From a virus, in IMG/VR virus record IMGVR_UViG_3300042542_005618, positions 1-35,279 of that record: a DNA stretch of 35,279 bases. One strand, written 5' to 3'. A program made the position numbers and the translations under genes. The stretch's first letter is position 1. The number at the start of each line of letters is the position of its first letter. The notes beneath the pieces are model-generated. The model ran no database searches. It had not been told where the DNA came from and was given only the letters and a program-made list of their open reading frames with translations. Positions 1 through 35,279 of the stretch are shown here, in pieces.

Positions 1-322
1 TGGTGGACTTCACATAGCTGCCGTTTCCGGTAACGGCAACACCCTGCACCACAGTGGAGGAGATCCACTCAGCAGCCTGCCCGCTGGTCGGTGTGCCGCT
101 GTTGCTGACGTTGCCGCCACTGCCAGCCGGGACGTTCACCGTGACGGAGCTGGTTCCGGTTGCCGTGACCCCTGCGCCGGTGAAGTTGATCGAAGTGACT
201 GCGGCGGAAAGCGTCGAGCCCTCGTCCTGCACGGTCAGAGATCCACCCCCTCCCCCAGGCGACTGGTCTACCGTGGCCTGGAGGGTTGTTTCGTCCAGTA
301 CAACAACTGCCGAAATATCCAC
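1..322 (-). CDS. Phage structural/tail fibre-like protein (partial)
   Basis: The gene runs off the left edge, so only about 107 residues of its N-terminal part are seen. The product is Ser/Thr/Gly/Val-rich and low in charge. It carries a Gly-rich stretch (GGGGS), then a stretch with the motif TSINFTGAGVTAT followed by TVNVP. From general knowledge this beta-rich pattern recurs in phage tail fibre and other virion surface proteins. The start is taken as GTG at 322, two bases after the stop of the upstream gene at 325-678, which suggests coupled translation. The reading frame stays open to base 1. It is the most distal gene seen of a leftward structural cluster. The exact virion part is unknown. 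Confidence 0.6.
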   Translation of the reverse strand, partial: MDISAVVVLDETTLQATVDQSPGGGGGSLTVQDEGSTLSAAVTSINFTGAGVTATGTSSVTVNVPAGSGGNVSNSGTPTSGQAAEWISSTVVQGVAVTGNGSYVKST

Positions 323-324
323 TG

Positions 325-678
325 TTACGACGCCCTCCCAAGCCTGGTGATCTCCTGTGTGCCAGCAAAAAGCGGGATGGCCGTCCCGCTGGCTTGCGTG
401 AGGATGATCTCCCAGTAATAACTTCCTGCCGTTAGTGGCAGGATTTGCGGGACAACTCGAAAGACACCACCGGCGGCATTGGTGATCTCAATCCCAGCGT
501 TTACGACGAGATTCAACCTCTCCAGGTTCTCACCGACTCGCCGGTAGACCATGCGCAGCTGCGCACTGGTCAGGTTCAGCGGGGTCCCGACCGGCTGCTG
601 CAGCGATACCGAGTTGATCCCTTCCCACGTGGTGCCTTCGTAGACGGCGGGGAGATCGAGGATTTGCGGCTGTGTCAT
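325..678 (-). CDS. Phage structural protein, head-tail/tail region, unknown
   Basis: This 117-residue protein is acidic to neutral and looks beta-rich, with stretches such as SAQLRMVYRR and GGVFRVVPQI. Small proteins of this kind, often with a BppU-like immunoglobulin-type fold, lie next to tail fibre genes in many siphophages. I infer that role from position and composition only. ATG at 678 is the only sensible start. The next gene (1-322) begins two bases after its stop, so the two are probably cotranslated. No signal peptide or membrane segment is visible. The role call is tentative, but the reading frame is convincing. Confidence 0.6.
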   Translation of the reverse strand: MTQPQILDLPAVYEGTTWEGINSVSLQQPVGTPLNLTSAQLRMVYRRVGENLERLNLVVNAGIEITNAAGGVFRVVPQILPLTAGSYYWEIILTQASGTAIPLFAGTQEITRLGRAS

Positions 679-715
679 AGCTGGCGGGCAGCTGGCGTCA
701 GGCTAGGCCTCGCGA

Positions 716-1012
716 TCAGCTGGCCTTGCCGCCGGGTTTCTTGACAGGTGCCGCTGGAGTGGATGCTTCAGCCAGCAGTGCTTCCCCATCGCCTTCAGCG
801 GGCTCGCTGCTGGCAACCTGGGCCAGATCATCAAACTCCTTCAGCGACTCTTCAAGAGCCGTCTGCGCCGCGGCCACGTGATCATGGCCTGGAGGCAGCT
901 CCATGAGCGTTGGGAGAACCGTGTTCATGGCCCATGCCGCCTCGATCGGGCCGACCTGCTTCAGGAAGGTCAGGAAGTGCTGGGCGGCGTAGGCGCATTC
1001 GTTACGGTTCAT
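716..1012 (-). CDS. Hypothetical phage protein, 98 aa
   Basis: A small protein not matched to a named family. Residues 1-65 (from MNRNECAYAAQHF) look helical and globular. The last 30 residues are an Ala/Pro/Glu-rich tail ending in KKPGGKAS, likely disordered. The start is taken as ATG at 1012. The frame stays open upstream to ATG 1084 and would add 24 residues, but that extension lies across a strong inverted repeat (1043-1082), so the shorter form is preferred. It belongs to the leftward structural cluster, so a minor virion or chaperone role is possible but unproven. Confidence 0.5.
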   Translation of the reverse strand: MNRNECAYAAQHFLTFLKQVGPIEAAWAMNTVLPTLMELPPGHDHVAAAQTALEESLKEFDDLAQVASSEPAEGDGEALLAEASTPAAPVKKPGGKAS

Positions 1013-1042
1013 GGATGGCGACTGTGGATCGCCCTTATGGTA

Positions 1043-1082
1043 GGCATGGCCCTGGTTGGCAATGCCATTGCAGGGCCATGCC
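1043..1082. repeat. Perfect 12-bp inverted repeat with nested palindrome
   Basis: GGCATGGCCCTG at 1043-1054 is the exact reverse complement of CAGGGCCATGCC at 1071-1082. The 16-base loop holds a further palindrome, TGGCA-A-TGCCA. The element lies between two leftward genes (1097-1357 and 716-1012). No T-run follows on either strand, so it is not a typical intrinsic terminator. It could be an intercistronic RNA hairpin for stability or processing, or a protein-binding site. Confidence 0.7.
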
Positions 1083-1096
1083 ATGGGGGCCGCTGC

Positions 1097-1357
1097 TCAC
1101 GGGCGAAGCGGAGCGGCCATGGGTTGTGCAGGCCCATTAAGCGCCGCAATGTCCCGCACGATCGAGAAAGCCACCAGCGCCGTGACCAGCGCCGTGACCA
1201 GGGCCACACCAGATAGGCAGATGGCAATCAGGCCGGCATTGCAGCAAGGGGCAGGGGCTGATCGTTGGGGGCGGCGGGCCCGAAACTGGGGATGCAGAAC
1301 CCGCGCAGAGAGCCGAGAGGCTGGCTTTGGCAGAACAGGGAGAAGGAGTGTGGGCAT
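1097..1357 (-). CDS. Small single-pass membrane protein
   Basis: The 86-residue frame has a basic, proline-rich N-terminal part. One clear hydrophobic helix follows at about residues 41-66 (start AGLIAICLSGVALVT), then a short tail. The DNA of the helix contains a 12-bp tandem duplication (two copies of the unit near 1175-1200) that encodes ALVT-ALVT. The ATG at 1357 lies about 11 bases beyond a copy of the 13-bp motif at 1368-1380, so this gene may lead the leftward cluster. Small membrane proteins near tail genes can be holin-like, but nothing here proves it. The N-terminal third may not be translated if a later alternative start is used. Confidence 0.45.
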   Translation of the reverse strand: MPTLLLPVLPKPASRLSARVLHPQFRARRPQRSAPAPCCNAGLIAICLSGVALVTALVTALVAFSIVRDIAALNGPAQPMAAPLRP

Positions 1358-1367
1358 GTTGAGATCG

Positions 1368-1380
1368 CTACGTTGTGAGT
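1368..1380 (+). promoter_or_regulatory. Putative phage operator motif, copy a
   Basis: CTACGTTGTGAGT fits the consensus C-G/T-ACGTT-A/G-T/C-GA-A/G-N shared with copies at 10981, 11988, 19796 (minus) and 26909. It sits in the gap between the divergent genes 1097-1357 and 1454-1756, where a shared control site would be expected. Confidence 0.5.
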
Positions 1381-1453
1381 GCGCAACAACAATACATCAG
1401 TTCGACTGTGGGGGTATGATCCGACCATCCCCGGACTGAGCCGACCCGGATCA

Positions 1454-1756
1454 ATGACATCGTTTTTCCGCTTTGCGATCACAACCGCCCTGCTGACGCT
1501 CGGCGCCTGCCATGCGGCGCCGGCCCATGCCGGCGTGGGCACTGCGGCCTGGGCCGCGGCCGTTTCGATCTGCCGGGCCCTGGGCGCCGACCTCACCATT
1601 CGCGCCGCCGTGCGCGTGGGGCTTTCCGACAATGCCTACCTCTGGTTTTCAGAGATGCGCGACCCGGCGTTTCAGCAGCTGATGGTGGCCGAAGCCGTCA
1701 GGCAATGCCCTGAGCAGCTGATCCGCGCCGTCAATCAAGGCCGGACGCAGCCATGA
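1454..1756 (+). CDS. Secreted or lipoprotein, unknown function
   Basis: This 100-residue product starts with a clear export signal: charged MTSFFR, a hydrophobic core (FAITTALLTLG), then AC. The LGAC stretch could be a lipobox with lipidated Cys19. Alternatively AHA-G just after could be a signal peptidase I site. The mature part is helical and holds two further cysteines. The start ATG 1454 is preferred over the upstream frame extension because it places the signal peptide at the N terminus. The stop overlaps the ATG of the next gene (ATGA at 1753). It is the first gene of a rightward cargo block; a role in the cell envelope is inferred. Confidence 0.65.
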   Translation: MTSFFRFAITTALLTLGACHAAPAHAGVGTAAWAAAVSICRALGADLTIRAAVRVGLSDNAYLWFSEMRDPAFQQLMVAEAVRQCPEQLIRAVNQGRTQP

Positions 1757-2149
1757 CCCTCGCCCCTATCCATCCGCCAGCCATGGGCCAGCTTGATCCT
1801 GCTGGCTGGCAAGGACATCGAAAACCGCACATGGGAGACCAGGGTGCGAGGGCCGATCTTAATTCATGCGGCTAAAGGTATGACAAAAAGGGAATACATA
1901 AAGGCTAGGGCTTTTGCCAGTTTTGCGACTTGTATCCTTGACCCAGTCAGACTTGATGATCTTGAGCCAGGCCACCTGCCTCGCGGCGGCATCATTGGCA
2001 GCGTAAATCTTGTGGATTGCGTCTACCAGTCCGATTCGCCATGGTTTCAAGGCCCTTATGGGTTTGTCTTGCGCGATCCAGAGCCTCTGTCGTTTATTCC
2101 CTTCAAGGGTCAGCTCGGCTTTTTTGATGTTCCGGGGGTGCAGCCATGA
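1753..2149 (+). CDS. ASCH-domain protein with apparent frameshift near its start
   Basis: The protein matches the ASCH (PUA-like) fold typical of small phage genes: SIRQPWASLILLAGKDIENR, then TRVRGPILIHAAK, and a C-terminal GSVNLVDCV strand. ASCH proteins are thought to bind RNA or modified nucleotides. ATG 1753 overlaps the preceding stop (ATGA) and begins MTLA, but the conserved segment lies in the +1 frame from about 1765. Deleting one C from the CCCC run there would give MTLALSIRQPW, a perfect family N-terminus. Without a frameshift, the frame can only start at TTG 1793, which would lose the RQPW motif. This is either a sequencing error, a real inactivating indel, or +1 frameshifting. The 3' end overlaps the next ATG. 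Confidence 0.7.
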
Positions 2150-2463
2150 GCACCGGCAACCTCCGCACCCTGGCCCGCCTGCTGACCCCGTGGCGCACGA
2201 TCAGGCGGCTGGAAGACGAATTGAACGCAGCGAATAGGCTTTTGGCCGTTTATTGGAGAAATGCAGAGCGCACCGAAGTTGCCCGCCTCCGTCTTCAGAA
2301 CTGCCCCACCCACGGCCAGCAACCAACCGTGGTGGAAGGCGTCTACCTCTGGGCCACCCTGGACGGCATGGCCGGTCCGCTGCCGCCGCTGCCGGAACGG
2401 TTGGCAAAGCGAGAGCAGCTGATGATTACACGGCTGCAGGGTGACCCGGAGGCTCGTTGCTGA
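2146..2463 (+). CDS. Hypothetical phage protein, 105 aa
   Basis: The start ATG 2146 overlaps the stop of the ASCH gene (ATGA). The N-terminal half is basic and helical (LARLLTPWRTIRRLEDELN), and a short coiled coil is possible. The C-terminal half holds LPPLPERLAKREQ and ends in a cysteine. No family is recognised. Its TGA overlaps the ATG of the small frame at 2463, which continues the coupled rightward block. Confidence 0.6.
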   Translation: MSTGNLRTLARLLTPWRTIRRLEDELNAANRLLAVYWRNAERTEVARLRLQNCPTHGQQPTVVEGVYLWATLDGMAGPLPPLPERLAKREQLMITRLQGDPEARC

Positions 2464-2630
2464 TGGCCGCCGCAATGACCCTCCGCGAGGCCATCGCCAG
2501 TCGCCTTACCAGCTACGCGGCTGAGCGCGGACTTCCCCCGTTGGACCCACCGCCAGGGTCTCAAGGACTGCCGCAAACAGCGCCCGCTGCTCCTGCGGTG
2601 TCGCACCTGAAAAAAACTCAGGGTCGCTGA
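2463..2630 (+). CDS. Short ORF, possibly truncated by the recombinase gene
   Basis: This 55-codon frame begins at ATG 2463, overlapping the previous stop (TGATG). The first 15 or so residues (MAAAMTLREAIASRLTSYA) look like a genuine protein start. Beyond about base 2506 the frame runs antisense to the 3' end of the recombinase and becomes Pro/Gln-rich, like a shadow. I infer that a longer cargo gene was cut when the recombinase segment arrived, or that a very short protein is made. The small size leaves this weakly supported. Confidence 0.35.
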   Translation: MAAAMTLREAIASRLTSYAAERGLPPLDPPPGSQGLPQTAPAAPAVSHLKKTQGR

Positions 2631-3810
2631 TCCGTTCGGCATACCCAGCCAGTTCAGGCGCCACCCTCGGCCTTTGCACCAGGCTGTCAATCTCCTTGCG
2701 AAGTTCAACGCAAGCTGAGGAAATAGCCGGGTTACGTCTGGCCAGCCCCTCTAGCTGCTCCAGATCCCGCCGCTTTGCCGCCACCGCCGGATCCTCGTCG
2801 GCGGGCATGGCATACGCTGCCGCCAGGCGATCTGCAGCAGCCACGCACGCCGCCACCGCCAGAGGCATGGCATCAGGTTCCCGGATGGCGCCTTTCTCCT
2901 CGCACAACCGGTGACGGCAACGCCACCATGCCGTATTGCCCGAAATGTTGCGTCGCAAGCTGTGGCCGCACGCAGCGCAGCTCAGCAAACCGGTCAGCCC
3001 ATGGCGAGCTTCACGGCCTCGACCCAGAAAGGTATTGCTGGGCCGCCGCAGGTACATCGCCAGTTCCTGCCAATCCCCCTCACCGATCAGCGGCGGATGC
3101 TGGTCGTAGTGAATCTCTCCCCACCGCTGGCCCCAACTCTTCCCGCTGCCTTTCTGCAGCAGGTGGCCGACGTGCCCCCTGATGCACGGGTTGTAGAACC
3201 ACGCCATCAAATTGGGGGTCGCCGGGGTCCAGCTGCACCAGCTCGGCAGTTCCCGCACCGCCGCTGAAAAGCTTCCCAGCTCCCGCAGCCGCTCCAGCAC
3301 CTTCAACGCCTGGGGCCAATTCTCCGGGTGGGGCTCCAGCCGGTGGTTGGCACCCCCTTGATACCCAAACGGTTTCCGGCGCCGCAGGTGGCGGCCCTGG
3401 GAGCGGTACTGCTCGAACTGCTTCTTCAACCTCAGGCTCAGCATCCGCGACTCCACCTCCGCCATGGTGGTGAGGATCCGGGCCTGCATAAATCCCTGAG
3501 GTGATGCCGCTTCGATGGTGCCGCCGTCGATCGCCGTGACCTTGACCCCCTGGATCCCGCACAGCGCCAGCAGCTCATCGGCAAAGGCGGCGTTTCGGCC
3601 CAGCCGATCGGCCCTGGTGATCACCAGCTCGGCCACGCGGCCAGAACGAACCTCAAGGATCACCTCCGCCAGGCCTGGGCGGGTGTCAACCTTTCCGCTC
3701 TCCATCTCCTCGACAATCCGATCGCAGCCGGCCGCCCGAAGCCTGGCCACCTGGGCAGGGAGGCTGTCCGCCTGCTCCTCCTTCGACACGCGGGCATAGC
3801 CGAGCTTCAT
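2506..3810 (-). CDS. Large serine recombinase / phage integrase (XisF-like)
   Basis: A 434-residue recombinase that would carry out site-specific integration or excision. The catalytic resolvase domain is at about 1-140: YARVS gives nucleophile Ser9 and Arg7, and TRADRLGRN supplies Asp68, Arg69 and Arg72. A recombinase DNA-binding domain follows at about 145-270. A zinc ribbon has Cys278, Cys281, Cys298 and Cys303. A helical, likely coiled-coil region with LEQLEGLARRNPAISS comes near 350-390. The order and size are as in cyanobacterial fdxN-element recombinases. All key residues are present, so it is likely active. It is transcribed against the flanking cargo genes. Its upstream gap (3811-4075) carries an inverted repeat and a partial copy of the shared motif. 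Confidence 0.9.
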   Translation of the reverse strand: MKLGYARVSKEEQADSLPAQVARLRAAGCDRIVEEMESGKVDTRPGLAEVILEVRSGRVAELVITRADRLGRNAAFADELLALCGIQGVKVTAIDGGTIEAASPQGFMQARILTTMAEVESRMLSLRLKKQFEQYRSQGRHLRRRKPFGYQGGANHRLEPHPENWPQALKVLERLRELGSFSAAVRELPSWCSWTPATPNLMAWFYNPCIRGHVGHLLQKGSGKSWGQRWGEIHYDQHPPLIGEGDWQELAMYLRRPSNTFLGRGREARHGLTGLLSCAACGHSLRRNISGNTAWWRCRHRLCEEKGAIREPDAMPLAVAACVAAADRLAAAYAMPADEDPAVAAKRRDLEQLEGLARRNPAISSACVELRKEIDSLVQRPRVAPELAGYAERISDPEFFSGATPQEQRALFAAVLETLAVGPTGEVRAQPRSW

Positions 3811-4075
3811 GGATAGGCTGCGGTGCAGTGGTTTGGGACCTTAGCGCTTTGACGACGTTTTCCTTCGATACCGTCTCATAAGCGCTGCCTTGCGCTGCAA
3901 GGGGTTTCAGTGCCGCCGGCCTTCCATGCCTGCCCTGAGCCGTGCTGATGGCACTGCAAAACGTGGTACGGTTCCGGGGTCAGCAGAAGAGCCATGAGTG
4001 GCCCTGCTGGCACCGCATTACAACTCACCCCGCGCAGGCTCTGAGCAGCCGCCGGGATCCTCATAGGACCGAACC
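3811..4075. promoter_or_regulatory. Divergent control region beside the integrase; possible attachment site
   Basis: This 265-bp gap separates the recombinase from a divergent gene. Visible elements are CGACGTT at 3853-3859 (left half of the shared 13-bp motif) and GTCTCATAAGCGC at 3873-3885. The reverse complement of the latter shares TTATGAGAC plus an RG with the site before the ParB-like gene. A 7-bp inverted repeat, AGCGCTT (3843-3849) / AAGCGCT (3880-3886), flanks the region. Phage attachment sites often sit next to the integrase, but without the host junction an att core cannot be named. No gene is seen. Confidence 0.4.
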
Positions 4076-4537
4076 ATGACCACGATCAGCATCACCGTTC
4101 CCGATCTGAAGACCATCAGCAGGGGGCTCTCCTCCGACTGGGGCCCGACGCTCCATGCCGCTGCCCGCCGCCTGGGGGCGGTGGTGGCCCTGATCTACGC
4201 GCTGGGTTTCATGGCCGGCGAGCGCTGGCACCAGCTCCACGGCCTGGCACGGCTGGGGCTGCCCGGGGGCAACTTGAAAACCTTGCTTACAAGTTCAGCT
4301 CCAGACCAATTTCCTGGCGCCACGGAAATGGTCACCACCCCCGTGGGGCCGAAACCCGTTGCTACCACTAACGGAGCCGAACTTATGCCGGCACCAGATG
4401 CCGCTTCGGTCACCACCCCCGCCAACGTCGCCCCGTCTTCGGTCCGGCGTCTCGCCGCTCAGGGCTGCAGCCAGCGGGTGATCGCCGGCACACTGGGGCT
4501 CACCCGCTACCAGGTCCGCAAGGCCCTCGAGGCCTGA
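4076..4537 (+). CDS. Membrane-associated protein with C-terminal helix-turn-helix
   Basis: This 153-residue protein has a hydrophobic segment at about residues 31-49 (LGAVVALIYALGFMAG). A Pro/Thr/Ala-rich linker follows. The C-terminal domain (about 121-153; SVRRLAAQGCSQRVIAGTLG) ends LTRYQVRKALEA and resembles a resolvase-type or homeodomain-like HTH. A membrane anchor joined to a DNA-binding HTH suggests a membrane-tethered DNA protein or regulator; this is inference. ATG 4076 is the first start. It heads a rightward cargo trio whose next two genes share a duplicated leader. Confidence 0.6.
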   Translation: MTTISITVPDLKTISRGLSSDWGPTLHAAARRLGAVVALIYALGFMAGERWHQLHGLARLGLPGGNLKTLLTSSAPDQFPGATEMVTTPVGPKPVATTNGAELMPAPDAASVTTPANVAPSSVRRLAAQGCSQRVIAGTLGLTRYQVRKALEA

Positions 4538-4560
4538 TCATCCACGGCCCGCCGGAGCCC

Positions 4561-4595
4561 ATCCGGCACGCCTCCCCATCGCACGCTCCCCATGG
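4561..4595 (+). repeat. 35-bp leader repeat, copy 1
   Basis: These 35 bases end in CGCACGCTCCCCATGG, so the repeat includes the start codon of the gene at 4592. It matches 4945-4979 at 32 of 35 positions. Neither copy has a Shine-Dalgarno sequence. Confidence 0.75.
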
Positions 4596-4942
4596 TCACC
4601 TTCATTTCCTTCACCAGCACCGGAGGCCGAATCGGTCGCATCCACTGGGCCAACACTGCCCCCTTCAAAGGCGGCACCATCTGGGGCCAGATGCAGTGGG
4701 ACAAGTTCTGGCCTGCGAAGCCTGAGGAGCTGTTCTCTGCACGCATCCGGCGCTACGCCGAAGTTGTTCTGTCGCTCGGCAAGCAGATGAACCGGGTCTT
4801 GGCAACGGTGAAGCAGGCGGAATACGCTTTTGCTGAGTTTGGCCGGGCATACGCTGCCGCCGCCGTCGAGGCTGGGAAGATCGACAGCCCTTACATCTTC
4901 AACACATCTCTGAAAGAGATAAAGAAACCGCCGCATCGCTGA
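4592..4942 (+). CDS. Hypothetical cargo protein, 116 aa
   Basis: The product begins with a beta-like segment rich in Gly and aromatic residues (VTFISFTSTGGRIGRIHW). A helical part follows (FSARIRRYAEVVLSLGKQM and a second Ala-rich helix), ending in a basic tail. No family is recognised. ATG 4592 lies inside the first copy of the duplicated leader. No Shine-Dalgarno sequence is present. The gene stands alone between two leader copies, like a small expression cassette. Its function is unknown. Confidence 0.6.
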   Translation: MVTFISFTSTGGRIGRIHWANTAPFKGGTIWGQMQWDKFWPAKPEELFSARIRRYAEVVLSLGKQMNRVLATVKQAEYAFAEFGRAYAAAAVEAGKIDSPYIFNTSLKEIKKPPHR

Positions 4943-4944
4943 AT

Positions 4945-4979
4945 ATCCGGCACTCTTCCCCAACGCACGCTCCCCATGG
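4945..4979 (+). repeat. 35-bp leader repeat, copy 2
   Basis: The second copy of the leader at 4561-4595, with three mismatches. It again ends in CTCCCCATGG at the start codon of the following gene (4976). Confidence 0.75.
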
Positions 4980-5248
4980 ACGAATCAGCCACTGCCCGGT
5001 TCAGGGGCTACAGCCACCTGAGGAAAGAGTTCGCCGAGGTGAACATGCCTGGGCATAACTTTGTGCAGCTTGCTGAAACGAGCCGCTGCCTGCACATTCA
5101 CCTGCGATCTGACGGCTCAGTGCCTGATGCAATTCAGGAGCTGTTCGACCGGCTCAACCAAGAAGCCGCCTGGCTGGAGATCACGCAGCAGGAAGACGAC
5201 TCCTTTGCCTTCAGGGTGATCACACCTCCAGCTCCGCCACCTCGATGA
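4976..5248 (+). CDS. Hypothetical cargo protein, 90 aa
   Basis: A 90-residue soluble protein of mixed alpha/beta composition, without recognised motifs. It contains CLHIHLRSDGSV and EEAW-like segments and ends in a Pro-rich PPAPPPR tail. ATG 4976 lies within the second leader repeat. Its 3' end overlaps the convergent head-protein gene by 29 bp, so the Pro-rich tail is partly dictated by that gene. No transcription terminator is visible between them. Its function is unknown. Confidence 0.55.
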   Translation: MDESATARFRGYSHLRKEFAEVNMPGHNFVQLAETSRCLHIHLRSDGSVPDAIQELFDRLNQEAAWLEITQQEDDSFAFRVITPPAPPPR

Positions 5249-6608
5249 CCATGGCCTCATAGGCCTCGCGAGCGGCGGCATTGATCCAGCCCCTGGAGGG
5301 GGTCCACACGGGATCGCCTGATGGCCAAGGCCTGGCGCCGCCGTTGGCCGGGTTGTTCTCGGTGTTGGGTCGGGGGGTGGTGGCCGGCAGGGCGGTGCGC
5401 TCCATCAGGGGGTAGTCCCTGGGCCCCCGGGGCTCGCCGGTGCCGCCGATCGGCCGGTAGGGCCTGATGCCGTTGGCCTGCTCGAACTTCTCGCGAGTCG
5501 CCGCGGCCAGGGCCTGCTGCTGCACCTCCCAACGTTCCTCACGGCTGGCCGCCAGCTGGTTCTGGATCACCAGCGACTCCAGGGTGATCGGGGAGAGGGC
5601 ACACCTGCATCGGGGGTGCAGAGGGGTCTTTACGCTGCCGGCGTAATAGAGGGCCCCCATTCGGGGGGCACAGAACTCACAGACCCGATCGTCAGCGGTG
5701 GCCACGAACCGCACGAAGCCGGCGCCGACGCGGCGGAACGTCCGCTCCCTGGCCTCCCCGGCGGCAATGTGGGTCTCGGTGCGGGCCACGGTCTCGGCCC
5801 GATTCCTGAAGGCGTCGTTGATGTGGGGGAGGCGGGCCTTGAGGTTGCGGGCCAGGGCGCGGCTGTCGACGCCGGTGGCCATCTGGGCAGCGGTCTCGAA
5901 CTGCACGGCATCGCCCCAGTCGCGCCACCAGCGGAAGAAATAGTCCTTCGATGCCCAGACCCGATCGGAGGTGGCGGCGTTGCGCTTGCGGCGGTAGTTG
6001 GCGCTGAGGGTCTTGAAGTCCCGCTCAGAGGCGGCGATGACGGCCCCCAGGTTGAGGAGCCTGGTAAAGCTCTGCCCCTCCTGGTAGGGGCTGCCCGGGG
6101 CCGGCGCATCGGTGGGGGCCGGTGGTGCCGCCGGTGGCAGCTGGGGATCCTGCAGCGACGGGTGGCGGCTGCTGAGCACGGCGGCCGGTGGGAGCATGTC
6201 CCGCGACAGCTCGAGGGCGTACTCAGTCCCCAGATCTTGGGCCCGGTTGTAGAGCTCCGTGAGCTCACGGTTCAGTGCTGCATTGGCTGCCCGATCGGCC
6301 GGGAAGCGGTTGATGATCACCTGCAGGTCCTGGGCCAGCTGGCCTTGCAGGTAGAGGCTGGCCTGATTTTTCTGCAACGGGGTGATCGGCACCGGGCCAT
6401 CCGGGGTGGAGCCCAGGAATGCGCCGGGGGTGGTGGCCGGGTCGTAATCGGGCTGAGCCTCGATCCGCTCCAGGCGGTCCATCAGGCTCCGGATGGTGCG
6501 GCGCAGGGCCTCATTGAAGATGCCCCGCAGCTTCCGCAGCTGCTGGTCCTCCAGGCCCCGCAGCTCCTGGTCGAGCTGCTCGATCAGCTCGATCGATCGG
6601 TCAGCCAT
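5220..6608 (-). CDS. Phage head morphogenesis protein, Mu F / SPP1 gp7 type
   Basis: This 462-residue minor head protein is expected to act with the portal at DNA packaging or head assembly. The N-terminal 120 residues are helical. The conserved Mu F-type domain lies near residues 180-345: ARTETHIAAGEARERTF, then ATADDRVCEFC (Cys310, Cys313), then PLHPRCRCALSPIT (His331, Cys334, Cys336). These probably form a metal or structural site typical of the family. The C-terminal 100 residues are Pro/Gly/Asn-rich and divergent. ATG 6608 overlaps the end of the upstream metallopeptidase gene by 8 bp, so the two are coupled. The position downstream of the portal is classical for this family. Confidence 0.85.
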   Translation of the reverse strand: MADRSIELIEQLDQELRGLEDQQLRKLRGIFNEALRRTIRSLMDRLERIEAQPDYDPATTPGAFLGSTPDGPVPITPLQKNQASLYLQGQLAQDLQVIINRFPADRAANAALNRELTELYNRAQDLGTEYALELSRDMLPPAAVLSSRHPSLQDPQLPPAAPPAPTDAPAPGSPYQEGQSFTRLLNLGAVIAASERDFKTLSANYRRKRNAATSDRVWASKDYFFRWWRDWGDAVQFETAAQMATGVDSRALARNLKARLPHINDAFRNRAETVARTETHIAAGEARERTFRRVGAGFVRFVATADDRVCEFCAPRMGALYYAGSVKTPLHPRCRCALSPITLESLVIQNQLAASREERWEVQQQALAAATREKFEQANGIRPYRPIGGTGEPRGPRDYPLMERTALPATTPRPNTENNPANGGARPWPSGDPVWTPSRGWINAAAREAYEAMVIEVAELEV

Positions 6609-8733
6609 TCAGGGGGGTGCAGCGCGCCCGCAGGGCGTCGAGACGGGCCTGGAGCGAGGCATCGGCCCGGTGATCGGAAGCCGCGGCCTGGTAGGCCTCC
6701 TGGATCAGCCGCTGGATCCGCTCATCGCGGCTGTCCCGGCGGTTGCTGGCTCCTAGGAAGTCATCCTTCTTGATCTGGGCCAGCAGGGCATCAAACATGG
6801 GCTCCATCGCCTCGGCCTGTTTCCTGGTGGGCCAGAGGCCATCACCGAGGCGCCGCTCTGCTGCATTGCCCTTCTTCATCCCAGAGTCATCAAACTCTCT
6901 GGTGAGATAGGTGTTGGATCTGCCAGCCTTCTCCAGCTTCAGTGAGACGTGGGCCTCGAACGACCGGGCAAACATTTCCACATCACTCAGCCAATACTCC
7001 TCACTGAGCTGGCCCCCGGCCTTTTTGACTTCGCGAATTGAGTCATACACCTGTCGCGTGAAGCCGCTTGTCGTCCAGGCGCTCTTCACCTCGTTCATTG
7101 CGGCACGCTTTTCTGGCGCACCACGGTTTTGCGACAGGAAGCTTCCCCCGCCGGCGGCGTAGTTGTCCAGGGCGTGGCCCCATTCGTGGGACAGGCTGCC
7201 GACGCCTTTTTTGCGGGTGAGGTTGATCACCTTCATGGTTGGCTCATAGTGCGCAACGGCGCCGCCGCGGCCCCTGGCGCCGATGGCCAGGCCAAGGGTT
7301 CCGTTCAAGCCAATGGCGCTGTCAGGCAGGCCTGTGGCATCTGCCAGGTCCACCAGGGCCTCAGCCGCCTTTTGTACGTGGTGCTTTCGCTCGTCGTCTG
7401 TGACTGAGTTGCCGTACTGGAGACCCCGGAACCCGAGGCCTTTCACGATCGCGTCGGTTGCCGCGTCAGGGGTGCCTCCCACATTGCGGCCGCCCTCGCG
7501 CCGTGCATGGCCGACGTAGTGGTCAGCAGAGTTGAATCGCCACTTGCCGTTGCTTTGCTGACCAAAGGCCGCAGCCATGCTGAAGCCTTCCATGATCTTG
7601 GTGCCTGCATCCAAGGCTCGCTCCATGGTCGGCCTGGCTTCGACCATCTGCCCTTCTTTCTTCAGGGCGACAGCGAACGCATTCATTTGCCCAAGGACAC
7701 TTGTAGTGCCTCTTTGATACATGCGCCTTTGCATGGAGATTAGTACATTGGCGGTCGGGTTGTAGGGGTCTCTGTAGGTGCGGAAATATCCGGTGCCTTC
7801 CTGTCCTCGAATCTTTGAGATCAGGTCTGATAGTTTCCTTTGTACTTGTTTCCTCAGCTCGCCTGGTTCTGAGTCTTTGCCATCGTCGACGACCTTGCGG
7901 AGGGACTGGAAAGCATCGAAGTATTGTTTCCGGACGGTTTTTGCTTCTACTCCTTTTTCAGTGGAGGGTCTGCCGACGTTGTCCCTGGCCGTGGCCTCGC
8001 GCCGCTCCTGCGCTTTGACGTAAGAATCCACATCCTTGGGCGAGAGGTTAGGGAAGGCCTTGAGGCTGAAATGGGCCTCCAGCCGAGACAGGATGTTGCT
8101 TTCGCTAAGACCGCTGATCAGGTCGGTGGGGAAGTTCTTCATCAGGTTGTCCCTGGTGAGAACCTTCTCCACCTGGCCGCTGGCTTCGGCCTCTTCGATG
8201 GTGCGGAAGGCGTTGCGCCTGTGGCGGGCGGAGTCGCCGATGTCCTCTCCTGCGTTGCCCACGGCCGAGGCCCGGGCGAACGCATAATCCGGGTCCCCTT
8301 CCTTGGCTGCCCGATCGGCTTCTCCTCGGGGCGTGCCGGCGGGGGCCTTGCTGCTGGTGCTGGAGGGTGGCGTGGCCGCCTTGGCTGCTGCAGCCTCAGC
8401 CGCTTGCTTCCTTGCTGCCGCCTGGGCCTTCTCAGCGGCCACCTGCTGCCGGGTGCCTTTCAGCTGGGTCGCCTTCTCGCCCCGGCGTGCGGCGATCGCC
8501 CCGGCCAGCTCACCGGCCTCCTTCTGCCGCACCTGTGCAATCCCCCGCTGAGAGGAGGCCCCGCCGGCGGCAAGCGCAAGCAAGCGCTTCATGCGCTCCT
8601 TCCCGATCGCCGTTCGGGGCGTGGTGCGGCATTCCTTCCGCAAGCTGATGCAGGCGCTGCCGCACCTATAGCCGGTGCTGCACTTCTTCCGCAGGGCGTC
8701 GATCCGGTGCTGCAGCGAAACCGCCAGGCTCAT
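6601..8733 (-). CDS. Polyvalent phage protein: LPD1-like domain plus zincin metallopeptidase
   Basis: This 710-residue protein has several parts. Residues 1-45 hold a cysteine motif (CSTGYRCGSACISLRKECR) of a type common in cyanobacterial proteins. An Ala/Lys-rich helical linker follows. The C-terminal half has the features of large polyvalent protein domain 1 (GLGFRGLQYGNSVTDDERK). It then has the zinc-protease signature SHEWGHALDN, with His516, Glu517 and His520. A downstream EMFARSFEAHV near 586 could give the third ligand. From family knowledge such proteins are packaged with the DNA and injected early; that is inference here. ATG 8733 has GAGG about 10 bases upstream. It lies between portal and head genes. 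Confidence 0.75.
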   Translation of the reverse strand: MSLAVSLQHRIDALRKKCSTGYRCGSACISLRKECRTTPRTAIGKERMKRLLALAAGGASSQRGIAQVRQKEAGELAGAIAARRGEKATQLKGTRQQVAAEKAQAAARKQAAEAAAAKAATPPSSTSSKAPAGTPRGEADRAAKEGDPDYAFARASAVGNAGEDIGDSARHRRNAFRTIEEAEASGQVEKVLTRDNLMKNFPTDLISGLSESNILSRLEAHFSLKAFPNLSPKDVDSYVKAQERREATARDNVGRPSTEKGVEAKTVRKQYFDAFQSLRKVVDDGKDSEPGELRKQVQRKLSDLISKIRGQEGTGYFRTYRDPYNPTANVLISMQRRMYQRGTTSVLGQMNAFAVALKKEGQMVEARPTMERALDAGTKIMEGFSMAAAFGQQSNGKWRFNSADHYVGHARREGGRNVGGTPDAATDAIVKGLGFRGLQYGNSVTDDERKHHVQKAAEALVDLADATGLPDSAIGLNGTLGLAIGARGRGGAVAHYEPTMKVINLTRKKGVGSLSHEWGHALDNYAAGGGSFLSQNRGAPEKRAAMNEVKSAWTTSGFTRQVYDSIREVKKAGGQLSEEYWLSDVEMFARSFEAHVSLKLEKAGRSNTYLTREFDDSGMKKGNAAERRLGDGLWPTRKQAEAMEPMFDALLAQIKKDDFLGASNRRDSRDERIQRLIQEAYQAAASDHRADASLQARLDALRARCTPLNG

Positions 8734-8734
8734 T

Positions 8735-8968
8735 TCAGGGATACCTCGGGGGTGGCAGTGGTTCACGGCGCCCCTGCCCACAAGGATGTAGAGGCGGCTT
8801 TGTGCCTATTCGGATCCGCGCCCAGCAGCTCCACCAACGAGGGAACCAGGAGCGGCCGAAGTGCTCCAGCTTGTCGGGGGGGGCCTGCTCCAGCCACTGC
8901 TCGAACATTGCGAAGGACGTCCCCTCCGGATCCCCAGGCCTGAAGCTGTCGGTGTGCAGGATCGTCAT
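8735..8968 (-). CDS. Small phage protein after portal; frame may shift internally
   Basis: The ATG at 8968 overlaps the portal stop (TGATG), so translation is coupled. Residues 1-43 (MTILHTDSFRPGDPEGTSFA to GRSWFP) look genuine, with G or C in nearly every third codon position. After about 8845 this frame becomes Trp/Arg/Pro-rich. The alternative frame reads SLVELLGADPNRHKAAS and stops at 8763. One missing C in TTCCCTCG would join them into a 68-residue protein. Against this, the unshifted frame stops one base before the next gene's ATG, which is also neat. A run of eight G (plus strand) lies inside the gene. The function is unknown. Confidence 0.5.
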   Translation of the reverse strand: MTILHTDSFRPGDPEGTSFAMFEQWLEQAPPDKLEHFGRSWFPRWWSCWARIRIGTKPPLHPCGQGRREPLPPPRYP

Positions 8969-10923
8969 CAGGTGTCCCCAGCAAGGTAGGCATCACACAG
9001 GGCGCCCATTGCTACCAGGTCGAGGGCATTGATCCGGCGAATTGCGGGTTCGGCGCCGATGGCATCACGGATTCCCCGCTGGTGCTGGTGCCCCATGGCC
9101 AGCAGGTAGGCGCCGGAGCTGGGCTCGAACACCTCCCAGACACCGCTCAGATCCGGACCCACCGCCACCGGGTAGGGCAGGGTCTGCCCGTAGGGGCCCA
9201 TCAGGCGGCCGATGCCGGGGCCATCCATGCGGATCGACACCCCCAGGATGTCCACCACCTGGCCGGCGGCATCGTTGCGGGGCTCCTCATCCCGGCGCCG
9301 CCTGCGGCGAGCGCGGTTGCTGCTGATCTTCTCGGCCAGCTCCTGCGATCGCGTTTCACAATCGCTGCAGCAGGGTTCGTCGTTGGAATCGGCGCGGGGC
9401 GGGGCCTCGGGGATAGCGGGGCCGGTGAGGGCTGGATCCTCATCTGGAGGGGCAGCATCAGGCGCTGCCGCTGGATCGCCCTCGAGGCTGCCGCCGAACT
9501 CCACCGGGGCCTCCTGCTTCGGCTGCGGGATGGATCCATCGGCCTCCCGATTCAGCAGGGTGGTGTCCAGGCTGAAGCGGGGTTTCCCGAAGCGGGCCAG
9601 GGCCACCTCGTTGGGCTGCAGCACACCGGACTGGATGTACTGGGCGTCGGCTGTGGCGACCTTCGACCGCAGCTCAGCCTGTTCGTCTTCTGTGGGGGTG
9701 TAGGTGGGCCGGAAGGTAATCTCCCAGTCAGCGGGGGGCTTCTGGCCTTTCCATGGGCCCTCGGAGCAGGCCATCACCAGCTCGTAAACCCGCCGCAGAG
9801 GCTCCTTGAGGTGCTGGGCCTGCCAGTCGGCCACCTCATTGCCAAAAGCGGCCTGTTCACTGCGTCCGTCGGCCCCCAGCCCGGAGGGTGACTCACCCCA
9901 GAGCAGGGTGTGGGGGAGGCCGGAGGCGCCGGTAATTTCAGATTTGAGGTTGGCGAGGATGTCGGCGATGCCAGCTGCCGAGCGGTTGAGGTTGGTGATC
10001 TTCTCGCCGTCGCTCAGGATGTAGGCGCCGATAGTGCTGCGGGCGAGGGCATTGGCCTTCAGCCGCTGGCTCAGCTTCTCTTCCCCACCATTGGCGAGCA
10101 TGTTGGCCAGGCCCGGCAGCTCGTGCACCACCAGGTCGAAATCGTGCAGGATGTCCGCGGCCGATTGTTGGCCTGTCTCCCACCTTTTGAAAACGTCCCA
10201 GACCAGGTCCACCACAGACACCCCCCACCACTGCCGCTCTTGCTGTGACCGCCAGGAGCAGGGGAGCCCCTCAATGCGGATCACCCGGGAGCTGTGGATC
10301 TCAATTTGGGTGGCTTCGGTGAGGCCCAGGCCAGCACTGGTCACCACCTTGCTGCCGGCCTGATCGTTGAGCTTCTGCAGGTCCCGATCGGGCTGAGTCC
10401 AGAACCAGTAGCTTTCCGGCTCGCCGATGCCGGACCAGCCGGCGGCGGGGTAGAGACGCCAACGATCGATCGGGTAGAAGCCGTGGATGGTCCGGAGCCG
10501 CCTGAGGTTCAGAGGCTTGTCGATCGGCGTGCGATCGTCGGCGATCAGCACCAGGGCGCCACCGCCATAGAGGCGGCTGTAGGTGGCGGCCGCGGCCAGT
10601 GCCTGGCGAAGGTGGAGCTTTTCGGTCCAGCCAACGACATCGTCGAGCTGGGCCTTAATGCGGCTGGAGGTTTCATCCCCCACCGACAGGTCCCAGCCGC
10701 TGCGGGTGCCCTGTTGGGGGAGTTTCTCCACGATCCGGCGGATCAGCCAGCTCTGCTCATAAAGGGCATCAACAGCAGACTCAGAGAGGATCCGGCTGCG
10801 CTTGACGCCGATCGCTTCGTTTCGGTCCTTCGCGGTGCCCAGACCGGTGAGGACGTTGATCAGGGCGCCATCAAGCCGCCACTCAGGTCGGGAATCAGCG
10901 GAGCTCAGGAAACCAATCGACAC
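8968..10923 (-). CDS. Phage portal protein, DUF1073 family
   Basis: A 651-residue portal, the dodecameric DNA-entry ring at the head vertex. Family features are visible: VDALYEQSWLIRRIVEKLP near the N terminus, LRQALAAAATYSRLYGGGAL, RTIHGFYPIDRWRLYP, a long helical wing with GADGRSEQAAFGNEVADWQ, and EVALARFGKP. The C-terminal extension (from about 480) holds a Cys cluster (EPCCSDCETRSQELA), an Arg run (RARRRRRRDEE) and a further unassigned domain. Start GTG 10923. Some databases attach the label anti-CBASS Acb1 to this family. I see no paired H-x-T phosphoesterase motifs in the C-terminal region, so I do not propose that activity. Confidence 0.85.
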   Translation of the reverse strand: MSIGFLSSADSRPEWRLDGALINVLTGLGTAKDRNEAIGVKRSRILSESAVDALYEQSWLIRRIVEKLPQQGTRSGWDLSVGDETSSRIKAQLDDVVGWTEKLHLRQALAAAATYSRLYGGGALVLIADDRTPIDKPLNLRRLRTIHGFYPIDRWRLYPAAGWSGIGEPESYWFWTQPDRDLQKLNDQAGSKVVTSAGLGLTEATQIEIHSSRVIRIEGLPCSWRSQQERQWWGVSVVDLVWDVFKRWETGQQSAADILHDFDLVVHELPGLANMLANGGEEKLSQRLKANALARSTIGAYILSDGEKITNLNRSAAGIADILANLKSEITGASGLPHTLLWGESPSGLGADGRSEQAAFGNEVADWQAQHLKEPLRRVYELVMACSEGPWKGQKPPADWEITFRPTYTPTEDEQAELRSKVATADAQYIQSGVLQPNEVALARFGKPRFSLDTTLLNREADGSIPQPKQEAPVEFGGSLEGDPAAAPDAAPPDEDPALTGPAIPEAPPRADSNDEPCCSDCETRSQELAEKISSNRARRRRRRDEEPRNDAAGQVVDILGVSIRMDGPGIGRLMGPYGQTLPYPVAVGPDLSGVWEVFEPSSGAYLLAMGHQHQRGIRDAIGAEPAIRRINALDLVAMGALCDAYLAGDT

Positions 10924-11026
10924 GGGCCAGTGCGCTTAGGCCCAGGGTAGGCCTGGCGAGTTAGCTATATCACTAGCCAACGACGTTACGCACCATAGGC
11001 TGGGGCCGAACATCAGCCCTAGTCCA
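10924..11026. promoter_or_regulatory. Divergent promoter region, portal / sigma factor, with motif copy c
   Basis: This 103-bp gap separates the leftward portal operon from the rightward sigma gene. CGACGTTACGCAC at 10981-10993 is a copy of the shared motif and lies inside the larger dyad AACG-A-CGTT (10979-10987). An AT-richer stretch, TTAGCTATATCACTAG, lies just to its left and could hold a -10 element. The arrangement suggests control of both directions from one site. Confidence 0.5.
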
Positions 11027-11947
11027 TTGGGCGCCCCGCTCGATTCGCTGCTCGGTTCGTATGCGCGGCTGCCCATCCCCTCCAGGGAGGAGCAGGTGTT
11101 GCTGGGTCGGGCCATCCGGAAGTGGCTGGACTGGGATCCAGCTCCAGAGAAGGCCCCGCCTGGTGTGCAGCGGGCCGGCCGGCGGGCGCGGGATCGGATG
11201 GTGGCCCGCAACATGCTGCTGGTGGCAACACAGGCCCGCTCGTTTTCGGTGTCCTCGGTGGTGGCCCTGGAGGTGCAGGATCTGATCCAGGAGGGTGCGA
11301 TCGGGCTCACCAGGGCGGCGGAGAAATTCGACCCCTCGCTGGGCAACACTTTCGCGACCTATGCGGTTCCGTGGATCCGGCAATCGATGACCCGGCTGGT
11401 GCACACCAGCGGTTCAATTCGACTCCCAGTGAAGCGGGCATCGAAGATGAACCAGCTGCGGCAATGGGTGGAGGCCTTCACAGCCCGTGAGGGCCGTTCA
11501 CCGACGGATCAGGAGGCGATGGAGGAGATGGGGCTCAGCGCCGCCGACCTGCGGATCCTGCGACAGGCGGCCGCCGTCCGGCAGGTGGTTTCGCTCGATT
11601 CCCTGATGAACGATGGCGAGGGGGATGCCTACATCACCCACGTGGCGGCACCAACGACAACAGCGGACACCACGACCAAAGAGCGTGCCCAAGTGCTGGA
11701 GGCGCTAGAACCCTGGCCCGATCTGCGGGAGATCATGGAGCGCCGGCTGGCCGGGCACACCTGCCAGGAGGCTGGCCTGGCGATGGGGATCACCCGGTTG
11801 GCCGCCGAACGGCTGTGGGAGCGAGCGCTGGCGATGGCGCAGCACCTGATGGCCGCCGATCACCAGCACGGCGGGGGCCTGCTGGAGCTGCTAGAGATCG
11901 AGATTGAGATCGAGCAACAGCTGCTCCTTTTCCCACTGGCCGCGTAG
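11027..11947 (+). CDS. Phage-encoded sigma-70 family RNA polymerase sigma factor
   Basis: This 306-residue sigma factor would redirect host RNA polymerase to phage promoters. Region 1.2 is seen at residues 5-35 (DSLLGSYARLPIPSREEQVL). Region 2 lies at about 55-126, with the core-binding and -10 recognition stretch DLIQEGAIGLTRAAEKFDP and TFATYAVPWIRQSM. Region 3 begins at SIRLPVKRASKMNQ. The C-terminal part (TCQEAGLAMGITRLAAERLW) is a degenerate region 4.2-like HTH, so -35 recognition may differ from the host's. The longest frame starts at TTG 11027, with no Shine-Dalgarno sequence; the true start is uncertain. The stop is TAG. It is the first gene of a rightward regulatory block. Confidence 0.85.
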   Translation: MGAPLDSLLGSYARLPIPSREEQVLLGRAIRKWLDWDPAPEKAPPGVQRAGRRARDRMVARNMLLVATQARSFSVSSVVALEVQDLIQEGAIGLTRAAEKFDPSLGNTFATYAVPWIRQSMTRLVHTSGSIRLPVKRASKMNQLRQWVEAFTAREGRSPTDQEAMEEMGLSAADLRILRQAAAVRQVVSLDSLMNDGEGDAYITHVAAPTTTADTTTKERAQVLEALEPWPDLREIMERRLAGHTCQEAGLAMGITRLAAERLWERALAMAQHLMAADHQHGGGLLELLEIEIEIEQQLLLFPLAA

Positions 11948-11987
11948 CACTGGTGTTCCAGTCGGGAGTAAGTTCATAGCGATCTAA

Positions 11988-12000
11988 CGACGTTGTGAAT
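11988..12000 (+). promoter_or_regulatory. Putative operator motif, copy d, at the LexA-like gene
   Basis: CGACGTTGTGAAT ends three bases before the ATG at 12003. It is part of the dyad AACG-A-CGTT (11986-11994), identical to the dyad at 10979. A protein bound here would block translation-start-proximal transcription, as in autoregulation. Confidence 0.55.
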
Positions 12001-12002
12001 CC

Positions 12003-12290
12003 ATGGCGGAAGCGGCCAACGGCCCTGGCCCTGCAGGCGAGATCCAGACCGAGCGCGGGCTGAGCGAAACACAGCAGCTCACCTTGAACGCCGTGAGGGC
12101 TTACATCGCAGAGCACGGCATCCCGCCAAGTTTCCGCGACGTGATGGAGGTGCGGCAGCTGGCCAGCACCTCCACAATCCAGGCCCATTTCCGGCATCTC
12201 CAGCGGGCCGGAGCCATTGAGCTGCGCGATGGAGTGCCTCGATCCGTGCGGGTGCTGTGGCCCCGGCCAAAGCGTCGGAGGGGCGGTTGA
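12003..12290 (+). CDS. LexA-type winged-helix DNA-binding protein lacking the peptidase domain
   Basis: This 95-residue protein matches the N-terminal DNA-binding domain of LexA. LSETQQLTLNAVRAYIAEHG is followed by IPPSFRDVMEV, then STSTIQAHFRHLQRAGAIEL, and a wing ending RSVRVLW. The S24 self-cleavage domain of LexA is absent, and a basic tail (PKRRRGG) ends the protein. It is probably a repressor or activator that RecA-stimulated cleavage cannot switch off. A copy of the repeated motif lies directly before its start codon, so it is the best candidate for the protein that binds that motif; this is inference. Its TGA overlaps the next ATG. Confidence 0.75.
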   Translation: MAEAANGPGPAGEIQTERGLSETQQLTLNAVRAYIAEHGIPPSFRDVMEVRQLASTSTIQAHFRHLQRAGAIELRDGVPRSVRVLWPRPKRRRGG

Positions 12291-12586
12291 TGGGTTGGGG
12301 CGACTGGAGGGTGCCGGAGCTCACCGAGGAGGTCGAGTTTCGGCTCAAGGTGCAGGAACTGATGGTGCGAAGGACGTTCAGGCGCAATCCTGAGGCCGTG
12401 CTGCACCAGGCACTGCTGCTGGCCCGGGAGAAGGCAATTCTTGAACGAACCGTGGAGAAGGCCGGCCGGCGAATCATGGAGCTGGAGGTGGCAGCCGCTC
12501 TGGGTCCAGCAGGAGGGCGCAGCGAGGAGGGACAGGCCAAGCGCGCCTGGCGGCGTTGTTTGCCCTGGTGGTGCCGGTGGTCTTGA
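12290..12586 (+). CDS. Hypothetical helical protein, 98 aa
   Basis: ATG 12290 overlaps the preceding stop (TGATG). The protein is almost entirely helical and rich in Glu, Arg and Leu (EEVEFRLKVQELMVRRTF, then LLLAREKAILERTVEKAG). This suggests a ribbon-helix-helix or coiled-coil regulator, but no family is certain. The last 15 residues are Trp/Arg-rich and overlap the methyltransferase start. It is coupled in the sigma/LexA-like block, so a regulatory role is plausible. Confidence 0.55.
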   Translation: MGWGDWRVPELTEEVEFRLKVQELMVRRTFRRNPEAVLHQALLLAREKAILERTVEKAGRRIMELEVAAALGPAGGRSEEGQAKRAWRRCLPWWCRWS

Positions 12587-13137
12587 CCGGTTGCCGGCTG
12601 CTAATGGGGGACTGCCTCGACGTGCTGCGCACCATGCCTGATTGCAGCGTGGATGCGGTGGTGACGGATCCGCCCTATGGCCTGGCCTTCATGGGCAAGC
12701 GGTGGGATTACGACGTGCCCAGCGTGGCGATCTGGGCCGAGTGCCTCCGGGTGCTCAAGCCTGGCGGGCATCTGCTGGCCTTTGCCGGCACCCGCACGCA
12801 GCACCGGATGGCGGTGCGGATTGAGGATGCGGGGTTTGAGATCCGGGACATGATTGCCTGGGTCTACGGGTCGGGATTCCCGAAGTCGCTGGACGTGAGC
12901 TCAGAGCGTCAGGGCGTGACCCATCCCACAGTCAAGCCGCTGGACCTGATGGCCTACCTCTGCCGGCTGGTCACCCCACCGGGTGGCGTTGTGCTGGATC
13001 CGTTTATGGGCAGCGGCACCACCATCAAGGCCGCTCTTGCCGAGGGATTCCAGGGCATCGGCATCGAGCGGGATCCGGTCTACTTCACCATGGCCGAGCA
13101 CCGGATCAACGGTGCACAGCTGGGGCTGATTCTGTGA
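12583..13137 (+). CDS. Compact N6-adenine/N4-cytosine DNA methyltransferase
   Basis: This 184-residue enzyme transfers a methyl group from AdoMet to DNA. The catalytic motif IV, DPPYG (Asp29-Tyr32), comes first, with LKPGGHLLAFAG after it. The AdoMet-binding motif I (LDPFMGSGTT) lies near the C terminus, the beta-class order. In larger phage relatives 60-150 residues separate VYGSGFPKS from the TxKP motif. Here VYGSGFPKSLDVSSERQG runs straight into THPTVKPLDLM, so the target-recognition region is nearly absent. The start is taken as TTG 12583, overlapping the previous TGA; ATG 12604 is the alternative. It could protect phage DNA from restriction. Specificity cannot be read. Confidence 0.8.
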   Translation: MTGCRLLMGDCLDVLRTMPDCSVDAVVTDPPYGLAFMGKRWDYDVPSVAIWAECLRVLKPGGHLLAFAGTRTQHRMAVRIEDAGFEIRDMIAWVYGSGFPKSLDVSSERQGVTHPTVKPLDLMAYLCRLVTPPGGVVLDPFMGSGTTIKAALAEGFQGIGIERDPVYFTMAEHRINGAQLGLIL

Positions 13138-13616
13138 TCCAGCCCGCCTACCTGGCGCAGCTGCGGCGCGAGCTGCGCGCCGAGCTGGTGATCACGCTGG
13201 TGCAGATCGAGCAGCTGGTGCCAGGGTGGTGGTGCAGCCTGACAGATCTTGCGGAGCAGCTGGGCACCGATCGAGACAGCTTGAACCGCAGCATCTTGAA
13301 GCTGGCGGCCCTGGGCCTGCTGCGCAGGGTGAGCAGGGGCAACTGCGGCGGCACCTGGATCTGGTGGGTGAAGCGCTCCGCTGATGACAAGCCCAACGAC
13401 CTCGAGGCGCCCAGGTGGCGGCTGAGGGATCAAGTGGGTGGGCGGGCGCAGGAGATCATCGTCGGCCAGGAGCGGGCCTTCGCTTCAGCCAAGGGGATCC
13501 CGTTCAACACGGTGAGGGACTTCTTGGCTGGCCACCGGCCGCTGCTGGCAAAGCGGTGGAAACTGGTCAGCTGCCCCCTGCAGCTCGCCGACGAGAGCGA
13601 GCAACTCGCTGCCTGA
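13134..13616 (+). CDS. Winged-helix DNA-binding protein
   Basis: GTG 13134 overlaps the methyltransferase stop (GTGA). The 160-residue protein has a winged-helix segment at about 30-70 (WCSLTDLAEQLGTDRDSLNR then SILKLAALGLLRRV), typical of transcriptional regulators. The second half (QEIIVGQERAFASAKGIPFN) may be another helical DNA-contacting part. It ends the rightward regulatory block and overlaps a convergent zinc-binding gene by 50 bp. It is probably a phage regulator; targets are unknown. Confidence 0.6.
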   Translation: MIQPAYLAQLRRELRAELVITLVQIEQLVPGWWCSLTDLAEQLGTDRDSLNRSILKLAALGLLRRVSRGNCGGTWIWWVKRSADDKPNDLEAPRWRLRDQVGGRAQEIIVGQERAFASAKGIPFNTVRDFLAGHRPLLAKRWKLVSCPLQLADESEQLAA

Positions 13617-13776
13617 GGTCTTCCAGGCCGGCTGGCGTGACAGCCCAGCAGCGGGAGCAGAGGCCATCACGGCCCGCACCACGGATCTTTCGGCCGCACG
13701 TGGGGCACAGCGGCACCGGGGGAAGGTTGCCGACCAGCCGGGCCCGGTAGCGGGCCCACTTGCTGGGGTCAGGCAT
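13567..13776 (-). CDS. Small zinc-ribbon protein, 69 aa
   Basis: The product has two CxxC knuckles (LCPTCGRKIRGAGRDGLCSRC), giving four cysteines for one zinc ion, within a basic protein. The start is taken as ATG 13776 (MPDPSKWARYRARL); the frame continues upstream to 13815 but that extension looks less natural. The last 50 bp overlap the convergent winged-helix gene. It probably binds nucleic acid; its role is unknown. Confidence 0.6.
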   Translation of the reverse strand: MPDPSKWARYRARLVGNLPPVPLCPTCGRKIRGAGRDGLCSRCWAVTPAGLEDLRQRVARSRRRAAGGS

Positions 13777-13900
13777 CAGAGTTGGATGAATGTCCCGTGC
13801 GGCAGCACTTGCCAAAGAAGCTGCAATAGTTTAGGGGATGGTTGTTAGCGCGGAACAATTTTGAAACATTTTCGTGAAGTCTGCAGCTCCTGCGGCCGGA

Positions 13901-14233
13901 TCAGGGATGAATACAGGGAAGGCTCTCGACGCTTGTTTTGGATAGATACATACACTCAGGGCTGTCGTGAAAATAAACACCATCATTTGCTAAGGCAATT
14001 CTAAGGGTAAGATTGATTGTCGAATACTGACTAGCAAGAGGGATTGGCTCTCCTGGCATGCATAGCGTGTAACATTTGCCGTGTGCGCTGGCTTTAGCTA
14101 TTTGCACAGCAGAATCTAAGGTTGTAGCGACTCCACAAAAGCAGTCGTCTATCCAGTTTTGATCTGGATCAAAATAGCACATTAACACAACAAACAAAGA
14201 CTTGTTGTCACTGTCGGTCAGTAGAGCGGTCAT
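13901..14233 (-). CDS. Hypothetical protein, 110 aa, lower GC
   Basis: This gene is clearly more AT-rich than its neighbours, with many A/T-ending codons, which suggests more recent acquisition. The product starts MTALLTDSDNKSLFVVLMCY and contains six cysteines (CYF, CFC, KCYTLC, ECM, PCI). No family is recognised. ATG 14233 is the only good start. The 13777-13900 gap downstream is AT-rich and holds no other gene I can support. Confidence 0.6.
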   Translation of the reverse strand: MTALLTDSDNKSLFVVLMCYFDPDQNWIDDCFCGVATTLDSAVQIAKASAHGKCYTLCMPGEPIPLASQYSTINLTLRIALANDGVYFHDSPECMYLSKTSVESLPCIHP

Positions 14234-14269
14234 GGATGGTTTGCTGGTTGGTGGGTGGCGGCGGTGGGG

Positions 14270-14458
14270 TCAGGCATCGTCAATCTCCACCATGGGGGGC
14301 AAGCAGACCGCCACAGGCACAGACCAGTGCTCTAATTCAGGATACTGAGCATTCATCAGTGCTACTTCGTTAGAAGGATTGGCAACAGGCACATTGCCTC
14401 CGCCTTCTTTCCCGGTCAGAGTGCTGCGCCAGCGGATGTAGCCGTATTTAAGGTCCAT
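14270..14458 (-). CDS. Hypothetical protein, 62 aa
   Basis: A small soluble protein beginning MDLKYGYIRWRSTLTGKEGG and ending MVEIDDA. It has one cysteine and no membrane segment. It reads as a natural protein rather than a shadow, and lies in line between two other small leftward genes. The function is unknown. Confidence 0.55.
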   Translation of the reverse strand: MDLKYGYIRWRSTLTGKEGGGNVPVANPSNEVALMNAQYPELEHWSVPVAVCLPPMVEIDDA

Positions 14459-14515
14459 GGTGTCAGAGGACTGTGGGATGGGTTGCCGAGATGTGCTCCC
14501 GGCGGGCCGTGGGGG

Positions 14516-14721
14516 TCAGGCGGTTACGGCACCTTCTGCCTCAAATCGGATTGACCCGATACGTTGGCCATCTTCCAGAATGTGAACCTTTTTCTCTTGG
14601 CCGAGTTGGCAGTCGATCCGCAACCGGCGTGCGATTCCTCCAGTTCGCCGGCGGCTTCGTGGGCCTGCTCAAGTGATGTGGGGCCTGAGCAAATAATGGC
14701 GATGCGGGCAATGCGAGTCAT
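14516..14721 (-). CDS. Hypothetical protein with probable internal frameshift
   Basis: ATG 14721 opens a natural N-terminal half (MTRIARIAIICSGPTSLEQA, then HEAAGELEESHAG). After about 14625 this frame turns Lys/Arg-rich and ends at 14524. The -1 frame there reads RLRIDCQLGQEKKVHILEDG and then QRIGSIRFEAEGAVTA, stopping at 14516. One missing base would fuse the halves into a protein of about 68 residues. The later segment looks like a beta-strand domain. It is the first gene of a short leftward operon. No function is assigned. Confidence 0.5.
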
Positions 14722-14773
14722 AGCTGGTGGTGGCTGGTGGGGCTCTCGTTCCCGGTCTCCATACTGTAACGCA

Positions 14774-14803
14774 CAAGTAGCAGGACGGGAGGGGCGGCGT
14801 CAA
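14774..14803 (-). promoter_or_regulatory. Weak candidate sigma-70 promoter before 14721
   Basis: On the minus strand TTGACG (14803-14798) is followed after 18 bases by TACTTG (14779-14774), about 50 bases before the ATG at 14721. The -35 is good and the -10 poor. Confidence 0.3.
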
Positions 14804-14815
14804 GGTGGGGGCAGG

Positions 14816-15100
14816 TCATGTGATCCAGTCCCACCTGACCTGGAACCACATCCACTCGTAGGGCTCAAGCCTTGGAATCAAGGGCAACCTCCTGAACCTG
14901 CCGGCTTCAGGGAAATACGACACCGAAACCCGAACCGCCATCACGGGCTTCCCGTGAAGCTGGGGTCGACGGAACCAACCCCACTGAAGGCCGGAGCCGA
15001 AAAGCATGTGCCAGGCAAGGCAGGCCAGCCAGAGCCGCACCACAATTCGCACCACGGCGCTGGCGGCCATCAATCCGTGGTGAACGTCGAGGAGGGTCAT
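14816..15100 (-). CDS. Small phage protein, possible membrane helix
   Basis: ATG 15100 overlaps the stop of the upstream gene (ATGA) and has AGGAGG eight bases before it, one of the few clear Shine-Dalgarno sites in the window. This decides the start over the longer frame to 15136. The 94-residue product has a hydrophobic stretch, MAASAVVRIVVRLWLACLAW (about residues 11-30), then a basic, aromatic C-terminal part. A peripheral or single-pass membrane protein is likely. No family is recognised. Confidence 0.55.
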   Translation of the reverse strand: MTLLDVHHGLMAASAVVRIVVRLWLACLAWHMLFGSGLQWGWFRRPQLHGKPVMAVRVSVSYFPEAGRFRRLPLIPRLEPYEWMWFQVRWDWIT

Positions 15101-15792
15101 GGCTGCAGCCTCCTGAAGCTGACGGCCCACACCCACGGGTTGAGATCCCAGGTTCCGGAACCGTTGATGGACTCCCAGAGGCGGCGGAAGGCAGCCACCG
15201 GGCGGCCCTCCCAGTCGCGCCAGGGCCAGCCGCTGTCATCAGTGCCCGGCAGGCCATCGGCGTCTGGGATGCCCCACTTCCAAAGGGATCCGTCCTTCGT
15301 GACCCGGGAGAGGCCCTCCGCCCGGGCGTCCGCTTCGCTGATGGCCTGCAGGCGCTCCACCCTGACGGCGGTGATCTCCAGCGAGATGCGGCTGCCGCGC
15401 CGGGGGAGGAAGATTGACGGACGCTTGCGAAGCCCGCCCAGATCTTCGGTGGCTGCGTAGTGCCATCGAGCGCTGGCGCCAATCTCTGAAGGGGCAGCAG
15501 CGTCGTATTCATGCTGAACGGCCCACGTCTCCCGCACCCAGAGCCGGTCCCCTGGGGAGCCGTAGGGGCAGGTGATCTCCCTCGAGCTTTGTTCCTTTGC
15601 GCCGGCTTGGAACCACGCTCGAAGCACAGGCGGGTCTTTGCTGCTTCGGATTGGCCTCTCTATCAGCCCCAGAAAGCTGCCAGCTGGCTGCGGTTTTACC
15701 ACCCACCTGGTCTGGGTTTTGCTGCCGCTCAGGATGGCCCGGACCATTGGCGCCGAGAGAGGCTTTTTGAACTGGACCGGTCGTTCTTTCAT
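15097..15792 (-). CDS. ASCH/PUA-like phage protein
   Basis: This 231-residue protein matches a widespread phage family: SAPMVRAILSGSKTQTRWVV near the N terminus, CPYGSPGDRLWVRETW in the middle (about 96-111), LPRRGSRISLEITAVRVERL, and a C-terminal NPWVWAVSFRR strand. The fold is PUA-like (ASCH group), inferred to bind RNA or nucleotides; its role in phage biology is not established. ATG 15792 overlaps the upstream stop. It is the second ASCH-type gene of the window, the other being at 1753. Confidence 0.75.
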   Translation of the reverse strand: MKERPVQFKKPLSAPMVRAILSGSKTQTRWVVKPQPAGSFLGLIERPIRSSKDPPVLRAWFQAGAKEQSSREITCPYGSPGDRLWVRETWAVQHEYDAAAPSEIGASARWHYAATEDLGGLRKRPSIFLPRRGSRISLEITAVRVERLQAISEADARAEGLSRVTKDGSLWKWGIPDADGLPGTDDSGWPWRDWEGRPVAAFRRLWESINGSGTWDLNPWVWAVSFRRLQP

Positions 15793-16037
15793 CGCTGCGC
15801 TTGCTGCAGGGCGGCCTCAACCCTGGCGATCAGCCACTTCGGCACGCTGGGCGGATCGGGCCTCCAGCTGCCCGCAGCCCACCGGCCTTCGGGCAGCCAC
15901 TGCGCAACCTGATCGAGGCGGGTGGCGGTGCGGGTCTGCATGTGGAACCGGATCAGGCCGGGCTCATCCAGCCGCGTGACCTTCCAGTGGTTGTTGCGGG
16001 CGGTGCCGCAGTTCGGCGCGTCGACTATGACGGTCAT
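15789..16037 (-). CDS. Hypothetical phage protein, 82 aa
   Basis: The start is taken as ATG 16037 because it overlaps the previous stop (ATGA); the frame extends to 16145 without a better start. The product reads MTVIVDAPNCGTARNNHWKV onward, with QVAQWLPEGRWAAGSW in the middle and a helical C terminus. A mixed alpha/beta fold is likely. It is coupled at both ends. No family is recognised. Confidence 0.6.
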   Translation of the reverse strand: MTVIVDAPNCGTARNNHWKVTRLDEPGLIRFHMQTRTATRLDQVAQWLPEGRWAAGSWRPDPPSVPKWLIARVEAALQQAQR

Positions 16038-16261
16038 GGCTCGCGCCCCTCCTCTTTCGATGGCCCATAGGGACAGGAGCAGGCAAAACCAAAAAAGGAG
16101 TGTTCGGTCATGTCGTGCACCACGGCATCTCCGCAAACGATGCACTCCTTCATCTCGTCATTGATGCAGCCTTGGACACGGCTGATCGTGGGGCCGCCGA
16201 CTGCCGCGCAGTCTGTGGGGCGGAAGAGTGGCATCATCAGGTACTGATGTTCTGGGTTCAC
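16034..16261 (-). CDS. Small Cys/His-rich protein after terminase
   Basis: GTG 16261 overlaps the terminase stop (GTGTGA), so translation is coupled. An ATG a few codons in is the alternative start. The 75-residue protein contains ECIVCGD, HDMTEH and ACSCPYG, a set of Cys and His that could bind zinc. Its place directly behind the terminase is a common one for HNH or zinc accessory genes, but no HNH motif is visible. The function is unknown. Confidence 0.55.
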   Translation of the reverse strand: MNPEHQYLMMPLFRPTDCAAVGGPTISRVQGCINDEMKECIVCGDAVVHDMTEHSFFGFACSCPYGPSKEEGREP

Positions 16262-17814
16262 ACCATCTTGACCCATTCGGCCATCATCGGCCGCGTTCGG
16301 GCGCCGGCTTCACAAGCTGCAGCCAGGGACATGACCGCGTCGTCGTTGCAGCCGGCCGCGGCCTCGCGGGTGCCGTCGGCCCCCTGGCGGAAAGTGCGCA
16401 TCTGGGTGCCGTAGATGTCGTCCGGGGGGATCCCCAGCTCGCCCTGCTCGAGCAGCAGCAGCACCCGGTCGGTCATGCGGACTTTCGAGGGCCTGCTGGT
16501 GGCGAACTCCTCGATCGGCACACCGGGCCGGAGGATCGACAGGGCCTCCCCCACGTTGGCCCCGACGCCGTTGTTCTCGATCGCCACCATCTCGGGGCTG
16601 TACTCGTCGATCAGGCGGGCGGTGCGCTGCAGGCCGTAGTCCCGGCTGCGCCGGGCGTCGTTGAAACGGGCCACCACCTGCCAGGGGTTGGAGGTGATGT
16701 CGAGCACAGTGGAGACCCACTCATCGTCACCGGATCCGTTGGGGTCGATCCCGATCACGTAAGAGTGGCCCCTGGTGGCCAGCTGCAGGCCGCCGATGGC
16801 CTCGGCCGCTTCGATCAGATCGTGGGGATAGACCTCCGCGTCAGTGGCGGCGAAGTCGAGCTCGAACTCCTGTCGGTAGCGCTGCTCAGTGAGCTGGTAC
16901 TTGCGGCGGGTGTTCTCGACAAAATCCGGATCCAGAACGTAGAGCGGATGTTGGCTCCAGTGGATCGCCACCTTGGCGAACTCACCGTTAGGGCTGCACT
17001 GCAGGGTGGGGATGCCGTTGACGGTGGCCTCCCCCATCTGCACTTCGCCGTGGTCCGTGCTCCAGTGCTCATGGAAGCGGCCGCTTCGACCGTTGGGGGT
17101 GGTGGCCCAGACCGCACGGGCCCTGATGCCCAGCATCTTCAGGGTCGGCATCGCGCCGGTCTCGATGCCGGCCAGCTTCTCAATGTAAGCGCCTTCATCG
17201 AAGAAGAGCATCGACGCTGACGGGATGCCCCGGGCGGCCCGTTCGGTGGGCGGCAGGAAGTGGAGGCTGCCGCGGCCCTGGAACTGGATTTTTCTGGCGC
17301 TGTCTTTTGGGAGGGGCGGGCAGTAGCGGCCCAGGGAGGCGGCCTGGCCCTTGATCCGTGCCGCCAGCTCGGAGGCGTCCTCCCCGGTCTTGGAGAAAAC
17401 GATCCCCGTCCAGGCAGGCCGCAAGATGGCCTGCTGGAGCATGTAGGAGATGATCGTCTCGGAAACGCCGGTTTGCCGGCTCTTGAGCACGTAGGTGTTC
17501 TGGTGGGCCCGGATCGTGCGGATCAGCTCCAGCTGGTAGTCCCAGGCCAGGAAGGGGAGGAACTTCCCCTGCGAAGCGATGTAGGTTCGGGCGGCAAAGT
17601 CGGGCCAGCGCTTCGGGAGCTGGTCCCATGGCTGCACCGCTTGGGCCTGGGTGAAAAGCCCCCGGCGAGGGGCGTACTGCAGCAGGGGGCGAAGAACCGG
17701 CTGCTTCCGGGGGAGGTGCAGCCCGGCGGGACCGGTCCGGGGCCAGCAGTAACAGGAGGTCTGGGTGCGGAGCTGGGCGTCGTATTCAGCCCAGGCCTCG
17801 TCGTCCCAGTCCAT
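16258..17814 (-). CDS. terL: Phage terminase large subunit
   Basis: This 518-residue motor packages DNA into the head and cuts the concatemer. The ATPase domain has the terminase-type Walker A KSRQTGVSE (111-119), Walker B MLFFDE (202-207) with catalytic Glu207, and a coupling motif ATTPNG (237-242). The nuclease domain has VIGIDPNGSGDDE (Asp357) and VAIENNGVG (about 410-418) as metal-binding segments. The length is normal. ATG 17814 overlaps the small subunit's stop. Both ATPase and nuclease signatures look intact. Confidence 0.9.
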   Translation of the reverse strand: MDWDDEAWAEYDAQLRTQTSCYCWPRTGPAGLHLPRKQPVLRPLLQYAPRRGLFTQAQAVQPWDQLPKRWPDFAARTYIASQGKFLPFLAWDYQLELIRTIRAHQNTYVLKSRQTGVSETIISYMLQQAILRPAWTGIVFSKTGEDASELAARIKGQAASLGRYCPPLPKDSARKIQFQGRGSLHFLPPTERAARGIPSASMLFFDEGAYIEKLAGIETGAMPTLKMLGIRARAVWATTPNGRSGRFHEHWSTDHGEVQMGEATVNGIPTLQCSPNGEFAKVAIHWSQHPLYVLDPDFVENTRRKYQLTEQRYRQEFELDFAATDAEVYPHDLIEAAEAIGGLQLATRGHSYVIGIDPNGSGDDEWVSTVLDITSNPWQVVARFNDARRSRDYGLQRTARLIDEYSPEMVAIENNGVGANVGEALSILRPGVPIEEFATSRPSKVRMTDRVLLLLEQGELGIPPDDIYGTQMRTFRQGADGTREAAAGCNDDAVMSLAAACEAGARTRPMMAEWVKMV

Positions 17815-18281
17815 CAGAAGTCACCGGCCCGGTCCTCGGCCTCCTGCTCCTCAGGTGTCAGGGGTTTAGCCCCAGCACCGCCGTCGCCCGCCTCCTCCTG
17901 CGCCTTCTCGAACTTCTCGACGGTGAGGATCAGCTGGTTGATCTCACGGTTCACGCCAAGGGCGACACCCAACTGCTTGCTGGTGATGGCCTTCTTCAGG
18001 AGGTCTTCCATCCGGCAGAGCTGGATGGAAGACAGGCGCAGCTTGTCGTAGAGGCTGGTGCTGGTGATTGCCAGTTCATAGGCCTCGCCGACCAGCTTCG
18101 AGGCAACGGCAGGGCTGACCCTCCAGCCCCGGATGGCCACGTCCATCAGATCCTTCGGCCCGAAGCCCTGCTTCACCGCCATGCCCAGCAGGGCATGCAC
18201 CCGGTAGTTGCGTTCTGCCGCCCTGGAGAGGGTTCGATCTCGCGCAGGCTTTGGGCTGGCCCCGGCTTTCTTTTTCGCCAC
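17814..18281 (-). CDS. terS: Terminase small subunit (candidate)
   Basis: The 155-residue protein would recognise the packaging site and recruit the large subunit. It starts MAKKKAGASPK, with a basic tail, and is then all-helical (NYRVHALLGMAVKQGFGPKD, then VASKLVGEAYELAITSTSLY). A coiled C-terminal part and an acidic tail follow. GTG 18281 is chosen because AGGAGG stands about nine bases upstream; the longer frame from TTG 18302 includes that ribosome site as coding. The role is inferred mainly from position, overlapping the large subunit gene by ATGA. The preceding four-HTH protein is an alternative DNA-recognition subunit. Confidence 0.65.
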   Translation of the reverse strand: MAKKKAGASPKPARDRTLSRAAERNYRVHALLGMAVKQGFGPKDLMDVAIRGWRVSPAVASKLVGEAYELAITSTSLYDKLRLSSIQLCRMEDLLKKAITSKQLGVALGVNREINQLILTVEKFEKAQEEAGDGGAGAKPLTPEEQEAEDRAGDF

Positions 18282-18305
18282 CCCGGGGTTCCTCCTGCTC
18301 AAAGG

Positions 18306-19121
18306 TTAGGAACCTGTAACAACGGCCTTCCGCGTGGTGGCAGGGCGGCCCCGTTTCACCAGGAACCCAGATCGCTTCAGGGCACCGGAAACGATGGCTG
18401 AGGGGATGTCGAACTCCCGGGCCATGGCGGCAACGGTCTGGCCCTCGATCCAGCCCTTGCGCAGCTGCTCGAGCACCTCATCCGATGGCATTTCCTCCGG
18501 TAAGAGCTCACCGCGGCGGCGGCGGGCGCGCTCGACCATCCGGGCCGAATTGTTGGGGCGATCGTGCTCCCGCAGCCAGCAGCGCACCGCCAGGGTGGTG
18601 CGATTGATCATCTGCCCGATGAGCGAGGCGTCATGGCCCAGCGCCCGCAACCGCAGGCAGGTGGCGCTCTCGTCGTGGGTCCACGGCCGGTAGCGGTCGG
18701 TGACTCTCCGCCTCTCCGCCCGAATGGTGACGCCGGCCGTCACCAGCAGGCGGCGAATCGCCGCACGGCTCACCTCATAGCTGCTGGCCAGGGCCTCGAT
18801 GCTCTCCTCGGCCAGGTAGCGGTGCACCACCACCGCCACCGGGAGCCGGGGCTTCTGGGTGACGATCCCATCTCCACCGGCCTGCAGGTGATTGGTGAAG
18901 CCCCGGAACCTAAGCACCTCCCCACGGCTCCGGCGGAAATCGGCAAGGCTTGCGTAGATGCAGCTAAGGCTCCGCCCCAGCTCGTCCGCTATCTCACGGG
19001 CTGGGACACCCTGCTGGTGGAGGGCATAGATCCGGTCATGCTCCTTCAGGCTCATGTCGCGGCCGCGGCGAGCTGGTGGGGGCGCCGTGGGCAGAGCAGG
19101 GCGACAGGCGGTGGCTGCCAC
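18306..19121 (-). CDS. Protein with four helix-turn-helix units
   Basis: This 271-residue basic protein appears to be four HTH modules in a row. Module 1 is at about 28-64 (GVPAREIADELGRSLSCIYA). Module 2 is at 99-131 (IEALASSYEVSRAAIRRLLV). Module 3 is at 148-185 (GHDASLIGQMINRTTLAVRC). Module 4 is at 214-253 (TVAAMAREFDIPSAIVSGAL). GTG 19121 lies three bases after the ParB-like stop; ATG 19055 is the alternative start and would remove a Pro/Ala-rich leader. Four linked HTHs suggest binding to a long or repeated DNA site. Lying between ParB-like and terminase genes, it could mark the packaging site. That is inference. Confidence 0.7.
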   Translation of the reverse strand: MAATACRPALPTAPPPARRGRDMSLKEHDRIYALHQQGVPAREIADELGRSLSCIYASLADFRRSRGEVLRFRGFTNHLQAGGDGIVTQKPRLPVAVVVHRYLAEESIEALASSYEVSRAAIRRLLVTAGVTIRAERRRVTDRYRPWTHDESATCLRLRALGHDASLIGQMINRTTLAVRCWLREHDRPNNSARMVERARRRRGELLPEEMPSDEVLEQLRKGWIEGQTVAAMAREFDIPSAIVSGALKRSGFLVKRGRPATTRKAVVTGS

Positions 19122-19124
19122 GGC

Positions 19125-19775
19125 TCAGCGGCCCCGGTGAGCCAGCAGCGCCTCCGCAGCGCGCGCCAGGCGGGCTTCGGTGCTCTCCTCCTCCGGCAGC
19201 ACCTCCGCCAGGCGGCCCATCAGCTGCTGGAACTCCACCAGGGCCTGCTGGTCAGGAAACACCAGCTGGATCGTCAGGCCCGGGGATGTCTCCGGGGGCG
19301 CTGGTGGATCCGGGAGCTCATCGATCCCATCGACCAGGGCCTTGAACTCGTCGTCGGTGAACCACGGGCTCAGGTCCAGCTCCGCATGGTCTTCCAGCAG
19401 GGCCGCCAGCGCCGCGCCGTTGAACTCCGAGGTGTCACTTGAGCGGTTGTCCGCCACCCCGTATTCCGCCTTTTGTGCTGGGGAAAGATCTGTGCGCTGC
19501 ACGGCCACCAGGGTGCGGCCGTCGGCCGGGACCACCAGCACCCTCTCGATGCCGATGGCGGCGGCTGCCTCGGCGGTGCCATTGCCGGCGAGGATCATGC
19601 CGGTTTCATCCACCACCAGGGAGCGGGCAGCGCCGAACTCGCGCAGCGAGCGCTCGATCATCCCGGTGCTGCGCTGGGTGCGGCGCCGGGCGTTCTTGGG
19701 GTCTTGGAGCAGTGCCTCCAGCGTGGTCTCGGTCGGGGCGGTGACTGCTGCCAGAGGGGTGCGGCGCTTGACCAT
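19125..19775 (-). CDS. ParB-like (ParB/Srx fold) phage protein
   Basis: The product has the ParB N-terminal fold seen in many phages: LQDPKNARRRTQRS, a helix with IERSLREFG, then LVVDETGMILAGNGTAEAAA and VQRTDLSPAQKAEYGVADNR. Phage members lie next to terminase genes, and some act as CTPase or nuclease-like DNA proteins. Here the C-terminal 80 residues are acidic and helical. The start is taken as ATG 19775 (216 aa). ATG 19834 in the same frame would put the motif copy at 19796-19808 inside the coding region. It is the first gene of the packaging operon. Confidence 0.75.
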   Translation of the reverse strand: MVKRRTPLAAVTAPTETTLEALLQDPKNARRRTQRSTGMIERSLREFGAARSLVVDETGMILAGNGTAEAAAAIGIERVLVVPADGRTLVAVQRTDLSPAQKAEYGVADNRSSDTSEFNGAALAALLEDHAELDLSPWFTDDEFKALVDGIDELPDPPAPPETSPGLTIQLVFPDQQALVEFQQLMGRLAEVLPEEESTEARLARAAEALLAHRGR

Positions 19776-19795
19776 GCCTTGTGGTGCTGTATCTG

Positions 19796-19808
19796 TCTCA
19801 TAACGTAG
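19796..19808 (-). promoter_or_regulatory. Putative operator motif, copy e, ParB-like / divergent gene
   Basis: On the minus strand this reads CTACGTTATGAGA, fitting the shared consensus. It lies about 20 bases before ATG 19775 and just before the divergent start at 19817, so it could control both the packaging operon and the orphan recombinase-like gene. Confidence 0.5.
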
Positions 19809-19816
19809 TGGACTAG

Positions 19817-20728
19817 GTGCGTTCTCAGCCATTGATGCGGCGAGATGCTGCGAAGACTTTCCGCCTGAGTTGCGGTGATGTCGATCTGGCTGAAGGCCAG
19901 GGATACGGGCCAGTGGAGCGGCTGGAAGCCCTGTTGCGATCTGGCTTCTACTGGACAGGAGCAAGAGCTGCGCTCGGCATGACCGACATGAAGCTCCGGT
20001 ACTGGTGGGAGAAGACAGGGCGCCGCATTGCCGATCCAGTTGATCTGGCACTGGCAGAGCGGCTAATACAAGCGAACTATCAATTCAGTCCGCCGCAGCT
20101 GTTCGATGGCCTGATGATTTGCCACTGCGGGCGAAGGATGCAGCGACCCCGAAGACGACAGGCCTGCTCCAGGCCCCATCGCTGGTGCTGCCGGGTCTGC
20201 CGGCTGCCCTGCGGCAAGCGAGATTGGGTGCAGGCCGCGGCCATCAAGCGGGCGGTGTTTTCGGCTTTGCAGCGGCGACTGCCGGAGCTGGTCCGGCTGT
20301 GTGAGCACCGCACGCCGATGCAGCGGCAGCGAGAGCAGCAGTGGCTGCAGCTGCTGGAGGATTTCCTGGAGCTCAGCCGGCGGCTGCATGAAGCGGGCCT
20401 GCCCCGGATGAACTATCCGACGATGGCAGCCCGGATGCAACTGGTCTGGGACCAGGTCGGGGAGCCGTTGGACCCTGAGCGGAACTGCTGGGGGAGGACG
20501 TTCAGCAGCTGGGGGGCCTGGGAGGGAGCCACCTCACACCAGTGGCGGATTGTGGCCGTCTACTTCTGCCGAAAGATCGTCTGGGATGGCGAACGGGTCA
20601 GAGTCCAGCTTTTCGGGCGGCGCTTTGTCGATCCACTGCTGATGGATGCCCAGCAGGACCCAATTGATCGAGGACTGTGGCCAGTTCACTCCCTCCCCCC
20701 GAGTCACCCGGCTCATCGGGACCGCTGA
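19817..20728 (+). CDS. Orphan protein resembling the C-terminal half of a serine recombinase
   Basis: This 303-residue protein lacks any resolvase catalytic domain. An N-terminal HTH-like part (LLRSGFYWTGARAALGMTD) leads to a zinc ribbon, DGLMICHCGRRMQR with later WCCRVCRLPCG (about residues 98-135). A helical, coiled-coil-like region follows, with QREQQWLQLLEDFLELSRRL. The final strand is IVWDGERVRVQLF. The order (zinc ribbon, helical arm, terminal beta strand) parallels residues 270-430 of the recombinase at 2506-3810. The start may be GTG near 19817 or ATG 19835. It might modulate the recombinase or bind att DNA; this is inference. Confidence 0.55.
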   Translation: MRSQPLMRRDAAKTFRLSCGDVDLAEGQGYGPVERLEALLRSGFYWTGARAALGMTDMKLRYWWEKTGRRIADPVDLALAERLIQANYQFSPPQLFDGLMICHCGRRMQRPRRRQACSRPHRWCCRVCRLPCGKRDWVQAAAIKRAVFSALQRRLPELVRLCEHRTPMQRQREQQWLQLLEDFLELSRRLHEAGLPRMNYPTMAARMQLVWDQVGEPLDPERNCWGRTFSSWGAWEGATSHQWRIVAVYFCRKIVWDGERVRVQLFGRRFVDPLLMDAQQDPIDRGLWPVHSLPPSHPAHRDR

Positions 20729-20967
20729 TGCCGGAGGCAGGACAGCTGCGCAAAACGAGGGGTGGGGCCAGGGGCCAAGGAGTGCGGGGGGCCGACCTCA
20801 TCGATCACCAGGAAGGGCGGAACCGGTCGCCTGGCTGAGGTTTCAGCAAGCAGATCGATCTGGGCCAGTTCCCTGGCCAGCAGGGCCATGGCCCGCACCG
20901 TGCCCATGCGGCGACCTGCAGTCAAAAAGGCACGGCGTCTCAGTTGATTTTCCAGCCAGAGGCTCAT
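20713..20967 (-). CDS. Hypothetical protein, 84 aa, end of replication operon
   Basis: ATG 20967 overlaps the stop of the nucleotidyltransferase gene (ATGA). The protein has two basic helices (LENQLRRRAFLTAGRRMG, then VRAMALLARELAQIDLLAE), then PPFLVIDEVGPPHS. FLVIDEVG looks like a Walker B strand, but no P-loop is present, so an ATPase role is not supported. Its 3' end overlaps the convergent gene by 16 bp. The function is unknown. Confidence 0.5.
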   Translation of the reverse strand: MSLWLENQLRRRAFLTAGRRMGTVRAMALLARELAQIDLLAETSARRPVPPFLVIDEVGPPHSLAPGPTPRFAQLSCLRHQRSR

Positions 20968-21491
20968 GGCCTTACCTCCCGTGCGGTTGGATCAACCCAA
21001 GGTAATCCGATCATCCGGAACAGGGCCTCTTCAGTGGGTGTGGGGCAGATAGCCCCGTCGCTGCTCCTCCGCAGCAATCCACCTTCAGAGCGATAGCCGG
21101 CCCGAACCCAAGCCGGTGCCAGCACGGTGCGGCACCAATCGGCCGAGCCGGTCCTGATTGCCAGCTGAAGGCCGTAGCCATACGGGTGAGGCATGAACAG
21201 ATCGAGTTTCATCCCATGCCACGGCAGGACCCGCTGGGTGTAGCGGCAGGGCAGCTCCCCGCGCACCTTCTCCCACTGGTTCACCATGGTGGCGATGCCA
21301 GAGCAGAACAGGGGCGATGGGTCGTAGGCCTTGGGGATGCAGACGATCTCTAGGTCGCCGATGGTGGGCCGCCGGCGGCGGACGCTGCCGGCAATGTTGA
21401 TGCGCTCGCAATGAGGCTTCAGCAGCTCCAGCACCTGGGCGGCGACACCATCGGCGATGGCCAGGGGCAGACGGGTGGTGGTGGTGCTCAT
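20964..21491 (-). CDS. PolX-type nucleotidyltransferase
   Basis: This 175-residue protein has the catalytic core of DNA polymerase beta-like transferases. A GS motif at residues 35-36 (IAGSVRRRRPTIGDLEIV) carries the first two metal ligands, Asp46 and Glu48. MKLDLFMPH gives the third, Asp97. It is only the palm-type NTase domain, without the fingers, 8-kDa or PHP domains of full PolX enzymes. It could fill gaps or add nucleotides during phage replication or recombination. ATG 21491 overlaps the upstream stop. The substrate is unknown. Confidence 0.75.
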   Translation of the reverse strand: MSTTTTRLPLAIADGVAAQVLELLKPHCERINIAGSVRRRRPTIGDLEIVCIPKAYDPSPLFCSGIATMVNQWEKVRGELPCRYTQRVLPWHGMKLDLFMPHPYGYGLQLAIRTGSADWCRTVLAPAWVRAGYRSEGGLLRRSSDGAICPTPTEEALFRMIGLPWVDPTAREVRP

Positions 21492-21871
21492 CCCTGAACC
21501 CCGTCATGCTTCTGGAAGGGCTCTGAATCAGGGCCCGTGAAGCGATCGTCAGTGCCCCAGCCGTTGCGGCGGTATTCCATCAAAAACATCAGGCAGCAGC
21601 CGGCATGGGCCAGGTGGCTAAACCCCGTCTCTGGATCCAGCTCTTCGCCGCGCCACCAGGCGAACAGATGCCGGAGTAGGGCGGCGAAGTAGCGGCCCCA
21701 GCGCGCGCCTCTGCACCAGTTGTTCGCTTCGTACTTGGCCGCGCCGAACGTCAGCACTTCAGCGATGTCGGTCACGGCGGCCCAGGGCACCAGATCGAGG
21801 CGGGGCTTCTAAGCTGACTCGGCCGACTTGCGTGCTTCACCCTGGGGCTCATCGAACAGTTTGTGCGTCAT
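21488..21871 (-). CDS. dATP/dGTP diphosphohydrolase-like protein interrupted by in-frame TAG
   Basis: Residues after the interruption match the phage dATP/dGTP diphosphohydrolase N-terminal family (MazG-like, DUF5664): PRLDLVPWAAVTDIAEVLTF, GAAKYEANNW, RHLFAWWRGEELDPETG and SHLAHAGCC. Such enzymes trim dNTP pools. ATG 21871 overlaps the upstream stop (ATGA) and reads MTHKLFDEPQGEARKSAESA. Codon 21 is TAG (21811-21809), and the same frame continues into KPRLDLVPW without a shift. A restart at GTG 21790 would lose only the conserved KPRLDL edge. One base change (GAG or CAG to TAG) explains it. Nonsense mutation, sequencing error and readthrough are all possible. Confidence 0.7.
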
Positions 21872-22143
21872 CCCTTCAAGTCCTCCAGCAGGTCGAGCAG
21901 GAGCATGCGGCGGGTGTCAGAGGGCCGGGGGTATTGCTCCAGGCGATCTAGCAGCAGGGCCATCATGCGACGGCGCTCCATCTGCTGACCATCGGCCAGG
22001 GCCTTGCGGAGCAGGACATCACCGCTCAGCTCGGCGGTGGCTGCCTCAAGCAGGCAGGCGACAGCTGCGTCCAGCTGCTCACGGGCCGCGGCCAGGGGAT
22101 TGGGCTGCTGCAGCCTCGGCCAGGCCACGATTCCCTCAGCCAT
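21868..22143 (-). CDS. Hypothetical helical protein, 91 aa
   Basis: The product (MAEGIVAWPRLQQPNPLAAA onward) is almost all helical, with EQLDAAVACLLEAATAEL and a Leu-rich C terminus (MLLLDLLEDLKG). Its stop overlaps the ATG of the dNTP hydrolase gene. ATG 22143 or ATG 22149 can serve as start; both overlap the previous gene. It is probably a small replication accessory protein, judged by position only. Confidence 0.55.
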   Translation of the reverse strand: MAEGIVAWPRLQQPNPLAAAREQLDAAVACLLEAATAELSGDVLLRKALADGQQMERRRMMALLLDRLEQYPRPSDTRRMLLLDLLEDLKG

Positions 22144-22390
22144 CACCATGGCCTCCCATCGGTGTGCTGGCCAGGGGAGGTGGGCCACCATTGCCAGGCC
22201 GCTCCCGGGTCACCCGCCAGCCCGGCATGGGCGTGGCAAGGAACCCATCGCCCTCCACGGTGATCAGCGCTGTGGGCGATCCGATCAAGGGCAGATCGCT
22301 CTGCCGCATGCTCATCCGCTTCCACTCAGCCTGGCCCACAAACCAGACCCGCACCTGCACCATGGGCGGCCGCGGCTTCGAGCGGCTCAA
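22136..22390 (-). CDS. Hypothetical protein, 84 aa
   Basis: The middle of the protein reads VQVRVWFVGQAEWKRMSM and ALITVEGDGFLATPMPGWRV, a beta-rich pattern. The C-terminal 20 residues are Pro/Gly-rich. TTG 22390 overlaps the preceding stop (TTGA), like other junctions here; ATG 22363 is the alternative start. No family is recognised. Confidence 0.5.
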   Translation of the reverse strand: MSRSKPRPPMVQVRVWFVGQAEWKRMSMRQSDLPLIGSPTALITVEGDGFLATPMPGWRVTRERPGNGGPPPLASTPMGGHGDG

Positions 22391-23064
22391 AACCGCACCT
22401 CCAAGTTCATGGTTCTGGCCATGAAGCGGTAGGCATCGATTGCATCGATCCAGCAGCCCAGGGCCGTGTCTACATCAATCATTTCCACCGTGGTGCGCTC
22501 AGGACTGCAAAACAAGACGAACGCACGCCGCGGCCACCAGGTGCAGCTGTCGCCCAGCAGGGCGATCGCTGCGCCAACTTCAGCAGCAATGCGAATCGGG
22601 TTGAGCTGATCGCTGCCAGCGCTCTGGCAGAGGCCAATGCCGATGTCCCCGCCATTGGAGAAGCGGACGAGGAGCTCGGCGGTGGTGGCTACGGGCAGGC
22701 GGCGGTGACGCACATGGATCGGTGCTGCCAGCACCTCCAGGTTGGCCCAGAAGGCATGGACGATCAGCGGGGCGATGGTGCTGAGCTGATCGGTGAACGG
22801 CGCCACAGCGGGCGACCAGGGCCCTGCTGCGCTCACATCCGGGTTGTGGAGACTGTTGGCATAGGCAACGCAGGCGCGCAGCACCACCGGGTTGCGGGCC
22901 AGCTGCAGGGCACGATGGGGATAGACCCGGTCGAGGATGCCACTGGCGGAGAACAGCTCCTCCCCGCTGGGGGTGATGTAGCCACCGGCCGCGGCCGGTT
23001 GAACGGGCTGGTCCTGTGCTGGTAGCCAGGTGGTGGGTTCAGGTCGGAACAGGGTGCTCACCAT
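22387..23064 (-). CDS. Hypothetical replication-operon protein, 225 aa
   Basis: A globular 225-residue protein. ATG 23064 is chosen because it overlaps the stop of the small gene at 23058-23213. It contains YITPSGEELFSASGILDRVY, LARNPVVLRACVAYANSLHN, FWANLEVLAAPIHVRHRRLP and AFVLFCSPERTTVEMIDVDT. The combination of acidic strands (EMIDVDTALG) with a preceding Cys region might suggest a nuclease-like fold, but no defined motif is seen. It is coupled at both ends. The function is unknown. Confidence 0.6.
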   Translation of the reverse strand: MVSTLFRPEPTTWLPAQDQPVQPAAAGGYITPSGEELFSASGILDRVYPHRALQLARNPVVLRACVAYANSLHNPDVSAAGPWSPAVAPFTDQLSTIAPLIVHAFWANLEVLAAPIHVRHRRLPVATTAELLVRFSNGGDIGIGLCQSAGSDQLNPIRIAAEVGAAIALLGDSCTWWPRRAFVLFCSPERTTVEMIDVDTALGCWIDAIDAYRFMARTMNLEVRF

Positions 23065-23213
23065 GACGTTCTCTGCCTCCAGCAACCATGAAGAGGCACG
23101 GCGACGATGGGGCGGTTGGGGCATTGCCAGCGGATCTCCCACCCAAAGGGGAGCGGCTTGCGCCAACGGGCACCGCAGGGGTGCACCTCTTGGGTTCTGC
23201 AGAAAATGAGCAT
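23058..23213 (-). CDS. Small zinc-finger-like protein, 51 aa
   Basis: This short frame fills what would otherwise be a gap in the operon. It starts at ATG 23213, 20 bases after the preceding gene. Its TGA overlaps the next ATG. Cysteines occur in CRTQEVHPCGARW, then WQCPNRP and HGCWRQ, enough for one zinc site. The high aromatic and Arg content suits a small nucleic-acid binder. Confidence comes from the junctions and the Cys pattern. Confidence 0.55.
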   Translation of the reverse strand: MLIFCRTQEVHPCGARWRKPLPFGWEIRWQCPNRPIVAVPLHGCWRQRTSW

Positions 23214-23233
23214 TGGGGTGGGGAGCGAGGGGG

Positions 23234-23575
23234 TTACCAGTTCTCGGTGGGCTCTGGAGGGCCAACCGGTGACGCGGGGGGCTGCCAGGGGGCCTGAGAA
23301 GCCGTGGCCAGCACTACCTGGAGCTTCTCCAGGGAAGCCTGCTCTTCAGGGCTGGCCAGCCAGACCACGGCCGCCGCGGCCGTACGCCAGGTGTGCCTGG
23401 TGGTGCCCACCCTCCAATCGTCGTAGACGTGGAAGCGGTGATCACCGGCGAAGAAGTAGCGGCCTAGGTGCCGCTCGACTGTGACGGGATAGGCGGCAGT
23501 GGAGCCACGCTCGAGGCACAGCAGCACGGCGCCGATAGGGGGCAGCGGGCGGGCGGGGGCGACTTGGGTGGCCAT
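23234..23575 (-). CDS. Hypothetical protein, 113 aa
   Basis: ATG 23575 overlaps the stop of the upstream gene (TGATG). The central part is beta-rich (IGAVLLCLERGSTAAYPVTV, HLGRYFFAGDHRFHVYDDW) and is followed by a helix (ASLEKLQVVLATAS) and a Pro-rich tail. No motif is recognised. It is in the coupled replication operon. Confidence 0.6.
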   Translation of the reverse strand: MATQVAPARPLPPIGAVLLCLERGSTAAYPVTVERHLGRYFFAGDHRFHVYDDWRVGTTRHTWRTAAAAVVWLASPEEQASLEKLQVVLATASQAPWQPPASPVGPPEPTENW

Positions 23576-24057
23576 CAGAGGCTCCCGGGCATGGAGGTCA
23601 ACAGGCCGGCGGCCGCTGCCTGGGTGTTGGCCTTCTGCCGGCGGGCCTGCTCAGCGTTGGCCTGAACGCCAGCAAGGGCGCGCTGGCGGCGCTGGCGGTG
23701 GATGGCCTCAATGGCCTGCTGATCCAGCTCACGGCCCACCATGCGCGAACCGGCCTCGGTCTCGAGACGGCGAATGCCGGCGGAATCGCGAAAGCCGCCG
23801 CGGCCTTCCCTGGGGTATGCGGCATTGCAGCAGCAGATGATCGCCGGATGAAGTCCGGCAAAGACCTCACCGGAAGGGAGCACGTCGTAGTAGGGGATGA
23901 ACTTGTTGATCGCCCGGTCGTGGTTGCCGACGATGCCGGTGTCCGAGCAGGCGAAACAGGCAAAGCCTGGGAGCACGAAAGCGGGGTCGGCGGCTGCGCG
24001 GCGTTTGTGCGGGGCTAGGGGCCCAGGTGCTGGAGCTGAGGGGAGCGAGATCGTCAT
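23575..24057 (-). CDS. Cys-rich, probably zinc-binding protein, 160 aa
   Basis: Cysteines occur in FACFACSDTG and IICCCNAAYP, flanking a His-Asp stretch (GNHDRAINKFIPYYDVLPSG). This resembles zinc-ribbon accessory proteins that follow replication initiators in cyanobacterial phages and plasmids; the comparison is general. The C-terminal 55 residues form a long basic helix (MVGRELDQQAIEAIHRQRRQ). ATG 24057 overlaps the initiator stop (ATGA). A primosome or DNA-binding role is inferred from position. Confidence 0.6.
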   Translation of the reverse strand: MTISLPSAPAPGPLAPHKRRAAADPAFVLPGFACFACSDTGIVGNHDRAINKFIPYYDVLPSGEVFAGLHPAIICCCNAAYPREGRGGFRDSAGIRRLETEAGSRMVGRELDQQAIEAIHRQRRQRALAGVQANAEQARRQKANTQAAAAGLLTSMPGSL

Positions 24058-25346
24058 TGGCCTGTGATGTGACGGTGGTAGGCGAAGGGGTCTGGGGCGC
24101 CGGTTTCTGGATCGATCGGGGCCTCGAATGCGGCGGGGGCGACGGTGGCGGCGAGCTGGTTCTGCGGCAGGTAGGCGGCAAAGCGGCGCTCCTTCAGCCA
24201 GCGAGCAATGTCAGGCAGGGATGGGGCAAAACCCGTGGAGGCGTGCTGCTGGTCCTGAGCGCGGATTTCAGCAGCCAGGGCCCCTACCAGCTGCTCGGCG
24301 GTGTGGCCCTCAGCCAGCACGGCAGAAAACTCTCTCTGGGCAGCGGGCAGAGATTGACAGGGGACCCGACGGGGCGCCGCCAGGTAGGCGCTGCGGAGGG
24401 TGTCGAAGGCCTCAGCGGCTGCAGGGCCGGCGCGCAGCTGCTCGCAGCGACGGCGGTAGCCGGTGACCAGGGTTTTGCAGCCGCTGGCGGCGGCGTGTTC
24501 GAGGAACGGCTCGAGGACCCCCAGGGCGTCGGCGTGGAGAATCGCCTGGATGTCTCCGGCGCTGAGCTCCCTGGCCGCGGCGGGGTGCTTGCTGCGGCGC
24601 CTGAGCCACCACTCGCGCAGCAGCTGGCGGTGCGGGTGGGCGCAGTCGGGCAGGGTTGAGGCGGCTGCCGGGGGCTGGGTTGCCGGTTGGGCATGGCGCT
24701 GGGGAGCGTCGTTGTGAGCTGAGGCTATCACGATCTCGATCGCTGTCGCGACGGGCTCGGCCGTCGTGACCGTTGGCGCCGTGGCATCGATTTTCGCCTC
24801 GCGTTGGTGGATATATGTAGTGGAGTAATCAATTAACCCTTCTTGGATTTCTTCTTCTTCGTTTAAAGGTTTATTGATTGGGTCCCCCCCAGGGGGAGTC
24901 CCCTCTGGGGGGAGGGGTCCCCTTCCGGGGGAGTCCCCTCCAGGGGGAGGGGGCGGGCCCTGGGGGGGACTCCCCTCTGGGGGGAGGGGGTGCGCTGATT
25001 TGCGCTGCACTGCAATGGGTTTCGCGGTTCGCTTTTTGCGGCCTGTTTCCATACGGATCCGGTATCGGTTTGTCCCGTTGGGTCCTTTGCCCGATTTGAT
25101 GATCCAACCCTCACTAAGAAGGGTCGAAAGTGCCGTTCTGATGTCCCGTTCCTTCATGCCGCACTCCAGGGCAAGCCGAGGGACGGAAGGGAATCCGTCA
25201 TCCGCTTGGCCGGCGTAAAACCAGAGCCAGGCATAGACGAATACCAACCTCCTGCGCCCTATCTGTGCACAGCTGCTCAGCAAGTCGAGCGGAATCTGTG
25301 CAAACAGAGGGCGGTGCAACTCACCGCTGAAATCTTTGGTTGGCAT
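24054..25346 (-). CDS. Replication initiator-like protein with embedded repeat DNA
   Basis: This 430-residue protein has an N-terminal winged helix (about residues 10-95): HRPLFAQIPLDLLSSCAQIG, FPSVPRLALECGMKERDIRT and LSTLLSEGWIIKSGKG, the pattern of HTH_36-type initiators. A Pro/Gly-rich linker encoded by G-rich repeats follows (about 120-155). The helical C-terminal part includes LREWWLRRRSKHPAAARELS and an end segment, FAAYLPQNQLAA. Like lambda O, it could bind origin repeats inside its own gene and load a helicase. No helicase motifs are present. ATG 25346 is chosen as start; upstream sequence in frame lies in the control region. It is the first gene of the leftward replication operon. 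Confidence 0.65.
   Translation of the reverse strand: MPTKDFSGELHRPLFAQIPLDLLSSCAQIGRRRLVFVYAWLWFYAGQADDGFPSVPRLALECGMKERDIRTALSTLLSEGWIIKSGKGPNGTNRYRIRMETGRKKRTAKPIAVQRKSAHPLPPEGSPPQGPPPPPGGDSPGRGPLPPEGTPPGGDPINKPLNEEEEIQEGLIDYSTTYIHQREAKIDATAPTVTTAEPVATAIEIVIASAHNDAPQRHAQPATQPPAAASTLPDCAHPHRQLLREWWLRRRSKHPAAARELSAGDIQAILHADALGVLEPFLEHAAASGCKTLVTGYRRRCEQLRAGPAAAEAFDTLRSAYLAAPRRVPCQSLPAAQREFSAVLAEGHTAEQLVGALAAEIRAQDQQHASTGFAPSLPDIARWLKERRFAAYLPQNQLAATVAPAAFEAPIDPETGAPDPFAYHRHITGQ
24885..24990. repeat. Three G-rich 26-bp repeats; candidate iteron origin
   Basis: Units lie at 24892-24917, 24927-24952 and 24964-24989, with consensus GGGGGASTCCCCTC-YR-GGGGGAGGGG. Units 1 and 3 differ at one base. 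Start-to-start spacing is 35 and 37 bp, not multiples of three, so the middle unit encodes a different peptide from the outer two. Each unit carries the palindrome GGGGA-S-TCCCC and G-runs that could fold into hairpins or quadruplexes. The location inside the initiator gene suggests origin function by analogy with lambda; this is unproven. Confidence 0.6.
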
Positions 25347-25725
25347 GTCAGGATCTGAGGTGGATGGTTCCACTCCCTGGAGCCTGCGGATCGCGGCTGT
25401 TGCAGTAGGATTTCCCTGTTGCGGCCATTGGTCCTGCTGGGGAGCGTGCCCGGTGGTCGCAGCCCGCAAGGGCAACATTGGCTCCGCCTCGGCGGGGCCT
25501 TTGTTGTTTGCGGGAAACCGACCAACAGATCTGGACCGTAGCGGATTCGGGATGGTATGGACCAGAACTGTCTCAAATCTGCTGCCGCATCGTTCCCTCG
25601 CATCTGCTGCATGGCGTTATGTGGTTGTTACGAATGCGCTCCGTAGGGTGGCGACGTGATCTCGCCTAGCACTTATGTTCGGTTCCAGATGGACCCGTTC
25701 ACGGCCCTTGCGTCTCAGAGCACCC
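25347..25725. promoter_or_regulatory. Divergent control region, initiator operon / 25726 gene
   Basis: This 379-bp gap has no convincing gene. It holds an intrinsic-terminator hairpin on the plus strand (25480-25509) and a degenerate copy of the shared motif (GGCGTTATGTGGT, 25613-25625). Promoters for both directions must lie here, but I cannot assign -35/-10 pairs with confidence. The plus-strand terminator with no gene before it hints at a short RNA reading rightward from about 25400. Confidence 0.45.
25480..25509 (+). terminator. Intrinsic terminator
   Basis: GGCTCCGCC and GGCGGGGCC pair over nine positions (one G-T) around a TC centre, followed by TTTGTTGTTT. The T-rich tail is only on the plus strand. 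The terminator would stop rightward transcripts before they enter the 25726 gene promoter region. Confidence 0.65.
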
Positions 25726-26649
25726 ATGGATCAGCAGCAGCAACTGTCGCGGCCGTCAGGGTCAGAGCCCCTCACCCCTGCTGCTCGAGGCCATTGGCTG
25801 ATCACTGAGGGAAGCGGCCGCGAGGTCTTGCGCTCGTTGATCGAGCAGTGGCTGGACCACAACGGCTGGAGCCTGGCGGTCACTTCACGGCTTGCTGAGC
25901 TGGCCCTGCTGGCGCGATCCTCAGAACCGATCCTGGAGTGGGTCGCTGGCATGCCTCTGCAAGACGGCCAATGGGTCAACCACCGCGGCCATGTCTGGGA
26001 AACGATCGGAACGCCAGCCTCTGAGCCCGCAGATGACGTCGCCGGTTGGCGGGATGTAGGCCTGAGCAGCCGTCTGCATTCGAGCGGGCTCAACCTGTTC
26101 CTGCGGCGCAAAAGCCGCACTCTGGCCAGCACCTTCTTCTTGGAGCTTGGTCGGCTGAATGAATGGGTTGCGGCCGTGCAGGCTGGCAAGCAAACGGCAC
26201 CGACAGATCAGCGGCTCCGGGACTGCGTCGCCAGCGCACACGTGCTGCGCGATCAGCAGGGAATTTTTGGGCCCGAGGAGCTGCTGTCCATTGCGCTCGG
26301 TCGCCTCACCCCAGAGCCGCTCGTCAAAAAGAAGGCCGCAGCAGAGCAACAGAGGCCTCCGGAGTGCATCTCAGGTCGCACGCTGCGCCAGGCCGCCAGC
26401 GCCGCTGGCCTGGACATCGTTGATGACTGGGCCCAGATCGTCGAGCTCTATCCAGGCAAGGAGCCTGAGCGGCAGAAGTTTCTCCGGCAGGTGCTGCTTG
26501 GCACGGAAACCTGGGGGCCTGAGCAGGTAGAGGGTGAGCAGCTCGCCACCCAGGTGCTGCTGCAGCGCCTGGAAGATCGAAAGACGCAGCAGCCTGCAAA
26601 GGCCTCAGCCAAGCAGCAGGGGCCAGAAACGGCGATCAGTGTCGACTGA
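25726..26649 (+). CDS. Hypothetical protein divergent from replication initiator
   Basis: A 307-residue, mainly helical, soluble protein. It includes GREVLRSLIEQWLDHNGWSL, SRLAELALLARSSEPILEWV, GLNLFLRRKSRTLASTFFLE and SGRTLRQAASAAGLDIVDDW, and ends in a Lys/Gln-rich tail. The segment near residue 145 is basic and could contact DNA. The divergent position opposite the initiator is that of a phage control gene, so a repressor or copy-control role is possible, but no standard HTH is clear. ATG 25726 is preferred to the frame extension from 25675 because of better protein-like sequence. Confidence 0.6.
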   Translation: MDQQQQLSRPSGSEPLTPAARGHWLITEGSGREVLRSLIEQWLDHNGWSLAVTSRLAELALLARSSEPILEWVAGMPLQDGQWVNHRGHVWETIGTPASEPADDVAGWRDVGLSSRLHSSGLNLFLRRKSRTLASTFFLELGRLNEWVAAVQAGKQTAPTDQRLRDCVASAHVLRDQQGIFGPEELLSIALGRLTPEPLVKKKAAAEQQRPPECISGRTLRQAASAAGLDIVDDWAQIVELYPGKEPERQKFLRQVLLGTETWGPEQVEGEQLATQVLLQRLEDRKTQQPAKASAKQQGPETAISVD

Positions 26650-26914
26650 TCGGTGGATCGTTTAGTGGCCTGGGATCCGGCGGGCGGCTCCATTCCATCT
26701 GGATCGGCTCAGCGCTGCTGTTTTCTGGCCTGATCAGCAGTAGGCGCAATGCACTGCAGCTGAAAGCTTCTGTCAGCACCTGCCGCTGTCGCCAGAAAAG
26801 GTCGGCGGCCGTGGCATGAAGAACTGTTACAGAGAGAACCCCTTCGCTGGTAGCCATGACGCAGCCAGGAGGGCCGTTAGGGACTTGATTCACGACGGCA
26901 TGAACCGACGACAT
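26636..26914 (-). CDS. Hypothetical protein, 92 aa
   Basis: The frame starts at ATG 26914, which lies inside a copy of the shared 13-bp motif. The product (MSSVHAVVNQVPNGPPGCVM, then TSEGVLSVTVLHATAADLFW) has beta-strand-like segments and ends Pro-rich. It overlaps the end of the convergent 25726 gene by 14 bp. No family is recognised. Confidence 0.45.
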   Translation of the reverse strand: MSSVHAVVNQVPNGPPGCVMATSEGVLSVTVLHATAADLFWRQRQVLTEAFSCSALRLLLIRPENSSAEPIQMEWSRPPDPRPLNDPPISRH

Positions 26915-26921
26915 TACGAAG
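26909..26921 (+). promoter_or_regulatory. Putative operator motif, copy g, before ERF
   Basis: CGACATTACGAAG matches the shared consensus with one change (A for G in ACGTT). It lies about 80 bases before the ERF start and overlaps the start codon of the divergent small gene, so it is placed for two-way control. Confidence 0.45.
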
Positions 26922-27000
26922 TCACAATGGTGCTAGTGTTCGGTGAGTGACTCGGTGCAGCGTAACCGATGCACTACCAACCTCTCTCGCAACGGCTCGA

Positions 27001-28011
27001 ATGGATTCCAGTACCCAGTCAGGGGCGCCATCGCCGCAGCCTCCACCGCCTGCCTCAGGGGCGCAGGCCGCGGCCAGTCCACAGCTCTCCCACAAGGCCC
27101 TAGAAGACTTCGCCCACCGCGCCAACCTGCAGATCGGCAGTCACGACCAGCAGATCCGCAGCCAGGCGGCCGTGATTGCCCAGATCCGCTCAGAGATCCA
27201 GGTGCTGGCCGAGGCTCAGGCGCACCTTGAACGGCAGGAAAAAACCTTCATGGATGATCAGCGGCGCCGGCTGATCGAGTTCCTCAACTACGAACCGGAA
27301 TGCGAACAGCAGATGCAGCTGTTTGCTGCACTTGCAGCATGGCACGCCACAGAGCCGCGCCTTGTGGAGAACCGCCAGGCGGAGTACACCACCAAAAAAG
27401 GCCAGACCGTCTCCTACGGCTACGCCGATCTCGCCAGCGTCATCGCCACCGGCCAGAGCGCCGCCGCCATGGGCCTGTGCGCGATCACCCGCCAGGAGCT
27501 GGACGACAACGGCACTCCGGTGGTCACTGGCTACCTGATCCACTCCGGCGGCGGCTGCATCAGCAGCGGCCCAGTTCCCCTCTACATCGGCGAAAGCGAT
27601 CGCCGCGGCCAGGCCCATGCCGCTGGTCTTACCACCTGCCGCCGGCTGGCCCTGCAGATGGTGCTGGGCCTTGCCGCTGAGCGTGATGACGACTTCAACG
27701 CCCCAGGCGACAGCCAGCCCCGCCAGGCGCGCCAGGGCAACGGGCCACAGCAGCAGCCGGTGCGGACGGTCACGACACCCCCCCGCACCGCTGCAGGCCC
27801 TGCAGGTGGCTCCCAGCGCGGCCCTGCCGCCGTAGTTCGTCAGGGGCCTCCGCCTGGGTGGATCAGCAAGGACGATCGCCGCGCCCTTGAGCAGGAGCTG
27901 ACGGATCCGGCCATCGCCCCCGAGCGCTTCCAGGAGATTGAGGCGAAGCTTCTGGCCGCTGATCAGCTGGCCAAAAACGCCGCGGCAGCATCACAAGGCA
28001 ACGCGCCATGA
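27001..28011 (+). CDS. ERF-family single-strand DNA annealing protein
   Basis: This 336-residue phage recombinase would pair complementary single strands during recombination-dependent replication. A disordered N-terminal part and helices come first. The ERF core lies at about 115-230: VENRQAEYTTKKGQTVSYGY with ADLASVIATGQSAAAMGL, then GTPVVTGYLIHSGGGCISSG and CRRLALQMVLGLAAERDDDF. The C-terminal 90 residues are Gln/Pro/Gly-rich followed by a short acidic helical end, as in other family members. ATG 27001 removes a weak extension from 26947. It leads the rightward recombination operon. A PD-(D/E)XK nuclease follows downstream, a fitting partner. Confidence 0.85.
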   Translation: MDSSTQSGAPSPQPPPPASGAQAAASPQLSHKALEDFAHRANLQIGSHDQQIRSQAAVIAQIRSEIQVLAEAQAHLERQEKTFMDDQRRRLIEFLNYEPECEQQMQLFAALAAWHATEPRLVENRQAEYTTKKGQTVSYGYADLASVIATGQSAAAMGLCAITRQELDDNGTPVVTGYLIHSGGGCISSGPVPLYIGESDRRGQAHAAGLTTCRRLALQMVLGLAAERDDDFNAPGDSQPRQARQGNGPQQQPVRTVTTPPRTAAGPAGGSQRGPAAVVRQGPPPGWISKDDRRALEQELTDPAIAPERFQEIEAKLLAADQLAKNAAAASQGNAP

Positions 28012-28274
28012 CAGGAACCAGCCTCAGCCTTTCCCCAGCACGGGGCCCCTAGGCCCTGCTGCTGGTGCTGCCGCGCTTGCGCGTGTTGTGGCCTCCCAGG
28101 TGATGCCAGCCCACTGCTCGGACCAAGCGGTGGACGCTGTTGGCCTCTCTCCAGTTACGGGCCCCATCGAGGGATCCGGTTGGCTCCAGGGCGACTGCAC
28201 CCGACAGGACCGGACCAAGGCCATCCGCAGCAACACAACCTGTTTTCCCTTCTGTTTCCCTTTCATCCCCAACC
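28012..28274 (+). other. Leader region between ERF and DUF2303 genes, no secure gene
   Basis: An ATG at 28008 overlaps the ERF stop but gives only 14 codons before TAG (MTGTSLSLSPARGP). The next frame stays open beyond it (GPAAGAAALARVVASQVMPA onward) and could be a second half joined by a frameshift, but it soon turns implausible. I see no promoter or terminator I can defend. This is a long untranslated leader or a decayed small gene. Confidence 0.4.
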
Positions 28275-29138
28275 ATGAGCGAATTAACGACCAGAACCGA
28301 GGCTGACGCCGTCATCGAGCAGACCCTGCTGGGAATGAAGCCGACAAAGCTCTACCCAGATGTCATCTACGCCATTCGGACTCCGAACGGTTACGCGACG
28401 ATTGATCTGACCAAGGAGGAGGTCCTGAAGGCGGCCGGCTTTCCGCGCAATAGGGCCAAATCCAGCTATGCCTTCCACAGCGTTCAAAGCTTCATGTCCT
28501 ACGTGCGGAGCGTCTTCGACAACGACCCCGAAGGCCTCGATGATGATGCCTACCGGCCCAGGCGCAGCAGGGCCCTTTGCATCGCTGACGAGGCCCAAGG
28601 CATCGTCAGGCTGATCTTCGACGCACAGCCCAACGAATGGGGCACCGTCTACGCCGACTTGAAGCTGGTCTTCAGCTCCGAGGCAAAGCGGTGGGTGGAG
28701 GCCAGCGGCACGTACATGGCGCAGCAAGATTTCGCCGAGTTCTGTGAGCTGAACTTGGAAACCTTCTCCAGCCCGGAGGCCGCCACGATCCTGGAGATCG
28801 CCCAGACCTTCCAGGCCAAAAGCACTGTCGACTTCAGCAGCGCTGTGCGGCTGTCCAGTGGGGCCATCAAACTGAAGCGGGAGGAGCAGATCAACGCCAC
28901 CGCCGGGGAGCGCGCTGACATCTCCATCCCCGAGGTGCTCACCGTCGCCATGCCGTTGTTCAAGTACGGCAAGACCTACGCCGTAAAGGCTCGCCTCCGC
29001 TTTCGGATTGTGGACGCCGCCGTGAGGCTTTCCGTCCTGCTGGTGGACCCGGAGATGGCGATCGAGCACGCCTTTAAGGAAGTGGTCGACGAGGTCTCCA
29101 ACCTGTTGGCGATGCCCGTCTTCTACGGGAAGGTCTGA
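28275..29138 (+). CDS. DUF2303 family phage protein
   Basis: This 287-residue protein matches DUF2303 (YfdQ-like). Features are VIYAIRTPNGYATIDL near the N terminus, SVQSFMSYVRSVFDND, QQDFAEFCELNLETFSSPEA, AKSTVDFSSAVRLSSGAIKL and a C-terminal KARLRFRIVDAAVRLS strand. The family is common in phage recombination regions, often near ssDNA-annealing genes; its biochemical role is not established. ATG 28275 is chosen over the long frame extension because MSELTTRTEADAVIEQ is the natural family start. No Shine-Dalgarno sequence is seen. The length is normal. Confidence 0.8.
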   Translation: MSELTTRTEADAVIEQTLLGMKPTKLYPDVIYAIRTPNGYATIDLTKEEVLKAAGFPRNRAKSSYAFHSVQSFMSYVRSVFDNDPEGLDDDAYRPRRSRALCIADEAQGIVRLIFDAQPNEWGTVYADLKLVFSSEAKRWVEASGTYMAQQDFAEFCELNLETFSSPEAATILEIAQTFQAKSTVDFSSAVRLSSGAIKLKREEQINATAGERADISIPEVLTVAMPLFKYGKTYAVKARLRFRIVDAAVRLSVLLVDPEMAIEHAFKEVVDEVSNLLAMPVFYGKV

Positions 29139-29176
29139 GGCCTTCCCTTTCTGCATTCGCCCCGAACTCTCTCCCC

Positions 29177-29593
29177 ATGAACGACGACATCATCGACAAC
29201 GGGACCGACAGCCAGGAAGGCCTGGAGGCCTCTCCCTTCGGGCAATTCCTCTTCTCCCAACGCGACGGACGCACCCACACCGAGCTGTCCGACGCCCTCT
29301 CCAAGGTCAGCGAGGCGGTGCTGGCCAACGGTGGCACCGGCACCATCACCTTGAAGGTGACCGTGACGCAGCTGGGCCACGAAAACCGCCTGGTCGTCCG
29401 CGACGAGGTGGTCATGAAGGCACCCAAGCCGCCCAGGGAATCCAGCATCTGGTTCTACAACACGGCCCAGCGAGGCCTCAGCCGCAGAGACCCCAACCAG
29501 CGGGAGCTGGAACTGGGCGTCATCCCCATGCGCCCGCGCCACGGCACTGCGATTGCAAGCGATCGCAACGACAGCGACAAGGCCAGCGCTTGA
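29177..29593 (+). CDS. Phage protein regularly paired with DUF2303
   Basis: This 138-residue protein resembles the small protein found directly after DUF2303 genes in many phages. It has PFGQFLFSQRDGRTHTELSD, then TGTITLKVTVTQLG, then VVMKAPKPPRESSIWFYN and RRDPNQRELEL. The order (helix, paired strands, KxPKP, and DPNQ) is conserved in my recollection of that group. Its function is unknown. ATG 29177 follows CTCTCCCC, the same C-rich leader ending seen at 4592 and 4976. Confidence 0.65.
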   Translation: MNDDIIDNGTDSQEGLEASPFGQFLFSQRDGRTHTELSDALSKVSEAVLANGGTGTITLKVTVTQLGHENRLVVRDEVVMKAPKPPRESSIWFYNTAQRGLSRRDPNQRELELGVIPMRPRHGTAIASDRNDSDKASA

Positions 29594-29626
29594 TCTGCAT
29601 CACCATCTCCCCACCGTATTGCAGCC

Positions 29627-30133
29627 ATGGATTCCTCCACCGATCAGCCCATCACAGGGTTCGCCCTGTTTGCCGATGGCAGCCTCCACCTGCAGCGCGG
29701 CTACGGCCAGCAGCAGTTTCAACCCTGCTGCCCTGATCAGCTCCCGGCCAACGATTTCAAGAGCTTGCTATGGGTCATTGAGGCCGCCCTCGGCGCCTGC
29801 CACAACGAGCTTCGGCAGACCATGCCGGAATCCATCCAGTCGTTGTTGCGGGTGATGGCCCTGTGCCATGCCAACTGGCTCGCGCTCATTGCAGGCGATC
29901 CCCCTAACCCAATCACCGGCCCGGTGTTGGTTTGGGTTCGCCCCTTACCTATCGCGTCAGCCGGGCCATCGATTCCACACATCGAGTGCACCAATGCCAA
30001 GCCATCTGGAAGAAGCCTTTGCCAACCAGTGGCTGATCTCTTGCCCCGGCCTGCCTTTCCAGCGAGAGTTCATCCTGCCCGCTTGGGACACCTGGGCCTC
30101 GTACCAGAAGCAGGAAGGGCTGAGGTCGCGTAG
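29627..30133 (+). CDS. Hypothetical protein; C-terminal third overlaps nuclease gene
   Basis: Residues 1-120 look genuine (TGFALFADGSLHLQRGYGQQ, FKSLLWVIEAALGACHNELR, NWLALIAGD). From about 29990 the frame runs through the nuclease gene in another register and becomes Pro/Arg-rich, so a natural stop seems to be lost. The segment encoding NWLALIAG contains a 21-bp sequence repeated exactly in the nuclease gene. The protein family is not recognised. Confidence 0.5.
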   Translation: MDSSTDQPITGFALFADGSLHLQRGYGQQQFQPCCPDQLPANDFKSLLWVIEAALGACHNELRQTMPESIQSLLRVMALCHANWLALIAGDPPNPITGPVLVWVRPLPIASAGPSIPHIECTNAKPSGRSLCQPVADLLPRPAFPARVHPARLGHLGLVPEAGRAEVA

Positions 30134-30348
30134 ACATCGCTTCCGCGCTGACTTTGCCTGGCCTGATGCGCAGGTGGCCGTCGAGATCAACGGCGGCATC
30201 TGGCGGCCCGGGGGGCACTCCACAGGCAGTGGCATCACCAGGGACATCACCAAGACCATGCTCGCCCAGCTGTCCGGTTGGGTTCTTATCCCCCTTTCCG
30301 AGGCACACATCTTCGATGGCACCCCCTACTGGCTCGCGCTCATTGCAG
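29874..30348 (+). repeat. Exact 21-bp direct repeat (29874-29894 and 30328-30348)
   Basis: Both copies begin ACTGGCTCGCGCTCATTGCA and end in G. Both encode WLALIA in the frame of their own gene, 454 bp apart, in two proteins that otherwise differ. This is consistent with a past recombination or copying event at gene ends. Confidence 0.75.
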
Positions 30349-30596
30349 ACCTCATCGAGAGTCGCAGATCTGACCGTTTCAGCGGACACTCCGCCAGTGC
30401 TGCAACTCGCTGGTGTGGCCCTGGACCCCAGCCATCACATCCTCAAACCGTGGCTGACCCGTTCGCCGTTGATTCGAAACAGCAAGGGCGGACCGTGCGT
30501 CGGAAAGGGCGTGCTCAACGGGATCGAGTGGATCTCCGTCAGGAACTCAAATCCCTCCGAAGCGGGCCAGGACCGGCGACTGATTTACAACGGTAG
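29994..30596 (+). CDS. PD-(D/E)XK-type nuclease (VSR/Holliday resolvase-like)
   Basis: The core at residues 45-100 reads HRFRADFAWPDAQVAVEING, with metal ligands Asp53 and Glu64. GGIWRPGGHSTGSG and ITRDITKTMLAQLSGWVLIP follow. This matches small phage nucleases of the VSR / very-short-patch and resolvase-like group, which would cut branched recombination intermediates made with ERF. Natural sequence ends near IADLIESR (about residue 124). The last 75 residues are Arg/Pro/Gln-rich and overlap the next gene out of frame, so the original stop was probably lost or a frameshift is present. ATG 29994 is the start. Confidence 0.7.
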   Translation: MPSHLEEAFANQWLISCPGLPFQREFILPAWDTWASYQKQEGLRSRRHRFRADFAWPDAQVAVEINGGIWRPGGHSTGSGITRDITKTMLAQLSGWVLIPLSEAHIFDGTPYWLALIADLIESRRSDRFSGHSASAATRWCGPGPQPSHPQTVADPFAVDSKQQGRTVRRKGRAQRDRVDLRQELKSLRSGPGPATDLQR

Positions 30597-31011
30597 TTCG
30601 GTGCTGCTGATGCGTGCTCCACATGAACCGGAGGCCCTGCAGCAAATCACGATCAATGAGGGGGATTTCACTCTCCTCGCACCCTTTCCAGGCATCTACA
30701 TCCCCGAAGAGGGCCGGCACTTCCCGCCGGGGTCGCTGCAGCTGATCGTTGATGAGCACGACCGGCAGATCATCGACGACACTACCACCCTGCCGATTCC
30801 TGAGCGGGTGGCCACCACACCCTGCAGCGGCTGGTGCCGCAAGCAGCACATCTATTTTGATTTCGGCATGACTGAGCTGGCGGTGATTTTTTTCAATAGC
30901 TACGGCTGGCCCATCGCTTGCCGTGAAAATGTCCTCAGCAACGACCTTCGCACTGGTGCTTGCTGGTGGCGCTTTGATTACAGCCGGCCCGATCCTGCGG
31001 CGGTTCGATGA
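30397..31011 (+). CDS. Hypothetical protein, about 204 aa
   Basis: A globular protein with LAGVALDPSHHILKPWLTRS, IYNGSSVLLMRAPHEPEALQ, LLAPFPGIYIPEEGRHFPPG and IYFDFGMTELAVIFFNSYGW, plus Cys residues near PCSGWCRKQ. Convincing sequence begins near 30361. GTG 30397 is taken as start, but the frame is open upstream under the nuclease gene, so fusion with the nuclease by frameshift is also possible. The stop overlaps the ATG of the next small gene. No family is recognised. Confidence 0.55.
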   Translation: MLQLAGVALDPSHHILKPWLTRSPLIRNSKGGPCVGKGVLNGIEWISVRNSNPSEAGQDRRLIYNGSSVLLMRAPHEPEALQQITINEGDFTLLAPFPGIYIPEEGRHFPPGSLQLIVDEHDRQIIDDTTTLPIPERVATTPCSGWCRKQHIYFDFGMTELAVIFFNSYGWPIACRENVLSNDLRTGACWWRFDYSRPDPAAVR

Positions 31012-31145
31012 CTGATAAACAACTTCATACGCTTTGCGGTGTGATTCTTCTTTCTGCGTCGGTTATTGCAAGGTTTCCGTCTATGGCCATCGTCGCTTTC
31101 GCGTTCTTTATTGGTTCAATCGCTAGTAATGGTGACAAACCATGA
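31008..31145 (+). CDS. 45-residue small membrane protein
   Basis: ATG 31008 overlaps the previous stop (ATGA), and its own TGA overlaps the next ATG at 31142. Two hydrophobic stretches (LCGVILLSASVIA and MAIVAFAFFIGSIA), separated by RFPS, indicate two short membrane helices. The codons are AT-rich compared with neighbours. A holin-like or envelope-binding role is possible but unproven. Confidence 0.6.
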   Translation: MTDKQLHTLCGVILLSASVIARFPSMAIVAFAFFIGSIASNGDKP

Positions 31146-32188
31146 GCACCAATCCCGATCACATCGACAATTTAGCCTGGATCATCCGAGAGGTTGACGA
31201 GGACAACCAGTTTTGGGGAATCGGCCTAACGGCGCCCCAGCTTGCCGAGGCGATCCTGAACCACCCCGCCAGCCTGTGGCAGCTGCCCGACAACCTGGCC
31301 CAGCCGGAGGTGGGTAACTGCGCCCGCATCGAACTGGTGGGGGCGCTTCACAGCCTGGCCAGTCAGTTTGAAAACGAGACAGCAGCCTTCACGGGCGATG
31401 ATCTAGAAGCCGTTCAAGGCCACGTCAAACACGCCCGAAAGGTCGCCGCCATGCACAACCAAAATGGGCCAGGGTGCGCCCCGCCAGCCCTGCCCGCCAA
31501 CTACATCGACCCTGAACACCAGGGGGAGGCTCTGGAGCTGCTGCAGACCTTTTATCAGGCCTGCAACGCTGAGGGCGGGACTGCCGATGAAATCCACCTT
31601 CGGGGTATTCATGCTGTGCTGGCTGCTCGCCCCACCACCCCGCCCGCGCAGGGGCCCGCGCCCGACTCACCTGCCGAGGCCCTTACTGCTCGCCGGCTGC
31701 TGCAGGAGGTGGCCCGGCTGGATAAATCGGTAGGAATAATCGTTGCCGAGGTGCGCCAGTTAGCGGCGCACGCCGCCGCGTGGCTGCGCGAGAACCCGCC
31801 AGGCCAGACGGTAGCGATTGAGCCCCGAGGCTGCCCGACGCCAGGAGCCTGCTCCTGTGTCGTCCCAGTCGCCCCGCCTGCGCCGGAGGTGGGAGAGGTG
31901 GATGATTTGGTGGCGTGGTTGACCATGCTGCGGGACAATTCCACGGGGATCGCAACCCGGTACGACGAGAGGCTCGCACGCATCGTCGCCCTGCTGCAGC
32001 AGCTTCCCGCGCCCGCCCCGGCGGTGGTCCCGGTGGCGGTAACCGACGACCGCGACCCCGAATGCGTGGCCCGCTGGCCTGAATGCGTGCCCGATGGTTA
32101 TGACCCACGCTGCTGCCGATTCCCCAAAAGCTGTAGCTGCGCCCACGCCATCCCGCTGCCCCAGGCCGGGGAGGTGCCCCATGTATGA
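31142..32188 (+). CDS. Hypothetical protein with Cys-rich C terminus, 348 aa
   Basis: The N-terminal 110 residues are helical (PDHIDNLAWIIREVDEDNQF, LAEAILNHPASLWQLP, RIELVGALHSLASQFENETA). Pro-rich linkers join a middle helical segment (RRLLQEVARLDKSVGIIVAE) and a further helix pair. The end has many cysteines (ECVARWPECVPDGYDPRCCR). Modules joined by Ala/Pro linkers suggest a mosaic phage gene. No family is recognised. Confidence 0.6.
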   Translation: MSTNPDHIDNLAWIIREVDEDNQFWGIGLTAPQLAEAILNHPASLWQLPDNLAQPEVGNCARIELVGALHSLASQFENETAAFTGDDLEAVQGHVKHARKVAAMHNQNGPGCAPPALPANYIDPEHQGEALELLQTFYQACNAEGGTADEIHLRGIHAVLAARPTTPPAQGPAPDSPAEALTARRLLQEVARLDKSVGIIVAEVRQLAAHAAAWLRENPPGQTVAIEPRGCPTPGACSCVVPVAPPAPEVGEVDDLVAWLTMLRDNSTGIATRYDERLARIVALLQQLPAPAPAVVPVAVTDDRDPECVARWPECVPDGYDPRCCRFPKSCSCAHAIPLPQAGEVPHV

Positions 32189-32660
32189 GTGCCTCCCCGA
32201 CCTCCCCCGCTACGTCCGCCAGCGCGGTGATGAATGGCAGGGTGCCGATCGCCAGAACGGCCCCTGGCGGCCGATCCCGGCGCCTCAGCCGGGGCTGCCA
32301 TGGAAAGCCGATGGACCGGCACCAGCCACCCCCACCGCCGCCGACCGCCTGGCCCTGGCCGTGTGCAGCGTCAAAGACCCAGGAACTGGTATGTGTGTCA
32401 CTGGCTACATCTGCAATCGCTGCCGCCGCGACTCCGCCGCCGTCGCCCACGAAATCGCCCGACAACTCCGCGAGCGCTACGGCACCAGCGTCAGGGCCGA
32501 CTGGCTCGATGGGGTGGGCTGCCATCCGTCAACCGTGTTAGTTGACGCCGATGGCGTGCTGCCTGTTGAGCAGGGAATCACCGGCAACGGCAGTGGCGCA
32601 TCGCTGCCGCTACTCAGCAATCAGCCACGGGTATGGGAGCCACTGCCGGGGGCCGAGTAA
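32181..32660 (+). CDS. Hypothetical protein, 159 aa
   Basis: ATG 32181 lies 8 bp before the previous stop. The product starts MYECLPDLPRYVRQRGDEWQ. It has a Cys pair, YICNRCRRDSAA, in the middle, and ends with a strand-rich part (STVLVDADGVLPVE). The frame continues upstream to 32094 but that extension lies inside the preceding gene. No family is recognised. Confidence 0.55.
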   Translation: MYECLPDLPRYVRQRGDEWQGADRQNGPWRPIPAPQPGLPWKADGPAPATPTAADRLALAVCSVKDPGTGMCVTGYICNRCRRDSAAVAHEIARQLRERYGTSVRADWLDGVGCHPSTVLVDADGVLPVEQGITGNGSGASLPLLSNQPRVWEPLPGAE

Positions 32661-32671
32661 TCGGTGCATCC

Positions 32672-33217
32672 ATGACCAACCCTCCAACCGAATGCCCCAG
32701 TTGCCACGGCAACAGCTTCCGAACGGCTGACAGCCGGCTGAATCGAGATGGCCGCCGCCGCCGCCGGTATCGGTGCCACGGCTGTGAGTATCGGTGGACG
32801 ATCTGGGAGGGCGAGCGCAGCCAGTCGCCACCCAAGAAGAAGCAGCGCCGCCCGCTAAGCCCTGATGAGGTGCGCCTGATCCTGCTGTCCCCGCTGAGCA
32901 GCTGCAGCCTGGCCAGGCAGTTGGGCTGCTCCCATGAAGCGGTGTGCTCAGTTCGCCGCGGCGACACGCACGCCGGGCTGTGGCCGGAGATTCCGCGGCA
33001 GCGTGCCAGGACTGGCCCTTCGTGCCTCGACTGCAGCCGCTGGCGTGGGGGATCAAGCCCCTGCAAGGACGGAGTGCCGGAGGCGAAAGCCAGTAACCCC
33101 GGCTTTGCAGCCGAATGTGAGCTGTATGACCTGCGTGCGGGATGGGAGGAACGCCAGGGCCTCCGCGCCCAACTCACCGAACAAGCGGCTGCAGCACGGC
33201 AGGCAGGCCCACACTGA
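32672..33217 (+). CDS. Zinc-ribbon (NrdR-like) plus HTH regulator
   Basis: Residues 8-45 form a zinc ribbon of the kind at the NrdR N terminus: CPSCHGNSFRTADSRLNRDG, RRRRRYRCHGCEYRWTIWEG. A homeodomain-like HTH follows (LSPDEVRLILLSPLSSCSLA, RQLGCSHEAVCSVRRGDTHA). The C-terminal part has a second Cys set (SCLDCSRWRGGSSPCKDG, AECELYDL), a pattern frequent in phage zinc proteins. The NrdR ATP-cone domain is absent, so it is not NrdR itself. It is probably a DNA-binding regulator placed before the endolysin gene. ATG 32672 is preferred over the 32633 extension. Confidence 0.65.
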   Translation: MTNPPTECPSCHGNSFRTADSRLNRDGRRRRRYRCHGCEYRWTIWEGERSQSPPKKKQRRPLSPDEVRLILLSPLSSCSLARQLGCSHEAVCSVRRGDTHAGLWPEIPRQRARTGPSCLDCSRWRGGSSPCKDGVPEAKASNPGFAAECELYDLRAGWEERQGLRAQLTEQAAAARQAGPH

Positions 33218-33241
33218 AGCCAGGTTCATCCTCGCTTCGCA

Positions 33242-34015
33242 ATGCCGCCAACCAGCTCCAAGCCCGCCGCGGCCGCTCCTGAAGGCAAGGCGATCGAGGC
33301 ACCGCAGAAGCCGGTGATCTTCACGTTCCAGGCAGTGCAGGACACCTGGCTGAAGAAGAGCACGGCCGCCGCGGCCGATCTGCCTGAGGAGCAGAAGGTC
33401 ATGGTGCCTGCGGGGCACCAGATGCCGGTGGTGGCCAGCACAGAGCTGCCCGGGCAGGCGCATGAGCTGGTGGAGCTGGGCCATGGTGCCGGCCAGTGGC
33501 ATGCGTTCTCCCCCCACTTCCGCCGATTGCAGGGCAAGACGCCGGCGGCGGCCCCTCCAGCAGCGCTGCTCCTGCAGCCGGGAATGATCGACTGGGGAAA
33601 CTTCGACGCACTGGTGACGCCGAACCTGACGGTGGGGGAGGTGCTGCAGTTTGATCGGCGGCGGCGACCGTCGGCCCAGAGCTCGGTGATCCCCCGGATC
33701 CTGGGCACGGCGGCAGAGTTCCAATCGATCCGGCAGGCCTGGGGCCGCCCGTTGGGGATGACCAGCTTCTACCGGCCGGAGCCGATCAACCGCGAGGTGG
33801 GCGGTGTGCCCAACAGCTTCCACGTGACCGGGATGGCGATCGACATCTACCCGATCGGCTTGCCCCTGCAGGCGCTCTACAACTGGCTGCTGGCGCGCTG
33901 GACCGGTGGCTTCGGTGACGGCCGGGATCGTGGTTTCATCCACTTGGATCGCCGCAATGGCGGCCGCTTCGTGCCCGGTGCCGGTGCCCGGCCCTCTGCG
34001 GTCTGGACCTACTGA
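33242..34015 (+). CDS. Peptidase M15-type endolysin
   Basis: This 257-residue protein has a small N-terminal beta domain (about 25-95; VQDTWLKKSTAAAADLPEEQ, then KVMVPAGHQMPVV), probably for wall binding. An M15A peptidase domain lies at about 128-245: VTPNLTVGEVLQFDRRRRPS, PLGMTSFYRPEPINREVGGV, zinc ligands in SFHVTGMAIDI (His194, Asp201) and FIHLD (His234). These cleave peptide cross-links of peptidoglycan. No signal peptide is seen, so export would need a holin. The stop abuts the stop of the convergent lysozyme-like gene (TGA-TCA). Confidence 0.8.
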   Translation: MPPTSSKPAAAAPEGKAIEAPQKPVIFTFQAVQDTWLKKSTAAAADLPEEQKVMVPAGHQMPVVASTELPGQAHELVELGHGAGQWHAFSPHFRRLQGKTPAAAPPAALLLQPGMIDWGNFDALVTPNLTVGEVLQFDRRRRPSAQSSVIPRILGTAAEFQSIRQAWGRPLGMTSFYRPEPINREVGGVPNSFHVTGMAIDIYPIGLPLQALYNWLLARWTGGFGDGRDRGFIHLDRRNGGRFVPGAGARPSAVWTY

Positions 34016-34738
34016 TCAGGCCTTGGCTGGGCTGAGCACCCGGGCTCTGGAGGCCTGCAGCGCGCCGATCACAGCGGCCAGGCTGCCGTGGGCCTTGTTC
34101 CCGCCCTTGTCGCCGTCATACCAGCCCTTGCCCTGGCTGTTGGGCAGGCTGGCCCACTCGAAGGCCAGGTCGTCGATCGCGGCGGCCTGGTTGGTGCCCT
34201 GGAGGAGAAACCGGGCCAACATGGGTCGCTTGCCCCGCAGCAGGATGGCGGTGGTCAGCCGATCCTGGTTCACGGCACTGAACAGATCCGCATCTGAAAG
34301 ACCGGCCAGCCCTTGCTGCTCGACCAGGGTGGAAGGGATCAGCTGGGGGGCCCCGACGGCAAAGAGCTTGCCGGCCTGCTGCAGGGTTTTGATCTGAGCG
34401 ATGGTGAGGTTCTGGAGGCCGCCGGGCCAGGGCTTGCCGAGGCTGTCGCCGGCGCCGCCACGGTTGTAGGCCTCGTAGGGGCTGGCAAAGCCGCCAGCTT
34501 CGTGGCGGTAGATCAGATCTAGGAGGGGCCGGCAGGCCGTGATCTCCCTCTCCCATGGGTTCTGGGTTGCTGGCCTGGTGGCGGTTTTGAGCCAGGTGCT
34601 TTTGCGGATGTCGCCCCCATCGCCGAGCCGTTGGCGTTGTTCGGGGGTGAGCATTGCCTCAACAGCTCTCCAGAAGGCTTCATGGCTGGGATTGTCCGCC
34701 ACCGTGTGGATGGCGTAACGCATGAGGGAAGGCGTCAT
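34016..34738 (-). CDS. Lysozyme-like peptidoglycan hydrolase
   Basis: The 240-residue protein carries a lysozyme-like core: LLDLIYRHEAGGFASPYEAY (catalytic candidate Glu80), RGGAGDSLGK, LTIAQIKTLQQAGKLFAVGA, PQLIPSTLVEQQGLAG and SAVNQDRLTTAILLRGKRPM. The HEAGG/YEAYN pattern with a following QLIPSTL resembles lambda-type transglycosylases (GH104-like). The 70 residues before it may bind partners. ATG 34738 overlaps the upstream stop (ATGA). With the convergent M15 gene, the phage has two wall enzymes of different specificity. Exact family is inferred. Confidence 0.7.
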   Translation of the reverse strand: MTPSLMRYAIHTVADNPSHEAFWRAVEAMLTPEQRQRLGDGGDIRKSTWLKTATRPATQNPWEREITACRPLLDLIYRHEAGGFASPYEAYNRGGAGDSLGKPWPGGLQNLTIAQIKTLQQAGKLFAVGAPQLIPSTLVEQQGLAGLSDADLFSAVNQDRLTTAILLRGKRPMLARFLLQGTNQAAAIDDLAFEWASLPNSQGKGWYDGDKGGNKAHGSLAAVIGALQASRARVLSPAKA

Positions 34739-35004
34739 CGAGCTGCTGTGGTGGTGATGTCCTGGGTGGGATTTGAGTCCTCCTCATTACGGCGCAATGC
34801 CGGGTTGTAAGTGTTGTAGCCCTCCACGAACCCGGATTTTTCCGCCAGCCTTTTGGCAAACGGCACGCCGGCCACGCTGCCGCCGATCACCCAGCAAGTG
34901 GGCCATCCACCAGGAAGCGTTGGGGACAGCTCACAGCGCACGGTGAAGGCTGCACCCGCCAGGGCCAGCCAGACGGCAGTGGGGATGATGACAACCTTGC
35001 TCAT
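34735..35004 (-). CDS. Small membrane protein in lysis cassette, possible holin
   Basis: The first 22 residues (MSKVVIIPTAVWLALAGAAF) form a hydrophobic helix or signal anchor. A second weak hydrophobic part lies at CWVIGGSVAGVPFA. The rest is polar and ends TTTAAR. ATG 35004 overlaps the coiled-coil gene, and its stop overlaps the lysozyme-like gene start. The position suggests a holin or spanin-like role, not proven by sequence. Confidence 0.55.
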   Translation of the reverse strand: MSKVVIIPTAVWLALAGAAFTVRCELSPTLPGGWPTCWVIGGSVAGVPFAKRLAEKSGFVEGYNTYNPALRRNEEDSNPTQDITTTAAR

Positions 35005-35279
35005 TGCCCTTTCCCCTCGCTCAGCTGTAGCTGAAGAGCCTGAAGCCGAGCGTCTGACTGTGAAACCATATTTCGTACATCTTTGATTTCGCTTTCATTG
35101 CGTTCAAGGCGCCTAAATACAACATCGCGATGCTCTCGCATGTCACTGCGAATACCATCCAGCCCTTCTACAATGTGTTCGATGCCGACCGTCATCTTTG
35201 CGATGGCCGTTGAGTTGGTCTTGTCAAGCTCTGCCACCTTGTCGCGCAATTTGGTGTCTTCGGTTGCAAGGTTCTTGTC
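35001..35279 (-). CDS. Coiled-coil protein, partial at window edge
   Basis: The frame is open to the right edge (it reads in from DKNLATEDTKLRDKVAELD), so the N terminus is missing. The visible 92 residues form a long heptad-type helix (GIRSDMREHRDVVFRRLERN, then ESEIKDVRNMVSQSDARLQA). Proteins like this next to holin and lysozyme genes often associate with the membrane. An upstream membrane segment may lie beyond the window. A TTG at 35249 could start a shorter form. Confidence 0.6.
   Translation of the reverse strand, partial: DKNLATEDTKLRDKVAELDKTNSTAIAKMTVGIEHIVEGLDGIRSDMREHRDVVFRRLERNESEIKDVRNMVSQSDARLQALQLQLSEGKGQ

Follow-up and report, generated by a model that had tools for sequence, protein, structure and literature searches.

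Genome context

The window, by which is meant the whole stretch of DNA analysed, is the 35,279-base virus record IMGVR_UViG_3300042542_005618 (positions 1 to 35,279). Its gene set includes a serine integrase on the minus strand (2506-3810; Resolvase E 1e-26, PHROG integrase E 9.3e-37), a portal protein on the same strand (8968-10923; Phage_portal_3 E 2.1e-63), a terminase, a lambda O-like replication protein and Erf. A sigma factor gene is divergent from the portal gene at 11027-11947 on the plus strand, and next to it lies a gene for a LexA-like protein. Gene calls were made with a simple codon-usage script, so start positions are approximate, and many of the records compared are orthologous fragments.

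Three relatives of 67-69 kb each were compared in full. Both ends of one of them, G003 (67 kb), align to a single unbroken segment of the window, which is what a circular or permuted genome would give. On this evidence the window is probably about half of a temperate phage genome. The host is probably found among small cyanobacteria; cyanobacteria are indicated by the best-matching sigma families and by some of the phage matches. A scan of genome contigs for host placement gave two loci, from unrelated bacteria.

Some features lie apart from the sigma gene. Relative to G001, about 612 bases are missing from the window at 12897-12898, within a DNA methyltransferase gene downstream of the LexA-like gene, and the window methyltransferase protein matched several methyltransferase models in two separate stretches. 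Three G/C-rich 35-nt repeats at 24880-24986, within the O-like replication gene, are possibly origin iterons like those of lambda O. A small protein at 21488-21790 on the minus strand matched a dATP/dGTP pyrophosphohydrolase phage family (E 2.9e-38).

The sigma factor gene and its relatives

A phage-encoded primary-type sigma factor had been proposed for this locus in a preliminary description, and the gene call agrees with it exactly: the open reading frame at 11027-11947 encodes 306 amino acids from a TTG start and matches sigma-70 profiles, with further evidence from AlphaFold2, Foldseek and HH profile comparison. Region 2 covers approximately residues 49-128, region 3 residues 129-183, region 4 residues 213-277 and a C-terminal tail residues 278-306. 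The conserved region 2 of the sigma-70 family was found with Pfam Sigma70_r2 (PF04542; E 6.7e-13, 48.7 bits against a cut-off of 24), as it was in all 23 members of the alignment A4. The protein also matched PHROG 351, 'RNA polymerase sigma factor' (E 4.4e-39).

The best family and the best solved structure both come from the cyanobacterial primary and group 2 sigmas. The best NCBIfam model is TIGR02997, the cyanobacterial RpoD/SigA family (E 4.5e-36), and the best solved-structure match is PDB 8h3v (E 6.5e-25), a cyanobacterial SigA. Judged by these matches the window sigma is RpoD-type, with cyanobacterial SigA as its nearest non-viral relatives. It differs from the TIGR02997 sigmas in falling below the membership cut-off (124.7 against 384.5 bits), in an altered region 4 and in a clamp-like tail. 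The sigmas of the cyanosiphoviruses S-CBS1, S-CBS3, KBS-S-2A and S-LBS1 are likewise under that cut-off, at 167-260 bits.

The claim that regions 1.2, 2 and 3 are all well kept held in full for region 2 alone, the only one to exceed its Pfam cut-off in the window sigma; region 3 reached 18.7 bits against a cut-off of 25.3, and region 1.2 had no Pfam match, yet can be aligned by eye. Pfam detected region 2 in all 23 members of A4, but region 3 was detected in 10 of them, region 4 in only 8 and region 1.2 in only 5. Most of the -10 residues of region 2 are retained in the alignment. Q119 and T122 align with the -10-reading residues Q437 and T440 of E. coli sigma70; the T122 position is Arg in L012 and L013, and where E. 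coli has W433 the window sigma has Pro.

An AlphaFold2 model made with 23 viral sequences had a mean pLDDT of 72.7 and a pTM of 0.44, with low values in the linker and tail. The best Foldseek match against sigma chains of initiation complexes (E 2.1e-10) had a TM score of 0.36 and an rmsd of about 30 A, so the match is one of local structure with domain placement left free. Values of dN/dS were calculated for region 2, region 3, region 4 and the helix-turn-helix (HTH) part of region 4. Within the close clade (10 sequences) they were 0.66, 0.21, 0.53 and 0.30, respectively, and over all pairs of 14 sequences 0.40, 0.28, 0.50 and 0.56.

In a 40-row tree the window sigma is part of an all-viral clade of 12 rows (100/100), nested within clades of 13 (99/93) and 16 rows (95/87) that are also all viral. 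SigA, RpoD and the plasmid-borne cyanobacterial sigmas were placed elsewhere. The non-viral rows are six cyanobacterial plasmid-borne sigmas, two other plasmid-borne RpoDs and one SigA segment, with picocyanobacterial chromosomal sigmas outside the sample, so that the comparison with host sigmas called for in the preliminary description is half complete and favours a viral lineage within that sample.

The sigmas of S-CBS1, S-CBS3, KBS-S-2A and S-LBS1 and the group 2 sigma of P-SS2 are likewise phage-borne and of cyanobacterial RpoD type. The former four are 33-37% identical to the window sigma over 53-64% of the query, and that of P-SS2 is 33% identical. Those of S-CBS1, S-CBS3 and KBS-S-2A keep SREXXRQ-type region 4 residues, unlike the window sigma. 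Another 26 related viral contigs (L047-L071 and L073) encode sigma-like proteins that end after region 3, about 175-186 amino acids from the start of the match, and have no region 4.

Region 4

In region 4 (residues 216-277, positions 11672-11857, plus strand) the residues of the recognition helix are replaced, and ITRLAAERLWERAL is found where SigA has VTRERIRQIEAKAL. The standard region 4.2 for TTGACA, typical of group 1 and 2 sigmas, is lacking. The Pfam region 4 profile gave no match to the window sigma, although it does match 8 of the 23 members of A4. A region 4 profile built from the clade nevertheless matched the region 4 profile of nine other viral sigmas (probability 95%, E 2e-8), whereas a region 3 control reached 8%. 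In the AlphaFold2 model region 4 forms four helices (residues 213-226, 231-241, 246-253 and 257-277), with mean pLDDT of 84-90 over residues 221-270. The description of region 4 as degenerate is therefore apt for its sequence, which Pfam does not recognise, but not in the sense of decay: mere decay was rejected on the helices, the profile match and the dN/dS of the HTH part (0.30 within the close clade, 0.56 over all pairs). Region 4 has lost its -35-reading residues and kept its fold.

The sigma promoter and a site shared by three genes

The predicted promoter of the sigma gene (10973-11001, plus strand) has a -35 element CTAGCC, a 17-bp spacer and a -10 element TAGGCT, with a predicted start G at 11008. 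Across clades the region upstream of the sigma gene has a -35 of TTGGC or CTGGCC type, a 17-bp spacer containing the shared motif and a -10 of TAGGCT type. The -35 is CTGGCC in close relatives, TTGGCT in L024 and L027, TTGGCC in L038 and CTGGCT in L025. The spacer core GAYGTTRC is in register by eye, with departures at one or two bases in L023, L024 and L025.

That the sigma promoter region carries a shared motif was confirmed. The exact sequence AACGACGTTRYG is found at 10979 and 11986, and the window contains three copies of its core, the 8-mer ACGACGTT, where 0.27 would be expected; three copies were reached in none of 200 first-order Markov simulations. The three copies start at 3852, 10980 and 11987, upstream of the integrase, sigma and LexA-like genes. 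The operator-like site in the sigma promoter spacer is AACGACGTT at 10979-10987. The same AACGACGTT at 11986-11994 lies in the leader of the LexA-like gene, downstream of a -10 element TAAGTT (11969-11974, predicted start G at 11981), and ends 8 nt before the start codon. The third copy is GACGACGTT at 3851-3859, upstream of the integrase gene on the minus strand; of the promoters assigned here that of the integrase is the least secure, as by our count it would not start at a purine.

Looser forms of the motif are less informative. With two mismatches AACGACGTTRYG matched 7 times in the window against 3.3 expected, and 7 was reached in 6 of 100 shuffles; this is near chance, so only the exact 8-mer was used. 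With one mismatch there were 2 matches in the window and 3 for a reversed control pattern. The control was at least as frequent overall, so that only the placed sites carry weight. Matches with up to one mismatch were found in 7 of 12 records, at both the sigma and the LexA-like positions in G001, G003 and G005, and in none of the five sister-clade records G006-G010. The exact ACGACGTT sites are kept at all three positions in G004, at two in G001, two in G002 and one in G003, and at none in G005; G009 has one copy and G007 two copies at other places.

The LexA-like gene (12003-12290, plus strand) encodes a protein of 95 amino acids with a LexA-type DNA-binding domain (Pfam LexA_DNA_bind, E 1.6e-14). 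It is too short for a peptidase domain, and with 54.3 bits against a cut-off of 110.95 for TIGR00498, over profile positions 2-70 of 203, it is not a full-length LexA equivalog. The LexA DNA-binding domain was also found in 29 phage records (E <= 0.01), some of them annotated as repressors. What sets the window gene apart from phage LexA-type repressors is that it adjoins a sigma gene and that the shared site is ACGACGTT. The cyanobacterial LexA box differs from ACGACGTT. In L024, L025 and L027/L038 both the site and the recognition helix of the LexA-like protein differ in sequence, a comparison made by eye. ACGACGTT fits an operator better than a promoter element, an operator being the simplest reading, and the LexA-like protein is proposed as repressor of sigma, integrase and itself.

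The CCTASCCT box

When words preceding the called genes of G003, G009 and G007 were counted, those of the GGCCTA and TACCCT kind stood out. The box has the form CCTASCCT. It is 8 bp long, its last six bases make up a -10 hexamer, the base at the expected start is a purine, and a consistent -35 element is lacking. The promoter of the sigma gene itself differs in type (TTGGC-N17-TAGGCT).

All four placed copies in the window are on the minus strand. The box of the portal gene, CCTACCCT at 10944-10951, lies 28 nt before the start codon, with a predicted start A at 10937. CCTAACCT at 18303-18310 lies 29 nt before the GTG at 18281 of the gene ahead of terL, by its position perhaps the small terminase. 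CCTACCTT at 8983-8990 precedes the unit after the portal gene, 22 nt before a 77-codon open reading frame (the distance to the next gene is 28 nt in G003), and CCTAGCCT at 700-707 lies 29 nt before the start of the gene at 325-678. Neither of two more occurrences in the window, at 8052 and 1909, is closely followed by a called start; that at 1909 is again CCTAGCCT on the minus strand, with no called gene close downstream on that strand. In G003, 7 of 8 copies of the box lie 28-36 nt before genes on the strand of the structural genes.

For counting, an occurrence on either strand was taken as placed if it lay 26-38 nt before a called start, and a second count, given in brackets, allows in-frame alternative starts. 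The pattern CCTANYYT is infrequent but clearly tied to gene starts: it was placed in 6/8 (7/8) cases in G003, 4/8 (4/8) in G009, 3/9 (5/9) in G007 and 2/6 (3/6) in the window, giving 15/31 (19/31) when these four are pooled. The mean placed fraction of the 5040 anagrams was 0.013 (0.018) in G003 and 0.013 (0.028) pooled. No other anagram reaches the placed count of CCTANYYT in G003, and in the pooled set its fraction is reached by 3 (4) of the 5040, these being the pattern itself and overlapping variants. Single records are a weaker test: the number of anagrams as good or better was 6 in G003, 16 in G009, 31 in G007 and 26 in the window, counts that include the pattern itself and many patterns with one or two matches. 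In a scan of patterns of the form XYTAnnnT, CCTANYYT ranks first in G003 (7/8, 0.08 expected) and the overlapping CCTASNYT ranks first in G009 (7/11, 0.12 expected).

Unlike in the window clade, CCTANYYT is not placed before starts in S-CBS1 (0/2), S-CBS3 (0/3), KBS-S-2A (0/9) or S-LBS1 (0/16), all of which carry other sigmas. Descent is a confounder of the box's absence from these more remote carriers of sigma genes, and in S-CBS1 and S-CBS3 the count comprises just 2 and 3 occurrences. The XYTAnnnT scan gave no comparable box of their own in G011, KBS-S-2A or the other named phages, the best in KBS-S-2A being GGTAWNNT (4/23).

The portal box is found at 28-29 nt in 14 of the 18 relatives examined. 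It is present in L023, where the script chose an earlier start, and in L045 it lies 14 nt before the chosen start and 29 nt before an alternative one. L046 has ATTAGCCT instead of the box, and no portal-like open reading frame was found in L074. In G011, where 2 of 5 occurrences of CCTANYYT are placed, the sigma has an ordinary region 4 and the same box lies 29 nt before the portal gene; the altered region 4 is therefore not needed for the box.

Twenty box sites were aligned. They were chosen, many are orthologous, and they represent 8 gene positions by our own grouping. T-12, A-11 and T-7 are invariant because the search pattern requires them. Seven nucleotides beyond T-7, at a position that was not selected for, 20/20 sites have a purine. 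There is no sustained -35 signal across the 20 sites, with two kinds of exception. Hexamers of the form TTGnC, with 4-5 of the 6 bases of TTGACA, lie 15 bp upstream of the -10 in the family comprising G003 59416, G009 8260 and G007 36308 and at the portal sites of G009 and G007. The portal sites of the window and G003 have GTGATA at 18 bp, with 4 of 6 bases; at least 4 are expected by chance in about 13% of cases. These hexamers make a -35 contact possible at some sites. The arrangement is T4-like, a -10 box without a conserved -35, with partial exceptions in two site families.

A different sequence, CAGACTGA, is also enriched upstream of genes. It begins 28-31 nt before five gene starts (G003 47697, G009 15060 and 32560, G007 28819 and 43120), a sixth copy lies 114 nt before a start, and it is possible that it acts as a second promoter or leader element.

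The C-terminal tail

The tail (11858-11944, plus strand) has low confidence in the AlphaFold2 model and is probably disordered. It ends in EIEIEIEQQLLLFPLAA and contains QLLLF, which resembles the bacterial beta-clamp-binding motif; the tail pattern used here is of the type described in PMC9690074. This pattern, Q[LPVM]x[LIM][FLM] within the final 34 amino acids, was set after viewing the tails and guided by the known consensus. Among called proteins it is found in the sigma alone in the window (1/36), G003 (1/56) and G007 (1/59), and in the sigma and one other protein in G009 (2/56).

Relatives vary in the motif. L025 ends in WQPTLF and L045 in GQLMIF, and QPSLL (L024, L027, L038) or QLPLM (L043) is found near the end in others. 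The pattern is absent in L012 and L013 and lost through an earlier stop in L008 and L009. It was unmatched in L046, L074, KBS-S-2A, S-LBS1, S-CBS1, S-CBS3 and P-SS2, and in the plasmid-borne bacterial sigmas (0/8). In total 15 of 57 distinct tails (from 95 proteins) carry it, all in the clade of the window sigma, in L043/L044 or in L045; L023, L035 and L036, whose reading frames run off the contig, were excluded from the count. Shuffled tails carry it in 0.35-9.6% of cases. It is present in 5 of 7 chosen lineages (shuffle P 1.8e-8), or in 4 of 6 (P 1.3e-6 to 1.8e-6) if the sisters L024 and L027 are treated as one lineage; neither result allows for the fact that we chose the pattern and the lineages. 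No bacterial-type clamp gene (PF02768) was found in any of the five phage records searched, so any clamp would be the host's. The tail peptide probably binds the host beta sliding clamp and would so couple late transcription to replication, this being the least certain step of the model.

Proposed mechanism and alternatives

The sigma factor most likely switches on the particle-making genes from the CCTASCCT box. Observed directly were the sigma gene with its tail motif, the box together with where it is placed, and the three shared sites; the model that follows builds on these. The LexA-type protein would keep sigma and integrase off through the operator with core ACGACGTT inside the sigma promoter. 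Once repression ends, the host holoenzyme would make the sigma, because the sigma promoter has an ordinary -35/-10 layout. Region 2 of the sigma would then bind host core polymerase and read the -10-only CCTASCCT boxes before the portal, terminase and other late genes. The altered region 4 would no longer read a -35 of standard type, its main part perhaps being to hold the polymerase flap, and the QLLLF-type peptide of the disordered tail would bind the host beta clamp and tie late transcription to replication. The steps would follow each other in time in this order. Taken whole, a late sigma that is repressed by a LexA-type protein, reads CCTASCCT and has its tail on the host clamp is moderately probable.

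The closest comparison is the late system of T4. According to a review (PMC2988020), a T4 late promoter consists of one 8-bp box at -10 and its -35 region is not conserved; gp55 has sigma likeness in domain 2 only and a C-terminal clamp-binding epitope. The same source asks why a fused late sigma has not been found. The window phage shares with the gp55, gp33 and gp45 system of T4 the -10 box without a conserved -35. Clamp binding by the C-terminus may be a further likeness, the motif for it being present in 15 of the 57 tails. Its box, CCTASCCT, differs from the T4 late box. The T4 functions are divided between gp55 (domain 2) and a separate gp33 at the flap, whereas domains 2-4 are found in one protein in the window phage. 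In a further difference from T4, no PF02768 clamp was found in the five phage records searched, and the tail pattern is of the bacterial beta-clamp type (PMC9690074). Having regions 3 and 4, the window sigma stands outside the gp55 family and looks like a gp55/gp33 fusion in function. It would act like gp55, gp33 and gp45 together, with both sigma domains in one protein and the clamp borrowed, and by analogy the QLLLF tail suggests a single-protein counterpart of the replication-coupled late sigma of T4. A one-piece replication-coupled late sigma in the full sense, with region 2 reading the box, region 4 holding the flap like gp33, a QLxLF tail on the beta clamp and LexA-type silencing in lysogeny, is put forward tentatively and, taken as a whole, is less likely than not. 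In the searched literature, mostly open-access and consulted in part, neither a CCTASCCT-type late promoter for a cyanosiphovirus nor a sigma with a bacterial beta-clamp motif was found; predicted sigma70-like promoters are reported there for P-SS2 and CL 131.

A host sigma, SigA or group 2, might instead read the CCTASCCT promoters, leaving the phage sigma with another role, for instance in redirecting the transcription of the host. TASCCT does retain T-12, A-11 and T-7 of ordinary sigma70-type -10 elements, and SigA-like late promoters are described for cyanophage Ma-LMM01 (PMC5780444). The boxes, however, lack a consistent -35 and have the unusual form CC-TASCCT, next to a -35/-10 promoter of the sigma gene in the same phage, and among the phages tested their enrichment is confined to those of the window sigma clade. 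Reading by a host sigma is rather unlikely on this evidence. The altered sigma could also be a decoy that displaces the host sigma, or a protein in decay, as the missing -35 residues of region 4 and the loss of the tail in some relatives might indicate; with the fold of region 4 kept under purifying selection and most -10 residues of region 2 retained, this is very unlikely. Highly improbable, too, is a role of CCTASCCT as an mRNA leader or processing element and no promoter: the narrow range of distances to start codons would suit it, but the T-A---T stands at -10 spacing from a purine in 20/20 sites and the distance to the start codon varies from 28 to 36 nt in G003.

The proposal of the preliminary description that the sigma reads the ACGACGTT motif through TTATGA, TTGTGA or TTACGA is highly unlikely, although the motif lies within the sigma promoter region and is conserved in close relatives, since none of 19 TTRYGA sites on both strands of the window has a TANNNT -10 at 16-18 bp downstream, the motif occupies the spacer in one promoter but follows the -10 in another, and it has no match with up to one mismatch in G006-G010. 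TTRYGA was accordingly rejected as a -35 element. The CCTASCCT boxes before late genes are better candidate targets of the sigma than TTRYGA, and the role in timed phage transcription foreseen for the sigma is plausible. If the model of a LexA-repressed late sigma reading CCTASCCT is true, these temperate and probably cyanobacterial phages would have a defined late-promoter code and a switch from lysogeny to late gene expression.
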